Below, piece after piece: positions 1 through 64,000 of a stretch of DNA of 64,000 nt. The notes under the pieces are model-generated. The model was not told where the DNA came from and ran no database searches. It saw only the letters and a program-made list of their open reading frames with translations. This stretch comes from Verrucomicrobiales bacterium (lineage in GTDB: Bacteria; Verrucomicrobiota; Verrucomicrobiia; Limisphaerales; UBA11358): positions 372,001-436,000 of the forward strand of contig JAQTQB010000002.1 in NCBI GenBank assembly GCA_028712475.1. Direction: 5' to 3'. The first letter of the stretch is position 1. Each line of letters begins with the position of its first letter. A program made the translations under genes and the position numbers.

Positions 1-178
1 TTTCTGGCGCGTGGGCGCGGAGGATTTGCGCATCCGTGATCCGGCCAGGCTCGTCAAAGGTGAGGGAAAGTTCGGCCTGGTTTTTCAGGCGCGCGAGCGT
101 GTCGGTGATGCGCGCGGGACGTTCGGGATGACCGGCGCGCGAATAACCGGCGCAGCGTTCGTCAGTGATGATTCTCAC
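1..178 (-). CDS. Histone deacetylase-like (AcuC/HDAC family) protein, partial
   Basis: The gene runs off the left edge, so only the first 59 residues are visible. They contain GYSRAGHPERPARI near residue 11 and a later segment DAQILRAHAPE. Both are typical of the N-terminus of bacterial class II histone-deacetylase-like amidohydrolases (AcuC/acetylpolyamine hydrolase relatives), zinc enzymes that remove acetyl groups from lysine or polyamines. I chose the GTG at 178 because the family motif starts directly after it; no strong ribosome binding site is visible. The catalytic His and Asp residues lie outside the window, so activity cannot be judged. It is divergent from the nuclease gene at 291. 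Confidence 0.7.
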   Translation of the reverse strand, partial: MRIITDERCAGYSRAGHPERPARITDTLARLKNQAELSLTFDEPGRITDAQILRAHAPE

Positions 179-290
179 ATGGAAATTAAAACAAAAACGG
201 CCACAGAGGGACACGAATTTATGCGCGCGAATTGTTTTTGCAACATGTGCCAGGTTCGCTAGATTTGGATTCAAACAGGGAATAATGATT

Positions 291-1313
291 ATGAATAAAA
301 AATGGTTCGCCATGGCGGCCGCACTGGGCGCGTTCACTTTCAACGTCGGCGCATGGGATTACGAGGGACATCACATGGTCAACGAACTGGCGCTGACGTC
401 GCTGCCCAAGGATTTCGGCATTGACCTCACGCCCGCGCTGAAGGGTCGCATCGCGTTTCTCGCGGGCGAGCCGGACCGCTGGCGCAACGTGCCGGACCTG
501 CCGCTAAAACATTTCAACGGCCCGGATCATTACCTGGATGTGGAGGACTTGACGTTGTGCGGGCTGACGCCGGAGACGCTGCCGATAATGCGTTATGATT
601 TTGTCGCGGCCATCGCGAACGCGCGCACGGCGCATCCGGAAAAATTCCCGGCGATTGATCCGGCGAAGGACGCCGACCACACGCGCGAACTGGCCGGATT
701 TCTGCCGTGGGCCATCACGGAGTATTATTGCAAGTTGAAGTCGGATTTCAGTTCGTTGAAGACGTTCCAGCAATACGGCGGCACGCCGGAGGAGATCGCG
801 AACGCGAAGGCGGACTGCGTTTATGTGATGGGGGTGATGGGGCATTACGTCGGCGACGGTTCGCAGCCGTTGCACACGACAAAGTATTTTAACGGCTGGG
901 TGGGTGAGAATCCCAAAGGTTACACGGTTAAGACGACCTTTCACGGCTGGATAGACGGCGGTTATCTCAAAAAGACCGGCGGGCTGAAATTTGACGCGCT
1001 GGCCGGGAAAATTCATCCGGCGGAAAAAATTGCCAATGCCGATGAGCCGGAAGGCATGTTCCGCGCCGCCGTAGTGTATATCGTGGAGCAAAATAAGTTC
1101 GTCGCGCCGCTTTATCAGATGGAAAAGGACGGACAGCTTTCCGGCGAGGGCGAAAAGGGCATGGAAGGCCGCCCGTTTCTTGAAGGTCAGATCGTAAAAG
1201 CCGGCCAGATGCTCGGGAACATCTGGTTGACGGCGTGGCTGGATGCACCGGAGGACAAGTATCTGGAAACCCAGCTCAAGCAGCGCGCGGAAAAAACTGC
1301 CGAGGTGAAATAA
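291..1313 (+). CDS. Exported S1/P1-type nuclease family protein
   Basis: A 340-residue protein with a signal peptide (about residues 1-21). The predicted mature N-terminus is Trp22, and in S1/P1 nucleases the N-terminal Trp is itself a zinc ligand. Further candidate ligands are His27 or His28, His185 and Asp189 and His195 in HYVGDGSQPLH, and His218 and Asp222 in HGWID. The family (also related to phospholipase C) cleaves single-stranded nucleic acids outside the cytoplasm using three zinc ions. I chose the ATG at 291 because AGGG lies 10 nt upstream; the in-frame ATG at 285 is too close to it. A DUF423 gene follows 21 nt downstream and may be cotranscribed. Confidence 0.8.
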   Translation: MNKKWFAMAAALGAFTFNVGAWDYEGHHMVNELALTSLPKDFGIDLTPALKGRIAFLAGEPDRWRNVPDLPLKHFNGPDHYLDVEDLTLCGLTPETLPIMRYDFVAAIANARTAHPEKFPAIDPAKDADHTRELAGFLPWAITEYYCKLKSDFSSLKTFQQYGGTPEEIANAKADCVYVMGVMGHYVGDGSQPLHTTKYFNGWVGENPKGYTVKTTFHGWIDGGYLKKTGGLKFDALAGKIHPAEKIANADEPEGMFRAAVVYIVEQNKFVAPLYQMEKDGQLSGEGEKGMEGRPFLEGQIVKAGQMLGNIWLTAWLDAPEDKYLETQLKQRAEKTAEVK

Positions 1314-1334
1314 TATGCGCCTGCCGCCCGGATC

Positions 1335-1703
1335 ATGACCAGCACGACAGCCATGCGAATCAGTGCCGCTGCGGGATTTTTCGCCGTGGTGCTCGGCGCG
1401 TTTGGCGCGCATGCGCTGAAGGAAATTCTGACACAAAACGGGACGGCGGCGGTCTGGGAGAAAGCGGTGTTCTACCACTTCATCCACGCGGTCATGCTGT
1501 TCGTGATTGCGGGACGAAAACCATTTATGGCCGGGGCGTGGTGGAGTTTTTTCGCGGGCATCGTGATTTTTTCCGGTTCACTTTATCTGCTGGCCGTCAC
1601 GGATTTGAAATGGTTCGGTGCCATCACGCCCATTGGTGGCGCGGGTTTTCTCCTCGGCTGGGCGTGGTTATTTTTATTTGGCGGAAAGTCTAATGACCGG
1701 TAG
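1335..1703 (+). CDS. DUF423 family inner-membrane protein
   Basis: A 122-residue protein with about four hydrophobic helices. The start contains AAAGFFAVVLGAFGAHAL, the usual opening of DUF423/YgdD-type membrane proteins, followed by a conserved EKAVFYHFIHAVML segment. The family function is not established. An internal ATG at 1353 would also keep the family domain intact. The gene lies downstream of the nuclease gene with a 21-nt gap. The next feature is a tRNA on the other strand, so the transcript probably ends near 1710-1765, although no clear terminator is visible. Confidence 0.85.
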   Translation: MTSTTAMRISAAAGFFAVVLGAFGAHALKEILTQNGTAAVWEKAVFYHFIHAVMLFVIAGRKPFMAGAWWSFFAGIVIFSGSLYLLAVTDLKWFGAITPIGGAGFLLGWAWLFLFGGKSNDR

Positions 1704-1769
1704 TTGCCTGCCCTCCAATCAACTGGCTTGCCGGGTCGAAGCTCGCAGCGCGGCGGAGAGCGAAGGCTG

Positions 1770-1845
1770 TGGTGGGCCCGCCCGGACTCGAACCGGGAAC
1801 CAAAGCATTATGAGTGCTCTGCTCTAACCATTGAGCTACGGGCCC
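1770..1845 (-). tRNA. tRNA with CAU anticodon (Met or Ile2)
   Basis: A full cloverleaf can be folded on the minus strand: acceptor GGGCCCG/CGGGCCC, D stem GCTC/GAGC, anticodon stem GAGCA/TGCTT around loop CTCATAA, T stem CCCGG/CCGGG, A73 and an encoded CCA. The anticodon is CAU. Elongator Met and lysidine-modified Ile2 tRNAs share this anticodon and loop, so identity needs a model that scores tilS determinants. It is not the initiator type, because the first acceptor pair is a G-C match. Confidence 0.93.
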
Positions 1846-2046
1846 GCTGTTGGGGATTCATTTTGGCGCGGGCGGCTCTGCGGCGGCAAGTTAATTCGCC
1901 TTTGTGCAAAAACTGAAATTTGGCGCTGTCCAGTTGCGACCAATGAGTCACGGCCACGTTCCACGTTTTGATCAATCTCAAAAAGGCACGGCCAAATTCA
2001 GCGTTGCTTTTTGGTTTGTTTGTGAGCATCTTCACTGCCCCTGCGT

Positions 2047-2123
2047 CGGGGCGTAGCGTAGCCTGGTAGCGCGCTTGTTTCGGGTACAAGAGGTCGTGAG
2101 TTCGAATCTCACCGCCCCGACCA
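2047..2123 (+). tRNA. tRNA-Pro (CGG)
   Basis: A 77-nt cloverleaf with acceptor CGGGGCG/CGCCCCG, anticodon stem CTTGT/ACAAG around loop TTCGGGT (anticodon CGG), T stem GTGAG/CTCAC, A73 and encoded CCA. It lies 5 nt from the 3' end of the convergent methyltransferase gene. Confidence 0.95.
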
Positions 2124-2127
2124 TTTT

Positions 2128-2961
2128 CTAACCGTTAATTTTCGCTTTAAGCCTTTGCCTGGCAATTTTGACGTAGGCTGGTTCCATCTCAATTCCCAGC
2201 CAGCGTCGCCCGTGCTGCTTCGCGACCATGGCTGTCGTCCCGGAACCCAAAAACGGATCCAGCACCAAATCCCCCGGATCCGACGACGTCAACACGATGC
2301 GCTCAATGAGCTTGAGTGGCTTCTGCGTCGGGTGTCCGCATTTTTCCCCGGAGCGGCCTTTGAGGCTGGGGATGCGCCAGAGGTTGGTGGCGAATTTGCC
2401 CGCCGCCAGATGCCGTCGCCGCGCCGCTTGATCCTGATAACGTTTGTCCCGGAGATATTCTTTGATCGTCGCCGCGTCATACGGTTCGCGCACGGCGGAC
2501 TTGTTAAATTTTGGTTTCGCGGATTTGCGCAGCACCAGAATCAGCTCGGTGGCCGGTGTGAAACTGTCGCGCCGTTCGTTGTAGCCCACGACGCGATCCC
2601 AGGTGATTAGATCGTGAAACTGCCACCGGTGCGTGGCCGCCGCCATCAAGTGCAGGAAGGTGTGTTCACGTTTGCCCAACTGGCCGAAGCAATAAATCAA
2701 ACCGTTCGCGCACAACACCCGCATCGCCTCACCCAGCCAGGTCATTGACCAGTCCAGATACGCCTCTGCGTCGGGCCATTGCTGATCCCAGGCGTGATCC
2801 AGCACTTGAAAATAGGGCGGATCGGCGATGACCAGTTGAACCGACCCGGATGCCATCTGCTGCAACTCGATCAGCGCGTCGCCGCAAATAATCCGCCCCG
2901 GTTTCGTTTCGTCACCGGTGTAACAATTGCGTGGACGGGGCGGGCTGGGCTTCTTTTTCAT
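2128..2961 (-). CDS. Site-specific DNA methyltransferase (DPPY class)
   Basis: A 277-residue amino-methyltransferase transferring a methyl group from S-adenosylmethionine to adenine N6 or cytosine N4. Catalytic motif IV is DPPY at residues 47-50. The SAM-binding motif I, DPFLGSGTT, comes near the C-terminus at about 235-243, preceded by HPTQKP near 212. The order IV-then-I is that of the beta class. I chose the ATG at 2961; the longer reading frame upstream would overlap the divergent trmB gene. No restriction endonuclease or specificity gene is adjacent, so this looks like an orphan methyltransferase, perhaps of a regulatory or cell-cycle type. The recognition sequence cannot be inferred from the sequence. 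Confidence 0.85.
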   Translation of the reverse strand: MKKKPSPPRPRNCYTGDETKPGRIICGDALIELQQMASGSVQLVIADPPYFQVLDHAWDQQWPDAEAYLDWSMTWLGEAMRVLCANGLIYCFGQLGKREHTFLHLMAAATHRWQFHDLITWDRVVGYNERRDSFTPATELILVLRKSAKPKFNKSAVREPYDAATIKEYLRDKRYQDQAARRRHLAAGKFATNLWRIPSLKGRSGEKCGHPTQKPLKLIERIVLTSSDPGDLVLDPFLGSGTTAMVAKQHGRRWLGIEMEPAYVKIARQRLKAKING

Positions 2962-3089
2962 GGCGGAGATTTTGCGGCGCGCCCGCACACGATGGCAGCC
3001 CGCCCTCGCAAGACAAGCCCGCAAAAGCTTGTGCAAAGTGGATTCGGCGGTTAATTGTTCAGCCGGAATTTTCAACACTTTAATTAAAA

Positions 3090-3722
3090 TTGACTGCCGC
3101 GCCCACATCCATCGTCCCCGAAAATCTGCTCGTTCAACTGAACACGATTCTTGAGCCGTTAAACCTGGCCGAACTGTTTCCAAAGTCGCAATCGCTGGAA
3201 GTAGAACTGGGCTGTGGCGACGCCTCGTTTCTCGTCGAATACGCCCGTCGTCAGCCGCAAACGAATTTTATCGGCGTGGAACGTCTGCTGGGCCGCATCA
3301 AAAAACTGGATCGCAAAGGCCGTCGCGCCGGGCTGGCCAATCTGCGCGGCGTCCGCATCGAGTCCGCTTATTTTCTGCAATACCTCCTGCCGCCGCACGC
3401 GGCCACGGCGCTGCATGTTTATTTTCCCGACCCGTGGCCGAAGAAGAAACATCGCAAGCACCGGCTCGTCAACGAACGCTTTCCCGACCTCGCCCGCGCC
3501 GCGCTCATGACCGGCGGCGTGGTTTACCTGCGAACGGATGACACGGACTATTTCGCGCAAATGACCGGGGTATTCGGCACCAGCAAGGAATTCCAAAAAG
3601 TCGAAACGCCGGGCGAACTGGCGGAAGTGCTGACTGATTTCGAGCGGGAATTTAATGCGCGGGAAATCCCGACGTTGCGGGCGGCGTATCAAGTCAAAGG
3701 CCGGATGAAAAATGAAGAATGA
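3090..3722 (+). CDS. trmB: tRNA (guanine-N7-)-methyltransferase
   Basis: A 210-residue Rossmann methyltransferase that makes m7G46 in tRNA. It shows the SAM-binding ELGCGDASF, the acidic IGVER turn, and the family signature VYFPDPWPKKKHRKHR. A stop codon lies 9 nt upstream of the TTG at 3090, and no ATG or GTG exists in frame before the domain, so TTG 3090 is the best start. The last residues (GRMKNEE) are encoded by one arm of a tandem-word palindrome that separates this gene from the convergent membrane protein. Confidence 0.9.
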   Translation: MTAAPTSIVPENLLVQLNTILEPLNLAELFPKSQSLEVELGCGDASFLVEYARRQPQTNFIGVERLLGRIKKLDRKGRRAGLANLRGVRIESAYFLQYLLPPHAATALHVYFPDPWPKKKHRKHRLVNERFPDLARAALMTGGVVYLRTDDTDYFAQMTGVFGTSKEFQKVETPGELAEVLTDFEREFNAREIPTLRAAYQVKGRMKNEE

Positions 3723-3770
3723 AGAACTTCAATTTGTTTCATCATTCTTCATTCATCCTTCATCATTTAT
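3703..3770. repeat. Tandem-word palindrome (ATGAAGA words)
   Basis: The left arm repeats ATGAA(A/G)AATGAAG words. The right arm carries the reverse complement, CATTCTTCATTCATCC. The element covers the last codons and stop of trmB and reaches the 3' end of the convergent PF04020 gene, so it could act as a bidirectional stem-loop at both transcript ends. Confidence 0.7.
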
Positions 3771-4222
3771 ACGTCAATCACCGGGCCGCTGCCATTATCG
3801 TCGTCTTTCCGGGGCGGCGGCGGGCGGCGTTGAATTGAGACGCGCGCTTTTGCGTTGCCGGTCAAAATGTTCAACGCGCCGGAGATGAGGCTGATGATCA
3901 GCGCGCCAAGCAGTGCCGCGCCAAACGAATTCACTTGAAAATAGGGGTGCATCAGCCAGCTCACGAAGCAGAGCATCAGCGCGTTGATGACGAGCATGAA
4001 AAGACCCAGCGTCAAGATCAGCAGCGGCAGCGCTAAAACCACGAGGATTGGGCGGATGAAGGCGTTAAGGATGCCCAACACCAGCGCGGTCAGCACCGGC
4101 GCAAGCAGCCCCGGATCGCGGAAATGGATGCCCTGCACGACCTGCACCGCCACCAGCACGGCCAGCGTGTTGATGAGCCAGCTTTGCAAAAAGCGCAGCG
4201 ATTGTTTTAATCTGGGTTGCAT
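3767..4222 (-). CDS. PF04020 (phage-holin-IV-like, YvlD) membrane protein
   Basis: A 151-residue protein with four hydrophobic segments and the family pattern LVLGILNAFIRPIL in the second helix, followed by LTLGLFMLVINALML. These small membrane proteins are widespread in bacterial chromosomes. The holin label is historical and no phage gene is nearby, so a lysis role should not be assumed. The C-terminal 30 residues are soluble and charged. The gene is convergent with trmB. Confidence 0.8.
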   Translation of the reverse strand: MQPRLKQSLRFLQSWLINTLAVLVAVQVVQGIHFRDPGLLAPVLTALVLGILNAFIRPILVVLALPLLILTLGLFMLVINALMLCFVSWLMHPYFQVNSFGAALLGALIISLISGALNILTGNAKARVSIQRRPPPPRKDDDNGSGPVIDV

Positions 4223-4371
4223 GACTGTCCCGCTGAAAAATCAGCGTGCGTCCAAACTGCGCCAGTCTTTGCTTAAAAACAAGGTTCAAACTAAACCGGC
4301 GGAAATGACGCGCTAAAATTACCTGCCGATTTTAATCGCCGGGCATTTGCAACTGTTGTAAATCGTTTCCC

Positions 4372-5295
4372 ATGATTGCTTCACGACCGCTCGTTCTGGC
4401 CCTCGGACTGGTTTGCTTTGGCGCGGCGGTCCTTTCGCCCGCAGCGGCGGAAAGCGTCATTGCGCCCGGCGAAAAACTGAAAAAGCTCGCCGACGGATTC
4501 AAATTCACCGAGGGGCCGACCTGTGACGCCAACGGAAATATTTTTTTCACCGACCAGCCGAATGACCGCATTCTCAAGTGGAGCGTCAGGGGAAAGCTTT
4601 CCACTTTCCTCCAGCCCGCCGGCCGTGCCAACGGCCTGTGCTTCGACGCCCACGGCAACCTGATTGCCTGTGCCGAGGCGAACAACGAACTCTGGGCCAT
4701 CGCCCCGGACAAAACCGTGACCGTTCTCGTCACGAATTTTGACGGCAAATTTCTGAACGGCCCGAACGATGTCTGGGCTGCGCCCGATGGTTCGCTTTAT
4801 TTCACCGACCCGTTTTATCGTCGCGGCTGGGCGGATACGAACGCGGTGCGCGTGGCGGGCGAAAATGTTTATCATCTTTCACCAAGCCGGGAAAATTTGC
4901 GGGCCTTCGCCGTAGATTTGAAAAAACCCAACGGCATCACCGGTTCGCCTGACGGGAAAAATCTTTTCGTCGCCGACATCCGGGCCAACCAGACCTGGCG
5001 CTACGACATTTTGCCGGACGGTTCGCTGACGAACAAAACGCCGTTCTGCCCCAAAGGCTCGGATGGCATGACGATTGACGCCGATGGAAATCTGTATCTC
5101 TGCGCGACCGGCGCGACCAACGGCGTCACCGTTTTTGACAAGGCTGGAAAACAGATAGACCACATTGACGTGCCGGAACGCTGGACGGCCAACGTGAGCT
5201 TTGGCGGCAAGGATCACCGGACACTGTTCATCACCGCCAGCGAATCTCTCTACTCGATCAAACTGCGGGTCAAAGGCGCGAACGTGGCGAAATGA
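4372..5295 (+). CDS. Exported SMP-30/gluconolactonase-like beta-propeller
   Basis: A 307-residue protein with a signal peptide ending near residue 26 (AAA-ES). Repeated propeller strands appear as GNIFFTDQPNDRILKW, GLCFDAHGNL, GPNDVWAAPDGSLYFTD and NGITGSPDGKNLFVAD. These match SMP-30/LRE family lactonases, which hydrolyse sugar lactones using a divalent metal. The FTEGPTCD, GPNDVW and NGI-SPDG segments carry the expected metal-binding Glu, Asn and Asp. The substrate cannot be named. The stop abuts the downstream convergent gene by one base if that gene is read through its probable frameshift. Confidence 0.85.
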   Translation: MIASRPLVLALGLVCFGAAVLSPAAAESVIAPGEKLKKLADGFKFTEGPTCDANGNIFFTDQPNDRILKWSVRGKLSTFLQPAGRANGLCFDAHGNLIACAEANNELWAIAPDKTVTVLVTNFDGKFLNGPNDVWAAPDGSLYFTDPFYRRGWADTNAVRVAGENVYHLSPSRENLRAFAVDLKKPNGITGSPDGKNLFVADIRANQTWRYDILPDGSLTNKTPFCPKGSDGMTIDADGNLYLCATGATNGVTVFDKAGKQIDHIDVPERWTANVSFGGKDHRTLFITASESLYSIKLRVKGANVAK

Positions 5296-5345
5296 TCATC
5301 TCACTTCTTCGAGCAATTCTTTCAACCGTTCTCGTTCCAATCGTT

Positions 5346-5762
5346 TCAAATTCTTGAAAAAGAAAAACCAGTAGATTGGCGCAAAAACAAAATAATTGGC
5401 CAAGGAAAATAGTAAATAGCCGCGATTGTGAACGGGATCACGCACAACTTATCGGTCACACCGTTTCTCAATACTTCGCCTTGGGAAAAAACATAGATGT
5501 AAGGCATCCAATTGTTGTAAGTGCCCACGGCGCTCCCGCAATGTTCGCAGAACCATGCCAGCTCCGAATGCGGGGTCAAACACCGGTGACAGATTGGTGT
5601 TGCGTCATCTGCCTGCAAGGAAGCTTCAATTTCTGCGCTCCAGGGGTTGGGCGTGACAGGGGCGGTGCGAACCCAAACGGCCAGCCGCCACAATCCGGCG
5701 AGCAGCAGGCCTGCCAATCCTAATCCGGATACAATTTGATTGGGATTGTTTGGTTCGATCAT
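5346..5762 (-). CDS. Zinc-ribbon membrane protein, probably frameshifted
   Basis: A 138-residue frame with an N-terminal transmembrane helix, a zinc ribbon of two CxxC pairs (CHRC near residue 58 and CEHC near 73) and a second hydrophobic region. The intact frame ends abruptly after about 25 hydrophobic residues. Another frame continues with a helix (YFVFAPIYWFFFF) and a basic/acidic tail (KNLKRLERERLKELLEEVR) to a stop at 5296. A one-base loss near 5410-5414 would explain this. I do not recognise a function. It may be a real mutation or a sequencing error. Confidence 0.6.
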   Translation of the reverse strand: MIEPNNPNQIVSGLGLAGLLLAGLWRLAVWVRTAPVTPNPWSAEIEASLQADDATPICHRCLTPHSELAWFCEHCGSAVGTYNNWMPYIYVFSQGEVLRNGVTDKLCVIPFTIAAIYYFPWPIILFLRQSTGFSFSRI

Positions 5763-5851
5763 TTAAATCGTTGCAACCTCTCATTCTACCTTCTGTTGGT
5801 CAAGCCGGATAGAAATCCAGATGTGTAACCGATGCCATTGATGAGTGATTG

Positions 5852-6346
5852 TCAGGAACGCAGAATCACATTCGTTGCGAAGAGAATGATCATCACGACG
5901 CCGATGGAGAATTTGCCAACGATGCCCAGCAGCAGTCCCAGCGTAGCACCTACGCCGGCGTGGACGGCTTTTTTGAATTCCTTGTCGCCGAGCATCTCAA
6001 ACAGCATGGCGCCGAGAAATGGGCCGAGGATGATTCCTGGCAGGCTGAAGAACAGGCCGATGATTCCGCCAATGACTGCGCCGGTCATCCCGCGCCAGGT
6101 TGCGCCAAATTTCTTTGCACCCAGCATGCCGGCCAGAAAATCAAATAACAGGGAAACCAGCGTGAGCGCGACAAGAATACCCAGCACAAGATTGCTGACG
6201 CTGGCTTCGCCGAAATAAAGCCGGTGTCCGATCGCTGCGACCAACACCAAAGGCGTGCCGGGCAGCACCGGCAGCAGGCTGCCGATCAACCCGATCAGCA
6301 TCACCAGCAAGGTGAGGCTTAGGCCAATGATTTGTTCCGTAGTCAT
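5852..6346 (-). CDS. DUF456 family membrane protein
   Basis: A 164-residue protein with five or six hydrophobic segments. It has the DUF456 signature: an opening helix followed by GSLLPVLPGTPLVL, and two Gly-rich segments (GAVIGGIIGLFFSLPGIILG and GATLGLLLGIVGKF). The function of the family is unknown. It lies 58 nt downstream of uvrB on the same strand and may be cotranscribed with it. Confidence 0.88.
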   Translation of the reverse strand: MTTEQIIGLSLTLLVMLIGLIGSLLPVLPGTPLVLVAAIGHRLYFGEASVSNLVLGILVALTLVSLLFDFLAGMLGAKKFGATWRGMTGAVIGGIIGLFFSLPGIILGPFLGAMLFEMLGDKEFKKAVHAGVGATLGLLLGIVGKFSIGVVMIILFATNVILRS

Positions 6347-6404
6347 GAATGGTATTGTAGCAGCGAGCGTGAGTTCGCTCCGATTGAAACTGCAAATTAC
6401 ACTA

Positions 6405-8504
6405 TCATTTCCTGGCCCGTTTTGATTTTCGATAACTCACCGGCTTCGCTTCCGGCTTGCCGCCGTCAACGATCCGCTTGAGTTCCTTGATCTGGTCGCG
6501 GAGCAGCGCGGCTTTTTCAAAGTGCAAATCCTCGGCGGCCTTGAGCATCTCGCCTTCGAGTTCGCGGATGGTCTCGGTCACATCCACGTCCATTTTTGCG
6601 TCGTGCAAAACGGCATCGGCCTCCTCGCGCGTCGTCCGGTGAACCGCAAGGCTTGCCTCGACCGCGCGGACGACACTGCGGGGTGTGATATGGTGTTCCG
6701 TGTTGTAGGCGATCTGCCGGTTGCGGCGATATTCGGTGACGGCGAGAAATTTCTTGATGCTGTCCGTCATCACGTCGGCGTAAAGAATCACTTCGCCGTT
6801 CAAGTGACGTGCGGCGCGGCCGGAGGTCTGGATCAAACTGGTTTCGCTGCGGAGAAAACCTTCCTTGTCCGCGTCCAGAATCGCGACTAGCGAAACCTCT
6901 GGCAAATCCAGGCCTTCGCGCAACAGATTGATGCCGACGAGCACGTCGAACTCACCCTTGCGGAGCGAGCGAAGAATTTCCACGCGTTCGATGGCGTCAA
7001 TTTCGCTGTGGAGATATTGCACGCGGATGCCGATGTCCCGCAGGTAATCCGTGAGTTCTTCCGCCGTGCGCTTGGTCAAGGTGGTGACGAGCGTGCGCTC
7101 TTTTTTGTCGCCGCGCTTGCGGACTTCTTCCATCAAATCGTCAATCTGGCCTTTGAGCGGCTTGACGGTGACTTTTGGATCAATCAGTCCCGTCGGGCGC
7201 ACGACGAGTTCGACCACGCCGGGAATTTCTTGGTGGGGCGAGGCTCCTGGAGAGCCGTCGGTTTCGGCTCGCGGGGACGCTCGCCCCACCACAGCGCTCT
7301 GCCGTGACCATTCGATCTCGCGCGGCGAGGGCGTGGCGCTGACGTAAATCGTCTGGTTTTGCATGGATTGAAATTCCAGGAAATTCATCGGCCGGTTGTC
7401 CAGCGCGCTCGGCAAGCGGAAACCGTGATCCACCAGCACCGTCTTGCGCGACTTGTCGCCCTCATACATGCCGCCGATCTGCGAAACCGTGACGTGCGAT
7501 TCGTCCACGACGAGCAGATAATCCTTCGGGAAAAAATCAAACAACGTATTCGGCTGCGAACCGGGCTTGCGCGCGGCGATGTGGCGCGAATAATTTTCGA
7601 TGCCGGAACAGAAGCCCATCTCTTCCATCATCTCCAGGTCGTATTCCGTCCGCATCTTGATGCGCTGCGCTTCGAGCAGCTTGCCGTGCTTCTCGAAAAA
7701 CACGATGCGTTCGCGAAGTTCCTCGCGGATGCCGAGGATGGCATTTTTTAATTTGTCGCCGGTGGTGACGAATTGCTTGGCGGGAAAAATGGTAACGCCG
7801 GCAAGCGATTCAATTTTTTCCCCCGTCAACGGCTCGAAGCGGGTGAGGCGTTCGATGTCTTCGCCGAAAAACTCGACGCGCAGCGCATCTTCGCGGCCGG
7901 CGGGACAGATTTCCACCGTATCGCCGCGCACGCGGAACTGGCCGCGCTCAAAGGCGACGTCGTTGCGCGTGTATTGCAAATCCACGAGTCGCGAGAGCAG
8001 TTGTTCGCGCGAAATGCCGCCGCCGGCACGAAGCGGAATGATCATCTCCTCGTAATCCTCCTTGCTGCCGATGCCGTAGATGCACGAGACGCTGGCGACG
8101 ACGATCACATCGCGCCGCGAGAACAGCGAACTCATGGTCGAGAGCCGGAGGCGCTCGATCTCCTCGTTGATGCTGGAATCTTTTTCGATGAAGGTATCGG
8201 TGCGCGGGATGTAGGCTTCGGGCTGGTAATAATCGAAGTAGCTGACGAAGTATTCGACGGCGTTGTGTGGGAAAAAACTTTTGAACTCGGCGTAAAGCTG
8301 GGCGGCAAGCGTCTTGTTGTGGGAGATCACGAGCGTGGGCTTGTCCACGTTTCGGATGACATTCGCCACGGTAAACGTCTTGCCCGAACCGGTGACACCA
8401 CGCAGCGTCTGGGCTTTCGCGCCGGACAAAATTCCAGCGGTCAATTTCTCGATCGCCTGCGGCTGGTCGCCGGCGGGCGCGTAATCGGAGACGAGTTCAA
8501 ACAT
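6405..8504 (-). CDS. uvrB: Excinuclease ABC subunit B, with in-frame repeat insert
   Basis: A 699-residue helicase-like subunit of the UvrABC nucleotide excision repair complex, which verifies damage after loading by UvrA and recruits UvrC. Walker A is GVTGSGKT at residues 36-43. The damage-probing beta-hairpin region ([20 protein letters not shown]), the DESH box and helicase motif VI (QTSGRAARH) are present, and the C-terminus has the UVR domain that binds UvrC. Residues about 405-425 ([19 protein letters not shown]) have no counterpart in the family and are encoded by a palindromic element. They sit between [14 protein letters not shown] and the RPTGL block, in a position likely to be a loop. 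Confidence 0.97.
7232..7290. repeat. GGTGGGGCGAG palindromic element inside uvrB
   Basis: A 59-bp element bounded by GGTGGGGCGAG at 7232-7242 and its exact reverse complement CTCGCCCCACC at 7280-7290. It lies within uvrB and keeps the reading frame open. The same ends bound an insert in miaA at 38598-38690, and a degenerate version lies between genes at 49347-49413. Confidence 0.85.
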
Positions 8505-8550
8505 TCGCAGCGAAAGTAGAAGCGAAACGGCGGCGCGTCAACGTGCGCGT

Positions 8551-8579
8551 AGTGGCACGGGCGGGACGCCTGCGCCACT
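8551..8579. repeat. Short inverted repeat in the uvrB-corA intergenic region
   Basis: AGTGGC and GCCACT flank a GC-rich centre with a second small inverted repeat (GGCGGGACGCC). It lies in the 143-bp region between the divergent uvrB and corA genes, where both promoters must be. It could be an operator or another repeat family member. I see no clear -35/-10 pair. Confidence 0.4.
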
Positions 8580-8647
8580 GTGCAAACAAACTTGCCTTGC
8601 GCCGCCGCCGGAAACTATGCTGTGTCCAGCTTGACGAAGATTGACGC

Positions 8648-9646
8648 ATGATCCGTTCACTTGCATTCACAACGAAGGGAAGCTTGCACACCAAGGACAT
8701 TGATTTGTTCCTGATGCCGACGCTGCTGGCGGACACGAATCTTTTTCTGTGGATTGACCTGGAGGCGCCGACCAAGGAGGAAGTGCAGATGATTCTGGAG
8801 AGCGTGTTTCATTTTCACCCGCTGTCCATCGAGGATTGCGTCACCGTCAGCCAGTCGCCCAAGGTGGAGGAATACACGCCGAAGGAGGACGACCATTTCA
8901 CGCCGTATCTGTTCATGGTGATCCACGCGGTGGATTACAGCCGGCAGGACGGGCTGTTCGCCACAAGCGAACTGGATTTTTTCCTCGGCAAAAATTTTCT
9001 CGTCACCTACCACGAAAAGCCGCTCCGCAGCGTGACGCTGACCGAGGAGCGCGCCTTGAAGAGCACGATTCACATCGCCCGCGCGCCGGACCGCGTGGCG
9101 CACTCGCTGCTGGATTCACTGGTGGAAAATTACAAGCCCGCGCTGGACGAACTTTCCATGGAGATCGGCGAGCTGGAGCAGATGGCCCTGCAGCGGCCCG
9201 ACAAGCACACGCTCAATAAAATTCTCCAGATCAAAAAGGAGGTGCTGCACTTGCGCCAGATCATCGGGCCGCAGTGCGAAGTCCTCTCGCGGTTCGCCCA
9301 GGGCGAATTCAAGCTCATCCGCCCCAAGATGGTGCCGTATTTTCGCAACGTTTATGATGCGCTGTTCCACATCGGCGAAATCGCGCAGGGCTACACCGAT
9401 TCGCTTACCGGCATCTTGCAGGTGTATTTGAACATGTCCTCCAACCAGACCGGCGAAGTCGTCAAGCTGCTCACGCTCATCACCGTCATCACGACGCCGT
9501 TGATGATGGTCGGCACCTGGTATGGGATGAACTTCAAGGACATGCCGGAGCTGGACCACCCGCATGCCTATCCCATCGCCGCCGGCCTCATGGTCATATC
9601 CACCGTGGCGACGTATCTGTATTTCAAAAAGAAAAAGTGGTTCTGA
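8648..9646 (+). CDS. corA: Magnesium/cobalt transporter CorA
   Basis: A 332-residue CorA-type channel. A long soluble N-terminal domain (about residues 1-265) includes the coiled helices of the funnel, and two transmembrane helices follow near the C-terminus. The diagnostic GMN selectivity motif occurs in MVGTWYGMNFKDMPELDHP at the end of the first helix. The tail after the second helix is lysine-rich (KKKKWF), as in family members. It transports Mg2+ into the cell as a homopentamer. It is divergent from uvrB and followed 21 nt later by an exported esterase. Confidence 0.95.
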   Translation: MIRSLAFTTKGSLHTKDIDLFLMPTLLADTNLFLWIDLEAPTKEEVQMILESVFHFHPLSIEDCVTVSQSPKVEEYTPKEDDHFTPYLFMVIHAVDYSRQDGLFATSELDFFLGKNFLVTYHEKPLRSVTLTEERALKSTIHIARAPDRVAHSLLDSLVENYKPALDELSMEIGELEQMALQRPDKHTLNKILQIKKEVLHLRQIIGPQCEVLSRFAQGEFKLIRPKMVPYFRNVYDALFHIGEIAQGYTDSLTGILQVYLNMSSNQTGEVVKLLTLITVITTPLMMVGTWYGMNFKDMPELDHPHAYPIAAGLMVISTVATYLYFKKKKWF

Positions 9647-9667
9647 CGCCCGTTCAACAATCGAAAA

Positions 9668-10543
9668 ATGAGAACGCTTTTCGCTTCGGCAGTTTTATTT
9701 TCGTCCCTGATTTTGTCCCGCGCTGAAATGCAAATTCCCATTCCGCTTTGGCCGGACGGCGCGCCCGGAGCGCTCGGAACCAACGCCACCGACATTCCCA
9801 CGCTCACGCCATATTTCCCCGACCCGACAAATACGACGGGCGCGGCGATGGTGATCTGCCCCGGAGGCGGCTACGCGGGTCTTGCGCCGCATGAGGGCAA
9901 GGATTATGCGCTCTGGCTCAACCAGCATGGCGTCACCTGTTTTGTTTTGAAATACCGGCTTGGCTCACATGGCTATCATCATCCGGCAATGCTCAATGAC
10001 GCGGCGCGCGCGGTGCGGATGGTTCGCGCTTGGGCGGCGGATTGGAAGATTGATCCGCATCGCGTGAGCATCATGGGTTCCTCGGCGGGCGGACATCTGG
10101 CGGCGACGCTGCTGACGCATTTCGATTCCGGCAACACGAACGCCAGCGATTTGATTGAGCGGCAAAGTTCGCGTCCGGACATCGGCATTTTGTGTTATCC
10201 GGTTATTTCGATGGGCGAGTTTGCGCATAAGGGTTCGCGGGAAAATCTGCTTGGCAAAAATCCGCCGCCGGAACTGGTGAAACTGCTCTCCAACGAACTG
10301 CAAGTGACGACGAACACGCCGCCGTGCTTCATCTGGACGACGTTCGAGGACAAGACCGTGGCGATGGAAAACAGCCTGATGTTCGCCGGGGCATTGCGGA
10401 AAAACCAGGTGCCATTTGATCTGCACATCTACCAGAAAGGTGCTCACGGCATGGGATTGAAGGACAGGACTCCGTTCGCGTATCCGCATCCGTGGGCGGG
10501 CGACTGTCTGTTCTGGCTGAAGGCGCAAAGATTTGTGAACTGA
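9668..10543 (+). CDS. Exported alpha/beta hydrolase (carbohydrate-esterase-like)
   Basis: A 291-residue protein with a signal peptide (cleavage near residue 20) and an alpha/beta-hydrolase fold. The oxyanion segment is CPGGGYAGLAPHEG, the nucleophile elbow is GSSAGG (Ser in IMGSSAGGHLAA), an acidic residue follows in WTTFEDKTV, and the catalytic His is in KGAHGMGL. This arrangement matches BD-FAE/acetyl-xylan-esterase-like enzymes of polysaccharide-degrading bacteria, which remove acetyl groups from hemicellulose. The substrate is inferred only from family resemblance. Confidence 0.82.
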   Translation: MRTLFASAVLFSSLILSRAEMQIPIPLWPDGAPGALGTNATDIPTLTPYFPDPTNTTGAAMVICPGGGYAGLAPHEGKDYALWLNQHGVTCFVLKYRLGSHGYHHPAMLNDAARAVRMVRAWAADWKIDPHRVSIMGSSAGGHLAATLLTHFDSGNTNASDLIERQSSRPDIGILCYPVISMGEFAHKGSRENLLGKNPPPELVKLLSNELQVTTNTPPCFIWTTFEDKTVAMENSLMFAGALRKNQVPFDLHIYQKGAHGMGLKDRTPFAYPHPWAGDCLFWLKAQRFVN

Positions 10544-10554
10544 TTCAAATTTTT

Positions 10555-10745
10555 CGGCAGTCGCGGAGCGACGTAGGAAATTAGCCAGCTACGAGGTGGC
10601 TGGGGTTGCGGACAAAATATATTCGTCCCGCAAGGGACGATGGAATCTGGCGGATGTTTCCGGCGTCTTTTCAGGACGCGATGGTTTGCGGGCGCGAGTC
10701 CAGCCACTTCGTAGCTGGCTAATTTCCGTTGCTCCTTCGGAGCTG
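10555..10745. repeat. REPIN-like nested palindrome, variant copy
   Basis: Outer arms AATTAGCCAGCTACGAGGTG (10579-10598) and its near reverse complement (10704-10723) enclose two smaller hairpins (CGTCCCGCAAGGGACG at 10624-10639 and GCGTCTTTTCAGGACGC at 10663-10679). The extreme ends are small GGAGC-containing hairpins, as in the copies at 39686, 54533 and 60977. Sequence between copies differs but the architecture is the same. No gene lies between 10544 and 10794. Confidence 0.75.
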
Positions 10746-10794
10746 AAGAATTTGTTCTCGACAAAAGTGGCTGGCGCGAAATAGCGTCTGACTT

Positions 10795-11442
10795 GTGGGG
10801 AAAATCAGAACGCAATTTTTAATCGTTGCAATTGCTGTTGCCTTCGTTGGCTGCGGTCAACAAACACAAATTAACGATTCACAATCCACCGTCACTGAAA
10901 AACAAGCGGGGATGAGCGAGTTTGAATATTTAGCTTCTGACGGCGGACCTCATTTGGTTCTTCCAAAGGAATTAAGCGGAAAATGGAAAGGCAGTTCGGG
11001 CTTTTTCTTCTTATTAAGTTCTAAAAATGATTATGCCCGGGCTTGCGCTGCAACTACAAATCAATTGATGGCACTTTTACCTGTGGGCACTGGGCAAGCA
11101 ATTGTGCTTGGCAATCCACCGTTGAGTGCGTGGGGCCATTCGCCTGAAGGATGGATTGATATTTACAATTTACAGGCGTGGGCAGACACAAATACAGATG
11201 CGCTGATTAAACACGCTGTTACAAATACACCGACGAACGGAATGAAAGACAGCGGCAAGGCAATTAAGTTAAACCAGCCAGGATTGGTTTTGCTATTTGC
11301 AGGTGATAAGCCCGGCAACACCGCATACGGTGAACATGCCATTCCAATTGATGCCGGGAGCTATCGGATTTTGGAAGGGCATTACAAACCGCAAACCAAT
11401 GAGGAAATTTTTATTTACCGTTTGCAGCCAAACAGAAACTAA
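10795..11442 (+). CDS. Imm21-like lipoprotein
   Basis: A 215-residue protein starting at GTG 10795, with a lipobox (VAFVGC, Cys at about residue 20) that predicts a lipid-anchored periplasmic protein. The body resembles the Imm21 immunity family: SDGGPHLVLPKELSGKWKG, then DYARACA, then LLPVGTGQAIVLGNPPLSAW. Imm21 proteins normally neutralise a cognate polymorphic toxin. Here no toxin gene is adjacent, so it may be an orphan immunity protein or a relative with another job. Base composition is more AT-rich than its neighbours, which suggests acquisition. A REPIN-like element lies directly upstream. Confidence 0.65.
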   Translation: MGKIRTQFLIVAIAVAFVGCGQQTQINDSQSTVTEKQAGMSEFEYLASDGGPHLVLPKELSGKWKGSSGFFFLLSSKNDYARACAATTNQLMALLPVGTGQAIVLGNPPLSAWGHSPEGWIDIYNLQAWADTNTDALIKHAVTNTPTNGMKDSGKAIKLNQPGLVLLFAGDKPGNTAYGEHAIPIDAGSYRILEGHYKPQTNEEIFIYRLQPNRN

Positions 11443-11656
11443 TTTCGCTCTTGCCATTCTCCGCCTTTCCCCTATCTTCGTCGTGCCTGAACGCCGCGTG
11501 TGCGGATGTTCATTGAGGCTGAAAAACGAAAGTCAACAAACAACCTAACCCTTAACCTCCGTTGCCCGTTTGCAGCGTCTGGTCGTTAGGCAATGGAGTC
11601 TTCGAAGTCCCTTCCGGGATGTCTTAGCCTCCTGCAGTTCATTCAACAGTAACATT

Positions 11657-13324
11657 ATGCTCACAATGGAAGAAGCCATGAAGCAAAGCGCGACGCGCTT
11701 TGCCCAGGGCGAAATCGTCAAAGGCACCGTCATCGAACTCCGCAAGAACGAAGTCCTCGTGGACATCGGCTACAAAAGCGAAGGCGTCATCTCCGGCAGC
11801 GAATTTATTGATCTGAAGTCCGTGAAAGTCGGCGACCAGATTGATGTCCTCATCGAGAAGCTCGAAAACAAGGAAGGCACCGTCGTCCTCTCGCACGAGA
11901 AGGCGGAGTTCAAAAAGAACTGGGACAACATTTTGTCCATCTGCAACGAAGGCGGCATCATCAAAGGCAAGGTCACGGCCATTGTCAAAGGTGGCCTGGT
12001 CGTCAACGTGGGCGTCGAGGCGTTTTTGCCCGCGTCGCAGATTGACGTGACCACGCCGAAGAATCTCGCGGGTTTCGTCGGCAACACCTACGAATTCAAG
12101 GTCGTCAAAATCAACCAGGAGCGGCAGAACATCGTTCTCTCCCGCCGCGAATTGATCGAGTCCGAACGCACCACCAAGCGCGCGAAAATTTTGGGCGAAA
12201 TGGTTCCCGGCGACATCCGCAAGGGCACGGTCAAGAACATCACCGATTTCGGCGCCTTCATCGAATTGAACGGCATAGACGGCTTGCTCCATATCACCGA
12301 CATGAGCTGGGGCCGCATCGGTCATCCGTCGGAAATCCTCAAGGTCGGCCAGGAAATTGACGTGGTCGTGCTGGACGTGAACAAGGAAAAGGAACGCGTC
12401 AGCCTCGGCCTCAAGCAGAAGCTCGCCAATCCGTGGGACAGCATCGAAACGAAATTTCCCGTCGGCGCGAAGGTCAAGGGCAAGGTCGTCAGCCTCGTGC
12501 CTTACGGCGCGTTTGTGCAGCTCGAACCCGGCGTCGAAGGCCTTATCCACGTCACGGAACTTTCGTGGACGAAGCGCATCGCCAAACCGAGCGATGTTCT
12601 CAAGCAGGATCAGGAAGTCGAAGCCGTCGTGCTCGGCATCAACCGCGAGGAGCAGAAAATCTCCCTCGGTGTCCGTCAGCTTGAATCAAATCCGTGGGAC
12701 GGCGCAGCGGCGAAATACACCGCTGGCACCAAGGTCAAGGGCCAGGTGCGCAACCTCACCAGCTACGGCGCGTTTGTCGAATTGGAAGAAGGCATTGACG
12801 GCATGATCCACGTTTCCGACATGTCCTGGACACGCAAGATCAATCATCCGAGCGAAGTCATGAAGAAGGGCGACGTCGTCGAAGCCACCGTGCTCGAAGT
12901 GGATCGTCCAAACCAGCGCATCGCGCTCGGCATGAAACAGCTTGGCACCGATCCGTGGTCGAACATCGAAACGCTCTACAAAGTGGGCGACCTCGTCAGC
13001 GGCAAGGTCACCAAGCTCGCGAGCTTCGGTGCGTTCGTCGGTCTGCAACACGACATTGACGGCCTCGTCCACATCTCGCAGGTCACCGAGGAACACGTTG
13101 ACAAGATCAAGAACGTGCTCAAGGTCGGCCAGGAAGTGAACGCGCGCGTCGTCAAGATTGACAAGGGCGAACGTCGCATCGGTTTGTCCATCAAGGCCGC
13201 CAGCTACACGGACGAGCAGCTCAAGGAAGAGCAGAAGATCCTCGACCAGCTCAAGCCCGGCGAAGACCTCGTGGCGTTGCAACACGCCTTCGATGCCGCC
13301 GACGAAATGGTGAAAACGGACTGA
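11657..13324 (+). CDS. rpsA: 30S ribosomal protein S1
   Basis: A 555-residue protein made of six S1 RNA-binding domains, starting near residues 15, 103, 183, 266, 353 and 440. The repeated signature is GxxVxGxVxxxxxxGAFVxL followed by GLxHxxxMSW. It binds mRNA leaders on the small subunit and helps initiation. I chose the ATG at 11657 because domain 1 begins soon after; the open frame upstream has no S1 similarity. A strong terminator follows at 13352. Confidence 0.95.
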   Translation: MLTMEEAMKQSATRFAQGEIVKGTVIELRKNEVLVDIGYKSEGVISGSEFIDLKSVKVGDQIDVLIEKLENKEGTVVLSHEKAEFKKNWDNILSICNEGGIIKGKVTAIVKGGLVVNVGVEAFLPASQIDVTTPKNLAGFVGNTYEFKVVKINQERQNIVLSRRELIESERTTKRAKILGEMVPGDIRKGTVKNITDFGAFIELNGIDGLLHITDMSWGRIGHPSEILKVGQEIDVVVLDVNKEKERVSLGLKQKLANPWDSIETKFPVGAKVKGKVVSLVPYGAFVQLEPGVEGLIHVTELSWTKRIAKPSDVLKQDQEVEAVVLGINREEQKISLGVRQLESNPWDGAAAKYTAGTKVKGQVRNLTSYGAFVELEEGIDGMIHVSDMSWTRKINHPSEVMKKGDVVEATVLEVDRPNQRIALGMKQLGTDPWSNIETLYKVGDLVSGKVTKLASFGAFVGLQHDIDGLVHISQVTEEHVDKIKNVLKVGQEVNARVVKIDKGERRIGLSIKAASYTDEQLKEEQKILDQLKPGEDLVALQHAFDAADEMVKTD

Positions 13325-13351
13325 TCGTTCCGAACGAAATCAAATCACGCG

Positions 13352-13385
13352 AACCGGCGGACTGGAAACAGTCCGCCGGTTTTTC
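13352..13385 (+). terminator. Rho-independent terminator of rpsA
   Basis: Perfect 12-bp stem AACCGGCGGACT (13352-13363) and AGTCCGCCGGTT (13370-13381) with a 6-nt loop, followed by a short T run. It lies 28 nt after the rpsA stop and before the convergent glpK end. Confidence 0.9.
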
Positions 13386-13493
13386 ATTGAATGATGGCAG
13401 GGATAAAAACTGCTGCCCGTCCCCATACCCATGCCAGCTTTGTTGCGGCGGCGCTCTTTCCAAAATTTGACGTCCCCTCGAAGACGCGCGTTG

Positions 13494-14978
13494 CTACGAA
13501 CGGCTCCAATTCTTCGCCCGCGTCAGCGCACGTGTCCAGCCGGAAAGAAGTTGCTCGCGCGTAGCTGGCTTTGCTTTCGGCGTGAAGCGGCGGTCGGCTT
13601 CCCAATGGGCGGCGATTTCACGCTGGTCTTTCCAGAACCCAACGCCCAGTCCCGCGAGATACGCCGCGCCGAGCGACGTGGTTTCGGTCACGCGCGGACG
13701 CACGACGGGCACGCCAAGCAGGTCGGCCTGGAATTGCATGAGCAGATTGTTTGCGCACGCGCCGCCGTCCACACGGAGTTCCTTGAGTTTGATGCCGGCG
13801 TCATTTTCCATCACATGCAGCACGTCGGCGACTTGATAGGCGATGCCTTCGAGCGCGGCGCGGGCGATGTGGGCGCGCATCGTGCCGCGCGTGAGGCCGA
13901 TGATGAGGCCGCGCGCATAAGCATCCCAATGCGGCGCACCCAGCCCGGCAAAAGCCGGCACGAGATACACGCCGCCGTTGTCCGGCACCTGTGCCGCGAG
14001 CGCCTCGATTTCGCCGGAAGACTTGATGATGCCCAGCCCGTCACGCAGCCATTGCACGACGGCACCGGCGATGAAGATGCTGCCTTCGAGCGCATATTCC
14101 GTGCGGTCGCCAATCCGCCACGCGACGGTGGTGAGCAGATTATTTTTCGACGCGATGGGTTTGCCACCGGTGTGCATGAGCAGGAAACAGCCGGTGCCGT
14201 AGGTGTTCTTGACCATGCCGGGCCGGGTGCAGACCTGGCCGAACAACGCGGCCTGCTGGTCGCCCGCGATGCCAGCAATGGGAATCGCGCCACCGAGCAG
14301 ATTGGTCTCGCCATAAACTTCGCTGGACGAACGCACGTCCGGCAAGATTGCGCGCGGCACGTCGAAGAGCCTCAAGAGTTCATCGTCCCACGCGCCGGTG
14401 TGGATGTTGAAAAGCATCGTGCGCGAAGCGTTGCTGGCGTCGGTGATGTGGCAGCGCCCGTTGGTGAGATTCCATACGAGCCATGAATCAATCGTGCCGA
14501 AGGCGAGTTCGCCAGCCAATGCGCGCTTTTTTGCACCAGGAACATGGTTCAAAATCCATTGCAGTTTTGTGGCGGAAAAATAGGCGTCAATCACGAGGCC
14601 CGTCTTGCGGCGGATCAGCGGCGCAAGACTACGCGCCTTGAGCCGGTCGCACGCCGGTGAAGTGCGGCGATCCTGCCAGACGATGGCGTTGCAAATCGGT
14701 TTTCCGGTGGCGCGATCCCACACAACGGCCGTCTCGCGCTGGTTCGTGATGCCGATGGCGGCGATGTCTTTGGCGGTGAGACCGGCTTTGCGCAACGCCT
14801 GCCGGGCGACGGTCAATTGCGTGGCCCAGATTTCCTGCGCGTTGTGTTCCACCCGGCCCGGCTGCGGAAAAATCTGCCGGAACTCCCGTTGCGCCGCCGA
14901 CACGATGCGTCCGCCGTGGTCGAACACGATGGCGCGCGAACTGGTCGTGCCCTGATCGAGTGCCAGGATGTGTTTCAC
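13494..14978 (-). CDS. glpK: Glycerol kinase
   Basis: A 494-residue FGGY kinase that phosphorylates glycerol to sn-glycerol 3-phosphate. It shows the opening [16 protein letters not shown], substrate and ATP motifs including [40 protein letters not shown] and [10 protein letters not shown], and the C-terminal [11 protein letters not shown] block. I chose GTG 14978 because the family begins directly there; an ATG at 15017 adds 13 unrelated residues reaching into Rhs DNA. No glpF or glpD gene is adjacent. The 43-bp gap to the divergent Rhs fragment leaves little room for a native promoter. Confidence 0.95.
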
Positions 14979-15021
14979 GCAAGGAGTTTGTCCCGCCCCG
15001 CTGCGCAATGCAATCACGCGA

Positions 15022-16605
15022 ATGTTTGCGTGTTACGACGCCATCGGGCAGTTGAAGACGGCGCAGGGCTGGGAAGCCGACGGCACCACGCCGCGCTTGC
15101 ACGAGCAGTTCGGCTATGCGTATGATGCGGCGTGGAATTTGAGCCAGCGGACCAACAACATCCTGGTGCAAACCTTCAATGTGAACACCTTGAACGAGCT
15201 GACGACTTCGACGAACCGGGGCAAGTTCACCGTGGCCGGCACGGCGACCGAACCCAAGGGCGGCTACAATTCTTGGGGTGATCCCGTGGGCGTGACGAAC
15301 GTGACGGTCAACACGTCCAACGCGGCGGTGTATCTGGACGGGACGTTTGCCGCCACGAACTTCACCCTCGCCAACGGGAACAATACGTTCAAAGCCATTG
15401 CCAAGGACACCTACGCGCGGAAGGACACGAACAGCCTCACCGTCAACCTGCCCGCGACGAACAATTTCAGCTACGACCTCAACGGGAACCTGCGGACGAA
15501 CAACACGCGGATTTATGATTTTGACGATGAGAACCAGCTCATCCGCGTGACGGAGCCGGGCGCGTGGAAGAGCGAATATGCGTATGACGGGCTGCTGCGG
15601 CGGAGAATTTCCAGGGATTATGCGTGGACGGGTAGTTGGGTGAAGACCAATGAAGTGCGCTATGTGTATGACGTGAACCTCGTCATTCAGGAAAGGGACG
15701 CGAACAATCTGCCGTTGGTGACTTATACAAGGGGGAATGACTTGAGCGGTGGATTGCAGGATGCGGGCGGAATAGGCGGACTCTTGGCCAGAACCGATAA
15801 CGGGCTGATGGTTGCCGGTGATTCCCATGCCCATGCCTACTACTTCTGCGATGGCAACGGGAACATCACGGCGATGGTCTATACGAATGGCGCGCTGGCG
15901 GCGCAATACAGTTACGATCCGTTTGGGAATATCCTCTCGATGAGCGGGCCGCTGGCGAGTGCCAACACCTACCGCTTCTCCAGCAAGGAGTGGAATGAGC
16001 GTCCCGGAACCTACTACTATGGGCGGAGATTCTATGATCCGGGTTTGCAGCGGTGGCTGAATCGGGATCCGATTCAGGAAGAAGGAGGCCTGAATTTATA
16101 CGCGTTTATTTCCAATGTCTCCGTCAACTCGGTGGATGCTTTTGGGCTTCAATGTTATCTATCCCCGCCTCTTCCTGACTGGCTAAAAATGAAACCACTT
16201 TCTTACGATCAACCCATACTGCGTCCAAGCGACATCTGGCCGCCAAAAACATCGCCTTTGTTTCCCACAGCACCGGTCACTGGAAAGAATGCCATTAAAA
16301 AAATGATGTCCGGCTTTGGGGCGTTAGCCAAGGAGGAGTTCGGAGATACCGCCAGCCAGTGGGCTAATAATGCTGCGCAAAATCTGCTTGGTCTTGATTT
16401 AAATAGTGTTGGTGAGAATTTGGGATTGGGGGATAGGTCTAATCATAGCAAAAATGGGTTTGGTTTGGATGGCTTTGGGGTGGAATACAAGTTCTCGGCA
16501 TATACAAGCCTCAGTATTAGTTATAAGCCGGATGTCGGACTAAACAATCGCAACTTACAAATAGGAAATGGCGGTTGTGTGATCCAATTCAATCATAGCT
16601 ACTAG
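15022..16605 (+). CDS. 5'-truncated Rhs protein with variable C-terminal tip
   Basis: A 527-residue C-terminal piece of an Rhs/YD-repeat protein. Residues about 1-370 hold YD-type repeats ([46 protein letters not shown]) and the Rhs core ([18 protein letters not shown], then NLYAF, then SVDAFG). From about residue 376 the sequence changes to an unrelated, more AT-rich tip (16148-16605) that I do not recognise. Full Rhs proteins are far longer and carry N-terminal export or shell regions missing here. Upstream DNA is glpK, so the gene is truncated, and whether it is expressed or exported is doubtful. The next gene is a candidate immunity gene. Confidence 0.85.
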
Positions 16606-16614
16606 GTGATGAGT

Positions 16615-17403
16615 ATGAAAACAACTGTTACCACAATTATATTATTTTTAGGTCTTGCGTTTTTCGCTTGTGTGGATGGTATAAGTGCCGACCTGACACA
16701 AACTGATATAGCTCAAGTGAAAAGTGAGTTGCAGGCCTTCGAAAAAGGCCAATTAACCCTGGAAGAAGTAACTGAGCTTGGGGGTGAAGCGTGGGGACGT
16801 AAACTTGTGGCCTATTATGAAACACACACCAATGATGTGACAACAAAGATGGAGCTCCCAGTCAGCCGTTGTTACGGCGCGATGGGAAAATACTCCGAAG
16901 CTGTAAAGTGCGCACAAAAATATGTTAATGTGTTCTCAAACGATTGGCGTGGCTGGAGAATTATCGGCAGTGCTAGTCTTGACATGCAAAACCTCAACGT
17001 TGCGGTGGACGCTTATGTGAATGCAGTGCGGCTGGGTGATGACGGCAGTTGTGCCCCGCTTGCCTTCACAGCTATGAAAACAGACCGTCTAGATGTAGTT
17101 AGAGACATTGTCCCTCGTTTGCTCGCTTTGAAGAATTCTAAACCGACTCGGTATGTCAAACCGCTTGATATAGTGACCGCTCTTGTGCTTTATTCACTGA
17201 GGTCGAACCAAGGGGACATTTTTGTAAAAGCACTCAGCGGCGTAGGTGTCGGCGATATCTTGTCCAGAAGTGATCTGGAATTTCTTGTCAGGCAAGGCTG
17301 TGAACAGTTCAAAGGCAAAGACATTGACAAGATTCGCGAGAAAATGGAGGCGGCCTCTGGAAACAATTCCAATTCAAGTAATACTAACAGACCGCCACCT
17401 TGA
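16615..17403 (+). CDS. Exported helical protein, candidate immunity partner of the Rhs tip
   Basis: A 262-residue protein with a signal peptide (residues 1 to about 23) and a helical, TPR-like body (CYGAMGKYSEAVKCAQKYVN followed by a second similar helical pair), ending in an Asn/Ser/Pro-rich tail. I chose ATG 16615 because AGGTGA lies six bases upstream. It starts 9 nt after the Rhs tip and is followed by duplicated Rhs core DNA, the layout of a tip-immunity cassette. AT content matches the tip rather than the housekeeping genes. Function as an immunity protein is inferred from position only. I recognise no family. Confidence 0.6.
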   Translation: MKTTVTTIILFLGLAFFACVDGISADLTQTDIAQVKSELQAFEKGQLTLEEVTELGGEAWGRKLVAYYETHTNDVTTKMELPVSRCYGAMGKYSEAVKCAQKYVNVFSNDWRGWRIIGSASLDMQNLNVAVDAYVNAVRLGDDGSCAPLAFTAMKTDRLDVVRDIVPRLLALKNSKPTRYVKPLDIVTALVLYSLRSNQGDIFVKALSGVGVGDILSRSDLEFLVRQGCEQFKGKDIDKIREKMEAASGNNSNSSNTNRPPP

Positions 17404-17422
17404 AGATTTTCCCACAACCGCC

Positions 17423-17725
17423 GGGCGTGACGAACGTGACGGTCAACACGTCCAATGCGGCGGTGTATCTGGACGGGACATTTGCCGCCACCAACTTCAC
17501 CCTCGCCAACGGAACAACACCTTCACGGCCATTGCCAAGGACACCTACGCGCGGAAGGACACGAACAGCCTCACCGTTAACCTGCCCGCGACAAACAACT
17601 TCTCATACGACCTCAACGGGAACCTGCGGACGAACAACACGCGGATTTACGATTTTGACGATGAGAACCAGCTCATCCGCGTGACCGAGCCGGGCGCGTG
17701 GAAGAGCGAATATGTGTATGACGGG
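17423..17725 (+). pseudogene. Orphan duplicated Rhs core fragment
   Basis: A near-identical copy of 15288-15591 from the intact Rhs gene. It contains one missing G (GCCAACGGAACA instead of GCCAACGGGAACA, near 17512), which shifts the frame, so it cannot be translated as Rhs throughout. It ends three bases before the start codon of the uracil-DNA glycosylase gene. Such orphan core pieces downstream of a tip-immunity pair are expected from tip replacement by recombination. Confidence 0.9.
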
Positions 17726-17727
17726 AA

Positions 17728-18456
17728 ATGTTGAACACCAGCAAACAATTGATCGCCGCCGCGCGGGAGCTTTCCAAACAAGTGGAGCGGCTGAAGTTCG
17801 CGCCGCCGGTCGCGCACGTCTATAATCCGCTCACCTACGCCTGGCAGGCGCACGAGGATTATCTGCGCCGGTTTGGCGGCAGCCGGAAGCGCGTGGTTTT
17901 TCTGGGCATGAATCCCGGCCCGTTCGGCATGGCGCAGACGGGTGTTCCTTTCGGCGAAATCGCGGCGGCGCGTGATTGGATGAAGATTCGCGCGGAAATC
18001 GGCCGCCCGGCGGTGGAACATCCCAAGCGCCCGATTCACGGTTTTGATTGTCCACGTTCGGAGGTCAGCGGACGGCGTTTCTGGAAACTGTTCGCGGGGC
18101 GTTTTGGTTCGCCGGAAAAATCCTTCGCCGGACATTTTACCGCCAATTATTGTCCGCTCGCCTTCCTGGCGGCCAGCGGGGCGAACCTGACGCCCAACAA
18201 ACTGCCCAAATCAGAGCGCGAAAGTTTGTTCGCCGTCTGCGACGAGCATCTGCGCCGCGTGCTGGAAATTCTCAAGCCGGAATGGCTCATCGGCATCGGC
18301 GCTTTCGCCAGGGAACGCGGCGAACTGGTGGCGACCGGCAAAAAAATCCGTGTCGGCCAGATATTGCATCCCAGCCCGGCCAGCCCGAAAGCGAACCGCC
18401 ACGATTGGGGAGTGACGGCGACGCAGGAACTCGTGGCGCTGGGTGTCTGGAAATAA
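17728..18456 (+). CDS. SMUG-type uracil-DNA glycosylase
   Basis: A 242-residue protein of the SMUG family of uracil-DNA glycosylases, which remove uracil and related bases to start base excision repair. Motif 1 is GMNPGPFGMAQTGVPFGE at about residues 60-77, with the catalytic Asn in GMNPGPFGM. Motif 2 is HPSPASPKANR near residue 214. The middle contains NYCPLAFL. The ATG at 17728 lies only 3 nt past the duplicated Rhs fragment, so the native promoter has probably been displaced and any transcription must come from new upstream DNA. Confidence 0.88.
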   Translation: MLNTSKQLIAAARELSKQVERLKFAPPVAHVYNPLTYAWQAHEDYLRRFGGSRKRVVFLGMNPGPFGMAQTGVPFGEIAAARDWMKIRAEIGRPAVEHPKRPIHGFDCPRSEVSGRRFWKLFAGRFGSPEKSFAGHFTANYCPLAFLAASGANLTPNKLPKSERESLFAVCDEHLRRVLEILKPEWLIGIGAFARERGELVATGKKIRVGQILHPSPASPKANRHDWGVTATQELVALGVWK

Positions 18457-18497
18457 TTTGGGTTTGCTTAAATCCCCACCGCGATTACAAAGGACAC

Positions 18498-18734
18498 ATG
18501 AGCGAACCAATCATTGCCCAGAAATCCCCCTTCGTCCAAAAAATTGAACCCGGCACCTACTTCTGGTGTGCGTGCGGCCAGTCAAAGTTGCAGCCGTTCT
18601 GCGACGGTTCGCATAAAGGCACGGGCTTCGCGCCGAAGAAGGTGGAGATCACCGAGGCCAGAACCGTGGCGTGGTGCGGCTGCAAACATTCCAAGAATGC
18701 GCCGTTCTGCGATGGCAGCCACAGCCGTTTGTAA
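18498..18734 (+). CDS. Double CDGSH-type iron-sulfur protein
   Basis: A 78-residue protein with two CDGSH motifs: CACGQSKLQPFCDGSH (about 24-39) and CGCKHSKNAPFCDGSH (about 60-75). Each motif uses three Cys and one His to bind a 2Fe-2S cluster, giving a mitoNEET-like redox or cluster-transfer protein. AAGGA precedes the ATG by a normal distance. The longer open frame that starts in SMUG is not part of the protein. It follows the glycosylase gene by 41 nt. Confidence 0.93.
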   Translation: MSEPIIAQKSPFVQKIEPGTYFWCACGQSKLQPFCDGSHKGTGFAPKKVEITEARTVAWCGCKHSKNAPFCDGSHSRL

Positions 18735-18737
18735 GAG

Positions 18738-18792
18738 ACTCTTAATCCCAATCGTTTTGGAGAGGAGAGGAATCTCGATTGGGATTAAGAGT
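18738..18792. repeat. Perfect 17-bp inverted repeat between convergent genes
   Basis: ACTCTTAATCCCAATCG at 18738-18754 and its exact reverse complement at 18776-18792, with a 21-nt purine-rich spacer. It lies between the convergent CDGSH and roadblock genes. No T run follows, so it is not a classic terminator, but it would form a stable stem in both transcripts. Confidence 0.85.
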
Positions 18793-18804
18793 GGAAGCGG
18801 CGTT

Positions 18805-19287
18805 TTACGCCTCTTTTTTGCGGAAGAATTGTCCAGTTTCGGCGACGTTCAGGATGGACAAATCAAGCCCCATTCCGGGCGCGCGTTCCTGGGCGATTTC
18901 GAGCTGGCACGCGATGCGTTTGACGGCAGGGGCGGCGAAATATTTCACGACACCCACGCCGGTCTGCGACTTGAAGATCACGACGAGCATGCAGTTGTCG
19001 TCAACATTGACGACGAAAAGGCTGAATTTTTCCCCCTGCTGGTAGATGCTGTTGAAGTTCGTCTCATTCACCAGGCCGGCGATGGTCTGGTTGGCCATGA
19101 ACGCGCCGGAAGACAGCGCGGCGATGGTGGTCAGATCGAAGTCACGCGAATCGCCCTGATGCGTGATGAGAAAGCCGCCCTTGTCAATGACCAGCGCCGA
19201 CGTGGCATCCGCCGAGGCAATAAACTCCCGGAGCGCTTCGTCGAGCCGCTGGATGTCGTCTTCGATGAGTTGTGGCAAAGTGGCCAT
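18805..19287 (-). CDS. Roadblock/LC7 domain protein (MglB-like)
   Basis: A 160-residue protein with a roadblock/LC7 domain at about residues 10-120: ATSALVIDKGGFLITHQG, then LAALSSGAFMANQTIA, then SIYQQGEKFSLFVVNVDDN and LVVIFKSQTGVGVVKYF. Members dimerise and act as GTPase-activating partners of MglA-like small GTPases. The MglA-type GTPase gene lies one base upstream (19289), so the two are a pair. A C-terminal extension of about 35 residues is absent from minimal MglB proteins. It is the last gene of a three-gene minus-strand operon. Confidence 0.88.
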   Translation of the reverse strand: MATLPQLIEDDIQRLDEALREFIASADATSALVIDKGGFLITHQGDSRDFDLTTIAALSSGAFMANQTIAGLVNETNFNSIYQQGEKFSLFVVNVDDNCMLVVIFKSQTGVGVVKYFAAPAVKRIACQLEIAQERAPGMGLDLSILNVAETGQFFRKKEA

Positions 19288-19288
19288 G

Positions 19289-19903
19289 TCATGCGTATTG
19301 CGGGACGTTTTGGTTGATGTATTTCTGGAGCAACATGCGGGTGATCATGTTCAGCGTCTCGAACACGCCTTCGCATTTGTGCGCCGTCCCAGTGAACGAC
19401 GGCACATGCATTTCGCGGTTGTTCAGCAGGTAATCCATGTATTCGACCGGCGCGGCGTTCGGCAGATCGCGCTTGTTGTATTGGAGGACGTAGGGAATTT
19501 CACCGATGTCGAGCTTCAGCGTCTTCAAGTTGTCCATCAAGTTTTGAAATGCCTCGACGTTCTCCGGCATTTTTTCGTATTGCGAATCGGCGACGAACAC
19601 GATGCCGTCCACGCCGCGCAACACGAGCTGCCGCGTGGTGTTGTAGATCACCTGGCCGGGCACGGTGTAAAGCTGGAACTTGGTCTTGAAGCCTTTGATC
19701 GTCATCGCCTCGATCGGCAAAAAGTCGAAGAAGAGCGTGCGGTCGGAACTCGTCGCAAGCGAAACGAGCTTGCCCTTGTTGCCGGCGTTGGTCTGGACGT
19801 GGTCGTGGACCTGCACGAGATTCGTCGTCTTGCCGCCCATTGCCGGGCCGTAATAGACGATTTTTACCTGCAGTTCCTTGGTCGCTTGGTTGATGATGGC
19901 CAT
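19289..19903 (-). CDS. MglA-like small GTPase
   Basis: A 204-residue Ras-like GTPase of the bacterial MglA family. The P-loop GPAMGGKTT is at 19-27, the switch II TVPGQ at 80-84 (MglA uses this form instead of the Ras DxxGQ), and the base-recognition NKRD at 143-146. In Myxococcus, MglA sets cell polarity and motility direction with MglB as GAP. The role here is unknown, since no gliding or pilus gene is in the window. The gene lies between a long roadblock-containing protein and a short roadblock protein in one operon. Confidence 0.93.
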   Translation of the reverse strand: MAIINQATKELQVKIVYYGPAMGGKTTNLVQVHDHVQTNAGNKGKLVSLATSSDRTLFFDFLPIEAMTIKGFKTKFQLYTVPGQVIYNTTRQLVLRGVDGIVFVADSQYEKMPENVEAFQNLMDNLKTLKLDIGEIPYVLQYNKRDLPNAAPVEYMDYLLNNREMHVPSFTGTAHKCEGVFETLNMITRMLLQKYINQNVPQYA

Positions 19904-19909
19904 AATAGT

Positions 19910-21601
19910 TTACATTTTTTTGCGGTCGAGAGACACGGCCAACGCGGCCAGTTGTGCGCCCGGCAAGGTTTCATTCGCCCGCCCGAACGCGGCGAAATAG
20001 ACGGCGTTCACGCGGAAAATCTTCCACGGCACGTTGCCGACGGTGAAGCTCAAATTGTTCATGTCGCCCATGCGCAATTCGCGAGAGCATTGGTTCACGC
20101 GGGCGAAAATCTGCGGAATAAAAGCCGCGAGCGTCTCGCCGTTCTGATCCGCCGGAATCTGGTTGGCGACCATGAGGCCGTCGGGCAGGGCGATGATCGC
20201 GCCCGCCACGGCCGGCAGTTCCATGGCGCGGAAAACAACCTCGCTCGGCGTGGCGGCGCGCGACAGAAAATCCGTGCCTCCCTTGCGCCTGAATTCTGAA
20301 TCTGATGTTTGCGAGTCGTCGTCGCGGGTGAAAAAATTCGTGTCCGGCGGCGGCGCAGCAACACTGGCCGCCGATGGCATTGGTGCCAGCGGAGCTGATG
20401 GCGTGGGCGGCAGCGGAGCCGCTTCAGACTGCGGGAAACCAAAGAACAGATTGGGGATTTCCTCCGAAACGGCGGCTTTTTTCTGCATATTTGCCGACCC
20501 GTTTTTCTGGGTAAAGAACAACGGCGCAAGCACCTTCAACGGCAACTCCAGTTCGAGGCCGTCATGGGCGGAGGTCGCCACCGCCGCCGACTTGATCCAT
20601 GAACGCAGATAGCGCCAGGAGAAAATTACGCGGCCACGTTTCAACGCCGGTTCAACCAGATGGATTGGCAGGGCGACCTTGGCGCCCATCAGATCCAGCA
20701 GTTCAATTTCCTGCCGCAACGCTTCCGGCCAGCCTTCGGCCAGCTCGCCCAGTGGCGCAGAAATCGTCGGCTGCGACTGCTCCGGCAAAGCCGCCATCGG
20801 AGGAACTGGTGTGGCGGATGCAGGCGGAACAGGCGCAGCTGAAATGATGGGGGCCTGGGGTGCAACGCTGGCGTGGCCGTTGGTGGCCGGCAGGTTCCAG
20901 CGCGGCGTAAATCCCGGCGGCGGCGGCGCGACGGGCGGCGGCTGCACGGACGCTTCCGGGACCGGCGCGAACCGCGAGAGCGGAATGGCGGCGGGCGGCG
21001 GCGTGGCGGGCGGCGCTTTCATCTGCTTGGTGGAAATGGTCAGCCCCTGCCCGCCTGCGCTGAACGGGCTGGCGATATCGTCCGAAAGCTCGGCCTGTTG
21101 TTTTTGCGCGGAGCGGCGTGCCAGCAGCGCAGGATTGATCTGTGCCAGAATCTGGTTCAAGGGCAGCGTCACCGGTTTGGCATCGCATTCACCGGCGAAA
21201 CTGGCAAACACGCCGGGCGCGAGCTGGCGCAATTCGCCGAAAGTGATTTTGACCGAGCCGGTCGCCAGTTGCGCGAGGACTTTTTCCACCGGCAGCGAAA
21301 TCATCATGCCCATGGTGTTCGCACCCACGATTTTGGCGCGCAAATCCAGCGGCAGCGCCGTCAGGATGGGGGTCACGGGCAGCTGGATTTCGTCGGGACT
21401 GGCCGGAGCGGGCGGCGGCGGGGCGGAAACGGGGGCGGGGGCGGGCGACACCGGTTGCCGTAAAGTGGCGGGTGACTGAACCGCAGCCGTCCGTGTGGCG
21501 GAGACAGGGCGTGACGTTATTGGTGCGACCGGCTCGTCATCATCGAAACGACGCAACAAACCCCGGAGGAACCCCGCAAATTTTAATCTCACGACACTCA
21601 T
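19910..21601 (-). CDS. Long Pro-rich protein with duplicated module and C-terminal roadblock-like domain
   Basis: A 563-residue cytoplasmic protein. An N-terminal linker rich in Pro and Ala is followed by two related modules, at about 72-165 and 285-365. Each module has a conserved Leu-Pro strand, then GxVxF and LR (VKITFGELRQ; RVIFSWRYLR), then a second Leu-Pro-Leu strand. Pro/Ala-rich linkers separate them. The last 110 residues (VAGAIIALPDGLMVANQI to YFAAFGRANETLP) look like a roadblock/LC7 domain. It begins the operon with MglA 6 nt downstream, so it is likely a scaffold or regulator of that GTPase. I know no characterised homologue of the modules. Confidence 0.75.
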   Translation of the reverse strand: MSVVRLKFAGFLRGLLRRFDDDEPVAPITSRPVSATRTAAVQSPATLRQPVSPAPAPVSAPPPPAPASPDEIQLPVTPILTALPLDLRAKIVGANTMGMMISLPVEKVLAQLATGSVKITFGELRQLAPGVFASFAGECDAKPVTLPLNQILAQINPALLARRSAQKQQAELSDDIASPFSAGGQGLTISTKQMKAPPATPPPAAIPLSRFAPVPEASVQPPPVAPPPPGFTPRWNLPATNGHASVAPQAPIISAAPVPPASATPVPPMAALPEQSQPTISAPLGELAEGWPEALRQEIELLDLMGAKVALPIHLVEPALKRGRVIFSWRYLRSWIKSAAVATSAHDGLELELPLKVLAPLFFTQKNGSANMQKKAAVSEEIPNLFFGFPQSEAAPLPPTPSAPLAPMPSAASVAAPPPDTNFFTRDDDSQTSDSEFRRKGGTDFLSRAATPSEVVFRAMELPAVAGAIIALPDGLMVANQIPADQNGETLAAFIPQIFARVNQCSRELRMGDMNNLSFTVGNVPWKIFRVNAVYFAAFGRANETLPGAQLAALAVSLDRKKM

Positions 21602-21783
21602 GTTTGGTTGATGACCAGCCTGCTCGGACGGTCTGCCGTGGTTTTAGCAAATACCGCGCCACGGTTAATTTTTTCCCTGATTCAGCCGGAGAGTTTTTTT
21701 TTTGGCGGATTGGGACGCAAAACTTGTCTCATCATGGGACTGGCGGACCGGGCGGCTGTCCAGATTGAGGGATAAAATTTAGT

Positions 21784-21789
21784 TATAAT
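21784..21789 (+). promoter_or_regulatory. Possible -10 box for the receiver-DUF4388 operon
   Basis: TATAAT lies 98 nt before the start of the response-regulator gene, in the 285-bp region between the two divergent signalling operons. No good -35 hexamer sits at the usual distance; TTGAGG is only 13 nt upstream. The rest of this region holds a run of Ts near 21691 and no gene. Confidence 0.35.
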
Positions 21790-21886
21790 GCGGGTTTGCA
21801 TTGGGAACAGCGATTGCTGTCGGAAGAGAAATGATTTTCGCACTTGTATTTATAACGATTCGGCGGTAGCCGTTGACGCCATTGGA

Positions 21887-22957
21887 ATGGATGCGCCACA
21901 TAAAATCCTGATTTTGGACGACGACACCGACTGGCTCGAGCTGTGCCGTGAAATCTTCACGCATCTGCCGAGCGGCCCGGAAATCCGCACTGCGTCCTCC
22001 AGTCCGCGCGCGCTGGCGATGCTGGAATCTGAACCGTTCCGGCTGTTGATCTGCGATCTGAAAATGCCGCGCATGGATGGATTGCAGGTGCTCTCAATCG
22101 TCCGCCGCCGGTTTCCCCAGTTGCGCACGGTCGTTTTGAGCGGGCTGGAAGATGAGGAATTCCGCTCCCGCGCCTACGCGCTGGGCGTGGATTTGTTCTG
22201 GCTCAAAACCGACATGCAGCGGAACTCCAAAATGTTCATGGAGTGTCTGGAATCACTTTTGGGGCGCGATGCCGACGGCGGCTTTCGCGGCATCCAGAGC
22301 AAAAGCCTCATGGACATCATCCAGATGGAATCGCTCTCGCGCAATTCCACCGTCCTGCGGATCACCCGCGGGCCGCTCGTGGCGAAACTGTGGCTGCAGG
22401 ACGGCGAAGTGATTGACGCCGAAGCCGAGGGCGCGTGCGGCGAAGTGGCGTTCCGCCGGATTCTCGCGTGGAAATCCGGCACGTTTGAAAATCTGCCGCC
22501 CGAACCGGACCGCCCGCGCACCATCACCAAACCCATCAACGCCCTGCTGCTCGAGTCCGCGCAGACCATGGATGAAAATGCGAACCCTTCCAGCGAGACC
22601 CAGTTCATTGACGCCAGCCACCGCAAGACGATCTGGAAACTTTCCCTGCTCATGCGCGAAGGCGCGGAATTTGTCGTCGCCGTCCCGCCTGACGGCATGG
22701 GCGAACCCGAAGCGCTCGGCACACAATCCACCGAGCAGCTCGCCGCCTGGACCCGGCACGCGGCGAAAATCGCCAAAAAGCTTGGCGAGAAGATTGAAGC
22801 CGGCCCGCTCTCGCACATCGCCGGGCACAACCTGGAAAAACAGTTCATGGTTCTGCCGCATGGCGAAAAAACCTTTCTCGTCGGCTGGCCGCCCGGCGCC
22901 GCCGCCAATAACCTGCTCGAACAGAGCAAAAAACTCACCGCCTCATGGGATTCCTAA
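21887..22957 (+). CDS. Receiver domain + DUF4388 response regulator
   Basis: A 356-residue protein. Residues 1-120 form a receiver domain with acidic pocket Asp11-Asp13, phospho-acceptor Asp57 (LLICDLKMPRMDG) and Lys107. Residues about 130-235 are a DUF4388 (PATAN-like) domain: IIQMESLSRNSTVLRI and LWLQDGEVIDAEA. A C-terminal domain of about 110 residues has no match I know. DUF4388 proteins often pair with MglA/roadblock systems. I chose the ATG at 21887 since the receiver begins there. It opens an operon divergent from the MglA operon. Confidence 0.87.
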   Translation: MDAPHKILILDDDTDWLELCREIFTHLPSGPEIRTASSSPRALAMLESEPFRLLICDLKMPRMDGLQVLSIVRRRFPQLRTVVLSGLEDEEFRSRAYALGVDLFWLKTDMQRNSKMFMECLESLLGRDADGGFRGIQSKSLMDIIQMESLSRNSTVLRITRGPLVAKLWLQDGEVIDAEAEGACGEVAFRRILAWKSGTFENLPPEPDRPRTITKPINALLLESAQTMDENANPSSETQFIDASHRKTIWKLSLLMREGAEFVVAVPPDGMGEPEALGTQSTEQLAAWTRHAAKIAKKLGEKIEAGPLSHIAGHNLEKQFMVLPHGEKTFLVGWPPGAAANNLLEQSKKLTASWDS

Positions 22958-23259
22958 AAGAACTTTTACAAGGGTTCCGTTCGAGCGCCGCCATCCAGCA
23001 GCTGCCGGCCGGCAGCATGACCGTGGATCGCAACGGACACGTCGTCGTCACCACCGTTTCCTCGGCGTATCCCAAGGACTTGCTCGAAGAGATCGGCGGC
23101 GACGTTGTGTCCTTGTTCAGCGAAGCCCGCGCCGCGCAGATGACCCTGGCCGAAGTCAGCTTCCATTTCGGCAGCCTCCGCATCACCGCCCGCGAACTGC
23201 GCAGCGGCGCCATCATTTTCCTTTCCCCGCAGACCAAACACTCACCCATGAAAAATTAA
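22945..23259 (+). CDS. Short roadblock-like protein
   Basis: A 104-residue protein starting 13 nt inside the end of the receiver gene, so translation is probably coupled. Its sequence (SMTVDRNGHVVVTTVSSAYP, then VVSLFSEARAAQMTLAEVSF, then ITARELRSGAIIFLSP) resembles a compact roadblock/LC7 domain. It may dimerise with the other roadblock proteins or bind the MglA GTPase. Assignment is by eye only. The last few residues are polar and lie outside the fold. Confidence 0.65.
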   Translation: MGFLKELLQGFRSSAAIQQLPAGSMTVDRNGHVVVTTVSSAYPKDLLEEIGGDVVSLFSEARAAQMTLAEVSFHFGSLRITARELRSGAIIFLSPQTKHSPMKN

Positions 23260-23266
23260 AACGATT

Positions 23267-23659
23267 ATGACAGCCAAAGAACTCAACCAACTGGTCACCC
23301 AGATCGAAACTCACATCGAGTGCTGGAAACAATTCAACCACTTCATCACCGTCGCCCGCGCCAAAAAATTCGGGCCGGCGGAGGAAAACCATTTCCTCGA
23401 GCTCAAAAGCGTCATCGCGCAAGAGCTGGAAGTGATCTTCGCCCGCGTTGAAGCCGTCTCGCCTTCGCGCGACGAAATCCTCGGCCTCGTCGGCAACGCC
23501 CCGTCATTGCGCTTTTTGAGCGAGATGAACGAGGGCGCCCTGCGCAACCTCGAAAGCCAGTGGCACAGGGTTTACATCGGCTGGCACTCGATTCTGGGCC
23601 AGCTCAAGGTGAAGCAGACCACCGAGGAAACCAAAACTTTCTGGGGCAAAAAGAAGTGA
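23267..23659 (+). CDS. Helical hypothetical protein of the MglA/roadblock locus
   Basis: A 130-residue all-helical soluble protein with no family I recognise. It starts 8 nt after the short roadblock gene and ends the operon. Two amphipathic helices (about 5-30 and 42-65) and a second pair near the C-terminus suggest a coiled or four-helix fold. Position alone links it to the signalling block. The C-terminus is lysine-rich. Confidence 0.7.
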   Translation: MTAKELNQLVTQIETHIECWKQFNHFITVARAKKFGPAEENHFLELKSVIAQELEVIFARVEAVSPSRDEILGLVGNAPSLRFLSEMNEGALRNLESQWHRVYIGWHSILGQLKVKQTTEETKTFWGKKK

Positions 23660-23721
23660 ACCCGCGCCGCGCGCCAGTTTTATTGCTTGCCCGGCGGTTG
23701 GATTTAACGTCCAAATGATTC

Positions 23722-24513
23722 ATGCCTGACTGGATTGTCGCCATCATTTTGGGGTTGATTGAAGGAATCACCGAGTTCATCCCCGTCTCCTCCACCGGCC
23801 ATCTGCTTATTGCCGAGCATTGGCTGCCACGCCAGAGCGACCTCTTCAACGTCGTCATCCAATGCGGCGCGGTCATCGCCGTCCTGCCGCTCTTCCCGCA
23901 GCGCCTCTATAAATTTGTCTTTGAACTCGGCGACAAGGAAACGCAAGACTACCTCTTGAAAATCCTCGTCGCCTTCGCCATCACCGGTGCGGGCGGAGTG
24001 GCCCTTGACCACTTCAACGTCAAATTGCCGGAAGCACTCGCGCCCGTCGCATGGGCTTTGCTCATCGGCGGCATCGCGTTTCTCGCGGTGGAATTTTTTC
24101 TCCGCGGCAAAAAATTAAACAGTGAAATCACCTGGACAATCGTCCTCGCCGTTGGCCTCGGCCAGCTCGTTGCCGCGATTTTTCCCGGCACTTCCCGCTC
24201 CGGCTCGACAATCTTATTTTCCCTGCTGCTCGGCTTGAGCCGCCCTGCCGCGACGGAATTCTCCTTTCTCGTCGGCATCCCGACGATGCTGGCGGCGGGC
24301 GCGCTGAAAATTTTCAGGGCGCTGCATCATCCCAGCCCGCTCGCGCCGCACGAAAATTGGGGAATGCTCCTGCTCGCCACCGTCGTGGCCGCCGTCGTCT
24401 CCTTCATCGCCGTGAAATGGCTGCTGCGCTATGTGCAGACACACACGTTCAACGCCTTCGGCTGGTATCGAATTGCGCTTGCCGTGGTGATTTTTATTTT
24501 CCTGATGAAATAA
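23722..24513 (+). CDS. uppP: Undecaprenyl-diphosphate phosphatase
   Basis: A 263-residue polytopic membrane enzyme (BacA/UppP) that recycles undecaprenyl pyrophosphate to the monophosphate carrier for peptidoglycan and O-antigen synthesis. It has the two signature motifs: GLIEGITEFIPVSSTGHL near residues 11-28 (catalytic Glu and His) and PGTSRSGSTI near residue 156. About eight transmembrane helices are predicted by eye. Confidence 0.95.
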   Translation: MPDWIVAIILGLIEGITEFIPVSSTGHLLIAEHWLPRQSDLFNVVIQCGAVIAVLPLFPQRLYKFVFELGDKETQDYLLKILVAFAITGAGGVALDHFNVKLPEALAPVAWALLIGGIAFLAVEFFLRGKKLNSEITWTIVLAVGLGQLVAAIFPGTSRSGSTILFSLLLGLSRPAATEFSFLVGIPTMLAAGALKIFRALHHPSPLAPHENWGMLLLATVVAAVVSFIAVKWLLRYVQTHTFNAFGWYRIALAVVIFIFLMK

Positions 24514-24616
24514 ACGCAGAGGCGCAGAGGGCGAGGAGAAAAGCAGAGTTTTTGACAAGGTGATAATTCGGGAATCCTTTACCCTCTTTTCTGCGGCTCT
24601 TTGCGCCTCTGCATTA
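24513..24616. repeat. Tandem-word palindrome (CGCAGAGG words)
   Basis: Left arm ACGCAGAGGCGCAGAGGGCG and right arm CTTTGCGCCTCTGCATT are imperfect reverse complements built of CGCAGAGG words. It fills the gap between uppP and the convergent LysM gene, directly at the uppP stop codon. Confidence 0.75.
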
Positions 24617-24634
24617 ATCCGATTCGCCTGCCGT

Positions 24635-25216
24635 TTACTTCGCCGACGGGTCGGGGATGAAAATTTTCTTCCCGACAATCAACGCGTTGGGATTCAATCC
24701 CGGATTTGCCGCGATAATCTGCGCCGTCGTCACCTTGACGCCCTGATCATGATACGCCTTGGCGATCGCCGACAATGTATCGCCGGGATGGATTTCGTAA
24801 TCGTAACCCTTCTGCTTGCCGCCCGGAGACTGGGCGGGGGCCGGAGTGTCGTTTGAAACCACCGGCGGTTTGCGGGTGGAACCGCCGCCGGCTTTGGCGA
24901 GTTTCTCGATGGCTTTCAGAATCTGCTCGTTGTCGGCCTGCCGCTTCTTGTCAATCTCCTGGACCTGCGCCGCAAGTTTCTTCAAGTCGTCCGCGCTCGC
25001 GCTGTCATTCACGGCAGGCTGGTTCAGCTTGTCGCGCAGATCGCTGATCTCCTTTTCCAGCGCGGCCATGCGTTTGGCCTGCGCGGCCTGCGCTTCAAGC
25101 ATGTCCTGGATCTGGCCGGACAATTTGCCGATCTGCTCCTGTGTGGCGGCGTCCTGTCCGCGCGCCGCGCAAACCGTGAAAGCCAGCAGGAAAACCCAAA
25201 ATGAAATCTTTCTCAT
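24635..25216 (-). CDS. Exported coiled-coil LysM protein
   Basis: A 193-residue protein with a signal peptide (cleavage near residue 20), a coiled coil at about 25-110 (repeats of IGKLSGQIQDMLEAQ type heptads), a Pro/Thr linker, and a C-terminal LysM domain at about 140-190 (YEIHPGDTLSAIAKAYHDQG and NPNALIVGKKIFIP). It should bind peptidoglycan in the periplasm and may tether or brace envelope components. It lies 55 nt downstream of the DUF1015 gene on the same strand. Confidence 0.9.
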   Translation of the reverse strand: MRKISFWVFLLAFTVCAARGQDAATQEQIGKLSGQIQDMLEAQAAQAKRMAALEKEISDLRDKLNQPAVNDSASADDLKKLAAQVQEIDKKRQADNEQILKAIEKLAKAGGGSTRKPPVVSNDTPAPAQSPGGKQKGYDYEIHPGDTLSAIAKAYHDQGVKVTTAQIIAANPGLNPNALIVGKKIFIPDPSAK

Positions 25217-25271
25217 GCGCCGAAAATAAACCTCTTCGCAGCGACGTCAAGGTGAAGTGCAGGGGCTGTGT

Positions 25272-26486
25272 TCAAATCATGTGGCAGAACATCGCGTCGC
25301 GGAGCTTTGGCTCGAACCAGGTGCTTTTCGGAGGCATGATGCCGCCCGCGTCGGCGATGCTCATCAAATCCTCGATGCTCGTCGGGAACATCGAGAATGC
25401 GCAGGCATATTCACCGCTGTTCACCAGCTTCTCCAGTTCCGCCGTGCCGCGGATGCCGCCGACGAAATTGATCCGCTTGCTCGTGCGCGGATCGTCAATG
25501 CCGAACAGCGGCGCGAGAATCTGTTTTTGCAGCAGCGTCACGTCGAGCTTTTCAATCGGGTCGTTGCTGGCGGTGAGTTTTGGCTTGAACGTGAGCGTGT
25601 GCCAGCGGTGGTTCATGAAAAATCCCAGCTCGTGCTTGCGCGTCGGCGTGGCGCTGCCGAGGCGGACGATGTTAAAAACCTCCTCCAGCTTTTTCAGCAG
25701 CCCGGCGGACGTGAGGCCGTTCAAATCTTTCAGCACCCGGTTGTAGGGCAGGATCTGCATCTGGTTGTGCGGAAAGATGACCGTGAGAAATTGTCCGCTG
25801 TGGCCGGCACCCTGGCGCGTCTGAAACACCCGCGCCGCCGCCGCGCTGCGATGATGTCCGTCGGCGATATACAGAAACGGAATCTGCGCGAACTGCGCTT
25901 CGATGAAATTAATTCCCTCCGCATCGGCCACCGTCCATGAAGCGTGACGCACGCCGTCCTTGCCCGTGAAATCCACGGCGGGCGGCTCGGAGATTTTCTT
26001 TGCGACAAATTCATCGAACGCGGCGCTGGCGCGGTAAGTCAGAAACACCGGGCCGGTCTGTGAATCCAACGCCTCGATGTGGCGCACGCGGTCGTCTTCC
26101 TTGTCCGGGCGTGTGAACTCATGCTTCTTGATGATGCCACGCAAGTATTCTTCACAGCTCGCCGCCGCCACGAGGCCGGTCTGAACGTGTTTGCCCATTA
26201 TTTGCCGGTAAAGATAAAAACACGGCTGCGAATCCTGCTGGAGCGCGCCTTGGGAAATGAGTTTTTGGAAATTCTCCCGGCCCTTCGCATAGACCGCCCC
26301 TGAATAGAGGTCGGTGCCCGGCGGAAGATCAATCTCCGGTTTGCTGACGTGCAGGAAGCTCAACGGATTGCCCGCCGCCATCTGCCGCGCTTCGTCCGAG
26401 GACATGACGTCGTAGGGCAGTTCGCAGATCTGGGCGGCAAGTTCGGGTTTGGGTCGCAGGGCGGCAAAAGGTTTTATCGTAGCCAT
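25272..26486 (-). CDS. DUF1015 family protein
   Basis: A 404-residue soluble protein of the DUF1015 (HpaP-like uncharacterised) family: IKPFAALRPKPELAAQICELPYDVMSS at the start, in the form common to the family, then IADGHHR (about 209-215) and LPYNRVLKDL. The conserved IADGHHRSAAAA suggests an active site, but no reaction is established. I chose the ATG at 26486, directly before the family start. The longer frame upstream crosses the rpmB gene. Confidence 0.9.
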   Translation of the reverse strand: MATIKPFAALRPKPELAAQICELPYDVMSSDEARQMAAGNPLSFLHVSKPEIDLPPGTDLYSGAVYAKGRENFQKLISQGALQQDSQPCFYLYRQIMGKHVQTGLVAAASCEEYLRGIIKKHEFTRPDKEDDRVRHIEALDSQTGPVFLTYRASAAFDEFVAKKISEPPAVDFTGKDGVRHASWTVADAEGINFIEAQFAQIPFLYIADGHHRSAAAARVFQTRQGAGHSGQFLTVIFPHNQMQILPYNRVLKDLNGLTSAGLLKKLEEVFNIVRLGSATPTRKHELGFFMNHRWHTLTFKPKLTASNDPIEKLDVTLLQKQILAPLFGIDDPRTSKRINFVGGIRGTAELEKLVNSGEYACAFSMFPTSIEDLMSIADAGGIMPPKSTWFEPKLRDAMFCHMI

Positions 26487-26548
26487 AAAAGCGTCGCGAA
26501 GATACGGTTGGCGCAGGCCAAAGGCACGCAAATTTGCTGAAATAATGC

Positions 26549-26576
26549 TTGCAACGCAGCGCGCGGCGGCTAGTCT
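26549..26576 (+). promoter_or_regulatory. Possible rpmB promoter
   Basis: TTGCAA at 26549-26554 and TAGTCT at 26571-26576 with 16-bp spacing, about 28 nt before the rpmB start. Both hexamers are weak matches to the sigma-70 consensus, so this is tentative. Confidence 0.3.
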
Positions 26577-26603
26577 GTGCGGCCTTTTAACAAAAGAAAT
26601 TTT

Positions 26604-26876
26604 ATGGCAAGAATCTGTGAATTGACCGGCAAACGCCCGATGAAAGGCAGCATCATCTGGCGCAGTGGTAAATCGAAGAAAAGCGGCGGCATCGGCACGC
26701 ACATCACCGCCATCACCAAGCGCAAGTTTCATGTGAACCTGCAGCGGGTGAAAGCCAAGCTGCCCAGCGGCGAAGTCCGCTACATCCGCGTGGCGGCCAG
26801 CGCGATCAAAAACGGCCTCGTCACCAAGGCGCCCAAGCGCACCTGGAAAAAAGGCGACGAAGCCAAGAAGGCTTAA
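26604..26876 (+). CDS. rpmB: 50S ribosomal protein L28
   Basis: A 90-residue basic protein. It starts with ARICELTGKRPMKGSIIWRSG and carries KRKFHVNLQRVK, both typical of L28. It is a small surface protein of the large subunit near the E site. A stem-loop terminator follows at 26906. It is transcribed alone, opposite to its neighbours. Confidence 0.93.
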   Translation: MARICELTGKRPMKGSIIWRSGKSKKSGGIGTHITAITKRKFHVNLQRVKAKLPSGEVRYIRVAASAIKNGLVTKAPKRTWKKGDEAKKA

Positions 26877-26905
26877 GCCGGAACGAGAAGAGAGAATTGA
26901 AGATG

Positions 26906-26940
26906 GAGGATGGCGTGAAAGCGCCATCCTCTTTCTGTTT
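26906..26940 (+). terminator. Stem-loop terminator of rpmB, also a tandem-word element
   Basis: Perfect 10-bp stem GAGGATGGCG / CGCCATCCTC with a 6-nt loop, then a pyrimidine-rich tail (TTTCTGTTT). Flanking DNA repeats TGGAGGATGG/CCATCCTC words to about 26964, like other tandem-word borders in the window. Confidence 0.7.
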
Positions 26941-26966
26941 CCATCCTCAATCTTCCATCTTCGCCT

Positions 26967-27578
26967 TCATTTCCCCGTCAGGCCGGCGCGTTGTTTGATT
27001 TCCGCGATGTCCGCTTTCTCGATGAAGGCCACGAGGTTTTTCCAGGCCGGGCTGAAGTGATAGCCGCCCTGCCGCATTTCCTCGACGGCCTCCGGTTTGG
27101 CCCAGCCGCAGACGACGATGCGATACATGGCGCACATCATGCCGGTGCGATCCGCGCCGCGCTGGCAATGGACGAACACCGGCAGGTTGTTTGTGTCCGT
27201 GACCGCTTTCAAAAAGCCGACAACGTCTTCCTCCTCCGCGTGCCAGGGTTTAACCTCAAACCGGATGCTCTTCAGGCCGGTGCCCGCCACTTCATCCTTG
27301 TCCGAATGAAACGAGCGCAGGTTGATGACGGTCTTGATGCCCATCGCTTTCAATTGCGCCATGCCTTCCGCCGTCGGCTGCGCGCCGCGATACATATTGG
27401 TCGTAACCCGATAAAAATTGGTTACTCCCGGCAAGACCAACGGCTGCGCCCAGCTTGCCGGACGGTTGGTCGTGGCGGAGACGAGGGGAGCAGAGTTCGT
27501 CTCGCCGGCGAAACCAAGCGATGTTCCGGCCAGAACAGCAGTGGCGGCGATCAGGACAAACTGCCGGTTCAGATTCAT
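26967..27578 (-). CDS. Exported dual-specificity-type phosphatase
   Basis: A 203-residue protein with a signal peptide (to about residue 24) and a cysteine-phosphatase domain. The active-site loop is HCQRGADRTG, i.e. the HCX5R signature, with Cys at about 137; a general-acid Asp or Glu lies upstream (KPWHAEEEDV). Resembles tyrosine or phytase-like phosphatases. ATG 27578 overlaps the smpB stop as ATGA, with GGGGA upstream, so it is translated with smpB. The substrate is unknown; the export signal argues for a periplasmic role. Confidence 0.85.
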   Translation of the reverse strand: MNLNRQFVLIAATAVLAGTSLGFAGETNSAPLVSATTNRPASWAQPLVLPGVTNFYRVTTNMYRGAQPTAEGMAQLKAMGIKTVINLRSFHSDKDEVAGTGLKSIRFEVKPWHAEEEDVVGFLKAVTDTNNLPVFVHCQRGADRTGMMCAMYRIVVCGWAKPEAVEEMRQGGYHFSPAWKNLVAFIEKADIAEIKQRAGLTGK

Positions 27579-28030
27579 TTCCCCTTTTTCCAATGCATCG
27601 TCGCGCGTTTGAGTTCGCGGTCGGATTCGCGCTTCTTGATGTCGTCGCGCCGGTCGTATTCCACCTTGCCCTTGCCAACGCCGAGCGCGACTTTCACCTT
27701 CCCGTTCTTCCAGTAGAACGACAGCGGCACGATCGTGTTGCCCTTGACCGAGGCCAGTTCAAACAGTTTGCGGATCTCGGATTTGTGCAGGAGCAGCTTG
27801 CGCGGCGCCTTGGGGGCATGGTTCTGCAGGTTGCCGTGGGAATATTCGTCAATGTGGACGTTGTATATCCAGACCTCATCCTTTTCCACGCGCGCGAAGG
27901 CGTCGGCAATCTGGCCCTTGCCCGCGCGCAGCGACTTGACCTCCGTGCCGTGCAGCACGATGCCGGCCTCGAAGGTTTCGAGGATGTGGTAATCGCGCCG
28001 GGCTTTGTGATTGGTCACGATGTCGGCCAT
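27575..28030 (-). CDS. smpB: SsrA-binding protein
   Basis: A 151-residue protein that binds tmRNA and delivers it to stalled ribosomes. Recognised by ILETFEAGIVLHGTEVKSLR, the internal EVWIYNVHIDEYSHGN segment, and the basic C-terminal tail (RELKRATMHWKKGK) that reaches into the ribosome decoding site. It is the first gene of a two-gene operon with the exported phosphatase. The tmRNA gene itself is not in this window. Confidence 0.95.
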   Translation of the reverse strand: MADIVTNHKARRDYHILETFEAGIVLHGTEVKSLRAGKGQIADAFARVEKDEVWIYNVHIDEYSHGNLQNHAPKAPRKLLLHKSEIRKLFELASVKGNTIVPLSFYWKNGKVKVALGVGKGKVEYDRRDDIKKRESDRELKRATMHWKKGK

Positions 28031-28040
28031 GGATCAAGTT

Positions 28041-28155
28041 TAACCGCAGATGACGCAGATTTCACAGATTAAAACCAAGCGCAGCCGGTAAAATAAAACC
28101 CCGCCGTAAAGCGGGGTTTCTAAATCTGCGTAAATTCGCGAAATCTGCGGTGGGG
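28041..28155. repeat. Tandem-word palindrome (GCAGATT words)
   Basis: Left arm AACCGCAGATGACGCAGATT and right arm AAATCTGCGGT (with AAATCTGCG upstream) are reverse complements of GCAGAT words. The centre holds a separate hairpin, CCCCGCCGTAAAGCGGGG. It lies between smpB and rpoZ. Confidence 0.8.
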
Positions 28156-28159
28156 GATT

Positions 28160-28414
28160 TCAGCGCTTCTTGCGCTTCTTTGCCACCGGACGGGTCAAGG
28201 CGACGATTTCCGGCATCTCCCAGCCGATCTTGTCTTCCAGGATTTCGCGCAGCGCAATGTCAGCCATGCCGAGATTGCCATAGTCGGCGATCAACGGACG
28301 GCTCAAGCCGCCGCCGCCGGAATTCAACTGGCGCACGCGGCGCGACACGATGTTCACGAGGACGTTCGGGTTGCCAACTTTTTCATTGGCTCTTTTGCAA
28401 AGTTCAGCGTTCAT
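28160..28414 (-). CDS. rpoZ: DNA-directed RNA polymerase subunit omega
   Basis: An 84-residue protein read as RNA polymerase omega. It has the VGNPNVLVNIVSRRVRQLNS block (residues about 13-32), the standard position of the omega fold. The gly-rich insertion (NSGGGGLSRPLI) and the Lys/Arg-rich tail are the form I associate with Verrucomicrobiota. Omega helps assembly of beta-prime. It is transcribed alone. Confidence 0.8.
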   Translation of the reverse strand: MNAELCKRANEKVGNPNVLVNIVSRRVRQLNSGGGGLSRPLIADYGNLGMADIALREILEDKIGWEMPEIVALTRPVAKKRKKR

Positions 28415-28496
28415 GGTTTTATCTGCTCAAATCGAGTTGCACAGGATAAGTGCCGCTCGCGGGAAGGCAATCAAATAATTCCCGTCAAACCTGGCC

Positions 28497-28546
28497 TGTA
28501 ACGGCGGCCTGTGAACGTCGCCCGGCGGTCACAGACCGCCGCTGCA
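28497..28546. repeat. TGTAGCGGCGGTC palindrome, copy 1
   Basis: Arms TGTAACGGCGGCCTGTGA and TCACAGACCGCCGCTGCA are near reverse complements. A second, better-conserved copy is at 30604-30657. Lies upstream of the polyprenyl synthase gene. Confidence 0.7.
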
Positions 28547-28609
28547 ACGCTGCCGCAAATAAAACCTTCAAACCGGCGCGGCTTTCCGGCATTTTCTGCC
28601 AATCATTTT

Positions 28610-29512
28610 ATGGCTGCAAAAAAACCGATATTCAATCTGAATCAATTCCTCGCCACGCGCACCGAATCCGTCAACCGCGCGCTCGACAAATTCCTCCCGT
28701 CCGAGAAGACCAAGCCCGCCACGATTCACAAGGCCATGCGCTACTCGCTCTTCGCCGGCGGCAAGCGGATGCGCCCCGCCGTGCTGCTCGCGGCGGCGGC
28801 GGCTTGCGGCGGCAGGGAAGCCGACGCCATGCCCCTCGCCTGCGCCGTCGAATGCATCCACACCTATTCGCTCATCCACGACGATCTGCCCGCGATGGAC
28901 AACGACGATTTCCGCCGGGGCAAGCCGACCAACCACAAAGTCTTTGGCGAAGGCATCGCCGTGCTGGCGGGCGACGCGCTGTTGACGCAGGCGTTTGAGA
29001 TCGCCGCGCAGGCCAAAGGCTGGCCGCGCTATTCGCACCGCGATTTGATTCTGGAGATCGCCAAGGCCTCCGGCTCGCTGCAACTCGTCGCCGGGCAGGT
29101 GGCGGACCTGGAAGGCGAAGGCAAAAAACTTTCCGTGGCCGAACTCCGCTACATCCACGAGCGCAAGACCTCCGCCCTGCTCTGCTGTTCCGTGCGGCTC
29201 GGCGGCATGAGCGCCAACTGCACGCCCGCACAGCTCGCGGCCCTCACCGACTTCGGCTATCACGTCGGCCTCGCGTTCCAGGTGATTGACGACATACTGG
29301 ACGTGACGCAGACCAGCGAACAGCTCGGCAAGACGGCGGGCAAGGACGTGGCCGTGCAAAAGGCGACCTATCCGTCCATCGTGGGCCTGGAGAAATCGCG
29401 GAAGATCGCGGCGCAACTGACGGCCAAGGCGTTTGCCGCGCTGGACATTTTCAAAGGCAAAGCCGTCGCCCTCGAAGCGCTGGCGGAATTTCTTTTGAAG
29501 CGGGAGAAATGA
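28610..29512 (+). CDS. Polyprenyl (farnesyl/geranylgeranyl) diphosphate synthase
   Basis: A 300-residue all-helical prenyltransferase that condenses isopentenyl diphosphate with allylic diphosphates. The first aspartate-rich motif is HDDLPAMDNDD (about residues 84-94), and the second is FQVIDDILD (about 223-231). Between them is KTSALLCCSVRLGG. The residues before the first DDxxD are small or polar, as in short-chain synthases (C15-C20), but chain length cannot be fixed. Could feed the squalene synthase encoded at 60095. Confidence 0.9.
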   Translation: MAAKKPIFNLNQFLATRTESVNRALDKFLPSEKTKPATIHKAMRYSLFAGGKRMRPAVLLAAAAACGGREADAMPLACAVECIHTYSLIHDDLPAMDNDDFRRGKPTNHKVFGEGIAVLAGDALLTQAFEIAAQAKGWPRYSHRDLILEIAKASGSLQLVAGQVADLEGEGKKLSVAELRYIHERKTSALLCCSVRLGGMSANCTPAQLAALTDFGYHVGLAFQVIDDILDVTQTSEQLGKTAGKDVAVQKATYPSIVGLEKSRKIAAQLTAKAFAALDIFKGKAVALEALAEFLLKREK

Positions 29513-30270
29513 AATTACAGAAAACAATTTTGTTTGCCGCCACGATTTTTGCGTTCAGCGAAACCGCCAACGCTTGCGAGCCAATTCTGCCATTCATTAA
29601 AGTTGTTGGTGGTCCTTTGGCGCTTACAAATTCTTGGATTATTCTGCTCGTCGCAGTCGCAATCAAATCAATCTTCTTTTCAGCTTTGCAAAAGGAATTG
29701 AGCTTTTTCCACGCTTTGTTCCTGATGATTGCCGGAAATATATTTACAACCTTTATCGGAATCATTGCGGCAGTGCTAATTGGCAGCGGTCCGGCTTTTG
29801 TGATTGGAGTTTTAATCGTCTGGCCTCTATGCCTTTTACCAGCCAAAAGATTTCTTGCCGTGGTAAAGCGTCCTTGGTTGAAACGGTTCACTCCGGGAAG
29901 CTTTGCAGGCATAATGGTTCTTGCGTTAGCGGCCAGTTGTTTTCTCTTTGCAATCTCAACTGCTTTTGTTGATTCAAATCATCTGGTTGTTTATTGGATT
30001 TGGAAATTGGCGGCAGTTTATATTGCCCTCATTGTCAGTATTATCCTGACTGCATTTTGGGAAGAGTGGGTAATTTGGAAACTTTCGCGTTGCCCGGCTG
30101 ATTATACTGGTTTTGTCCAGCCCGTCATTCGCGCAAATCTTGTTGTGCTTTTTTGTGTGATGCTTTTTGCGGCTGGAGTCACGCTTCCGCAACGGCTCAA
30201 ATCTCCAAATTTTCTTGTGAAACTCGGTTTGGTTACACACACAATTCTCGAAGCAAAAATCAACCAGTAA
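29509..30270 (+). CDS. AT-rich polytopic membrane protein
   Basis: A 253-residue protein with an N-terminal signal-like segment and six or so transmembrane helices. It overlaps the prenyl synthase stop by 4 nt (ATGA), so translation is probably coupled. I do not recognise a family. Its base composition is clearly more AT-rich than the genes on either side, a sign of later acquisition. Confidence 0.75.
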   Translation: MKLQKTILFAATIFAFSETANACEPILPFIKVVGGPLALTNSWIILLVAVAIKSIFFSALQKELSFFHALFLMIAGNIFTTFIGIIAAVLIGSGPAFVIGVLIVWPLCLLPAKRFLAVVKRPWLKRFTPGSFAGIMVLALAASCFLFAISTAFVDSNHLVVYWIWKLAAVYIALIVSIILTAFWEEWVIWKLSRCPADYTGFVQPVIRANLVVLFCVMLFAAGVTLPQRLKSPNFLVKLGLVTHTILEAKINQ

Positions 30271-30377
30271 ATTTTACTGCACCTCAAAAAATATATTCAC
30301 TCCACTCGCCGGTCTGTAGATACGGCTTAAGTTTTTGCTTGAGCGTTTCGCGTCCGCTCCAATCCATTTGTTTTTAC

Positions 30378-30590
30378 GACCTTCCTCACCTGTTTCCTCT
30401 CCCCAAGGAGAGGACAAACCGCAGCCAGATTTCTGCCGGTCGAAAGGGCATCCAGCCAATCCAGTCGCACCACATTTCCAAGACGCGGCGCACGTTTTTC
30501 CCTCTCTTGTCCGCCTTCGCCTACGGCTCCGGCGCGATCGCGTCGAAGCGCAGCGAAGACGGAGAGGAGAGGGCCGGGGTGAGGATGGTC
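30378..30590. repeat. GACCNTCCTCACC-ended palindromic element
   Basis: GACCTTCCTCACC at 30378-30390 and GGTGAGGATGGTC at 30578-30590 are reverse complements with one mismatch. A hairpin CTCTCCCCAAGGAGAG lies near the left end and GGAGAGGAGAGGG near the right. Confidence 0.7.
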
Positions 30591-30603
30591 GTTCAAGGTG
30601 TTT

Positions 30604-30657
30604 TTGTAGCGGCGGTCTGTGACCGTCGCCCTCGGCACTCACAGAGCGCCGCTACAA
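30604..30657. repeat. TGTAGCGGCGGTC palindrome, copy 2
   Basis: TTGTAGCGGCGGTCTGTGA (30604-30622) and its near-perfect reverse complement (30639-30657, one mismatch). Same family as 28497-28546. Confidence 0.8.
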
Positions 30658-30720
30658 CCACGGAGCGCGGGGAATTTTTCATTGAATCAAGGCAAATGAA
30701 GACTATGTTAGCTGCCAATC

Positions 30721-33159
30721 GTGAAAACCCCTTTTTTATTTTTATGCGCCGGTTTTCTGGCGTTCGCCTCCCTGCCCGCCGTCGCACAGGTCAGTGTCTT
30801 GACTTACCACAACGACAATCGCCGCACGGGCCTGAACGCCAATGAGACGATCCTGAACCTGACGAACGTCAACTCGGCGACGTTCGGCAAACTGTTTTCC
30901 TACGCGGTGGACGGCTATGTCTATGCGCAGCCGTTGTATGTTCCGAACGTGGCCATCACCGGACAGGGCACGCACAACGTCCTGTTCATCGCCACGGAAC
31001 ACAACACGGTGTATGCCCTGGATCCGGACGCCGGCGTCACGGGCAACGCGCTGTTGTGGAAGACCAATCTCGGCGTTTCAGCCGTGACCGTCATCATTGG
31101 CGTGTTTACCAACAAGGATTTCGGGACGCGCTACAGCGGCGGCGCTTACACCGACATCATGCCGGAGGTCGGCATCACGGGCACGCCGGTGATTGACATC
31201 AATTCCGGAACGCTCTACGTGGACGTGTTCACCGGCGAGGAATCCGGCAGCGTGACGAATTATTTTCACCGGCTGCACGCGTTGAACATCGCCGACGGCA
31301 CGGAACGGAGCTTCAGTCCGGTCGTGGTTACGGCCTCGGTGCCGGGAACCGGCCGGGACAGCGTCGGCGGAATCATGACGTTCAATCCAAAACAGGAAAA
31401 CCAGCGTCCGGCGCTGACGCTGGCGGGCGGCATTGTGTATGTCGCGTTCGCCGGTTATGCGGACACCGACCCGTATCACGGCTGGGTCATCGGCTTCAAC
31501 GCCACCAACCTGGTGCAACTGACCAATTACGTTTTCAACACCACGCCGAACAGCACGACGGCGGCCTTTGGCGCGAACGCGGCGGAAGCCGGCATTTGGA
31601 TGGCAGGCGGCGGGCTGTCAGTGGATGACAGCACAAACCTGTATTTTGAAGTCGGCAACGGCTCATTCAACGCCACGAACGGCTCCGGCGGAACGGAATA
31701 CGGAGACAGTTTTATCAAGCTTTCGACGACGAACGGACTGGCGGTCGCGGATTATTTCACGCCGTGGAACCAGGCCAACCTTGCGCTCAACGACACGGAT
31801 TTGGGATCCGGCGGCCTCCTGCTCCTGCCAGACCAGCCGGGAACTTATCCGCATCTGTTGCTCGGCGCGGGCAAGGAGGGGAAAATTTACGTGATTAACC
31901 GCGACCAATTCACCACCGGGAACAATCATTACAACACCAGTGGCAGCTTCGATTCCGTCGCACAATCCGTCAGCGGCCAAATCGGCGGCTCCTTCGACAC
32001 GCCGGCATATTTCAACGGGCAGATTTATTACGCCGGCAGCGGAAACAAGTTGAAGGCGTTTTCCGTGACCAGCGGCGTGTTGTCCAGCACGCCCGTTTCC
32101 ACCGGTTCACGCACCTATGGCTTTCCGGGCGCGACGCCCGTCGTCTCGGCGAATGGAACGAACAGCGGCATCGTCTGGGCTTTGCAGATGGGATCGCCGC
32201 AATTGCTGGTGGCCTGCAACGCCACGAATTTCACCACGGAACTTTACAACAGCGGCCAGGCGGCGGGGAATCGCGATAAGCTCGCCAGCGGCGTCAAGTT
32301 CGCCGCGCCGGTCGTCGCCGACGGCAAAGTTTTTGTGGGCAGCTCAAATTCCGTTTCCGTGTTCGGCCTGCTCGCCGGAACATTCTCGTTCAGCCCGGCG
32401 GCTTACAGCGTGCAGGAAAGCAACACGACCGCGACCATCACCGTGAACCGCATCGGCGGCACGAACGGCGCGGTGCAGGTTTCGTATGCGACGGTCGCGG
32501 GCGGCACGGCGACGGGCGGCGTGGATTACACGGACGTTTCCGGTGTGTTGAACTGGACGAACGGCGAGTCGGCTCCGAAAACTTTCACCGTGCCGGTCCT
32601 TAATGACGGGCTGGCCGAGCCAGACGAAACGGTGAATTTGGCCTTGAGCAATCCCACGAACGGCGCGTCGGCGCTGGGACTGCAATCCACGGCGGTGCTG
32701 ACCATCATCGAACCGCCCACGAGCGTCTGGAAACTGGCGCACTTTGGCGCAAACGCCAACAACGCCGCCATTGCCGGCGATACCGCGAACCCGGATCAGG
32801 ATGGCAGCGTGAACCTGCTGGAGTATGCGTTCGCCACCGATCCGAATGTCGCCAACTCGAATTCTTTCACCGGCAGCCTGGTCGGCCAGCAATTCCAGCT
32901 TCATTTCCCCCGCAACACTTCGGCCAGCGATATCACCTACTTCGTGCAAAGTTCAGGCACGCTGATGACGTGGAGCAACTTGATGACTTACACCGCCGCA
33001 AGCGGCTGGGTGACGAATCTGGCTGGCACGAGTGTTTCTGAATCCCCCTCCAACGGCGTTCCGCCCGACCAATATGTGAACGTCACGGTCATAACTTCAA
33101 CGAACGTGACGGCGGCAGGTTCGACGAACCAGTTTCTACGGCTGGAAGTGAACCGGTAA
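30721..33159 (+). CDS. Exported beta-propeller protein with Calx-beta domain
   Basis: An 812-residue secreted protein from GTG 30721 with a signal peptide (to about residue 22). The first 550 residues hold PQQ-like propeller repeats (VLFIATEHNTVYALDP, LLLGAGKEGKIYVINRD, IVWALQMGSPQLLVACN). A Calx-beta domain follows at about 558-655 (VQESNTTATITVNRIGGTNG, VLNDGLAEPDETVNLALS). The tail (NPDQDGSVNLLEYAFATDPN) resembles a common C-terminal segment of planctomycete and verrucomicrobial exoproteins. Function unknown; possibly cell-surface binding. I see no catalytic signature. Confidence 0.8.
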   Translation: MKTPFLFLCAGFLAFASLPAVAQVSVLTYHNDNRRTGLNANETILNLTNVNSATFGKLFSYAVDGYVYAQPLYVPNVAITGQGTHNVLFIATEHNTVYALDPDAGVTGNALLWKTNLGVSAVTVIIGVFTNKDFGTRYSGGAYTDIMPEVGITGTPVIDINSGTLYVDVFTGEESGSVTNYFHRLHALNIADGTERSFSPVVVTASVPGTGRDSVGGIMTFNPKQENQRPALTLAGGIVYVAFAGYADTDPYHGWVIGFNATNLVQLTNYVFNTTPNSTTAAFGANAAEAGIWMAGGGLSVDDSTNLYFEVGNGSFNATNGSGGTEYGDSFIKLSTTNGLAVADYFTPWNQANLALNDTDLGSGGLLLLPDQPGTYPHLLLGAGKEGKIYVINRDQFTTGNNHYNTSGSFDSVAQSVSGQIGGSFDTPAYFNGQIYYAGSGNKLKAFSVTSGVLSSTPVSTGSRTYGFPGATPVVSANGTNSGIVWALQMGSPQLLVACNATNFTTELYNSGQAAGNRDKLASGVKFAAPVVADGKVFVGSSNSVSVFGLLAGTFSFSPAAYSVQESNTTATITVNRIGGTNGAVQVSYATVAGGTATGGVDYTDVSGVLNWTNGESAPKTFTVPVLNDGLAEPDETVNLALSNPTNGASALGLQSTAVLTIIEPPTSVWKLAHFGANANNAAIAGDTANPDQDGSVNLLEYAFATDPNVANSNSFTGSLVGQQFQLHFPRNTSASDITYFVQSSGTLMTWSNLMTYTAASGWVTNLAGTSVSESPSNGVPPDQYVNVTVITSTNVTAAGSTNQFLRLEVNR

Positions 33160-33175
33160 GTTCACTTCAGCCCGG

Positions 33176-34552
33176 TCAAATCGTCTTGGAATGTCTCCGT
33201 TCATTCGCCGCGCCGAGCGTGTTGTCGAAACACATGGCGATGTTGCGGATGAAGAGACGGCCGGCGTCGGTCACTTCGAGGCCGCCGGACGTGAGCTTCA
33301 CAAGGCCGTCGGCGGCAAACGGCGTAAGCAGCACCAGTTCCTTTTCAAAATGCTGCTCAAAGTTGATGCCGAGTTTCGCGCTCATCGCGGCGAAGTCGAG
33401 CGAGAGGTCGCACATCGTCCGCATGATGGTTTCGCGGCGGATATTGTCCTCGTCAGTCACGAAATATGCCTTGTGCAACGGCACCTTGCCCGCGTCCACG
33501 GCGGCCTGATATTTCGGCAGTTCCTTCTCGTTCTGCCAGTAGGCTTCTGGAATCTGCGAAACGCCGGACATGCCGAACGCGTAAATGTCCGAACCGGCGC
33601 GCGTGCTGTAACCTTGAAAGTTCCGCTGCAATTTTTTCTCGCGCTGCGCCACGGCCAGCTCGTCGTTCGGCTTCGCAAAATGATCCATGCCGATATAGAC
33701 ATACTGGTTGTCCGCCGTGAGCCGTTCGATGACCAGCTTCAGGACTTCCAGTTTGCTTTCCGGCGTGGGCAAAATTTTGACTTCGAGAATTTTCTGCGCC
33801 GGCTTGATCCACGGAACGTGCGCGTAGCTGAACACGGCCAGACGGTCCGGCTTCATCTCCAGCACGGTGTCGAGCGTTTCGTTAAACGTCTCCGGCGTCT
33901 GGTGCGGCAGGCCGTAGATCAAATCCAGATTGATCGAGCCGAAGCCGAGTTCGCGCATCCAGTCCATCGCCTGCTGCGTCATCTCGCGCGGCTGGATGCG
34001 ATGGATGGCCTCCTGCACCATGGGGTTAAAATCCTGCACGCCCATCGAGGCGCGGTTGAATCCGATCTCGCGCAGTGCGACGAGGTGCTCGCGCGTGAGC
34101 CGGCGCGGATCCACTTCCACGCTCGCTTCGATGTCCGGCGAAAACGTGAAATGCTTGTGGATGATCTCACCAAGGCGGCGGATTTCGTCCGGCCGCAAAA
34201 AAGTGGGCGAGCCGCCGCCGAAATGGAGTTGAACGGCCTTGCGATCCTTGTTCAAACGCGGCACGAGCTTCGCGACTTCGCGGCCAAGATAATCAATGTA
34301 ATCGCGGCCCTTGTCGTGGTTGAGCGTGATGACAGTCGTGCAACCGCAGAACCAGCAGAGCGTTTCGCAAAAGGGAATGTGGAAATAAACCGAGAGATCG
34401 CGTGGCGCGCGGTTGTTGTCCTCAATCTTCGCAGAAAGCTGTTCCCACGTCACAGCGTCGGTGAACTTCGTCGCGGGCGGATAGCTGGTGTAACGCGGCC
34501 CGGCCACGTTGTATTTCTGCACCAGATCCAAATCTACTTTCAGCGTGCTCAT
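33176..34552 (-). CDS. hemN: Oxygen-independent coproporphyrinogen III oxidase
   Basis: A 458-residue radical-SAM enzyme that oxidatively decarboxylates coproporphyrinogen III to protoporphyrinogen IX without oxygen. The 4Fe-4S cysteines are in CETLCWFCGC (near residue 61), and the start YNVAGPRYTSYPPA and the later YGLPHQTPETF, FSYAHVPW and YIGMDHFAKPNDELA are HemN signatures that separate it from HemW. It forms an operon with hemE upstream, overlapping by 4 nt (ATGA). Confidence 0.95.
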   Translation of the reverse strand: MSTLKVDLDLVQKYNVAGPRYTSYPPATKFTDAVTWEQLSAKIEDNNRAPRDLSVYFHIPFCETLCWFCGCTTVITLNHDKGRDYIDYLGREVAKLVPRLNKDRKAVQLHFGGGSPTFLRPDEIRRLGEIIHKHFTFSPDIEASVEVDPRRLTREHLVALREIGFNRASMGVQDFNPMVQEAIHRIQPREMTQQAMDWMRELGFGSINLDLIYGLPHQTPETFNETLDTVLEMKPDRLAVFSYAHVPWIKPAQKILEVKILPTPESKLEVLKLVIERLTADNQYVYIGMDHFAKPNDELAVAQREKKLQRNFQGYSTRAGSDIYAFGMSGVSQIPEAYWQNEKELPKYQAAVDAGKVPLHKAYFVTDEDNIRRETIMRTMCDLSLDFAAMSAKLGINFEQHFEKELVLLTPFAADGLVKLTSGGLEVTDAGRLFIRNIAMCFDNTLGAANERRHSKTI

Positions 34553-35628
34553 TTGAAACCTCTCACAGTCTCGACCAGCGCGGCGATATTTTCCAGCTTT
34601 GCCGCGGGCGGCACGCCGTGGCCGAGGTTGAAAATGTGTCCGTTGCGTCCGCGCATTTCCGCGAGCAGGCGGTTCGTTTCGGCGGCAACCATTTCCGGCG
34701 TCGCCTCGGCGAGCAACGCGGGATTGAGATTGCCTTGCAGCCCGGTTCCTTCGGGTATCAGCTTGCGCGCTTCGGCCAGGGAAAATTGCCAGTCAATGCC
34801 CAGCACGCTCGCGCCGGTGGCGGCAAGGTCGTTCCAGTTGCCGTGCGTGCCGAGTGAAAACACGATGACGGGAACGCCGGCCTCCGGCGTTCCAATCGCG
34901 GTGATGATGTCGCGCATCCAGCGCCCGGAAGCTTCCTGAAAGTCCGCTGCCGGCAAATTTCCGCCGTTGCTGTCAAAAATCTGGAGCACGTCCACGCCGG
35001 CGGCAACCTGCATTTTCAGGTATGCCGTGACGGCGGCGGTGAGTTTCTCGGCCAGCGTGAAATACGTTTTGGGGTCTTCGCGGAAAAGAGCCAGCGCGCG
35101 GGTGTGCTGCCTGGCGCTGCCGCCTTCCATCATGAACGTCGCGAGCGTCCACGGCGAACCGCTGAAGCCGATGAGCGCGGTCTGGTCGCCGAGTTCCTTG
35201 CGCAGCAGGCGCAACGCCTTGTCCACATAACTCAAGCGCCCGGTCACGCGCTCGACGGAAAGTTTTTCGATGTCGGCGCGGCTGGTCACGGCGAAATCCA
35301 TTTCGATGCCCCCGGTTTCACGAAAGCGATACGGCTGCCCCATCGCTTCTGGAATCACGAGGATGTCGCTGAACAAAATCGCCGCGTCGAAGCCAAACCG
35401 GCGGACCGGCTGCAACGTCACCTCGGCGGCGAGTTCGGGCGTCTGGACAAGCTGCAAAAAAGTGTGCTTCTCCTTGAGCTGGCGGTATTCCGGCAGTGCG
35501 CGCCCGGCCTGGCGCATGAGCCACACCGGCGGACGATCCACGGCGCGGCAGCGGCAGGCGTCGAGAAAACGCCGGCGATTCGTCAACACAGGCGGGGCGG
35601 ATTTGATGGGGGCGGCGGCGGCAGTCAT
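34549..35628 (-). CDS. hemE: Uroporphyrinogen decarboxylase
   Basis: A 359-residue TIM-barrel enzyme converting uroporphyrinogen III to coproporphyrinogen III, one step before HemN. It shows RPPVWLMRQAGRALPEYR (substrate-binding Arg residues), AAILFSDILVIPEAMG, GFSGSPWTLATFM and the C-terminal FNLGHGVPP. I chose ATG 35628 because the family start (RRFLDACR) lies soon after; the longer frame is not conserved. The stop overlaps the hemN start. Confidence 0.95.
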   Translation of the reverse strand: MTAAAAPIKSAPPVLTNRRRFLDACRCRAVDRPPVWLMRQAGRALPEYRQLKEKHTFLQLVQTPELAAEVTLQPVRRFGFDAAILFSDILVIPEAMGQPYRFRETGGIEMDFAVTSRADIEKLSVERVTGRLSYVDKALRLLRKELGDQTALIGFSGSPWTLATFMMEGGSARQHTRALALFREDPKTYFTLAEKLTAAVTAYLKMQVAAGVDVLQIFDSNGGNLPAADFQEASGRWMRDIITAIGTPEAGVPVIVFSLGTHGNWNDLAATGASVLGIDWQFSLAEARKLIPEGTGLQGNLNPALLAEATPEMVAAETNRLLAEMRGRNGHIFNLGHGVPPAAKLENIAALVETVRGFK

Positions 35629-35737
35629 TTGTTTACAGGCGGATTCTTCTAACACACCACGCGAGGTTTGAAAAGGCGAAGGTTTGGAATTTTCCAGCGC
35701 AACTTTGTTCCAGCCACGGTTTTTAATTGAAACGACG

Positions 35738-36220
35738 ATGAAAGACAAGCCGCTCCAGGACGAATTGCGCGAGTTGCTTTGGCGACGGAAACTCACCGAG
35801 GCCGAGCGGTCGGAATTGCGCGCCCGGCCGGAAATCTCGGCGGACTTGGAACTCGAATCGCGCTTGAGCGAAACGCTCGCGAAAATCCCCGATGCGCCCG
35901 TCGCGTCGAACTTCACCACCCGCCTGATGCAGGCCGTCGAACTGGAAGAATCGCGCCGGTCGCGCAAGTGGAGTTTCAGTTGGAACTGGCACACGCTCCT
36001 GCCGCGCGTCGCTGTCACGGCGGCGGTGGTTCTCTTTGCCGGGCTGACGTTCCACCATTACGAACTGACCAGCCAGCGCACCGCGCTCGCTAAAAATGTC
36101 GCGCTCGTCGCCGGATCACTGCCGTCGCCTGGCGTGGATGCGCTGAAAAATTTCGACGCCATCCAGCGCATGAGCCAGCCGGCACACGCCGACGAGGAAC
36201 TGCTGGCGCTCCTGCAATGA
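35738..36220 (+). CDS. Single-pass membrane protein, anti-sigma-like
   Basis: A 160-residue protein: cytoplasmic N-terminal 85 residues rich in charged helix (DELRELLWRRKLTEAERSEL), one transmembrane segment at about 88-106 (LPRVAVTAAVVLFAGLTF), and a short periplasmic tail. The layout resembles anti-sigma factors or their relatives, which commonly sit between an ECF sigma gene and a DUF3106 gene. No sigma gene is adjacent here; hemE lies upstream on the other strand. Its stop overlaps the next gene as ATGA. Confidence 0.65.
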   Translation: MKDKPLQDELRELLWRRKLTEAERSELRARPEISADLELESRLSETLAKIPDAPVASNFTTRLMQAVELEESRRSRKWSFSWNWHTLLPRVAVTAAVVLFAGLTFHHYELTSQRTALAKNVALVAGSLPSPGVDALKNFDAIQRMSQPAHADEELLALLQ

Positions 36221-37182
36221 ACTATTGGCGACAGACCCGTTGGTGGCTTGTGTTTTGCGCGGCGGGACAACTGCTGGTCTCCCCGCTGCCCGCTGAAGAC
36301 TCAACCAACGCCGCCCCGCCGGCAAAATCATTTTCCTCGCCGCGCCATCGTCCGCCGCAGTCAGCACACGGAAAGTCTCCCGTGGATTTTTTCCGGCAGC
36401 TGCTGGCGATGACGCCGGAAGAACGCGATGAGCTTCTGACCAACCACCCGCCGGAAATCCGCACGCGCATCCTCGTCAAAGTGGGCGAGTATGAGGCGTT
36501 GAATCCCAACGAGCGCGAACTGCGGCTGCGCGCGACGGAATTGCGCTGGTATCTCATGCCGCTGCTGCGCGATTCGCCCACGAACCGCGCCGCGCGGCTG
36601 GCGCACGTGCCGGACGACCTTCGCGAGCTGGTTCAGGATCGTCTTTCAGAATGGAGCATTTTGCCGACGACGATGCAGCAGGAATTTCTGGAGAACGAAC
36701 ACATCCTCCATTACTTCGCGCATGTGGACACGAGCAACAGTCCGTCTGAAAATTTTGGGCGGGAACCGAGCGATGCCGAGCGGGCACGCTGGAACGCGCT
36801 GTCCGAACCCGAACGCCGCCAGGTCGCGGCGGGGTTCAATCATTTTTTTGAACTCACGCCCGATGAGAAACAAAAGACGCTTGGCACCTTGTCCGAAGCC
36901 GAACGCCGGCAGATGCAAAAAACCTTGCTGGCGTTTGACAAAATGCCGCCGTCCCAGCGCGCCGAATGTGTCAGCGCGTTCGCCAGGTTTGCAAGCATGA
37001 CCGCGCCGGAAAAGGCCGAGTTTTTGAAAAATGCCGAACGCTGGTCGCAGATGTCGCCCGCCGAACGCCAGGCGTGGCGCGATCTGGTCGTCAACGTGCC
37101 GCAATGGCCGCCGCTGCCCATTGGTTTTGTGGTGCCCATACCGGGAGAACCCAATCCCGGCGTGGTCACGAATCGCAATTGA
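36217..37182 (+). CDS. Exported DUF3106 protein
   Basis: A 321-residue protein with a signal peptide (cleavage near residue 26). The body contains repeated DUF3106-type helical units: FFRQLLAMTPEERDELLTN, SEWSILPTTMQQEFLEN, HFFELTPDEKQKTLGTLS, and SEAERRQMQKTLLAFDKMP. Such proteins are periplasmic and probably linked to envelope stress regulation. Translation is coupled to the upstream membrane protein by a 4-nt overlap. Confidence 0.78.
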   Translation: MNYWRQTRWWLVFCAAGQLLVSPLPAEDSTNAAPPAKSFSSPRHRPPQSAHGKSPVDFFRQLLAMTPEERDELLTNHPPEIRTRILVKVGEYEALNPNERELRLRATELRWYLMPLLRDSPTNRAARLAHVPDDLRELVQDRLSEWSILPTTMQQEFLENEHILHYFAHVDTSNSPSENFGREPSDAERARWNALSEPERRQVAAGFNHFFELTPDEKQKTLGTLSEAERRQMQKTLLAFDKMPPSQRAECVSAFARFASMTAPEKAEFLKNAERWSQMSPAERQAWRDLVVNVPQWPPLPIGFVVPIPGEPNPGVVTNRN

Positions 37183-37232
37183 AAAAGCGAATTTCAATTT
37201 CAATTTCCGCCGCCGCCCTCTAATTTCCCGCC

Positions 37233-38012
37233 GTGCATCCGATCCTGTTTCATCTCGGTTCGTTCCCGGTCCACGCCTATGGCGTGATGACCGCGCTCGC
37301 GTTCGTGCTCGGGCTGTGGACGGCCACGCTGCGCGGCCGCCGCGTAAACATCTCCGGCGAAATCATCGCCGACGTCACGCTTTGGGTCATGGTCGGCACC
37401 ATCATCGGCGCCCGCACCGTTTATGTGGTGACGTATTGGAAGGATGAATTTGCCGGCCAGCCGCTCTCGGAAATCTTTGCCATCTGGCACGGCGGACTGG
37501 TTTATTACGGCGGATTGATTGGCGCGTCGTTGGCAGGAATAACTTATCTGCGCTGGAAAAAACTGGCGCTGTGGAAAATCGCCGACGTCATGGCGCCGAG
37601 CATCGCGCTCGGCAGCGTCTTTGGCCGCATCGGCTGCCTGCTCAACGGCTGCTGCTACGGACGCGCCTGTGATGCGCCGTGGGCCATCAGCTTTCCTCCG
37701 GGAAATCCGCTGGGATCACCCACCACGCCGGTGCATCCCACGGAAATTTACGACGCCCTGCTGAACTTTGCCCTCTACCTTTTTCTCGCGTGGCTGTTCC
37801 GGCGCAAAAAATTCGACGGCCAGATTTTTGCGGCCTACCTCATCTGCTACGCCATCACGCGCTCATTCGTCGAATACTTTCGCGGCGATTACAACGACGC
37901 CCACCACCATTTCGGCCTCACGCCCGCGCAGCTTGTAAGCGTGCCCATTTTCGTCACCGGCCTTGCGCTGGCGGTGATTCTTTCACGACGCACGGAAATA
38001 AAACGAGGATAG
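37233..38012 (+). CDS. lgt: Prolipoprotein diacylglyceryl transferase
   Basis: A 259-residue polytopic membrane enzyme that attaches diacylglyceryl to the lipobox Cys of prolipoproteins. Recognised by GGLVYYGGLIGA, then GRIGCLLNGCCYGRAC (about 131-146) and PTEIYDALLNFALYLFLA. GTG 37233 is the start. Lgt works with LspA, encoded at 52453, on lipoproteins such as those at 10795 and 41400. The end is followed by a tandem-word element before miaA. Confidence 0.95.
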   Translation: MHPILFHLGSFPVHAYGVMTALAFVLGLWTATLRGRRVNISGEIIADVTLWVMVGTIIGARTVYVVTYWKDEFAGQPLSEIFAIWHGGLVYYGGLIGASLAGITYLRWKKLALWKIADVMAPSIALGSVFGRIGCLLNGCCYGRACDAPWAISFPPGNPLGSPTTPVHPTEIYDALLNFALYLFLAWLFRRKKFDGQIFAAYLICYAITRSFVEYFRGDYNDAHHHFGLTPAQLVSVPIFVTGLALAVILSRRTEIKRG

Positions 38013-38016
38013 TGAA

Positions 38017-38077
38017 CAGAGGATTGAAGATGGCCAACACACCCGACATCCATCCTCCATCCTCCATCCTCCATCCG
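38017..38077. repeat. Tandem-word element (CCATCCT words) at lgt/miaA border
   Basis: GAGGATTGAAGATGG on the left and a run of four CATCCTC-type words on the right (38049-38073, with CCATCCTCCATCC visible). The right arm codes for MiaA residues HPPSSILHP, so the element supplies the first codons of miaA. Confidence 0.75.
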
Positions 38078-39046
38078 CGCCCCATTTTCATTGCCGGGCC
38101 GACCGCCGTGGGCAAATCCGAGGTCGCCCTGCGGCTCGCCGAACAGCTTGGCGGCGAAATCATCTCCGCCGATTCCATGCAGGTGTATCGCGGACTCGAC
38201 ATCGGCACGGCCAAGCCGTCGCCCGCCGAACGCGCCCGCGTGCCGCATCACCTCATAGACATCTGCGACCTGACCGAAGCCTTCGACGCCGCGCAATTCA
38301 TCCGGCTCGCGCAATCGGCCGTCACGGAAATCCAGGCGCGCGGGCATGTGCCGGTTTTCTGCGGCGGCACCGGGCTTTATTTCAAGGCGTTCTTGAGCGG
38401 ACTCGGCGAAGCGCCCGCCACCAACCCCGAACTCCGCGCCGAACTGGAAGCCGCGCCGTTCGAGGCGTTGCTGCACGAACTGCGCGAACGCGACCCGGTC
38501 GCCTACGAACAGATTGATAAACAAAATCCGCGCCGCGTCATCCGCGCCGTGGAAGTGATCCGGCTGACGGGAAAACCATTTTCCGCGCAGCGCGCCCGGT
38601 GGGGCGAGACTCGGTGGGGCGAGACTCCGTCGAGCCTTAATCCAAAAACGGAAGCCAAAAAGTCAGGGCTTGACGGAGCCTCGCCCCACCAACTTTATTG
38701 CCTCACTCGAGCATCTGCGGACATGCACGCGCGCATCAACGCGCGCGTGGACACGATGTTTACGCGCGGGCTGGTGGAGGAGACGCGCGCCTTGCTCCAG
38801 CACGGGCTCGCCGAAAACAAAACCGCGATGCAGGCCATCGGCTACCGGCAGGTGGTGGAATATCTGCGCGACCAACGCCCGCTGCCGGAAACGATTGAGC
38901 TGGTGAAAAGCCGCACGCGGCAGTTTGCCAAGCGGCAACTGACATGGTTCCGCCGCCACGGAAACATGGAATGGATTGAATTGAAGCCGGGCGATTCGCT
39001 GGAAACAGCCGCTGAAAATTTGCGGCGCAATCTTGACGCAGCTTGA
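38030..39046 (+). CDS. miaA: tRNA dimethylallyltransferase, with in-frame repeat insert
   Basis: A 338-residue enzyme that prenylates A37 of tRNAs reading UNN codons. P-loop GPTAVGKSE (about 21-29), ISADSMQVYRGLDIGTAKP, and GGTGLYFKAF are intact, as is the C-terminal FAKRQLTWFRRH. Residues about 190-221 (WGETRWGETPSS... ASPHQ) correspond to the palindromic element at 38598-38690. The N-terminal IHPPSSILHP also comes from a repeat. The C-terminus EWIELKPGDSLE is duplicated as an orphan tail after the toxin-antitoxin genes. AGAGGA precedes ATG 38030. Confidence 0.95.
   Translation: MANTPDIHPPSSILHPRPIFIAGPTAVGKSEVALRLAEQLGGEIISADSMQVYRGLDIGTAKPSPAERARVPHHLIDICDLTEAFDAAQFIRLAQSAVTEIQARGHVPVFCGGTGLYFKAFLSGLGEAPATNPELRAELEAAPFEALLHELRERDPVAYEQIDKQNPRRVIRAVEVIRLTGKPFSAQRARWGETRWGETPSSLNPKTEAKKSGLDGASPHQLYCLTRASADMHARINARVDTMFTRGLVEETRALLQHGLAENKTAMQAIGYRQVVEYLRDQRPLPETIELVKSRTRQFAKRQLTWFRRHGNMEWIELKPGDSLETAAENLRRNLDAA
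38598..38690. repeat. GGTGGGGCGAG palindromic element inside miaA
   Basis: A 93-bp (31-codon) in-frame element. GGTGGGGCGAG occurs at 38598-38608 and again at 38613-38623. CTCGCCCCACC closes it at 38680-38690. The second left arm and the right arm pair over 19 nt with one mismatch (GTGGGGCGAGACTCCGTC against the right arm from 38672). Confidence 0.9.
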
Positions 39047-39055
39047 ACAGAAAGC

Positions 39056-39087
39056 TATATGTAACTCTATGAAGAAAGTTACATATA
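39056..39087. promoter_or_regulatory. Operator-like palindrome over the antitoxin start
   Basis: TATATGTAACT (39056-39066) and AGTTACATATA (39077-39087) are exact reverse complements with 10 bp between them, which contains the ATG of the antitoxin. This is the usual form of an autoregulatory operator in type II toxin-antitoxin operons. Confidence 0.75.
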
Positions 39088-39323
39088 CAGTTTCCGAGGC
39101 GCAGGCAAATTTGCCAGGGCTTTGCCGGGCTGGACGGCGGTTCGTGATTTCCCGGCGGGACAAGCCGGTTTATGTAGCCATGCCGCTGGAAGATTACGAC
39201 GCGCTGCTCGAAACGATGGAATTATTGAGCGATCCTACGGCGATGAAGACTTTGCGGGCGGCAAAGGCTGGCAGGCTGGCTTACAAGGAACTGGATTTGA
39301 CCGATGAAAATTTCGGCCTCTGA
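39069..39323 (+). CDS. Phd/YefM-type antitoxin
   Basis: An 84-residue protein with a Phd/YefM-like fold: KKVTYTVSEAQANLPGLC at the start (DNA-binding part), then FVISRRDKPVYVAMPLEDYDALLETM, followed by a short acidic tail that would wrap the toxin. ATG 39069 lies inside a perfect palindrome that is probably its own operator. It overlaps the toxin gene by 20 nt. It is flanked by miaA DNA on both sides. Confidence 0.85.
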   Translation: MKKVTYTVSEAQANLPGLCRAGRRFVISRRDKPVYVAMPLEDYDALLETMELLSDPTAMKTLRAAKAGRLAYKELDLTDENFGL

Positions 39324-39600
39324 ACAGGTGCAACGGTGGCTGGTTGCATTGCCGCCGGAAACCAAAAGGCGCGTGCGCGCCGCCTTGCGCGGGCTGGAAA
39401 AGGGGCGCGGCGACATCAAGGCGCTGCACAGCGAACTGGAGGGATTTTGCCGGCTGCGGATTGACGGGCTGCGGATTGTTTATTCCCAGCATCGCGGGCA
39501 GATCATCCGGCTGGAATACGCCGACAGCCGCGACGTGGTTTATGAAACCTTCCTGAAAGTTCTGCACGAACGGAAAATGCAAAATCCGCCGGCAGATTGA
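39304..39600 (+). CDS. RelE/ParE-family toxin
   Basis: A 98-residue basic protein of the RelE/ParE superfamily: helical start (VQRWLVALPPETKRRVRAALRGL), then FCRLRIDGLRIVYSQHRGQIIRLEYADSRDVVYE, the beta-sheet typical of RelE toxins. RelE members cleave mRNA in the ribosome and ParE members poison gyrase; sequence alone cannot decide. It overlaps the antitoxin by 20 nt, so both are made from one mRNA. Confidence 0.85.
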   Translation: MKISASEQVQRWLVALPPETKRRVRAALRGLEKGRGDIKALHSELEGFCRLRIDGLRIVYSQHRGQIIRLEYADSRDVVYETFLKVLHERKMQNPPAD

Positions 39601-39697
39601 CCCGGAATGGATTGAACTGAAGCCGGGCGAACCGCTGGAAGACTGCGTTCAGAAAATTGCCGAGGCATTTTTAAAGTCGTGGAGCGGCGCACGATAA
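39599..39697 (+). pseudogene. Orphan duplicated 3' tail of miaA
   Basis: Right after the toxin stop, the reading frame DPEWIELKPGEPLE continues for 32 codons to a stop. It matches the MiaA C-terminus (EWIELKPGDSLE) at 38965-39040 in the first 12 residues and then diverges, both ending in an amphipathic helix. No start codon. It is probably the displaced original 3' end of miaA. Confidence 0.85.
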
Positions 39698-39860
39698 TAG
39701 CCCACGGTGAAACCGTGGGTGAAATCGTCCAAAGAAATTCAAGCCCCGGCAGGGGCGGCAAAAATGTGTGAGAGGTTTTATCTGCGCCCCTGCCGGGGCT
39801 TGTGATTTTTATCGGCCTAAACCCACGGTTTCACCGTGGGCTATTATCTGCCGCGCCTCC
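39686..39860. repeat. REPIN-like nested palindrome, copy A
   Basis: Outer hairpins AGCCCACGGTGAAACCGTGG at 39699-39720 and its reverse complement at 39821-39842. Inner arms AAGCCCCGGCAGGGGCGGCA at 39741-39760 pair with 39784-39801. Ends carry GGAGC-type small hairpins (39681, 39850). It begins inside the miaA orphan tail. The DNA from 39861 to 39951 holds no gene I can support. Confidence 0.9.
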
Positions 39861-39951
39861 GGCGCTAAACGCGAACACGCCCATGACCGAAGATGCCCCA
39901 CGCGAACGCGGCAACGCCGAGAAACAATCTTAAAAAGCGGAGGGGCATAGT

Positions 39952-40332
39952 TTACATTCTTATCATCGGCGTGAATGGCTGGATGAAACGTAACCAAACG
40001 GCTACCCATGTGAGCCATCCCGCAAAAGCCATCATTAAAAACAACCCGGAATAGAGGCAGTCGTGCTTGAACGCCAGTTTGTGGCAACCAAATGACGCTG
40101 TGGCAATCAATATCCCACAAAGAATTTTACCGACGATGTGATTTAAACAGCGAACCGTGGTGAGTGTCAAATTGGGAAATCCGGACGACTGATGGTTTTG
40201 CAAATTAGGATCAAAATACCATGACCAAGCCCCAGAATCATGAAGTTTGGCGATGCCTTGCCCGCACACAACAAATGACACCAGCATAACCAAGATCATA
40301 AACCAAAAAAATGCTTTGGGGACAATTGACAT
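39952..40332 (-). CDS. AT-rich small membrane protein
   Basis: A 126-residue protein with three transmembrane segments (about 5-25, 63-83, 92-112) and no family I recognise. More AT-rich than neighbours. Lies 18 nt downstream of the LbH transferase gene on the same strand. Confidence 0.65.
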   Translation of the reverse strand: MSIVPKAFFWFMILVMLVSFVVCGQGIAKLHDSGAWSWYFDPNLQNHQSSGFPNLTLTTVRCLNHIVGKILCGILIATASFGCHKLAFKHDCLYSGLFLMMAFAGWLTWVAVWLRFIQPFTPMIRM

Positions 40333-40350
40333 GACAACGATTACTTTAAT

Positions 40351-41034
40351 TCAGCGTCCTCTCGGCCGTTTGACGACGACTTCAATCTCCGCCTTGTTCT
40401 TCGCGATCATGTTCGCGGGCAGGATGCCGCGCCAGAAAACGTTCGGGTAAACAATCGCGCCGCGACCGAGGATGCTGCCGGGGTTCAGCACGGCGTTGCA
40501 GCCGGCTTCCGCGCCGTCGCCCAGCAGCGAGCCGAACTTGCGCAGGCCGGTGTCGAACGGCTGGCCGTCCACCTCCACGAAAATGTTGCCGGGAAAAAGT
40601 TTGAAGTTGGAAATCTTCACGCCCGCGCCAAGGTGCGCCTTGTGGCCAAGGATCGAGTCGCCGACGTAGTTGTAGTGCGGTGCCTGAACCCCGTTGAACA
40701 ACAGCGAGTTTTTCAGTTCAGATGAATTGCCGACCACGCAGCCGTCGCCGATGATGACGTTCTCGCGGATGTAGGCGTTGTGCCGGATCTGGCAGTTCTT
40801 GCCGATGATGGCCGGGCCTTTGATCAGCACGCCGGGTTCCACGGTCGTGCCCTCGCCGATGAAAACCTTTTCACCGATGCTCGCGCCGGGAAAGCGTCTG
40901 GGCGGATTTTGTTTCGGCACATTGGCGAGGTAGGATTCAATTTTCTTGAGCGCGTCCCAAGCAAAGTTGCAACCGTCAAAAAGGGCGGCGTGTCCGGTTT
41001 GCGAAAGGTCAAACAAGTCAGCGGGTTTGAACAT
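40351..41034 (-). CDS. Left-handed beta-helix acyl/acetyltransferase-like protein
   Basis: A 227-residue protein: a short N-terminal helical part, then hexapeptide repeats forming a left-handed beta helix (VFIGEGTTVEPGVLIKGPAIIG, YVGDSILGHKAHLGAGV). Resembles the C-terminal domain of GlmU and other sugar-nucleotide transferases, including GTP-type nucleotidyltransferase partners. NVFWRGILPANMIAKNKAEI closes it. The substrate is unknown; probably a cytoplasmic sugar-nucleotide acyltransferase. Confidence 0.8.
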   Translation of the reverse strand: MFKPADLFDLSQTGHAALFDGCNFAWDALKKIESYLANVPKQNPPRRFPGASIGEKVFIGEGTTVEPGVLIKGPAIIGKNCQIRHNAYIRENVIIGDGCVVGNSSELKNSLLFNGVQAPHYNYVGDSILGHKAHLGAGVKISNFKLFPGNIFVEVDGQPFDTGLRKFGSLLGDGAEAGCNAVLNPGSILGRGAIVYPNVFWRGILPANMIAKNKAEIEVVVKRPRGR

Positions 41035-41128
41035 GGCGGAAAGTTAATTGAAACGTGCGCGACGGCAAAGGGAAATGGCGCGGGCTTGCCATTCGCGCTG
41101 GCGGGGGTATTTTTGCGGGCGTCGGCGC

Positions 41129-41204
41129 GCCCCCGTAGCTCAAATGGATAGAGCAGCGGTTTCCTAAACCGTTGATCCCAGTTCAATTCCGGGCGGGGGC
41201 ACCA
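41129..41204 (+). tRNA. tRNA-Arg (CCT), one T-stem mismatch
   Basis: Acceptor GCCCCCG/CGGGGGC, D stem GCTC/GAGC, anticodon stem GCGGT/ACCGT around loop TTCCTAA (anticodon CCT), A73 and encoded CCA. The T stem reads CCCAG/CCGGG, which gives an A-C mismatch at the fourth pair; the usual sequence would be CCCGG. The tRNA is otherwise normal. Confidence 0.93.
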
Positions 41205-41399
41205 GCCTTCACCCTTTGGGCTCCGGCCCGGCTGGCCAGTCTTCACTTGAATTACCGCGAAAGCGGACTAGCGTAACTTCACTGGCAGGCGATAAAACCA
41301 CCAGATATCAAAGGTTTTTTAAGCCGTATGAATAGTCTGCCTGCCAAAGCAGTCAAAGCTTTTGTAACGGTCAATTATACCTGAACCAATGGCCAATTT

Positions 41400-43319
41400 A
41401 TGAAAACCTCGATTTCCAGATTTTTCCTCCTCGGTGCGGCGTTGGCGACGTTGGCATTGGCCAGCGCCTGTTCGCAACAAAGCTCCAACGCCCAGGCGCA
41501 GACGTCTGCGCCGCCAGCCGTGAGCGCAACATCCGTTCCGACCGTGCAGACCGCACCAGCAATGCCGGCTGCCCCGGAAATTCCCCCGGTGACCGCGACC
41601 CCCGCCACGATTCCGCCAAACATCGTCCCAACGAGTCCGCTGGCGCAGGTCGTGCGGCTCGCGCAGGCGGGCGTGGATGAAAGCATCATCATGGTTTACG
41701 TCACCAACTCCAGCCGCACCTTCAATCTGGATTCGGACAAGATCATTTACCTCACCGACCTCGGTGTTCCGACTGATGTGGTGACAGCAATGATGCAGCG
41801 CGACCAGTTCTTGCAACAGCAATTCGCCGCCGCCCAGGCCGAGCAACTGGCGCAGCAGACGCAACAGACCCAACAGGAACAAACTGCTCCGGCTCCTGAA
41901 GCCGCTCCGGCGGACACGGAAGAAGTTGCGTCGCAACCCGCCCCGGTGACGGTCAATTATTTTAACGAGACGCTTTCACCTTACGGCAGCTGGGTGGTGG
42001 TCAACGGTTATGGCCGTTGCTGGCGGCCTGCGGTCTGCGTCTATAATCCAGGCTGGCAGCCGTATTGCGACCGTGGCCATTGGGTTTACACGGACTGCGG
42101 CTGGTATTGGTCCTCGGATTATGCTTGGGGCGCAACGTTTCATTACGGACGCTGGTTCAACGATGCAAGCATCGGCTGGTGCTGGTATCCCGACACCGTC
42201 TGGGCGCCGTCATGGGTGACGTGGCGCTATTCGAACAATTACTGCGGCTGGGCGCCTTTGCCGCCGCGCACCTACTGCCAGACTGGCGTAGGCCTCGTCT
42301 ATCAGAATGGAAATTTCGGCCTGGGCTTGAATTTCGGCCTGGGCGCAAGCTGCTACACCTTTGTGCCGTCACAGTATTTCTGCAATCCGCATCCGCGTAA
42401 TTATTGCGCCAGCCCGGGACAGGTGGCGCAGATTTATAACAACACCAAAATCGTCAATAACATCAAAATCAAAGGCAACGGCAACAACCAGATCATCATC
42501 AACAACGGCATCCCCGTGCAAAACGTCGCCGCCACCACTCAAACGCCGATCCGTCAGGTGCCGGTTCATGAAATAGACCGCTCGTTTGTGCATGGCGGTC
42601 ACGGCCAGCCGATGGATCGTCCAAGCCGTGTTTTTGGCGGGAACCGCGCGAACTTCACGGGCAATGCCGGTTCACCCGCGCAGCCATCGGTGCCGGCGCG
42701 CACGGAAACACCCTCCTCAACAACAGTTCATCAATATCCGCCGCACTCCATCGTTGTTAACGGAAGTGGCAACAACCGTCCGGCACGCGCTGAAGCTCCG
42801 GCACAAAATCGTTTCCCGCAGCCGACGGTCAATCAAACGCCACAGGTCGAACATGGCCAAATGACCCACGCTCCGGTTCGCACGCGGCCAGAGCGTAATA
42901 ATCTGGTCGCGACCGCTCCTCAACGCCCGGCATCCTCGGCAAATTATCATGCGCCGGCTTACACCGCGCCGGTTCAAACTCCGCCTGCGAATTTCAATTC
43001 CGCACCCCAGCCCGCGCCGGCACGCTGGCAGCAGCCGGTGACACCGCGCAACTACACCCGCAATCCCGAGGCGAGGCAGAACATGGCCGCACAAAACCGG
43101 GTGGTCGCGCCGCCGGTGAATTATTCCGCGCCTCCGCAAGCCCAGCCGCAGCCGCGCAGCTACAGCCAGCCGCGCAACGAAGTGCGCCAGAATTATTCAC
43201 AGCCGGCCGTCGTGGCCCCACCACAGCCGCAACGTAGCGCGCCAAGCATTGCGTCCGCGTCGGCACAGCAACAGCAAGGCGGCGGACGGTGGGGCAATCA
43301 AAACTGGGGGCCGCGTTGA
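41400..43319 (+). CDS. DUF6600-type lipoprotein
   Basis: A 639-residue lipoprotein: lipobox ATLALASAC (Cys near residue 24), Pro/Ala/Thr-rich linker, and at about residues 180-300 the DUF6600 domain with repeated Trp/Tyr motifs (LSPYGSWVVVNGYGRCWRP, RGHWVYTDCGWYWSS, WGWAPLPP-type CGWAPLPPRTY). The C-terminal half is disordered and Asn/Gln/Pro-rich. The domain function is unknown. The protein is anchored to the envelope by Lgt/LspA processing. A perfect terminator follows. Confidence 0.85.
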   Translation: MKTSISRFFLLGAALATLALASACSQQSSNAQAQTSAPPAVSATSVPTVQTAPAMPAAPEIPPVTATPATIPPNIVPTSPLAQVVRLAQAGVDESIIMVYVTNSSRTFNLDSDKIIYLTDLGVPTDVVTAMMQRDQFLQQQFAAAQAEQLAQQTQQTQQEQTAPAPEAAPADTEEVASQPAPVTVNYFNETLSPYGSWVVVNGYGRCWRPAVCVYNPGWQPYCDRGHWVYTDCGWYWSSDYAWGATFHYGRWFNDASIGWCWYPDTVWAPSWVTWRYSNNYCGWAPLPPRTYCQTGVGLVYQNGNFGLGLNFGLGASCYTFVPSQYFCNPHPRNYCASPGQVAQIYNNTKIVNNIKIKGNGNNQIIINNGIPVQNVAATTQTPIRQVPVHEIDRSFVHGGHGQPMDRPSRVFGGNRANFTGNAGSPAQPSVPARTETPSSTTVHQYPPHSIVVNGSGNNRPARAEAPAQNRFPQPTVNQTPQVEHGQMTHAPVRTRPERNNLVATAPQRPASSANYHAPAYTAPVQTPPANFNSAPQPAPARWQQPVTPRNYTRNPEARQNMAAQNRVVAPPVNYSAPPQAQPQPRSYSQPRNEVRQNYSQPAVVAPPQPQRSAPSIASASAQQQQGGGRWGNQNWGPR

Positions 43320-43339
43320 TGGCCCAACGATAATCCTGG

Positions 43340-43371
43340 CGCCGCGTGGAAACTTTCCACGCGGCGTTTTT
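43340..43371 (+). terminator. Rho-independent terminator
   Basis: Near-perfect palindrome CGCCGCGTGGAAA C TTTCCACGCGGCG followed by TTTTTGCTTTT, 20 nt after the DUF6600 gene. Confidence 0.92.
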
Positions 43372-43438
43372 GCTTTTGCATCTTCGACGCCACTGGCAAA
43401 GTTTCCGCGTGGGAATTTCCCGGCAACAATTTGAGCAG

Positions 43439-44017
43439 ATGAAAGCGCGCCTCGATGGCAAGTCGCCGCGTGTCGTCGCGCATTCCCCGCAGGTCACGCA
43501 TCACGCATCACGCATCACGGAGACAATTCTTGGCATTGACCCGTCGCTGCGCGGCACCGGCTACGGCGTCATCAAACTGGCCAGGCCATTCCCGGAAACG
43601 CTGGCGCACGGCACGATTTCCTGTCCGGCGACGTGGCCGCATTCGCGCTGCCTCGCCAAGATTTCCCAGGCGCTCCGCGATGTGCTGCGGGAATATCAGC
43701 CGACCGTTTGCGCCATCGAAGGACTTTTCTTCGCGCAGAACCTGAAGACCGCCATCGTCATGGGCGAAGCGCGCGGCGCGGCGATGGCGGCGATTGCCGA
43801 GGCCGGTCTGGACATTTACGAGATCGCCCCGCGCAAAGTGAAGCTGGCCATCGTCGGCTACGGTGCGGCGCAGAAACTTGCCGTCGCCAAAATGGTGCAG
43901 CGACTTTTGAATCTGCCCAAGCCGCCCGCACCCGACGCAGCGGACGCGCTCGCGCTCGCGCTGGCCCATGCGCAGGAAAATTCACGGCATGGTTTGAGTG
44001 CGCCGAAGAAAATTTGA
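43439..44017 (+). CDS. ruvC: Holliday junction resolvase RuvC
   Basis: A 192-residue endonuclease that resolves Holliday junctions with RuvAB. The catalytic acids are in GIDPSLRGTGYG (Asp near 33), AIEGLFFAQN (Glu near 94) and PDAADALALALAH (Asp near 167-170). Residues about 18-27 (HHASRITETI) come from a tandem CATCACG repeat at 43491-43518. The first 28 residues, including those from the repeat, are absent from typical RuvC. ATG 43439 is used because no other start is in frame before the domain. An AT-rich gene separates it from ruvA. Confidence 0.93.
   Translation: MKARLDGKSPRVVAHSPQVTHHASRITETILGIDPSLRGTGYGVIKLARPFPETLAHGTISCPATWPHSRCLAKISQALRDVLREYQPTVCAIEGLFFAQNLKTAIVMGEARGAAMAAIAEAGLDIYEIAPRKVKLAIVGYGAAQKLAVAKMVQRLLNLPKPPAPDAADALALALAHAQENSRHGLSAPKKI
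43491..43518. repeat. Tandem CATCACG words at the ruvC 5' end
   Basis: GTCACGCATCACGCATCACG and one more word, encoding the N-terminal HHASRITE region of RuvC. No clear opposite arm. Same design as the other gene-border elements. Confidence 0.7.
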
Positions 44018-44036
44018 AACCTGCTTCAAAGAAGCC

Positions 44037-44327
44037 ATGTATTTTTTGATTTACGATGCAGTGCCAAAGAGAGGAATTGGTGCATACGACAAGTATGCAG
44101 GATCACACGTCGCTTGCTGGATTAATGTTGAAAAAATTGAGATCGCCCGGCAAAAAGCAGTGGCCATGATTCAAGAGCAAGGTTGGAAGATTCGGAAACA
44201 AGTCGAAGAATATTCTATAACCAGAGAGATGGCAGAACAGTCAACCGGCTTGCAATACTATGAACAGGCACTAATTGACACGGAAGTTTTAGTGTTTGTT
44301 ACATCGCCCCGAAAAAAACCTAAATAA
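44037..44327 (+). CDS. AT-rich hypothetical protein between ruvC and ruvA
   Basis: A 96-residue soluble alpha/beta protein (MYFLIYDAVPKRGIGAYDKY at the start), with no family I recognise. It begins 19 nt after ruvC and ends 2 nt before the GTG of ruvA, so it appears to be inserted into the ruvCA operon. Its codon use is visibly more AT-rich. Unlike the neighbours it has no DNA-repair signature. Confidence 0.75.
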   Translation: MYFLIYDAVPKRGIGAYDKYAGSHVACWINVEKIEIARQKAVAMIQEQGWKIRKQVEEYSITREMAEQSTGLQYYEQALIDTEVLVFVTSPRKKPK

Positions 44328-44329
44328 TT

Positions 44330-44935
44330 GTGATCACTTTTCTCCAAGGCAAACTCGTTGAATCGCTGCCCACGCAAGTCATCGTGGACATGCACGGCGT
44401 CGGCTACGAAGTCCTGATTCCGCTGTCGTCATTCGACAAACTGCCGCAGCCCGGTGGCGACGTGAAGCTGCTCACGCAGCTCATCGTGCGCGAGGACGCC
44501 CACATTCTCTACGGCTTCGCCAGCGCGGCGGAACGGGATTTGTTCCGCTTGCTCATCAACAACGTAAGTGGCATCGGCCCGAAGACCGCGTTGAACATCT
44601 TGAGCGGCATGAACGCCGTGGCGTTTCGCGGCGCGGTGGCAAACGGCGACGTGAAATCGCTCTCGCAGATTTCCGGCGTCGGCAAAAAAACCGCCGAGCG
44701 CATCGTCGTCGAGCTACGCGACAAGATCGGCGCGGCGGGCGCATGGGAAGCCGCGAGCGCGAAACACGCGCTATCGCCCGACGATCAAAAAGTCAACGAC
44801 GCCGTGCTCGCGCTCATGGCGCTGGGCTTCAAACAAATCGAGGCGCACGATTCCGTCCGCGCCGCGCAGACAATGATCGGGGCGCAGGCCACCGTCGAAC
44901 AACTGGTGCGCGCATGCCTGAAGAAAGGAGCCTGA
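44330..44935 (+). CDS. ruvA: Holliday junction branch migration protein RuvA
   Basis: A 201-residue protein that binds four-way junctions and loads the RuvB motor. N-terminal OB fold (MITFLQGKLVESLPTQVIVD and GVGYEVLIPLSSFDKL), tandem helix-hairpin-helix region (VSGIGPKTALNIL and SGVGKKTAERIVVELR), and C-terminal RuvB-binding domain (LMALGFKQIEA). Starts at GTG 44330. The stop overlaps the next start as TGATG. ruvB is not in the window. Confidence 0.96.
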   Translation: MITFLQGKLVESLPTQVIVDMHGVGYEVLIPLSSFDKLPQPGGDVKLLTQLIVREDAHILYGFASAAERDLFRLLINNVSGIGPKTALNILSGMNAVAFRGAVANGDVKSLSQISGVGKKTAERIVVELRDKIGAAGAWEAASAKHALSPDDQKVNDAVLALMALGFKQIEAHDSVRAAQTMIGAQATVEQLVRACLKKGA

Positions 44936-45663
44936 TGCCAGTCCGCAATCCATCACCCCAGATGCAAAACGCCAAATCCAAGACCCGAAAATCCGGCGGC
45001 GTGGTTGTGGCGCATCAGGTCAAGTGGCACCAACGCGTGGCCGCTTGGCTGATTTTCGCCATGATCCGCACGGTGTCGGCCACGTTGCGTTACCGGCGGA
45101 ATGACCGTTCCGGCTACATCAAAGTGCCGACGAACGGCCCGGCGATTTATTGCGTATGGCACAACCGGCTGGCGCTTTGCATGCCGGCGTATTTCGACTA
45201 TGTCAAAAAACACAATCGCACGCCAGGCATGGCGGCGATGGTCAGCGCAAGCCGCGATGGTGGATTTCTCACCGGCATTCTCGAATGTTTCAACGTGCAG
45301 CCAGTGCGCGGTTCCTCAAGCCGGCGCGGGCCGCAGGCATTGCTCGAGCTGACGACCTGGGCCGAACGCGGTTACGACCTCGCCATCACGCCGGACGGGC
45401 CGCGCGGGCCGCTCTACGTCGTGCAGGATGGCGTGATGTCGCTGGCGCAACTCACCGGATTGCCGATCGTGCCGGTGTCCTATCATCTGAACTGGAAAAT
45501 CCGCGTGAAAAGCTGGGACCGTTTTCAAATCCCGCTGCCTTTCTCGCGCTGCGAAGTGATTTATGAAAAGCCGATTTTCGTCCCGCGTGAAACGAGCAAT
45601 GCCGCCCGGGAGAATTTACGGCTGAAACTGGAAACGGAATTGCGCGCCATCACGAAGGATTGA
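44935..45663 (+). CDS. DUF374-type lysophospholipid acyltransferase
   Basis: A 242-residue membrane-associated acyltransferase. WHNRLALCMPAYF and VRGSSSRRGPQALLEL are motifs of the DUF374 acyltransferases, which add acyl chains to lipid A or lysophospholipid. ITPDGPRGPLY is the glycerophosphate-binding motif. One N-terminal membrane-spanning region (residues 28-50). TGATG overlap with ruvA. A tandem-word palindrome follows, before priA. Confidence 0.87.
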   Translation: MPVRNPSPQMQNAKSKTRKSGGVVVAHQVKWHQRVAAWLIFAMIRTVSATLRYRRNDRSGYIKVPTNGPAIYCVWHNRLALCMPAYFDYVKKHNRTPGMAAMVSASRDGGFLTGILECFNVQPVRGSSSRRGPQALLELTTWAERGYDLAITPDGPRGPLYVVQDGVMSLAQLTGLPIVPVSYHLNWKIRVKSWDRFQIPLPFSRCEVIYEKPIFVPRETSNAARENLRLKLETELRAITKD

Positions 45664-45665
45664 AA

Positions 45666-45749
45666 CGTGACAAGTGACGAGTGACATGAAAAATACCAAC
45701 GCGAGCCTGCTTGTTCTTGTCACTTGCCACCCGTCACCCGTCACCCGTT
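45666..45749. repeat. Tandem-word palindrome (GTGACAA/CACCCGT words)
   Basis: Left arm GTGACAAGTGACGAGTGACA, right arm GTCACTTGCCACCCGTCACC and one more CACCCGT word. It runs to 3 bp before the priA start. A second family member lies at 52968-53058. Confidence 0.8.
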
Positions 45750-45750
45750 T

Positions 45751-48039
45751 ATGATCGCCCGCGTCAGCCTTGAAATCGCGCTGCGGAAGGAATTCGATTA
45801 TTTGATTCCGGCGGAACTCACGGGACAGATTGACGTGGGCAGCCGCGTGCAGGTGCCGTTCGGCGCGCGGAAAATTCTCGGCGTCGTCACCGCGGTCGCC
45901 GAGGAATCCGGCCGCGCGAATCTCAAACCCATCCTCAAAGTCATCGGCGCGCAGACCTTGGTGACGCCGAAAGTCCTGAAGCTCGCGCGCTGGATCGGCG
46001 AATATTACTGCTGTGCGCCGGAGATCGCGCTCAAATCCGTCCTGCCCGAAGCCGTCCGCAAAGAAGACGCGGGCTGGCGAGAAAGATTATTTGTCCGCGC
46101 ATTGTCCGTGAGCGGTGAATTTCCGAAGCTGCCAAAGCGCCAGCAGGAAGTCTGGAACCTCGTCGAGGAGCGGCGCGAATTGCCGCTGGCGGAATTACTG
46201 ACACTCACGAAAACCACCGCCGCCACTGTTCGCAAACTGGAAGATCGCGGCCTCGTCTCGATCACGTCGGAAGTTTCCGAGCGCGATCCTTATGCACGGG
46301 AAACCATTTTGGCGACGCAACCGATTCTGGTAAATCCCGCGCAAACCACCGCGCTCGAAAAAATCAAAGGGGCGATGGATGGCAAGGATGAAGGAAGAAG
46401 GATGAATGATGAAAAAGCAGCGACAAAAACTACCGATAGCGGTTCTGCTTCCTCCTTCATCCTTCATAATTCAACCTTCCTTTTGCACGGCGTCACCGGC
46501 TCCGGCAAGACGGAAATTTATTTACAGGCCATTGCGCACGCATTGGAACAGGGCAAAGGCGCGATCGTCCTGGTGCCGGAGATTGCGCTCACGCCACAGA
46601 CGGTCGAGCGGTTCAAGGCGCGCTTCAGTTCGGAGAAATTGCAGACGCTGGTCGCCGTTCTGCATTCGCACTTGAGCGCGGGCGAACGCCACGACGAATG
46701 GCACAAAATTCGCCAGGGCCGCGCGCGCATCGTCATCGGCGCGCGTTCGGCGATTTTTGCGCCGGTCGAGCCGCTCGGCCTCATCATCGTGGACGAGGAA
46801 CATGAGCAAACTTACAAGCAGGAGGAAGCGCCGCGCTACCATGCGCGCGACGTGGCCATCATGCGCGGGCAGATGGAGAACGCCGTGGTCGTGCTCGGCT
46901 CGGCGACGCCATCCATGGAGAGTTTCTACAATTGCAAGCGGGGCAAATTCACGCTGCTGGAACTGCCGGACCGCGTGGACGACCAGAAAATGCCCTACGT
47001 CCGTGTCGTGGACATGCGGCAGGCCGCAGAAAAAGGCCCGCCGCTTTTTTCGCCTCAACTCAAAGAAGCCATTCATCAGCGGCTCGAACGCGGCGAGCAG
47101 ACGATTTTATTTTTGAACAGGCGCGGCTACTCGACTTCGCTGCTCTGTCCGAAATGCGGCTACGTCGCCCAGTGTCCGAATTGCAGCGTGTCACTGACTT
47201 ATCATCGCACGGAGCAAAAACTTTCCTGCCACATCTGCGGCCACAACGAAAAAGTTCCGTCCGTCTGCCCGGAGCCTAAATGTAAAAATCCGGCGATCCG
47301 CTTTGCCGGAACCGGCACGCAGAAAGTCGAGGAGGTGCTGGCGAAATTATTTCCCAAGGCGCGCATCAAGCGCATGGATGCGGACACGATGAAGCGGAAG
47401 GATGACTACCGCCGCGTCCTCGGTGATTTTCGCGCGGGCAAGATTGACATCCTCGTCGGCACGCAGATGATCGCGAAGGGGCTGCATTTTCCGAACGTCA
47501 CGCTAGTCGGCATCATCTACGCGGACTCCGCGCTGCATCAGCCGGATTTCCGCGCGGGCGAACGCACCTTCCAGCTTCTTACGCAGGTTGCCGGCCGCGC
47601 AGGTCGCGGCGACGTGGAGGGCGAGGTTTTTGTGCAGGCGTTCACGCCGTTTCATCCGGCCATCCAATACGCGCGCCGCCACGACTTCAACGGTTTCTAC
47701 GAACAGGAAATCGAATTCCGCGAACAACTGAAATATCCGCCCGTCAGCCGCGTGGCGCTGCTGACGCTCAAAGGCCGGAATGAGGAAAAGGTGAAATTTT
47801 CCGCTGACCATTTGAAACGTGAGCTGGAAAAAAAGCTGAAGGGCTTGAAAGATTTGATCATCGCCGGGCCCGCTCCGGCGCCATTGCTGCGCGCGGAGAA
47901 TTTTTACCGCTACCAGATCATGCTGCGGACGCGGGCGATGAGCGCGTTGAGCCGCGAACTCTCGCAAATCATCCAGTCATTGAAGCTGCCGGAAGATGTC
48001 TCGCTGGCTGTGGACATTGACCCGGTGAGCTTGAGTTGA
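45751..48039 (+). CDS. priA: Primosomal helicase PriA, with repeat insert
   Basis: A 762-residue replication-restart helicase. The N-terminal DNA-binding part starts ARVSLEIALRKEFDYLIP. The helicase core has Walker [12 protein letters not shown] (about 247-257) and IIVDEEHEQTYKQEE, and the Zn-binding cysteine cluster (CPKCGYVAQCPNCSVS, CHICGH). Residues about 210-243 (GKDEGRRMNDEKAATKTTD to ASSFILHNS) are a low-complexity insert coded by a tandem-word palindrome directly before the Walker A strand. Repeat arms lie on both gene ends. Confidence 0.96.
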   Translation: MIARVSLEIALRKEFDYLIPAELTGQIDVGSRVQVPFGARKILGVVTAVAEESGRANLKPILKVIGAQTLVTPKVLKLARWIGEYYCCAPEIALKSVLPEAVRKEDAGWRERLFVRALSVSGEFPKLPKRQQEVWNLVEERRELPLAELLTLTKTTAATVRKLEDRGLVSITSEVSERDPYARETILATQPILVNPAQTTALEKIKGAMDGKDEGRRMNDEKAATKTTDSGSASSFILHNSTFLLHGVTGSGKTEIYLQAIAHALEQGKGAIVLVPEIALTPQTVERFKARFSSEKLQTLVAVLHSHLSAGERHDEWHKIRQGRARIVIGARSAIFAPVEPLGLIIVDEEHEQTYKQEEAPRYHARDVAIMRGQMENAVVVLGSATPSMESFYNCKRGKFTLLELPDRVDDQKMPYVRVVDMRQAAEKGPPLFSPQLKEAIHQRLERGEQTILFLNRRGYSTSLLCPKCGYVAQCPNCSVSLTYHRTEQKLSCHICGHNEKVPSVCPEPKCKNPAIRFAGTGTQKVEEVLAKLFPKARIKRMDADTMKRKDDYRRVLGDFRAGKIDILVGTQMIAKGLHFPNVTLVGIIYADSALHQPDFRAGERTFQLLTQVAGRAGRGDVEGEVFVQAFTPFHPAIQYARRHDFNGFYEQEIEFREQLKYPPVSRVALLTLKGRNEEKVKFSADHLKRELEKKLKGLKDLIIAGPAPAPLLRAENFYRYQIMLRTRAMSALSRELSQIIQSLKLPEDVSLAVDIDPVSLS
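46384..46464. repeat. Tandem-word palindrome inside priA
   Basis: AAGGATGAAGGA (46384-46395) and its exact reverse complement TCCTTCATCCTT (46453-46464), with GAATGATGA/TTCATAATT words inside and around. In frame within priA, and related to the 3703-3770 element. Confidence 0.8.
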
Positions 48040-48042
48040 GCC

Positions 48043-48128
48043 ACAGATGCACACAGATAAACACAGATGGGGAACTTCCGCCAAGGGCCTTTTTCTTATC
48101 TGTGTCCATCTGTGTTTATCTGTGGCTT
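48043..48128. repeat. Tandem-word palindrome (CACAGAT words)
   Basis: Left arm CCACAGATGCACACAGATAA and right arm ATCTGTGTTTATCTGTGG are reverse complements of CACAGAT words. Begins 3 nt after the priA stop and covers the last codons (SHR) of the YkgJ-like gene. Confidence 0.85.
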
Positions 48129-48493
48129 CCCCTTGATTTTATCAGCGCGATGCGGCGTTGGTATTCCGCCTCGGTGACTTCGCGCGGGAAGGCTTTGCAG
48201 GTCTGCTGAAAGCCGGGGAAATTCCAGAGGTTCGGAAAATCGCGGCACTGCTGCGGCTTGACGGCTTGCACGGAGCAGTCGTCACCTTCCAGAAAAATGC
48301 AGCCGCCGTCCGGTTTTTCCTGCAACGCCAGTCCACCGCGATCCCAGCGCAGCCGCGTGAACTGCTGGATGAAATCGGCTTCACTCATGCCCTTGAACGC
48401 GGCGAGCCGAGTGATCTCTGCATCAGTCAAACGCACCTGCCCCGGCCAGCGGCAGCAGGCCGTGCAACGTTGACATTCGTAAAAAATTGGCAT
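48116..48493 (-). CDS. YkgJ-type cysteine cluster protein
   Basis: A 125-residue protein with the pattern CQRCTACCRWPG at the start, then GGCIFLEGDDCSV, and CRDFP at about residue 82, i.e. the conserved cysteine set of the UPF0153/YkgJ family that probably binds an Fe-S cluster or zinc. Function unknown. The C-terminal few codons lie in a tandem-word palindrome. Convergent with priA. Confidence 0.87.
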   Translation of the reverse strand: MPIFYECQRCTACCRWPGQVRLTDAEITRLAAFKGMSEADFIQQFTRLRWDRGGLALQEKPDGGCIFLEGDDCSVQAVKPQQCRDFPNLWNFPGFQQTCKAFPREVTEAEYQRRIALIKSRGSHR

Positions 48494-48510
48494 CTGGGTT
48501 TGCTTTATGG

Positions 48511-49068
48511 TCAGGCTTTCTTAATCCCGCGCTGCCACAAATCGAAATGATACAACGCGACAACAACCAGGGAGTGACTGATTTTTTCGTCGGCGACCAG
48601 CTTCGGAATGTCCGCCACCGGCACGAGCCGCGTGATCAAATCTTCGCCGTGGTCAAATTCCACTCCGTGCTTCAAATGGCAGTTTTCAATCAGCACGGTG
48701 TAGGTGACGTTGCTCAAGATGGCTGGATTGGAATGGATTTTTCCCAGCAGCCGTGCGTTATCGCCTTCGTAGCCGGTCTCCTCGCGCAATTCGCGCACGG
48801 CGGTCGCCACCGGGTCGGTCTCGTGCGGATCCATCATGCCGCCGGGGATCTCCAGTTCCACGGTGTTCGAGCCGTGGCGAAACTGCTCGACCATCACCAG
48901 CTTCTGGTCGGGTGTGACGGCAATGACGTTGACCCAGTTGACGCTGTCGAGGATGAAGAAATCGTGTTCCCTGCCGGTGCGCGGAGAGATTTTAACATCA
49001 GTCCGCAGCTTGAAGATGCGAAAGTCACCGAGCAGTTTGGAACTGATTTTTTCCCAAGGCTTAATCAT
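48511..49068 (-). CDS. Nudix hydrolase (ADP-ribose pyrophosphatase-like)
   Basis: A 185-residue Nudix protein. The Nudix box is GGMMDPHETDPVATAVRELREETGY (about residues 75-100), preceded by VMVEQFRHGSNTVELEIPGG, a form typical of ADP-ribose or ADP-sugar pyrophosphatases. I chose ATG 49068, because the longer frame reads through a palindromic repeat. Convergent neighbour gene YkgJ is 17 nt away on the same strand downstream. Confidence 0.88.
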   Translation of the reverse strand: MIKPWEKISSKLLGDFRIFKLRTDVKISPRTGREHDFFILDSVNWVNVIAVTPDQKLVMVEQFRHGSNTVELEIPGGMMDPHETDPVATAVRELREETGYEGDNARLLGKIHSNPAILSNVTYTVLIENCHLKHGVEFDHGEDLITRLVPVADIPKLVADEKISHSLVVVALYHFDLWQRGIKKA

Positions 49069-49071
49069 TTT

Positions 49072-49137
49072 GGATTTACGATATACGATTGACGCGCACA
49101 AATTCGTGCGACGCGTAAATCGTATATCGTAAATCGA
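49072..49137. repeat. Perfect palindrome GATTTACGATATACGATT
   Basis: GATTTACGATATACGATT and its exact reverse complement AATCGTATATCGTAAATC, with a GCGC-rich hairpin centre, between the Nudix gene and the next small gene. Confidence 0.85.
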
Positions 49138-49141
49138 AAAT

Positions 49142-49336
49142 TCAAAAACCCTTTTCCTTGGCCGACCATCCCTGTCGCATGAGCGTCAGCAAGTGCTTCA
49201 GCGCTTCTTCATAAGAACGTCCTTTTTCAGCGGCAAGCTGCCGGGCGCGTTTGTCGAGCTGCGCGGCCATCTCGGCGGATTTTTCCGCCGGACATCCGAG
49301 GGCGACGAGAACTTTGGCCAGTTCAGATATTTCCAT
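49142..49336 (-). CDS. Small conserved hypothetical protein
   Basis: A 64-residue soluble helical protein: MEISELAKVLVALGCP, then MAAQLDKRARQLAAEKGRS. No family I can name. I chose ATG 49336 as the only ATG that leaves a plausible short protein; the longer frame reads a repeat. It may help nucleic-acid binding, but this is a guess. Confidence 0.65.
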   Translation of the reverse strand: MEISELAKVLVALGCPAEKSAEMAAQLDKRARQLAAEKGRSYEEALKHLLTLMRQGWSAKEKGF

Positions 49337-49346
49337 GGCATAAAAT

Positions 49347-49413
49347 GGTAGGGCGGCGCTGCCGCGCCGCCCAAATTCAACCAATCAAAACCGCGCAGCA
49401 GCGCGGCCCCACC
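49347..49413. repeat. Degenerate GGTGGGGC-type palindrome
   Basis: GGTAGGGCGGCGCTGCCGCG (49347-49366) and CGCAGCAGCGCGGCCCCACC (49394-49413) are imperfect reverse complements (four mismatches). The outer ends match the GGTGGGGC ends of the uvrB and miaA inserts. It sits upstream of the 64-residue gene. Confidence 0.75.
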
Positions 49414-49418
49414 ACGAA

Positions 49419-49919
49419 TCACTTCACCGAGTCGCGCGGGACGAGGGTGATGCTGATGATGCCCATGCGTTTGTCGGGGCGATCCTGCGGATGCGTGGGC
49501 GTGGTGGCGATTTTTTCCAGCACGTCGTCGCCTTTGATCAATTTGCCGAACGTGGTGTATTGATGATCTAGAAAGGTCGGGTCGCCGTGGCAGATGAAAA
49601 ATTGCGAGCCGGCGGAATCAGGATTGTTGGAGCGCGCCATCGAGAGGACGCCGCGCTTGTGCGAACGGTCGTTGAACTCGGCCTTGATCATGTAGCCAGG
49701 GCCACCAGTGCCCCAGGAATCTTCCTTGCTCGGATCCTTGGTCAGCGGATCGCCGCCCTGGATCATGAAGCCCTTGATGACGCGGTGAAAACAGGTGCCG
49801 TCGTAAAAACCTTTTTTGACGAGGGTCTGGAAATTTTCAACGGTCTTGGGCGCGACGTCGGACCAGAATTCGACGACCATGTCGCCTTCGGTGGTTTTGA
49901 TAATTGCAGTTTCGCTCAT
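49419..49919 (-). CDS. Peptidyl-prolyl isomerase (cyclophilin), cytoplasmic
   Basis: A 166-residue cyclophilin with VENFQTLVKKGFYDGTCFHRVIKGFMIQGGDP, FSMARSNNPDSAGSQFFI (in the form SMARSNNPDSAGSQFFI) and TTFGKLIKGDDVL. No signal peptide. Catalyses cis-trans isomerisation of Xaa-Pro bonds in the cytosol. Second cyclophilin gene lies 18 nt upstream. Confidence 0.93.
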   Translation of the reverse strand: MSETAIIKTTEGDMVVEFWSDVAPKTVENFQTLVKKGFYDGTCFHRVIKGFMIQGGDPLTKDPSKEDSWGTGGPGYMIKAEFNDRSHKRGVLSMARSNNPDSAGSQFFICHGDPTFLDHQYTTFGKLIKGDDVLEKIATTPTHPQDRPDKRMGIISITLVPRDSVK

Positions 49920-49937
49920 GAATTTTAAAGGTTTAAA

Positions 49938-50627
49938 TTACTTGCTGCTATCGGCAGGGACAATGGTTGCGGATTTAATGTAATCAAGGTTTGGAAAATC
50001 TTTCTTCAAGTAGGCGTTACCTTCACCCTGAATGCGGCCCTGATCCGGTCCATGGCCACCGAATTGAGGGGCGTCGCCATACTCGCCATAAAGCTTGTCC
50101 ACGACATCCATTCCCACGGTCACTTTGCCGAAGGGTGAGAACCCCATGCCGTCAAGGTTGCGGTTGTCGCCGAAGTTGATGAACAACTGCGTGGTGCGCG
50201 TGTTGGTCCCGGCGGTGGCAAAGGTGATCGTGCCGCGCGTGTTGCTGCCTTTGACGGGGTCGTCGGTGATTGCCGCCTCGCGCCATTTTGCAGAGACGTT
50301 CGGATCCCCATGGACGCCGAACTGGCACATAAAGCCTGGAACCACGCGGAAGAAGGCGATGTCCTTGAAGTAGCCGGAACGAACGAGGTTGTAAAAGCGA
50401 TCCGCGCCATTGGGCGAAAGTGAGCGAGTGACTTCGATGGTGAAATTTCCCTTGGTGGTGACGAACTGCGCCTTGAAAGTTTCGGGTGCCTTCTCGGCAA
50501 GCTTTGCGGGATCGGTGAAACTCGGCACAGCGACTGCGGGTTTTGCTTCCTTGTTGGTATCTTGAGCTTGGATTGCGGCGGCGGCCATAAACAGGCCGAG
50601 CGCGCAGATTAAATTGATGGTTTTCAT
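49938..50627 (-). CDS. Peptidyl-prolyl isomerase (cyclophilin), exported
   Basis: A 229-residue cyclophilin with a signal peptide (cleavage near AIQAQD, residue 21). The domain has DRFYNLVRSGYFKDIAFFRVVPGFM and TTQLFINFGDNRNLDG, i.e. a periplasmic isomerase that assists protein folding outside the membrane. The HFxG-type catalytic arginine motif is FFRVVPGF. Forms a tandem pair with the cytosolic cyclophilin. Confidence 0.9.
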   Translation of the reverse strand: MKTINLICALGLFMAAAAIQAQDTNKEAKPAVAVPSFTDPAKLAEKAPETFKAQFVTTKGNFTIEVTRSLSPNGADRFYNLVRSGYFKDIAFFRVVPGFMCQFGVHGDPNVSAKWREAAITDDPVKGSNTRGTITFATAGTNTRTTQLFINFGDNRNLDGMGFSPFGKVTVGMDVVDKLYGEYGDAPQFGGHGPDQGRIQGEGNAYLKKDFPNLDYIKSATIVPADSSK

Positions 50628-50672
50628 GCGGGCGAAAATCTTCCAGAACAGCGGACAAAAGTCACGCGCGAA

Positions 50673-51836
50673 TCACTTGTCATGCATCGAGTCAGAAATG
50701 AGGCTGCGACGTCCGGGGCGGCGGAAATAAAATATGGCCAGCGTCGTCAACACGCCCAGTGCGACAAATAGAACAGCGCCGATGACGATCAGCTTTTTGC
50801 CGCCTGCAACGGGAGTTTCCGCCGCCAGCACGGGAACATTTGTCAGCGTGGATGCAAGGGCATTGGTCGGCACGATTTGATTTGCGGGAGAAATGTCATT
50901 GGTTGACGCAGGCGGATTTGTTGGGGCAGCCGGCGCAACGGCTGGTGTAACAGCGGGCTCAATGGCAGGTGTGTTTGTCGGTGTGGTGTTTGTTGGCGCG
51001 ACGGTTTCCGGAGCGGGTTCAATTACCCTGGGCGGATTCGTCGGCAGCGGAATTATCGGCAGTGAATTTGTCACCGCTGGCTGGCTGGCTTCGACTTTTG
51101 TGCCAGTGATGATAATCGACGGAACGACTGTGGCTGGCACAGGCACCGGAACCGGAACAGGCTCCGGCTTGGGCGCGGGCGGCGGTTCTGGCAACGGCGG
51201 GAACTGGGGAAAACTCACCATCTGCGGCGCATAAGTCACGGTGCAACCGATGTATTTGCCACGCTGTGAACGCAGCACGACCACAAACGGCTCGCGCGCC
51301 TTTTTCTGGGCGGCCGCGTTTGTTTCAAAAAGCTGGTTGATGCCGGCGTCGAAGGTCGTCCCGGTGATTTTCGTCGTGCCGTCACAAAAAATCAGCACCG
51401 TCAGCCGCTCGGAACTCTGCACAACCCGGTTGAGCAAAGGCTGCAGCGCTTCGAAGCGCGTTTTATCACCGTATTTCCGGCTGTGGACGAACTGCGTGAG
51501 GTTGGAAGCGATGTTCACAGCCATTTCCGGGTTCCACGCCTGCAAAGGGAAATCTCCGGGATGCAATTCCTTGCTGAAAGTCCACACACCAATGGTGTCG
51601 CCCTTGTGCATCTGTCCGCTCATGCTCGTCGCCAGCATTGTGTTCAGGGATTTTTCCACCGCCGTCGCGCGCTTCTTCATGTCCGACGACGTGTCAAAAA
51701 TAAACAGATAGCGGCCATGCACCACCCGTTCCGCTGGCTGGGCGCGCAACGCAGGCATTAGGAAAGCAGCAGCGAACAGCACGGCGACCAGCCACAGGCT
51801 GCGGATGAAATTATTTCGGGACATTTTATTGTTCAT
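50673..51836 (-). CDS. Membrane-anchored vWA-like protein
   Basis: A 387-residue protein with an N-terminal signal peptide (to about residue 34), a von Willebrand A-like domain at about 38-200 (YLFIFDTSSDMKKR, matching the DxSxS metal site, and LTVLIFCDGTTKITG), a long Pro/Thr-rich linker (PEPPPAPKPEPVPVP) and a C-terminal transmembrane helix (LIVIGAVLFVALGVLTTLAIF) with a short basic tail. The vWA metal site is typical apart from DTSSD spacing. Likely an envelope protein-protein contact. Function unknown. Confidence 0.78.
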   Translation of the reverse strand: MNNKMSRNNFIRSLWLVAVLFAAAFLMPALRAQPAERVVHGRYLFIFDTSSDMKKRATAVEKSLNTMLATSMSGQMHKGDTIGVWTFSKELHPGDFPLQAWNPEMAVNIASNLTQFVHSRKYGDKTRFEALQPLLNRVVQSSERLTVLIFCDGTTKITGTTFDAGINQLFETNAAAQKKAREPFVVVLRSQRGKYIGCTVTYAPQMVSFPQFPPLPEPPPAPKPEPVPVPVPVPATVVPSIIITGTKVEASQPAVTNSLPIIPLPTNPPRVIEPAPETVAPTNTTPTNTPAIEPAVTPAVAPAAPTNPPASTNDISPANQIVPTNALASTLTNVPVLAAETPVAGGKKLIVIGAVLFVALGVLTTLAIFYFRRPGRRSLISDSMHDK

Positions 51837-51843
51837 TCAAAAA

Positions 51844-52317
51844 TCACTTCTGCTGCCGGTTGAAACGGTTCTGCTCGGCACGATTGTGGTTTTTCAGGTT
51901 TTCCTGAAGGTTCGCCAGCGCATCATCAATCATGCGGATGAAATTATTGCAGCCCGCCACCGAGCCGCCGAAGCCGCTGACCGTGTCGCGCTCCGCATAA
52001 TCATCCGTCACCACCAGCACCTCGCCGTAATCCTGAAAGCGATGCGCCGCGCGCTCGATCAGATCGTCCGCTGTCTGGCCGGCGTGCGAATATAAAACTT
52101 CCACCGTCCCCGCCGCCTGGTTTTTCGGCTTGCCGCGACGCGGGCCGGAACCGTCAAAAAAAATCGTGACAGGCGTTCCCGTCGCGTCCTGATACCGCGT
52201 GAGCATTTCCACCAATGCATCGCGCGCGGCCTCGGAATGGCGTGCCGCACCCTCGGCCAGCTCCGGCCAGTTGTGCAGCAAACTGTAACCGTCCACGAGT
52301 ATTCGCACCAACGCCAT
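51844..52317 (-). CDS. YacP-like NYN domain RNase
   Basis: A 157-residue protein with a NYN (PIN-like) nuclease fold. The active-site acids are in ILVDGYSLLHNW (Asp 9), FFDGSG (Asp 55), and VVTDDYAERD (Asp 104-105). The AGQTADDLIERAAH block is diagnostic of YacP/Rae1-type endoribonucleases that cleave mRNA in the ribosome A site. ATG 52317. Lies 8 nt before the vWA gene start on the same strand. Confidence 0.85.
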   Translation of the reverse strand: MALVRILVDGYSLLHNWPELAEGAARHSEAARDALVEMLTRYQDATGTPVTIFFDGSGPRRGKPKNQAAGTVEVLYSHAGQTADDLIERAAHRFQDYGEVLVVTDDYAERDTVSGFGGSVAGCNNFIRMIDDALANLQENLKNHNRAEQNRFNRQQK

Positions 52318-52336
52318 GTGCGAAGCATAGTCTTTT

Positions 52337-52447
52337 CAGTCCAAAGTCCAAAGCCCAAAGTCAGCGCGACTGGCGGCTTTGGGCATTGGCCTTCAGATTT
52401 TGGACTTCGTTCAGGCTTGAAACTTGAAACTTGAAACTTGAAACTGT
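52337..52447. repeat. Tandem-word element (GTCCAAA and TTGAAACT words)
   Basis: AGTCCAAAGTCCAAAGCCCA on the left, GGCTTTGGGC and TTTTGGACTT on the right as the reverse arm, then CTTGAAACTTGAAACTTGAA followed by two further TTGAAACT words to the lspA start. At least four TTGAAACT words. Confidence 0.8.
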
Positions 52448-52452
52448 CACCC

Positions 52453-52983
52453 GTGTCCGCCGCCAACCCCATTTTTGAAAAATCAACGCGCCGTATCTTT
52501 GCGCTCGCGCTGTTCATCTTCGCGCTCGACCAGTTGACCAAGTGGTTCGTGCTGCAATGCATCCCGGCGGGCGACGAGGTTATTGTCATTCCCGGATTTT
52601 TCAACCTCGTCCATCGCGACAACACCGGCGCGGCGTGGAGCCTGTTCACCGGCAACAACGCCGTGCTGGCCATCATCGCGCTCGTGGCGCTTGTCATGCT
52701 GTTCCTTGCGCGGAGATATTTTCATTCGGACAGGCTGACCGGCCAGCTCGCGCTGGGACTGATTTTCGGCGGCATCATCGGCAACCTCACCGACCGCCTG
52801 CTGCCGGACCGCCATGCCGTCGTGGACTTCCTCTATTTTTACCTTCAACAACGCGGCGGCAGGGAGCTCGGCTTTCCCGCCTTCAACGTCGCCGACTCCG
52901 CCATCTGCACCGGCGTGACTCTGATTTTTCTCATCACCTGGAAAAACGAACACGCGCCAAAAAACGTGACAAGTGGCGCGTGA
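52453..52983 (+). CDS. lspA: Lipoprotein signal peptidase
   Basis: A 176-residue polytopic membrane aspartyl protease that cleaves prolipoprotein signal peptides after Lgt action. The active-site pair sits in HRDNTGAAWSLF, LLPDRHAVVDFLYFY (Asp 119 region) and FNVADSAIC (Asp 145 region). The start is uncertain: GTG 52453 is chosen; a TTG at 52438 lies within a TTGAAACT word array. The last residues (NVTSGA) come from the next repeat, 52968. Confidence 0.93.
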   Translation: MSAANPIFEKSTRRIFALALFIFALDQLTKWFVLQCIPAGDEVIVIPGFFNLVHRDNTGAAWSLFTGNNAVLAIIALVALVMLFLARRYFHSDRLTGQLALGLIFGGIIGNLTDRLLPDRHAVVDFLYFYLQQRGGRELGFPAFNVADSAICTGVTLIFLITWKNEHAPKNVTSGA

Positions 52984-53058
52984 AGGGTGACATGAGAAAT
53001 TCCCAAAAATCACCGGGCGCGCATTTCCTGTCATCTGCCACCCGTCTCCTGTCACCTT
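52968..53058. repeat. Tandem-word palindrome (GTGACAA/CACCCGT words), second copy
   Basis: CGTGACAAGTGGCGCGTGAA on the left, then TGCCACCCGTCTCCTGTCAC on the right, ending 3 bp before the rluD start. Family member of 45666-45749. Left arm lies in the last codons of lspA. Confidence 0.8.
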
Positions 53059-53060
53059 AA

Positions 53061-54011
53061 ATGTCTTCGCGCACCGAAATATTCATCATCGAAAAATCCC
53101 TGCCGTCCGCGCGGCTCGACAAGTTTCTGGGCGAACGGTTCCCCGCCGTCTCGCGCGGAACCTTGCAACGGCTCATCGAAGAAGGCCACATCCTCGTCAA
53201 TGGCAAAACCGTCAAGCCCACGCACAGCCCGCACGCCGGCGACGAGATTCAAGTCCACTGGCCAGAAGCGAAGCCTTCCAAAGTGCAGCCAGAAAAAATC
53301 CCGCTCGATATTTTGTTCGAGGACAAATCGCTGCTCGTCATCAACAAGCCGCCCGGACTCGTCGTGCATCCCGCCGCCGGACACGAGGAGCACACGCTCG
53401 TCAACGCGCTGCTGCATCATTGCAAAGGCTCGTTGAGCGGCATCGGCGGCGTGGCGCGGCCCGGCATCGTCCACCGGCTCGACAAGGAAACCAGCGGCTG
53501 CCTCGTCGTCGCCAAGAATGACGAGACGCACCTCGCGCTCTCGGAACAATTCGCGTCACGAGAGGTGAAAAAAATTTACTACGCCCTCGTCTGTGGCGAA
53601 CCGGGACGAGCCTCCGGCGAAATCCGCGCCGCCATCGCGCGCCATCCCACGCACCGCAAACGCATGGCCGTGCGCGACGACAGCATCGGCCGCGCGGCGC
53701 ACACCAGCTACGAGATTATCGAACGGCTTTACGCGACGACCTTGATGGCGGCGCAGATCCACACCGGCCGCACGCACCAGGTCCGCGTGCATTTCCAGTT
53801 CATCGGCCATCCGCTCGTGGGCGACGAAACCTACGGCGCGCGGCAAAACGCCCGCGTCAAGGAACTGACCAAATACGCCGCCCCGCGCGTCATGCTGCAC
53901 GCGAAACACCTGTCCTTCATTCATCCGCGCACAAAGAAGCCGATGAGTTTTGAAGCGCCGCTGCCGGAGGATTTTCTGGCGGCGTTGAAATTTCTGCGGG
54001 TGAAAAGTTAA
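53061..54011 (+). CDS. RluA/RluD-family pseudouridine synthase
   Basis: A 316-residue enzyme with an N-terminal S4 RNA-binding domain (about 15-65: RLDKFLGERFPAVSRGTLQRLIEEGHILVNG) and the catalytic domain. The catalytic Asp is in GIVHRLDKETSGCLVVAKN, and IHTGRTHQVRVHF follows. Converts uridine to pseudouridine, probably in 23S rRNA. RluD assignment by the S4 domain is likely but not certain. Confidence 0.9.
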   Translation: MSSRTEIFIIEKSLPSARLDKFLGERFPAVSRGTLQRLIEEGHILVNGKTVKPTHSPHAGDEIQVHWPEAKPSKVQPEKIPLDILFEDKSLLVINKPPGLVVHPAAGHEEHTLVNALLHHCKGSLSGIGGVARPGIVHRLDKETSGCLVVAKNDETHLALSEQFASREVKKIYYALVCGEPGRASGEIRAAIARHPTHRKRMAVRDDSIGRAAHTSYEIIERLYATTLMAAQIHTGRTHQVRVHFQFIGHPLVGDETYGARQNARVKELTKYAAPRVMLHAKHLSFIHPRTKKPMSFEAPLPEDFLAALKFLRVKS

Positions 54012-54053
54012 TGCGAAACTGAAGGAGCAATGAGTGGTGGCTACGGCGTGGAG

Positions 54054-54476
54054 TTAAGCTGCGTCGGTGAATTCGATAAGCGCATCAATAGCTTCTGCAA
54101 TCACGTCACGCGGGTTTCTTTTTTGTGGATCCTGCGTTATGGCCTCATATCTCAACCGACCCAATTGTTCGCTAAGTCTAATAAAATCGGCGACTGGCAA
54201 AAAATCTCCAGTGACTTTTGCTCGCTCACGATGAAATTGATGAATCAAACTGGTATAGCTACCGAAAAGCTCTGGAACTTTGTCGGGCGTGTGCGGGATA
54301 CGTTCGACTCGAGATCGTAATTCCGCAAGATAACCTCGGAACTCCCGCTTGCGCTGCTCAAGGTCGCGCGTTTCTTCGCGCCTGATGGCAAGACAATGGG
54401 CAATTACAGCCGCGACAATACCACCGCCAAGGCTAGCTATAACAAGTTTAAGGGCATCACCGTATTCTTGGCACAT
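54054..54476 (-). CDS. Hypothetical single-TM protein
   Basis: A 140-residue protein with one N-terminal membrane segment (LKLVIASLGGGIVAAVIAHC) and a helical soluble part (EFRGYLAELRSRVERIPHTP). No family recognised. Real-looking from even hydrophobic spacing, but no homology signature is visible. Confidence 0.55.
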   Translation of the reverse strand: MCQEYGDALKLVIASLGGGIVAAVIAHCLAIRREETRDLEQRKREFRGYLAELRSRVERIPHTPDKVPELFGSYTSLIHQFHRERAKVTGDFLPVADFIRLSEQLGRLRYEAITQDPQKRNPRDVIAEAIDALIEFTDAA

Positions 54477-54532
54477 ATTTGGACGCTAGCCTTTCACTTT
54501 CACCGCGTCCAGTTTGATTTTTTCTGAAGCAC

Positions 54533-54720
54533 CGGAGGCGCGGCAGATAGTAGCCCACGGTGAAACCGTGGGTCAAAGACCACAAACCAACCAAGCCCCA
54601 TCAGGGGCGGCAGATAAAACCGTCCGTATATTTTCTGCCGCCCCTGCCGGGGCTTGAATCTCTTTTGCACGAGCATCCCACGGTTTCACCGTGGGCTACT
54701 ATCTTTCGTCGCTCCGCGAC
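54533..54720. repeat. REPIN-like nested palindrome, copy B
   Basis: AGCCCACGGTGAAACCGTGG at 54552-54573 and its reverse complement at 54677-54696. Inner arms AAGCCCCATCAGGGGCGGCA (54593-54612) and CTGCCGCCCCTGCCGGGGCT (54635-54654). GGAGGC at the left end and GCTCCGCGAC at the right. Confidence 0.92.
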
Positions 54721-54800
54721 TTCATTACGCCAATTCTTCATCGCGCACATTTTGAAAATTGATTCGCTTGCGGCGCAGGGGTTTTGCATATTCTCCCGCG

Positions 54801-55682
54801 ATGAAATCCATGACGGGCTACGGCCGTGGCGAGTGCGCCCAGGACGGCTTCAAGATCACGGTCGAGTTGAGCAGCGTGAACCGCAAGCAGGCCGAGGTGT
54901 CGGTCACCTTGCCGCGCGAGCTGGAGATGCTCGAGGCGCAGATCCGCGACGCCATCAACCGCCATGTCGCGCGCGGCCGCGTGAATACCCGCGTCTCGCT
55001 CCACGCCGCCGAGGGGAAGATTTCCGTGCGCAAGCACATCAACGCCGCGCTCGCCAGGGACTACGCCACCGAGTTCGCGCGACTCGGCAAGCAATTGAAG
55101 CTTTCCGGCGAGGTCACGCTGGACCAGGTGCTGCGCGCGCCGGGCGTTTTCCAGACAGACGAGGAACTGGCCGGGACGGAGGATTTGTGGCCGGCGGTGG
55201 AGAAGGCGCTGAACCACGCACTCGCCGCGCTGGTGAAGATGCGCGAACGCGAGGGCGCGCATCTGGCGAAGGATCTGGCGGCGCGCACCGGCGTGATGCG
55301 CACGGCGGTCGAGAAAATCCAGAAGCAGGCGCCGACGACGGCGGAGAATTACCGGCAGAACCTGCTCGAACGTATTAAATCGGCGGGCATTGAAAACATT
55401 GCGCCGGATGACGAGCGGTTATTAAAGGAGATTGTTTTGTTCGCCGACCGCTCGGACATTTCGGAGGAATTGACGCGGCTGCAAAGTCATTTTCAGCAGT
55501 TTGAGGATTGCCGGAAATCGAAGGAGCCGGTCGGTCGCACGCTGGATTTTCTGGCGCAGGAAATGAACCGCGAGATCAACACCATCGGCTCGAAGGCGAA
55601 TGACGCGGTTATCTCGCGCGAGGTCGTGACGCTCAAGGCGGAACTGGAGAAATTCCGCGAACAGGCACAGAACGTGGAATGA
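54801..55682 (+). CDS. YicC/YloC family endoribonuclease
   Basis: A 293-residue protein. It starts MKSMTGYGRGE, the defining opening of YicC, and has REINTIGSKANDAVISREVV near the C-terminus. YicC/YloC are endoribonucleases of stationary phase and stress RNA decay. ATG 54801. Overlaps gmk by 4 nt (ATGA), so the two are translationally coupled. Confidence 0.93.
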   Translation: MKSMTGYGRGECAQDGFKITVELSSVNRKQAEVSVTLPRELEMLEAQIRDAINRHVARGRVNTRVSLHAAEGKISVRKHINAALARDYATEFARLGKQLKLSGEVTLDQVLRAPGVFQTDEELAGTEDLWPAVEKALNHALAALVKMREREGAHLAKDLAARTGVMRTAVEKIQKQAPTTAENYRQNLLERIKSAGIENIAPDDERLLKEIVLFADRSDISEELTRLQSHFQQFEDCRKSKEPVGRTLDFLAQEMNREINTIGSKANDAVISREVVTLKAELEKFREQAQNVE

Positions 55683-56356
55683 AAAATCAAAGCCAGAAGT
55701 CAGAAGCCAGAAGTCAGAAGCCAGAGGTCCGGCCTCCGGCCTCCGACCTCCGGCCCCTGCTCATTCTGATCTCCGCGCCGTCCGGCGGCGGCAAGACGAC
55801 GCTGTGTGAAATGCTGCTGGCGGCGCGTCCGGACATGACGCGCGCGGTGACCTGCACGACGCGCGAACCGCGTCCGGGCGAAAAGGACGGCGTGGATTAT
55901 TATTTTTTGGAGGCGGGAAATTTTCTGAAACGGCTGCAGGCGGGAAATTTTCTGGAACACGCGACGGTTCACGGCAACAGCTATGGCCTGCTGCGCTCGG
56001 AACTGTTCGGCAAGCTGCGCGAGGGCAAGGATGTTTTGCTGAACGTGGACGTGCAAGGCGCGGCGACCGTCCGCGAGAAGGCGCTGGAAGACCCGGAGTT
56101 GAGCCGCGCGCTGGTAACGGTTTTCCTGACGCCGCCCTCGGTTGAAGTGCTGGAACAGCGCCTGAAAAGGCGCGGAACCGACGAGCCGGCGGTGATCAAA
56201 AAACGGCTCGGCGTGGCGCGGCAGGAATTGGCACAGTGGAAGAATTTTAATTACCTGCTCATCAGCACGAGCAAGCAGGAGGATTTGCGGCGGATGCTGG
56301 CGATTGTGGAGGCGGAAAAAATGCGCTCGACGCGTTCACCGGCACCGGAGTTTTAG
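55679..56356 (+). CDS. gmk: Guanylate kinase
   Basis: A 225-residue enzyme making GDP from GMP. P-loop SAPSGGGKTTL near residue 33, TTREPRPGEKDGVDYYFL, and ILISTSK-type C-terminal features. Residues 3-25 (NQSQKSEARSQKPEVRPPASD) are a repeat-coded N-terminal extension; family members usually start near LILISAPSG. Confidence 0.95.
   Translation: MKNQSQKSEARSQKPEVRPPASDLRPLLILISAPSGGGKTTLCEMLLAARPDMTRAVTCTTREPRPGEKDGVDYYFLEAGNFLKRLQAGNFLEHATVHGNSYGLLRSELFGKLREGKDVLLNVDVQGAATVREKALEDPELSRALVTVFLTPPSVEVLEQRLKRRGTDEPAVIKKRLGVARQELAQWKNFNYLLISTSKQEDLRRMLAIVEAEKMRSTRSPAPEF
55690..55758. repeat. Tandem-word element inside the gmk 5' end
   Basis: AGAAGTCAGAAGCCAGAAGT and further CAGAAGC words at 55692-55722, then CCGGCCTCCGGCCTCCGACC from 55730. 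In frame, coding for the Gmk N-terminal extension. Confidence 0.8.
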
Positions 56357-56405
56357 AATTGCGGATTTCAGATTGCGAATTGTGGATTTAAGCTAAGATT
56401 GAAGC

Positions 56406-56963
56406 ATGAGCGTTTCAAAGAAAATCATTCTCGGAGTGACCGGTTCCATCGCTGCGCACAAGGCGGCGGATCTGGCGTCGTTGCTGACGAAACAAAACTG
56501 TGACGTGCGCGTCGTGATGACGGCAGACGCGCAGCGCTTCATCACGCCCCTGCCCTTCAAGACGCTCACGCGCAACCCGGTCGTGACGGATCTCTACGAC
56601 GAGGACGAAGGCTGGAAGCCGACGCACATCGAACTCGCGGACACGGCGGATTTGCTGCTCATCGCGCCGGCCACGGCCAATGTCATCGCCAAGCTGGCGC
56701 ATGGAATCGCGGATGACGCCTTGAGCTGCATCGCGCTGGCGTTGAATCCGAAGGCGAAAATTCTGATCGCACCGGCGATGAACGGAAAAATGTGGCTGCA
56801 CGCGGCCACGCAGGAAAACGTGAACGCGCTCAAAAAGCGCGGGGCGGAATTCATCGGGCCGGACGCAGGGATGCTGTCGTGCGGCTACGAGGGCGTTGGC
56901 CGTCTGTGGCCGGTGGAGAAGATTGTGGAATGCGCGCTGTCCCAGTTAAAGATTAAAAATTAA
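56406..56963 (+). CDS. coaC: Phosphopantothenoylcysteine decarboxylase
   Basis: A 185-residue flavoprotein: MSVSKKIILGVTGSIAAHKA, then THIELADTADLLLIAPATAN (catalytic His-bearing loop), and IAPAMNGKMW. Only the CoaC (decarboxylase) half of Dfp is present; the CoaB synthetase half is absent from this gene, so CoaB must be encoded elsewhere. The C-terminus LKIKN is encoded by the 56953 repeat. It lies 50 nt after gmk with an attenuated tandem-word DNA (GGATTTCAGATTGCG) between them. Confidence 0.9.
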   Translation: MSVSKKIILGVTGSIAAHKAADLASLLTKQNCDVRVVMTADAQRFITPLPFKTLTRNPVVTDLYDEDEGWKPTHIELADTADLLLIAPATANVIAKLAHGIADDALSCIALALNPKAKILIAPAMNGKMWLHAATQENVNALKKRGAEFIGPDAGMLSCGYEGVGRLWPVEKIVECALSQLKIKN

Positions 56964-57010
56964 AAATGCAAAATGGACGGACAAGGCGGGGACGTTTTTA
57001 ATTTTTCATT
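56953..57010. repeat. Tandem-word palindrome (TTAAAAA words)
   Basis: TTAAAGATTAAAAATTAAAA and the right arm TTTTTAATTTTTCATTCAC as reverse complements. Covers the coaC stop codon. Confidence 0.75.
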
Positions 57011-57013
57011 CAC

Positions 57014-58402
57014 ATGAAACCAAGCCATGCCCAATGGCTGAACCGGCTGGCCCGGCTGTTTGAAATCCCGGCGCCCGACCCGGCGCGCCTGTTCCACCGC
57101 ATCGTCATGATGGAGCGGAACATCATGCTGCCGATCAAGGCGGTGTTCATCGGGATGATTTTGTATTCGTTCGACGTGACCCCGTGGATCAGCCTGGCAT
57201 CGGGCACGCAGGATGTGGTGGTGGAAACGGTGCAGTATATCTTCTGGTTTTACATGCTGGCAAATTTGATTCTCGCCGTAATATTGTTCGCGGCGGAACG
57301 CCTGCCGCTGGCAGCGGTGCAATGGTCGGTCTTCACGGGCAGCCTGGTGGACGGGATTTTCATCGCGGGCATGGCGTTGTTGAGCGGCGGGCTGGACAGT
57401 GTTTTATTCTGGCTGTTCGTCGCGTTGATCATCCGCAATTCCGTGACGGTGCCACCGGGCGTGTCGCAGTTGATCTTAAATTTTCTGATCAGCCTGTGTT
57501 ATGCGCTGGTGGCGGTGCTGGACGTTTCGGTCTTTCAAAACTTGGATGACTACAACCGCCGCATATTGGATCTGGCATCCCACGACGATCTGGGCCAGCC
57601 GTTTGTGTTGCGCATGGCCTTGTTGCTGCTGACGACGCTCTGCTGCTCTGGATTGGAGCTGCTGCTGGAGCGCCAGCGCCTCGCCGCCGAGGAGGCGGGT
57701 GAATTTGCCGCGCGCGAAGGCCAGTTGCGCTCCGCCGGCCGGCTCGCTGCTGAATTCGCCCACCAGATAAAAAATCCGCTCGCCATCATCAACAACGCCG
57801 CGTTCTCGCTGCAACGCGCCGAGCGCGAGGGCAAACCCCAGGCCGCCCAGCAGATTGAAATCATCCAGGAGGAGGTCGCTCGCGCCGACAAGGTGATCAC
57901 GCAGATCATGGGCTACGCGCAATTGAGCGAGGGCCGCGTCGAAAAACTGGATGTCACCGAGGAACTGAATCGCGTCATTGCACAAGTTTTTCCGCCCGCT
58001 GTGCCGGACAAGATAAAAATCCACCGCGAATATGGCCCCGGCTTTCCTCCGCTGCTCATGCAACGCGGCCATCTGTCGGAAATCCTGTTGAACCTGCTGC
58101 AAAACGCCCGCGAGGCGCTGGGCGACAAGGGGAATATTTTTGTCATTGCCGATTGTCACCGTGATTATTCCGTGGAAATTTCGGTGCGCGACGACGGCCC
58201 CGGAATTCCGCCGGATAAAATCGGGCGCGTTTTTGAAGCCTATTACACGACCAAGGAAAAAGGCACGGGACTGGGACTCGCCATCGTCAAACACAACGTG
58301 GAACTTTACGGCGGAATCGTGCGCGTGGAATCGGAGCTTGGAAAAGGCGCGAAATTCACCGTAATCTTCCCGGCGAAGGCTTTGATGACATTTTCCAAAT
58401 GA
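57014..58402 (+). CDS. Membrane sensor histidine kinase (NtrB-like)
   Basis: A 462-residue kinase with an N-terminal membrane region of about six helices (residues 38-210), then a dimerisation H-box (RLAAEFAHQIKNPLAIINNA, His near 253), an N-box (LNLLQNAREAL), and G boxes (DDGPGIPPDKIG, GTGLGLAIVKHN). The gene overlaps the following sigma-54 regulator by 4 nt (ATGA), so the pair is one operon. The input signal cannot be deduced. Confidence 0.93.
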   Translation: MKPSHAQWLNRLARLFEIPAPDPARLFHRIVMMERNIMLPIKAVFIGMILYSFDVTPWISLASGTQDVVVETVQYIFWFYMLANLILAVILFAAERLPLAAVQWSVFTGSLVDGIFIAGMALLSGGLDSVLFWLFVALIIRNSVTVPPGVSQLILNFLISLCYALVAVLDVSVFQNLDDYNRRILDLASHDDLGQPFVLRMALLLLTTLCCSGLELLLERQRLAAEEAGEFAAREGQLRSAGRLAAEFAHQIKNPLAIINNAAFSLQRAEREGKPQAAQQIEIIQEEVARADKVITQIMGYAQLSEGRVEKLDVTEELNRVIAQVFPPAVPDKIKIHREYGPGFPPLLMQRGHLSEILLNLLQNAREALGDKGNIFVIADCHRDYSVEISVRDDGPGIPPDKIGRVFEAYYTTKEKGTGLGLAIVKHNVELYGGIVRVESELGKGAKFTVIFPAKALMTFSK

Positions 58403-59826
58403 ACGCGCCGCTGCCACCCGTCCTCGTCGTTGATGACGAGAAAAACATGCGCCTGTCGCTTCAGACCGTGCTGAAGGACGAAGGTTACGCGACGCGCGCC
58501 GTCGAGTCCGCCGAGCAGGCGCTGGAGATGCTGGCCCGCGAGGAGTTTTTCATGGTCATCACCGACGCGCGGCTCGGCGGCATGAGCGGCTATGATTTTC
58601 TTGGCAAAATCCGCAGCCGCTGGCCCGACCTGCCCGCCATCATGCTCACGGCCTACGCCACGCCCAAGCTCGCCGTGGAAGCCATCAAGGCTGGCGCGAT
58701 TGATTATCTGGCCAAGCCGTTTGCGCCCGAAGAACTGCTCCACGCCGTCGCCCGTTGCGCCGAGCGCCACCAGTTGCTGCGCGAAAATGCCGTTCTCCGT
58801 TCGCGCAACCAAGAAGTGATCAGCCTTGATCAAATCGTCGGCGAATCGCCGAAGATGCGCGAGCTGAAGCAGCTCATCCAGACCGTGGCGCCGACGGAAG
58901 CGCGCGTCCTGATTCTCGGCGAAAGCGGCACGGGCAAGGAACTCGTCGCGGGCGCGCTGCACAGCTTGAGCCAGCGGCGCGACGCGCATTACATCCGCAT
59001 CAACTGCGCCGCCATCCCCGAAACGCTGCTGGAAAGCGAGCTGTTCGGACACGAAAAAGGCGCGTTCACCGGCGCGATCAAACAAAAACCCGGGCGCGTG
59101 GAAGAGGCCGACGGAGGGACGATTTTTCTCGATGAGATCGCCGACATGAGCAAGCCGCTTCAGGCGAAACTGCTGCGGTTTCTGGAGGACGGCTCCTTCA
59201 CCCGCGTTGGCGGCACGCAGGAGTTGCGAGTGAACGTCCGCCTCATCGCCGCGACCAACCGCGACATCGTGCAGGCCATCGCCGCCGGCCAGTTCCGCGA
59301 GGATTTGTTCCACCGCCTGAACGTCGTGCAGTTCAACCTCCCGCCCCTGCGCGAACGCGGCGAGGATATTTTGCTGCTCGCCGGGCATTTCTTGAAATTG
59401 TTCCGGGCCACGATGAACAAAAACGTGAACGGCCTCGCCCACGCCACGCGGCAGAAACTGCTTTCGCACCGCTGGCCGGGAAACGTCCGCGAACTCCGCA
59501 ACGTCATCGAACGCGCCTTGATCCTGGAGACGGCCCACGAAATCCAGCCCGCCAGCCTGCCCGATTTCCAGATCGAAGCGCGCCTCCAGAAAACCGCGCC
59601 CGGCCAGGCCGCCCCGGACGAATCGCTCGATGACGCCCTCGCCCGCATCGAGCGCGAACTCATCACCGGCGCGATGGAGCAGAATGATTTCAACCTGACA
59701 CGCGCCGCAGAATCCCTTAAGCTCACCCGTCATTCGCTCCGTTACCGGATGCAGCGGCTGCGGATGAACCTTGGCGATGGCGAAGCGGGCGACGCTTCCG
59801 CCGCCGAAAAGATCGGCGAAACCTGA
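58399..59826 (+). CDS. NtrC-family sigma-54 response regulator
   Basis: A 475-residue regulator with a receiver domain at 1-125 (VDDEK, phospho-acceptor in [11 protein letters not shown], and Lys in LAKPF), an AAA+ domain at about 145-375 (Walker A GESGTGKE, the sigma-54 loop GAFTGA, arginine finger region), and a Fis-type helix-turn-helix near the C-terminus ([23 protein letters not shown]). It activates sigma-54 promoters after phosphorylation by the upstream kinase. Confidence 0.96.
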
Positions 59827-59831
59827 TTGTG

Positions 59832-60095
59832 ATGAACTCTGGAACAACATTGCTGGCCGTCTTCGAGCCGTTGCCTCCATGGCTTAATTTTCTGGCGATG
59901 GCCGTCGCCCTTTTGCTGGGGGCATTCGGGGTCCTGCTCTGGGCGGTCATGTTCCGCAAAAGACGGCGGCGCAAATACCACAAGCACCATGAACATCGCG
60001 GGGAACGCAAGCTCAACCCCACGCTGGCCGAAGTCGGCGGCCTGCCCCCGTTCCGCCCAACCGAAGAACCGAACGACCAGCCGCCGCTGCCTTGA
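59832..60095 (+). CDS. Small single-pass membrane protein
   Basis: An 87-residue protein with one membrane helix (about 15-38) and a basic, His-rich cytoplasmic tail (KRRRRKYHKHHEHRGER). It starts at ATG 59832, just after the regulator gene, and its stop overlaps the squalene synthase start (TGATG). Function unknown. Confidence 0.7.
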   Translation: MNSGTTLLAVFEPLPPWLNFLAMAVALLLGAFGVLLWAVMFRKRRRRKYHKHHEHRGERKLNPTLAEVGGLPPFRPTEEPNDQPPLP

Positions 60096-60964
60096 TGCAA
60101 CACAGCCGCGCCATCACCCGCAAGAGCGCGTCCAACCTCGCGCTGGCCTTCATTTTATTGCCGCGCCCCAAACGCGACGCCATGTCCGCCCTCTACGCCT
60201 TCTGCCGCGAAGTGGATGACGTAGCCGACGAGGAGACCGTCCCCGCTGAAACCCGCCGCGAACAACTGGCCGTCTGGCGCGAGGACATCCGCCGCGCCTG
60301 CGAAAATGGTTCGCCGCAATTCGCCGTGAACCGTGAATTGCAGCCCGTCATCAGACAATTCCGCCTGCCGTTTGAATTGTTTGACGAACTCATCAAAGGC
60401 TGCGAGATGGATCTGGAGATCAAACGCTACGACAATTTTGAGCAGCTTGAATCCTATTGCCACCGCGTCGCGTCCGTCGTCGGCCTCTTGAGCATTGAAA
60501 TTTTCGGCCACCAAAACCCCGCCTGCCGCGACTACGCCATTTACCTCGGCAAGGCGCTTCAACTCACCAACATCTTGCGTGACGTCCGCACCGATGCCGG
60601 ACGCGGCCGGATTTATCTGCCGCTCGACGAGATGGAAAAATTCAACGTAAGCGAAACAGAGATCTTAAATTTCAAATACTCGGAAAATTATCACGCCCTG
60701 GCAGCCAGCGTGGCCGGACGCGCGAAACATTTTTACCGGCTTGCGCGGAAAACCCTGCCCGCCGAAGACCGCAAATCAATGGTCGCCGCCGAACTGATGG
60801 GTTCCGTCTATTGGCGGCTTCTGAAAAAACTGGAGGCGAACCGCTTCAATGTGTTTGGCGGAAAGCCCGTGCGTTTGAGCAAGCCGCACAAGCTCGCGCT
60901 GATTTTCCGTTCATGGCTCCGCTTTGCGCTAGGTTCCACCCAGTCCAATTACGGCGAATCCTAG
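60095..60964 (+). CDS. Squalene/phytoene synthase (HpnD-like)
   Basis: A 289-residue head-to-head prenyl synthase. Aspartate-rich motifs are YAFCREVDDVADE (about 41-53) and LTNILRDVRTDAGRGRIYLP (about 158-177). Joins two farnesyl diphosphates to presqualene or squalene-type products. The motif pattern resembles HpnD. It lies upstream of a nucleosidase-like phosphorylase on the other strand, another gene often linked to hopanoid formation. ATG 60095. Confidence 0.9.
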   Translation: MQHSRAITRKSASNLALAFILLPRPKRDAMSALYAFCREVDDVADEETVPAETRREQLAVWREDIRRACENGSPQFAVNRELQPVIRQFRLPFELFDELIKGCEMDLEIKRYDNFEQLESYCHRVASVVGLLSIEIFGHQNPACRDYAIYLGKALQLTNILRDVRTDAGRGRIYLPLDEMEKFNVSETEILNFKYSENYHALAASVAGRAKHFYRLARKTLPAEDRKSMVAAELMGSVYWRLLKKLEANRFNVFGGKPVRLSKPHKLALIFRSWLRFALGSTQSNYGES

Positions 60965-60976
60965 GGCGTGCTTTCA

Positions 60977-61170
60977 AAGCTGCGGAGCAGCGGGCGACAG
61001 CAGCCCACGGTGAAACCTAGGTTTGCTGCCAGCAAGATGTTCAAGCCCCGGAAGGGGCGACAGAAAGTCAACAGGGCAAGTGTCTGTCGCCCCATCCGGG
61101 GCTGGATTGGTTTGGTCGGCTTGCCCACGGTTTCACCACGGGCTGCTTTCTTTTCGCCACTCCGTGGCTG
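60977..61170. repeat. REPIN-like nested palindrome, copy C
   Basis: AGCCCACGGTGAAACCTAGG at 61002 (degenerate outer arm) and CCCACGGTTTCACCACGGGC at 61124-61143; inner arms AAGCCCCGGAAGGGGCGACA (61043-61062) and TCTGTCGCCCCATCCGGGGC (61083-61102). Terminal GGAGC and CACTCCGTGG hairpins as in copies A and B. Confidence 0.9.
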
Positions 61171-61245
61171 CCGTTCAGATTTTGAAAACACGCTCCTGGT
61201 ATTTCGGGGATTTTTCAAGCACGGTCGTCGCGTTGCGACTTTCGC

Positions 61246-61905
61246 CTACCAGATCACCTTCGCCAGCACGTCAGCCAGCTCTTTGGCCGCAACGCTCGTC
61301 TTTTTGTGCAACTGCATCAACGCGCCGATTTTCCACGGCGCTTTGGCGATCGCCCACGCCAGCTTGACGGGATCCATGCTCATATCCGTCCGCATAAGCC
61401 GGTTGAAATCCAGCGGCAGATTTTCGCTGGCCGTGTCGGAAATCGCCCTCACCATCGCGCAAGGAATCCGGTTTTCACGGCAGACCGCCAGAATTGCGCC
61501 CGACTCCATTTCCACAACGTCCGCGCCGGTTTCCGCGCGCAACTGCTTCTTCTCGGCCACCGTCGTGGCGATGCGCGGGGCGCTGAAAAAATTCGCCAGC
61601 CGCGCGTCCGCATTCAACAGCCGCTCCTCCAGCGCCGGATAACCCGTCATAAAAACCACGTCGCCACAGGCAAGTTCCGGATTCAATCCGCCGGCAAAGC
61701 CGCAGGTCAAAACCAGCTTCGGCAGACGCTTCGCAAGAAACCGGCGCAGGGAAGTCTCGGCGTTCTTGGCGCCGATGCCGGTGACAAGAATCTCCACATC
61801 GGGAATTCTCAACGCCAGTTTGCGGAACGGCGCAGCCTCCTCATTGAGCGCGAAACACACGAGCGTTCCCACTTCTTCCTTCTCGTTTTGGACTTTTGGT
61901 TTCAT
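61246..61905 (-). CDS. Nucleoside phosphorylase-like (HpnG/MTAN family)
   Basis: A 219-residue PNP/UDP-type phosphorylase. FALNEEAAPFRK, TGIGAKNAETSLRR, TCGFAGGLNPELACGDVV, and EMESGAILAVCRENRIPCAMVRAISD are the family blocks; the last carries the ribose-binding MES. Resembles hopanoid-associated phosphorylases and MTA/SAH nucleosidases. Residues 1-9 (KPKVQNEK) are from a CCAAAAGTCCAAAA-type tandem word. The start overlaps the stop of an orphan copy of its own 5' end. Confidence 0.8.
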   Translation of the reverse strand: MKPKVQNEKEEVGTLVCFALNEEAAPFRKLALRIPDVEILVTGIGAKNAETSLRRFLAKRLPKLVLTCGFAGGLNPELACGDVVFMTGYPALEERLLNADARLANFFSAPRIATTVAEKKQLRAETGADVVEMESGAILAVCRENRIPCAMVRAISDTASENLPLDFNRLMRTDMSMDPVKLAWAIAKAPWKIGALMQLHKKTSVAAKELADVLAKVIW

Positions 61906-61985
61906 TTAATTACTGCCGCGATTTTCCGAAACGGCGCTGCTTCTTCTTTCAGGGCGAAGCAAATGAATGTGGGGTTTGCTGAAGT
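61902..61985 (-). pseudogene. Orphan 5' fragment of the nucleosidase gene
   Basis: A frame of 27 codons with no start, reading NPTFICFALKEEAAPFRKIA and a stop at 61902-61904. It matches the intact gene's GTLVCFALNEEAAPFRKLA. The stop overlaps the intact start as ATGA. The adjacent gene upstream is AT-rich and unrelated. Confidence 0.8.
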
Positions 61986-62521
61986 CAGGAATTGTCCGGC
62001 CAAAAATCTTCAATGGGGAATTTAGGCCGCATCCGGAGAACCTCTTTGAATTTCTTTGTTCCTTTAATTTTCTCATACGTCTCAATCACTCGATCCCGAT
62101 TTATCGTTCTTAATTCAAGAGTCAGCGCTGCCAAAACATACGCCCCATCATCCGTATGAGCCAGACACGGCCACGAAACTCCTCCACGTTGAGTGCAACC
62201 TTTCCATTTAGTATTCCATGAATAATAGAAAAGACCGTTTCGTGGTGCGCGAGTCCGTCTCGGATTGACCCTCACTATCCCAGATGTATTACGAGACGAC
62301 ATTCTGCCTTCTGGTGATAGATGAGGAATTGGCCCAAGCACCTCATTCATCTTAACCGCATAAGTAACGGCCTTCAGCTTTATCGTTTCGTAATCCCGTC
62401 CGTGTGCGTATGAAAAAATGACCGACTTACGGCGGAAAAGATTCGGGTGACGAAAGACAAAACATTTCGAGAAAACATTGTCGGTCAGATGTTCTGGAAG
62501 TTCGCGTTTTGAAGCTTTCAT
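61985..62521 (-). CDS. AT-rich hypothetical protein
   Basis: A 178-residue basic soluble protein with no family I recognise. Contains KCFVFRHPNLFRRKSVIFSY and a Trp-rich C-terminal half. AT-rich compared with neighbours. It stands between the phosphorylase and the exonuclease, next to the orphan fragment, which suggests insertion. Confidence 0.65.
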   Translation of the reverse strand: MKASKRELPEHLTDNVFSKCFVFRHPNLFRRKSVIFSYAHGRDYETIKLKAVTYAVKMNEVLGPIPHLSPEGRMSSRNTSGIVRVNPRRTRAPRNGLFYYSWNTKWKGCTQRGGVSWPCLAHTDDGAYVLAALTLELRTINRDRVIETYEKIKGTKKFKEVLRMRPKFPIEDFWPDNS

Positions 62522-62565
62522 AAATTTCCCTTTGAATTTTGCAGAAAGTTCATCATTTCACAAAA

Positions 62566-63285
62566 TTATTTTATCCCCGCCAGCCTTTCCTTCCAGATTT
62601 TGTAAAGCTCCACCGTGGCGCGGACGTCGCGCAGGCAGTATTCGGCGATGTCGCGGAATTTGCCCTCGGCCATCAGCGTGCTCACGTCCATGCCGGTCAC
62701 GCCGTGGCTTTTGGGCGATTCGATGCCGAAAGCCTTGCAGTAAAAATCCAGGTTGAACCGCCGCGCCGCGCCGCCCTGCCCGCCGACGGAATAAAACGTG
62801 AACTGTTCCGCCAGATCGCAGTGCGGCTCGACCGCGTAACGATAGCCGAGCCAGTTTTTCTTCGAGATCGGCACGTTGAGCAGCGCCGAGCGGAGATAAA
62901 TGAACGGCACATCGAACCCGCGCCCGTTGAAGGTGACGACGTGGTCATAATGCTTGGCCACGTCCCAGAATTCCGTGAGCAGTTCAAATTCATCCGCGCA
63001 CGGAATGAACTTCACGGGCGCGGTCTCGTCGTCCACTTCCTCATAATCTTCCGCGAGGAACAGCACCTGGCCACGCTGCTTTTCCGCGTTGAGCATGGCG
63101 ATGCAGACGACCTGCGCGGTGAACGGCCAGAGGCTGAACATCTGCCGGATCTCGGCGCGCTTCTTTTCGCGGGCCGCTTCATCGGCAATCTTTTCCGCCT
63201 CGCGGAAAAGGTATTCCTGCTGCACCTCGTCAAAATTTTCAAGCGGCTGCGCGGAGGTCTCAATGTCGAAAACAATGGTGGCCAT
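62566..63285 (-). CDS. Predicted 3'-5' exonuclease (DnaQ/PolB-like)
   Basis: A 239-residue RNase H-fold protein. MATIVFDIETSAQPLENF carries the DxE of motif I, HYDHVVTFNGRGFDVPF contains motif II (Asp near 151), and YCLRDVRATVELYKIW is motif III (Asp near 223). Matches predicted PolB-exonuclease-like (3'-5') proteins. No signal. Start ATG 63285. Confidence 0.88.
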   Translation of the reverse strand: MATIVFDIETSAQPLENFDEVQQEYLFREAEKIADEAAREKKRAEIRQMFSLWPFTAQVVCIAMLNAEKQRGQVLFLAEDYEEVDDETAPVKFIPCADEFELLTEFWDVAKHYDHVVTFNGRGFDVPFIYLRSALLNVPISKKNWLGYRYAVEPHCDLAEQFTFYSVGGQGGAARRFNLDFYCKAFGIESPKSHGVTGMDVSTLMAEGKFRDIAEYCLRDVRATVELYKIWKERLAGIK

Positions 63286-63301
63286 AATCTATTCGAGAAA
63301 T

Positions 63302-63358
63302 TGAACCACCAAGACACCAGGGACACCAAGCTTAAAAACTTTGTGCCTTGGCGGTTAA
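63302..63358. repeat. Tandem-word palindrome (CACCAAG words)
   Basis: ACCACCAAGACACCAGGGAC at 63304 and CTTTGTGCCTTGGCGGTTA on the right as reverse complement. Covers the rimO stop codon, so one arm is part of that gene's last bases. Confidence 0.8.
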
Positions 63359-64000
63359 ACCGGCTCGGCAATCAAATCGTAATCCGTATGGCCGACGACT
63401 TTGACTCGGGCGAATTTTCCAACCGGCAGTTTCCCGCGCACATAGACGCGTCCGTCAATGTCCGGCGCATCGGCTTCGCCTCGGGCGACGAGGTAAACGC
63501 CTTTCATCTGCGCCGTGTGCCGGTCGGTTTCGCGGATGAGTCCGTGCTCCCATGAACTTACGTTCGCGCTCTGCAATTGTTTCGCGTTCGCTTCGCCTTC
63601 AACGATGACCTTGATCTCGCGGCCCACGAAGGATTCGGAAACTTGTTTGGCGATCTTGTGCTGCGCGGCCATGATGAGTTCCCGGCGTTTCTGTTTCACC
63701 TTGTCGGAGAGCTGTCCGGCCATCGCACCCGCGCGCGTGCCGTCTTCCTGCGAATAGGTGAACACGCCGAGCCGCTCGAATTTCGTCTCGCGGATGAAAT
63801 CTAGGAGCGTCTGAAAACTGGCCTCGGTCTCGCCCGGAAAGCCGACGATGAACGTCGTCCGCAGCGCGATGCCGGGAATGCCCGCGCGGATGCGCCGGAT
63901 GAGATCCACGATGTATTGCTGCGAAGTCTCGCGCCGCATCCGTTCAAGCATGTTCCCGTGGATGTGCTGGAGCGGGATGTCCACGTAGCGCGCGACTTTC
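63355..64000 (-). CDS. rimO: Ribosomal protein S12 methylthiotransferase, partial
   Basis: The C-terminal 215 residues of a radical-SAM methylthiotransferase running off the right edge. MDIPLQHIHGNMLERMRRETSQ with YVDIPLQH directly before, FIVGFPGETEASF and FTYSQEDGTRAGAM, and the TRAM domain at the end (VIVEGEAN, GRVYVRGKLPVGKFARVKV). The YVDIPLQHI with MRR pattern favours RimO over MiaB. The Fe-S cysteines are outside the window. Confidence 0.9.
   Translation of the reverse strand, partial: KVARYVDIPLQHIHGNMLERMRRETSQQYIVDLIRRIRAGIPGIALRTTFIVGFPGETEASFQTLLDFIRETKFERLGVFTYSQEDGTRAGAMAGQLSDKVKQKRRELIMAAQHKIAKQVSESFVGREIKVIVEGEANAKQLQSANVSSWEHGLIRETDRHTAQMKGVYLVARGEADAPDIDGRVYVRGKLPVGKFARVKVVGHTDYDLIAEPV

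Follow-up and report, generated by a model that had tools for sequence, protein, structure and literature searches.

In Myxococcus, the small GTPase MglA tells the cell which of its ends is the front. Most of what is established about such GTPases comes from Myxococcus, Thermus, and Bdellovibrio. DUF4388, a domain that recurs below, is one we take to be the Pfam counterpart of PATAN. Sections of a 2014 survey of MglA (PMC4316618) define Group 1 members by features that include an arginine next to the G2 threonine, mention PATAN genes occasionally near mglA of Groups 1 and 5, list only Group 5 MglA for Verrucomicrobia, and describe the MglA partners and regulators of Myxococcus as not encoded beside mglA. 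No literature on MglA together with either DUF4388 or Verrucomicrobiota was found among openly licensed PMC papers; two of these join MglA and roadblock proteins with Verrucomicrobia, and one concerns DUF4388.

The locus described here lies in a 64,000-nucleotide stretch of DNA (the window) and is a version of the known MglA switch with unusually many roadblock-type regulators and some new proteins. All six ORFs between 18805 and 23659 were confirmed, in the two divergent sets that a sequence-only reading had proposed, C-B-A reading from the minus strand and D-E-F from the plus strand. The gaps are 1 bp between B and A, 6 bp between C and B, 285 bp between C and D, and 7 bp between E and F; D and E share 13 bp, and 62 bp separate F from uppP. 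For D, the longest mechanical frame begins at 21788; the ATG at 21887 was adopted as its start because orthologues measure about 340-365 aa. The features are as follows.

18805..19287, minus strand: A, MglB-type roadblock protein of 160 aa, presumed GAP of B (Robl_LC7 and MglB matches)
19289..19903, minus strand: B, MglA-type small GTPase of 204 aa, Group 1 (match to M. xanthus MglA)
19910..21601, minus strand: C, 563 aa, two copies of an unnamed domain, a C-terminal roadblock, and disordered linkers (model pLDDT, hhalign, orthologues)
19913..20260, minus strand: roadblock domain of C, residues 448-563 (fold search of the model)
20492..20767, minus strand: second repeat-domain copy of C, residues ~279-370 (model pLDDT, hhalign)
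21122..21394, minus strand: first repeat-domain copy of C, residues ~70-160 (model pLDDT, hhalign)
21602..21886, no strand: intergenic region separating the divergent genes C and D, presumed from its position to hold the promoters
21887..22957, plus strand: D, receiver-DUF4388 protein of 356 aa with a roadblock-like C-terminal part (Pfam, orthologues)
22637..22882, plus strand: probable roadblock-like domain of D, limits approximate (profile of 57 orthologues)
22945..23259, plus strand: E, short protein of 104 aa with a predicted roadblock fold (model and fold search)
23267..23659, plus strand: F, 130 aa, undescribed family, probably helical (family search, orthologue identity)
23722..24513, plus strand: uppP, undecaprenyl-diphosphatase, probable co-transcribed neighbour (BacA, 1.4e-68)

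No conserved DNA motif was found between C and D across 36 aligned intergenic regions, the lengths of which are highly variable.

The pairing of an MglA-type GTPase with MglB, as first read from the sequence, is borne out. B matches Arf/Ras in Pfam, is closest to MglA (M. xanthus MglA, 3.6e-62) and, judged on its residues, is a Group 1 MglA GTPase. Arg55, TVPGQ, and NKxD are intact in all 69 orthologues of the order, and both R55-T56 (the arginine beside the G2 threonine, an intrinsic finger) and TVPGQ in G3 are also kept in 30 of 30 orthologues from other families. Group 1 proteins are shorter than 240 aa and lie within four genes of MglB; B has 204 aa and A is the next gene. Conservation excludes chance, the GTPase being present in 41 of 59 related genomes (its own counted) at an identity of at least 78%. 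The roadblock status of A is firm on profile matches, with Robl_LC7 at 1.4e-10, the NCBIfam model for Thermus-type MglB at 1.1e-19 (71 bits, under that model's 200-bit cut-off), and MglB structure chains at 1.2e-13. By these matches A is the MglB partner of B, and a GAP role is presumed for it.

The same reading counted three roadblock proteins, A, C, and E, and this number holds, with a probable fourth domain, at the end of D, having been missed. In C the Pfam match to Robl_LC7 is 0.0068, under the curated cut-off, yet 19 of 20 orthologues match the family (best 7.7e-08) and residues about 447-563 of the model retrieve roadblock structures at Z 15-17 (9jue_B 17.3; MglB 6hjm_E 16.0). From profiles and model together, the roadblock status of C can be put firmly. 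Its two repeat copies match one another by hhalign (98.3%, 1.9e-14), and no separate fold match for the repeat domain stands among the matches listed for the C model because the roadblock fills that list. The profiles of C and of E both match archaeal roadblock proteins. Outside the order, 33 of 43 loci were mapped, the simple gene caller having returned no GTPase frame in the 10 left out; proteins with the C repeat domain lie near the GTPase in 18 of these 33 and MglB in 21, so that MglA, MglB, and C-like proteins are often together outside Limisphaerales. The C-like partner spans the phylum. Locus L138 is in none of the gene maps.

D carries a receiver (1.1e-17) and a DUF4388 domain (5.9e-15), and the phospho-input expected of it is upheld by Asp57 and Lys107, which are present in 83 of 83 orthologues, with receiver residues overall kept in 82-83 of the 83. 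A profile of the C-terminal part from 57 orthologues has a roadblock protein (7f8f_A, E 0.0039) as its top PDB match, which suggests a probable fourth roadblock-type domain of the block; two of three tests of this assignment are weak, however, with a Pfam roadblock match in only 1 of 57 members (0.067) and an hhalign probability of 4.6%. The nine proteins scanned (block and flanks) include no histidine kinase, so the phosphate donor for D must come from elsewhere. The earlier description of the block as self-contained is not supported.

E has no credible Pfam match and F has a match in neither Pfam nor NCBIfam. A roadblock is not detectable in the sequence of E (a Robl match in 1 of 18 orthologues, E 0.17), and hhalign gives E no significant kinship with A, C, or DUF4388, so that the assignment of E as a roadblock depends on its model. 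That model has a core pLDDT above 90, shows the beta-beta-alpha-beta-beta-beta order of the roadblock fold, superposes on MglB 6h5b_C (Z 9.6, rmsd 3.2, 79 residues), and retrieves mostly roadblock chains among the top matches listed; E is accordingly given as a predicted roadblock fold. A short protein encoded beside other DUF4388 genes (cluster c6) looks alike in layout by eye and is not a relative of E by profile. F is very conserved, with 68% mean column identity over 18 orthologues, and occurs in 46 of the 59 relatives. Kinship with A, E, or DUF4388 did not emerge by hhalign, and PDB matches are at chance level only. A phage origin was also considered and rejected; 63 stretches matched the pattern in a scan of viral contigs and none was confirmed as a relative. 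F represents a family without prior description and is probably helical.

The proposal of a functional unit had been staked on the genes staying together in relatives, and they do. All six are present at 55 of 80 F loci in Limisphaerales ("subdivision 3"), and all 55 complete loci keep the same divergent order. A second set, overlapping the first, gave 29 complete loci of 34 and the identical order in 29 of 29. Across the 59 related genomes the GTPase and F occur together in 41, the GTPase alone in none, F alone in 5, and neither in 13 (Fisher 2e-9, without correction for kinship). Three of the five F-only genomes are broken off inside C by a contig end, one (L176) has lost B and C and retains a fragment of A, and in the last, a 57% complete genome, D is broken and F contains stop codons. 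The C-B-A and D-E-F halves lie apart in G040 and G046, both being retained. Outside the order, G071 and G224, both with MglA, have F next to a DUF4388 protein.

We consider it fairly probable that the block forms an MglA/MglB nucleotide switch joined to a regulatory platform specific to the lineage, to which D would supply the phospho-input. B would cycle between GTP and GDP and, as its conserved residues suggest, hydrolyse GTP via its own arginine finger, with A, from its family, expected to accelerate hydrolysis. C may serve as scaffold or effector, its roadblock contacting B or A. D would be phosphorylated by a kinase encoded elsewhere and, by way of its DUF4388 domain and roadblock-like part, could relay the signal to E and F; these may in turn modulate where B is located or which nucleotide form it is in. 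The output is tentatively taken to be the site and timing of type IV pilus building or retraction, a suggestion that leans on analogy with Myxococcus MglA and with Synechocystis, where PATAN receivers bind PilB. A bolder form, regarded as somewhat unlikely, would have the roadblock domains of A and E and those at the ends of C and D, four in all and each different, build a hetero-oligomeric platform, a bacterial counterpart of Ragulator, with phosphorylation of D setting its state and F acting as a new adaptor or exchange factor. If so, contacts between roadblocks would carry a phosphosignal that switches the GTPase, a more elaborate circuit than the Myxococcus loop of RomR/MglC/MglB.

Pilus genes bear on this output in several ways. 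None lies inside the block. The remark that none is nearby stands for pilus-type ATPases, with 0 of the 8 T2SSE-family genes of the genome in the window; it is qualified by three on the same contig ~200 kb away. The genome has a pilC-pilB-pilT-pilB-like cluster, and relatives of PilB, PilT, and PilC are encoded ~200 kb from the block, so that "non-motile" cannot be assumed. The description of the host as non-gliding, in the sense of lacking pili, is not supported: PilT-family matches above the curated cut-off occur in 58 of the 59 relatives. As PilT is present with or without the block, pili do not need the block. T2SSE ATPases are more numerous in block-bearing than in block-free genomes within the genus (11.9 vs 8.4, p 0.003) and show no difference in the remaining families of the order (10.4 vs 10.0, p 0.72); as a correlate of the block their number holds in the genus only and fails across the other families. 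Genomes with additional DUF4388 genes are commoner where the block is present (30 of 46) than where it is absent (2 of 13; p 0.003). One of these genes, in L242, lies upstream of ribH and pilB-pilT-pilB-pilC; the neighbour of those examined is a HEAT-repeat gene in 13 of 20 loci, not pilus genes.

The gene next to F raises another output, judged unlikely, in which the switch would steer growth of the cell wall or envelope (insertion site, shape, division) rather than pili, and uppP would share that job by recycling the lipid carrier. uppP lies no more than 2.5 kb from F in 33 of 46 F-bearing genomes and follows D-E-F even where the halves are split (G040, G046); two very different UppP types occupy the site in different genomes (roughly 60-80% or about 27% identity to that of the window), and all three genomes in which no uppP was detected lack the block. 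Yet the gene is near-universal, mostly single-copy (56/59), and kept in 10 of 13 block-free genomes, so that its link to D-E-F may be mere co-transcription; in the other 13 of the 46 genomes, moreover, F was not found near uppP, in some through contig breaks.

The split loci also fit two separate, adjacent modules, a C-B-A GTPase switch and a D-E-F DUF4388 unit with another target, staying together by chance or shared regulation. So do the DUF4388-F pairs far from mglA in G071 and G224, and the D-E-F set that G025 retains after loss of B and C. This arrangement is nonetheless considered quite unlikely: the GTPase is never found without F in the 59 genomes, those with split halves keep both, and what remains after loss looks decayed, with D and E more diverged in G025 (58% and 49% identity) and D and F broken in G044, as if decaying once C-B-A had gone. 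Conservon-like signalling to membrane or gene expression, with the GTPase as a two-component output and not a spatial cue, is highly improbable. The block does have a receiver protein, and MglA relatives play such a role in actinobacterial conservons, as passages of PMC4316618 describe, but a histidine kinase (CvnA, beside the pair, in conservons) and a DNA-binding domain are both absent from the block, and B is of Group 1 (TVPGQ), not Group 2 (GTPGQ).

A full set of candidate regulators of MglA is thus gathered in a single conserved block, and it occurs in a phylum where cell polarity has received little study. The block also brings protein families of unassigned role (the repeat domain of C, E, and F) and, if the roadblock-rich platform is real, would give a bacterial case of roadblock layers setting the state of a GTPase. 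In MglA/MglB, M. xanthus and Thermus thermophilus have homologues of B and A that share their catalytic residues and are likewise encoded by adjacent genes; the block differs in that C, D, E, and F, conserved as well, stand with them throughout one bacterial order. The RomR/MglC/MglB system of M. xanthus, as outlined in parts of PMC10329633, similarly combines a single MglA with one receiver protein and at least two roadblock proteins. D, the block's sole receiver protein, is a receiver-DUF4388 protein without the layout of RomR, and no MglC was recognised among the matches listed for C and E. D joins its receiver to DUF4388, taken as the counterpart of the PATAN domain in PixE and PixG, the PATAN-receiver regulators of cyanobacterial pili; these work with a chemotaxis-like system, and action via MglA is not described in the passages drawn on (PMC7690835, PMC10519157). 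PATAN near mglA, occasional in the sections of the survey cited (PMC4316618), is here the usual arrangement within one order, where C, E, and F join it, and B belongs to Group 1, in contrast to the Group 5 MglA that those sections give for Verrucomicrobia. The likeness to eukaryotic Ragulator/Rag lies in several roadblock domains around a small GTPase (PMC10329633, in part), the roadblock-roadblock binding being putative in the present block.

The six genes at 18805-23659 form two divergent compact gene sets in a host assembly of 3.4 Mb, of which the window is G000:C17:372001-436000. GTPase B has matches to M. xanthus MglA (3.6e-62) and to PDB entry 3t12, T. thermophilus MglA (1.1e-57). Arg55 and TVPGQ are present in 69/69 B orthologues from the order and in 30/30 GTPases of the phylum's other families; the third position of NKxD is variable. 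By the definitions in PMC4316618, B classifies from its sequence as a Group 1 MglA; the survey passage there names Group 5 alone for Verrucomicrobia, and a passage of PMC4476040 records an mglB-mglA-like pair in Methylacidiphilum infernorum. Residues 7-140 of the partner protein A match MglB at 1.2e-13.

The model of the long protein C is confident at about residues 70-160, 279-370, and 448-563, joined by proline-rich linkers of low model confidence. The first two parts are repeats of a single domain (hhalign 98.3%, 1.9e-14) without a Pfam match in the scan of the block proteins. The third is a roadblock domain, detected in 19 of 20 orthologues, whose model aligned in the fold search with 9jue_B (Z 17.3, rmsd 2.3, 116 residues) and with MglB 6hjm_E (Z 16.0, rmsd 2.8, 117 residues). 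Protein D carries an intact receiver (Asp57 in 83/83 orthologues) and a Pfam DUF4388 domain. Its last 124 residues probably form another roadblock domain: their best profile match is a roadblock protein (7f8f_A, 0.0039), the Pfam roadblock is found in just 1 of 57 orthologues (0.067), and the hhalign comparison with the C roadblock gives a weak match (4.6%). Sequence searches give no detectable roadblock in the short protein E. Its profile has a roadblock protein as best PDB match (0.024), and its model is a roadblock minus the flanking helices, with mostly roadblock proteins in the upper fold-search rows (MglB 6h5b_C: Z 9.6, rmsd 3.2, 79 residues). Protein F is strongly conserved (mean column identity 68%, n=18 orthologues). 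An M-x-hydrophobic-L N-terminus in 79/85 distinct E proteins and at least two basic residues among the last eight in 84/86 distinct F proteins could be membrane or partner contacts. The six-gene block with three roadblock proteins, as claimed by the sequence-only reading, is confirmed and extended to four probable roadblock domains.

Conservation within the order was followed through F, encoded by 138 of 149 pattern matches in the named collection. These relatives are mainly metagenome assemblies under Verrucomicrobia subdivision 3, Limisphaerales, or Pedosphaera; the few labelled Akkermansia or Methylacidimicrobium look like mislabelled bins. Among the best 80 of the 138 loci, 55 have all six genes, with identical divergent order in 55/55 and spans of 4.5-5.6 kb. 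The remaining 25 are mostly cut by a contig edge, and at L142, L196, L208, and L212 space is available, yet C-B-A does not adjoin D-E-F. An overlapping set of 34 loci, sampled by place in the order, has six genes in 29, with the same gene order in 29/29. In 59 related genomes, the host included, the GTPase occurs in 41 and F in 46: both in 41, GTPase alone in 0, F alone in five, and neither in 13 (Fisher 2e-9, kinship ignored). The co-occurrence proposed as a check is borne out within the order. Where F stands alone, the contig ends inside C in three genomes (G003, G008, G015). In G025 (L176:577-3343), B and C are gone and a piece of A persists beside a UDG-like gene, with D, E, and F kept but diverging, and G044 is 57% complete with D broken and stop codons in F. 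Because completeness is 90% or higher in 12 of the 13 genomes with neither gene, the block has likely been truly lost there.

Across the phylum, 46/387 genomes have the GTPase and 3/387 have F, or 5/387 with a widened profile, the fifth being marginal at 0.007. As a profile, the first C repeat copy finds 18 proteins outside the order, each at a separate locus among 33 mapped and adjoining the GTPase or one gene away; the C roadblock finds 14. Two C-like representatives (L106, L118) additionally contain a helix-hairpin-helix. Beyond what had been claimed, a C-like partner spans the phylum and the block is order-wide. Outside the order, F is clear in two genomes, both with MglA and both from one other family; in them a distantly related F directly follows a DUF4388 protein with a seemingly decayed receiver, at a site apart from mglA (L221:750-1920, L269:1471-3004). 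Proteins that combine DUF4388 with FHA, or with MshEN plus a receiver, lie near mglA in other families (L098, L120, L121), including:

L120:4443-6266, MshEN-receiver-DUF4388 protein, near mglA
L121:5207-6880, MshEN-receiver-DUF4388 protein, near mglA, MshEN match under the curated cut-off

The output may involve pili or the envelope. The absence of pilus genes nearby, as first read, holds for the pilus-type ATPases, since the window contains none of the eight T2SSE-family genes of the host genome, but a pilC-pilB-pilT-pilB-like cluster lies on the same contig (PilT over its cut-off, PilB-like and PilC-like proteins under theirs). PilT is matched in 59/59 related genomes, above cut-off in 58, and is found both with and without the block, which argues against a pilus output, as does an ATPase number that follows the block solely within the genus. 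Parts of published work describe PilB bound by PATAN receivers in Synechocystis (PMC10519157, PMC7690835) and MglA acting on Myxococcus pili via SgmX and PilB (PMC11580455). Additional DUF4388 genes occur in 30/46 block-bearing versus 2/13 block-free genomes (p 0.003, kinship uncorrected, presuming that D accounts for one match in each block-bearing genome), and at 13 of 20 fetched loci around them a HEAT-repeat gene stands in place of pilus genes. A rival envelope output is supported by uppP near F in 33/46 F-bearing genomes. Loci with DUF4388 genes include:

L242:62-7825, receiver-DUF4388 gene, then ribH and a pilB-pilT-pilB-pilC-like cluster
L244:2502-5253, L246:7484-10256, L251:6860-9654, and similar loci, another set conserved within the same genus, made up of a HEAT-repeat protein, receiver-DUF4388, and a small protein (about 112-132 aa)
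L240:7665-8993, FHA-receiver-DUF4388, second DUF4388 gene of the host genome, amid riboflavin-synthesis and cytochrome-oxidase genes

MshEN is also seen at the head of the PilB-like ATPase of L242. The HEAT-repeat set adjoins NAD, biotin, and pantothenate genes, and its small protein is roadblock-like by eye. Two strongly dissimilar types of UppP occupy the 23722-24513 site in different genomes, as if swapped in place, and uppP is undetected in three genomes, every one block-free. One further gene was noted by eye:

14968-17734, RHS/YD-repeat-like gene

A fragment at about 17400-17734, preceded by a gene for a small protein, repeats the middle part of this gene and by eye resembles a displaced tip cassette.

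In Myxococcus, the GAP complex is MglB plus RomY (in a portion of PMC9481161), and a RomR/MglC/MglB positive feedback is broken by MglA-GTP (in a portion of PMC10329633). The earlier interpretation finds partial support. The core probably works as an Mgl-type switch; its regulators, as far as tested, differ from those of Myxococcus. The block's parts are not identifiable as components of the Myxococcus polarity module, yet the two are alike in kind, the block having one receiver, several roadblocks, and one MglA.

Follow-up and report, generated by a model that had tools for sequence, protein, structure and literature searches.

A GTGG-tagged REP dimer inserted in frame in miaA of a Verrucomicrobiota genome, in a family that shares protein loops with other repeats

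Results

The window analysed here is a stretch of 64,000 nt from a Verrucomicrobiales bacterium (GenBank accession number GCA_028712475.1, contig JAQTQB010000002.1), a soil-type member of the Verrucomicrobiota whose genome (G000) is 3.4 Mb and 98% complete. The miaA ORF (38030-39046, + strand), encoding tRNA isopentenyltransferase, was identified from the ORF list, Pfam and PDB relatives 2qgn, 3crm and 2zm5. Its closest named relatives come from metagenome-assembled genomes (MAGs) of Verrucomicrobia subdivision 3, Limisphaerales and Pedosphaera. CCATCCT-type heptamers (PDIHPPSSILHP) occupy positions 38049-38076 near the start codon, so the start of MiaA is uncertain. Within the ORF lies a repeat insert of 93 bp, or 31 codons (38598-38690, + strand), which keeps the frame, is free of stop codons and has the predicted translation WGETRWGETPSSLNPK. 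The IPPT domain (PF01715) spans MiaA residues 51-309 (E = 5e-82), right across the insert.

A direct-repeat search found that the first 15 bp of the insert (5 codons; GGTGGGGCGAGACTC; 38598-38612, + strand) duplicate the left end of the element in tandem, a feature missing from the further copies listed. What a sequence-only reading had called a doubled left arm is this duplication, and the element proper is therefore 78 bp long (38613-38690). Its left arm (38613-38636, + strand) consists of a GTGG tag at 38614-38617 and an imperfect hairpin, GGC(GA)GAC-TCC-GTC(GA)GCC, at 38618-38636; a variable spacer follows (38637-38666), and then the right arm (38667-38690, - strand), an inverted copy. The two 24-nt arms are 92% complementary, and the 78-mer folds with z = -6.35 against shuffled sequences. 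The coordinates, inverted arms and folding thus bear out the 31-codon in-frame insert that the same reading had described. The 11-mer GGTGGGGCGAG occurs in miaA at 38598-38608 (+), 38613-38623 (+) and 38680-38690 (-); with one mismatch allowed there are five sites in the window, against 1.5 expected, and no shuffle reached five.

A sister REP dimer of 59 bp (7232-7290, - strand) lies in frame in the uvrB ORF (6405-8504, - strand), which was recognised by its Pfam UvrB domains. It has the ends of the miaA element, as had been claimed, with GGTGGGGCGAG as an inverted pair at 7232/7280, and folds with z = -5.25 against shuffles. The further claim that both inserts are translated in the same style did not hold: miaA reads the element as RWGETPSS, and the uvrB copy is read in another codon phase.

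The insert in MiaA falls in the loop that connects the TGKxFSxQR.xW helix to the strand after it, where length varies among species (30 loci of the genus). An AlphaFold model built with a 30-sequence alignment gave pLDDT values below 50 at residues 196-217 and mostly 85-98 elsewhere, so that the insert is predicted to form a disordered loop distant from the conserved blocks. In the relative G024 this site holds a decayed copy of the element, and in G022 it holds a decayed left half with a different palindrome after it. Other species fill this loop, in frame, with 7-bp tandem repeats (ACTCAAA, CATCACG or CCATCCT) or with other palindromes (loci L057-L083).

Stem pairs were counted in 161 readable arms from five genomes; all genomes compared are MAGs. 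The GTGG tag stands immediately 5' of the hairpin, and the full layout is GTGG, then GGC-GA-G-x1x2-loop-x2'x1'-C-GA-GCC, with a conserved tandem GA/GA mismatch in the stem. The x2 pair is C-G in 81 arms and G-C in 77, and the x1 pair is C-G in 63, A-T in 42 and purine-purine (G.A or A.G) in 52. The fold energy of a single arm is on par with shuffles, and support for the small hairpin comes from the C-G/G-C exchange at x2 rather than from energy. Arm subtypes depend on the genome: AC..GT and AG..CT account for 21 of 23 readable arms in G023 and for none in G022. The copies from the window's own genome, listed with their flanks, comprise full inverted pairs and lone arms. Each arm is thus a REP, that is, a hairpin-forming perfect or imperfect palindrome of 20-50 nt with a conserved 5' tetranucleotide and a high, dispersed copy number. 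The pair, two inverted REPs with a short spacer, is accordingly a REP dimer (REPIN), and the layout common to its copies suggests that it moves as a unit.

Exact GGTGGGGCGAG sites number 54 in the genome (25 + 29), against 0 + 3 for the reversed control. The element is thus a dispersed repeat, in agreement with the proposal that it is mobile or copied. It is enriched in many species of the genus, where a genome has anything between 0 and 199 exact sites, and some tens were counted in a few further families within the order. A GTAG family (CCGACTCACGTCGGCTGCTAC) has 72 copies in the window's own genome and 109 in G022. Two arrangements were seen in passing. Five near-identical dimers of the GGTGGGGCGAG family lie inside 1.5 kb of G022 (L196; C142:3131-4534), and at L010 (G000, C9:88326) a GTAG-family dimer comes straight after a GTGG arm (GTAGCAGCCGACGT...ACGTCGGCTGCTAC), so that the repeats adjoin or nest.

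Frame was assessed in 102 near-intact dimers from this genome and four relatives (five species of the genus), using an in-phase oligomer model of coding sequence for the coding calls and a Pfam check on 30 host proteins. Forty-six dimers lie in frame inside genes (43 ORFs), two were called shifted, and 54 lie outside genes or at their edges. Among copies flanked by coding sequence on both sides, 46 of 48 are therefore in frame (P = 6e-20 at an expectation of 1/3). At most two copies are out of frame, and one of these two reads as intergenic, between hypC and hypD by ORF reading. These counts answer the questions raised by the sequence-only reading: the element is tolerated in unrelated proteins, it keeps the frame far more often than one time in three, and copies exist both inside and outside genes. 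With about 45% of the dimers intragenic and a coding density in the window of about 84%, genes are nevertheless under-represented as sites. REPs are usually mostly extragenic, and with 46 of 102 dimers in genes this family does not clearly fit that pattern.

Copy lengths modulo 3 (0/1/2) are distributed 18/3/25 in genes and 10/13/33 elsewhere (p = 0.013), and the in-frame copies use all three codon phases (21, 16 and 9). A length tuned to keep the frame was considered and rejected: lengths of 2 modulo 3 make up 25 of the 46 in-frame copies and 33 of the 56 others, and being common inside and outside genes they are a family trait rather than an adaptation to coding. A conserved encoded peptide was likewise rejected, given the three codon phases in use. 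As lengths of 0, 1 and 2 modulo 3 all occur, the frame can be kept without any dedicated feature of the element; selection against frameshifts suffices, and purifying selection is the probable cause of the bias. Among the 102 copies no target-site duplication was found, terminal direct repeats (1-8 bp) being no more frequent than in shuffled sequence; the outward flanks favour R-A-A.

Hosts were assigned from Pfam, and names finer than the Pfam family are an interpretive reading. In the window's own genome they are PdxJ, a GKRP-type SIS-domain protein, 2-phosphosulpholactate phosphatase, NadE, a helicase, a DUF58 protein, a GcvT-like protein, PrmC, RecN, an RNA pseudouridine synthase, biotin ligase (BirA), an inositol phosphatase, UvrB and MiaA. 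In the relatives they include PheT, PanC, an RsmB-type methyltransferase, a PurL-type synthase, leucyl-tRNA synthetase (LeuS), RibD, UvrA, a MutY-like glycosylase, DNA polymerase III alpha (DnaE), an HflX-type GTPase and MoeA. Pfam domains are still recognisable on either side of the inserts in housekeeping hosts, namely PdxJ, NadE, PrmC, RecN, BirA, UvrB, MiaA, PheT, PanC, LeuS, PurL, DnaE and UvrA. Because many of the hosts are normally essential, we infer that the insert-bearing proteins are translated and very probably functional.

Hosts that carry inserts in different species often do so at the same position, with exact sharing at 62-87% protein identity. Fourteen host segments from the window's genome were searched in five relatives and aligned, giving 52 orthologue comparisons in a sample conditioned on an insert in this genome and not in the relatives. 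An insert of at least 8 residues lay within 12 residues of our site in 38 of the 52, against four indels of at least 8 residues elsewhere in the flanking segments of about 140 residues. The GGTGGGGCGAG family accounts for about one quarter to one third of the 38 shared sites. At others the occupant is a GTAG REP (as in UvrB of G022 and G031 and in RecN of G021), a GTAGGACAGGC dimer (PrmC of G031), a GGAGCGCCGG dimer (the GcvT-like protein of G021) or an in-frame heptamer tandem repeat (ACTCAAA, CATCACG, AATCCAG or CCATCCT; loci including L212, L217, L221 and L248). The loops that hold inserts vary in length even where no element is present.

These shared positions could also have been inherited from a single entry in the ancestor of the genus, with gene conversion since keeping the arms of each genome uniform. 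Exact sharing between species and the decayed miaA copies in G024 and G022 are what such descent would leave, and 2 of 12 shared pairs are fairly alike (ranks 3/36 and 4/23). Overall, however, two copies of one family at a shared site resemble each other about as much as random copies drawn from their two genomes (ranks from 3/36 to 22/36, orthologous copies falling in the mid-range), and their arm subtypes often differ. Many orthologous sites hold unrelated families, beyond what gene conversion produces, and BirA has its insert in this genome while the site is empty in five relatives. We therefore consider vertical inheritance unlikely as the general account, although it is the strongest of the alternatives. 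Given this mid-range likeness of the copies at shared sites, the loops appear to be recurrent landing pads that are reused, and not simply carriers of old insertions. Reuse may be passive, if few loops accept inserts, or guided.

A search of 58 Y1 loci (8 in this genome and 50 from 12 others) found no Y1 gene framed by the element. At a few of these loci a copy lies no more than about 1.2 kb away; two such copies read as lying inside genes, one for a squalene/phytoene synthase-like protein (L098) and one for RibD (L100). RAYT-like genes associated with other REP families do occur. One RAYT gene of the window's own genome (L052) has a GGAGCGCCGG hairpin alongside. As none of the RAYT genes examined carries the element at its borders, mobilisation by a RAYT in trans is a putative route. 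The lack of target-site duplication fits HUH enzymes and not DDE transposons.

Two further observations concern neighbouring repeat families. In G031 (L349, C115), a RAYT-like gene of 260 aa lies between GTAG/GTGG-tagged hairpins with ATTCCT-type loops, which are similar to the dimer that occupies the PrmC loop in G031. In an Rfam scan of the window the only matches were to tRNAs and Acido-Lenti-1 RNA, with none at 38598-38690 or 7232-7290. The Acido-Lenti-1 matches (window positions 39822-39866, +; 54528-54572, -; 54677-54721, +) are hairpins with a GTAG-like tag, and in L046 of the same genome they bracket the gene for a 151-aa Y1 transposase (1398-1443 and 1983-2028). Acido-Lenti-1 here resembles a REP, or else one end of an IS200-like element, more than an sRNA.

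Discussion

We regard it as highly probable that the miaA insert is a REPIN in a permissive MiaA loop, filtered by selection, in a genus where such loops are refilled by different families. Two inverted GTGG-tagged palindromes with a short spacer would have landed in a MiaA surface loop able to accommodate additional residues, by single-strand transposition of the RAYT/IS200-like kind or by copying. Selection would remove insertions that shift the frame or hit structured parts of the protein, so that the surviving intragenic copies are in frame and confined to a limited set of permissive loops. These loops would then be refilled repeatedly, species by species, by different palindromic or short tandem repeat families. 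The 31 extra residues of MiaA are predicted to be translated as a disordered loop with no specific function.

Inserts could instead be retained for a function, as RNA hairpins, as DNA gyrase or IHF-type sites, or as useful protein loops. Ends and stems are intact in genes, and many hosts are repair, translation and nucleotide enzymes, a tendency read from the host list itself rather than against a genome background; Di Nocera et al. (PMC3733652) also state that intragenic REPs are biased to such hosts. Yet the use of three codon phases leaves no conserved peptide, the spacers are unrelated, and in related species many sites are without the element or occupied by another family. Selection for function is accordingly improbable. 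Least probable is a conventional MITE bounded by terminal inverted repeats and mobilised by a DDE transposase, which the 24-nt inverted repeats, short length and high copy number would suit, but which the lack of 1-8 bp target-site duplications above chance in 102 copies, the lone arms and the hairpin with a compensating pair in each arm oppose.

REP dimers inside ORFs are known already, and the miaA insert joins a kind described by Di Nocera et al. (2013; PMC3733652). That report describes GTAG-tagged REPs, single and dimeric, in ORFs, chiefly of Opitutus terrae and Rickettsia conorii. GTAG-20 of O. terrae, also a member of the Verrucomicrobiota, mostly bears GTGG. The intragenic REPs of that report add 20-30 residues to uvrA, ligase, helicases and other hosts. 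Set beside this text description, our element shares with GTAG-20 the GTGG tag, a comparable hairpin size, dimers with variable spacers and insertion into ORFs, including the same kinds of host. It differs in that Opitutus belongs to another order of the phylum, that about 45% of the sampled dimers here are intragenic, and that shared sites and frame statistics cover many genes. A single instance of distinct REPs at roughly one position, recB in two Xanthomonas, is noted by Di Nocera et al. and is a further likeness. With respect to the parts of the report considered here, what is added is how large the in-frame bias is and how often unrelated families reuse the same loops.

The element resembles REPINs and their RAYTs (PMC3116915, PMC8049555) in its two inverted REPs with a spacer and its many copies, although no cognate RAYT was found next to a copy. 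In E. coli, a bulge in the REP stem is required for TnpAREP activity (PMC8266576); the stem of our element is likewise imperfect, and its conserved tandem mismatch recalls that bulge. Rickettsia palindromic elements, as summarised in PMC3733652, are also in-frame palindromes in many unrelated genes, uvrB among them. They belong to another phylum, and the likeness is one of behaviour, drawn from their description rather than from their sequences.

Conclusions

Earlier reports of intragenic REPs are mostly lists. A genus of many species with tens to hundreds of copies each is a natural experiment for asking where proteins accept 15-35 extra residues, how strong selection on the frame is, and if selfish repeats settle in one another's sites. 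In the genomes sampled here, the frame is almost always kept and other families refill the same loops. More tentatively, we raise the possibility of shared docking loops, in which unrelated REP and short-tandem-repeat families would replace each other at the same codons, perhaps guided by the resident REP, so that REP populations may turn over inside essential genes while the function of those genes is kept.
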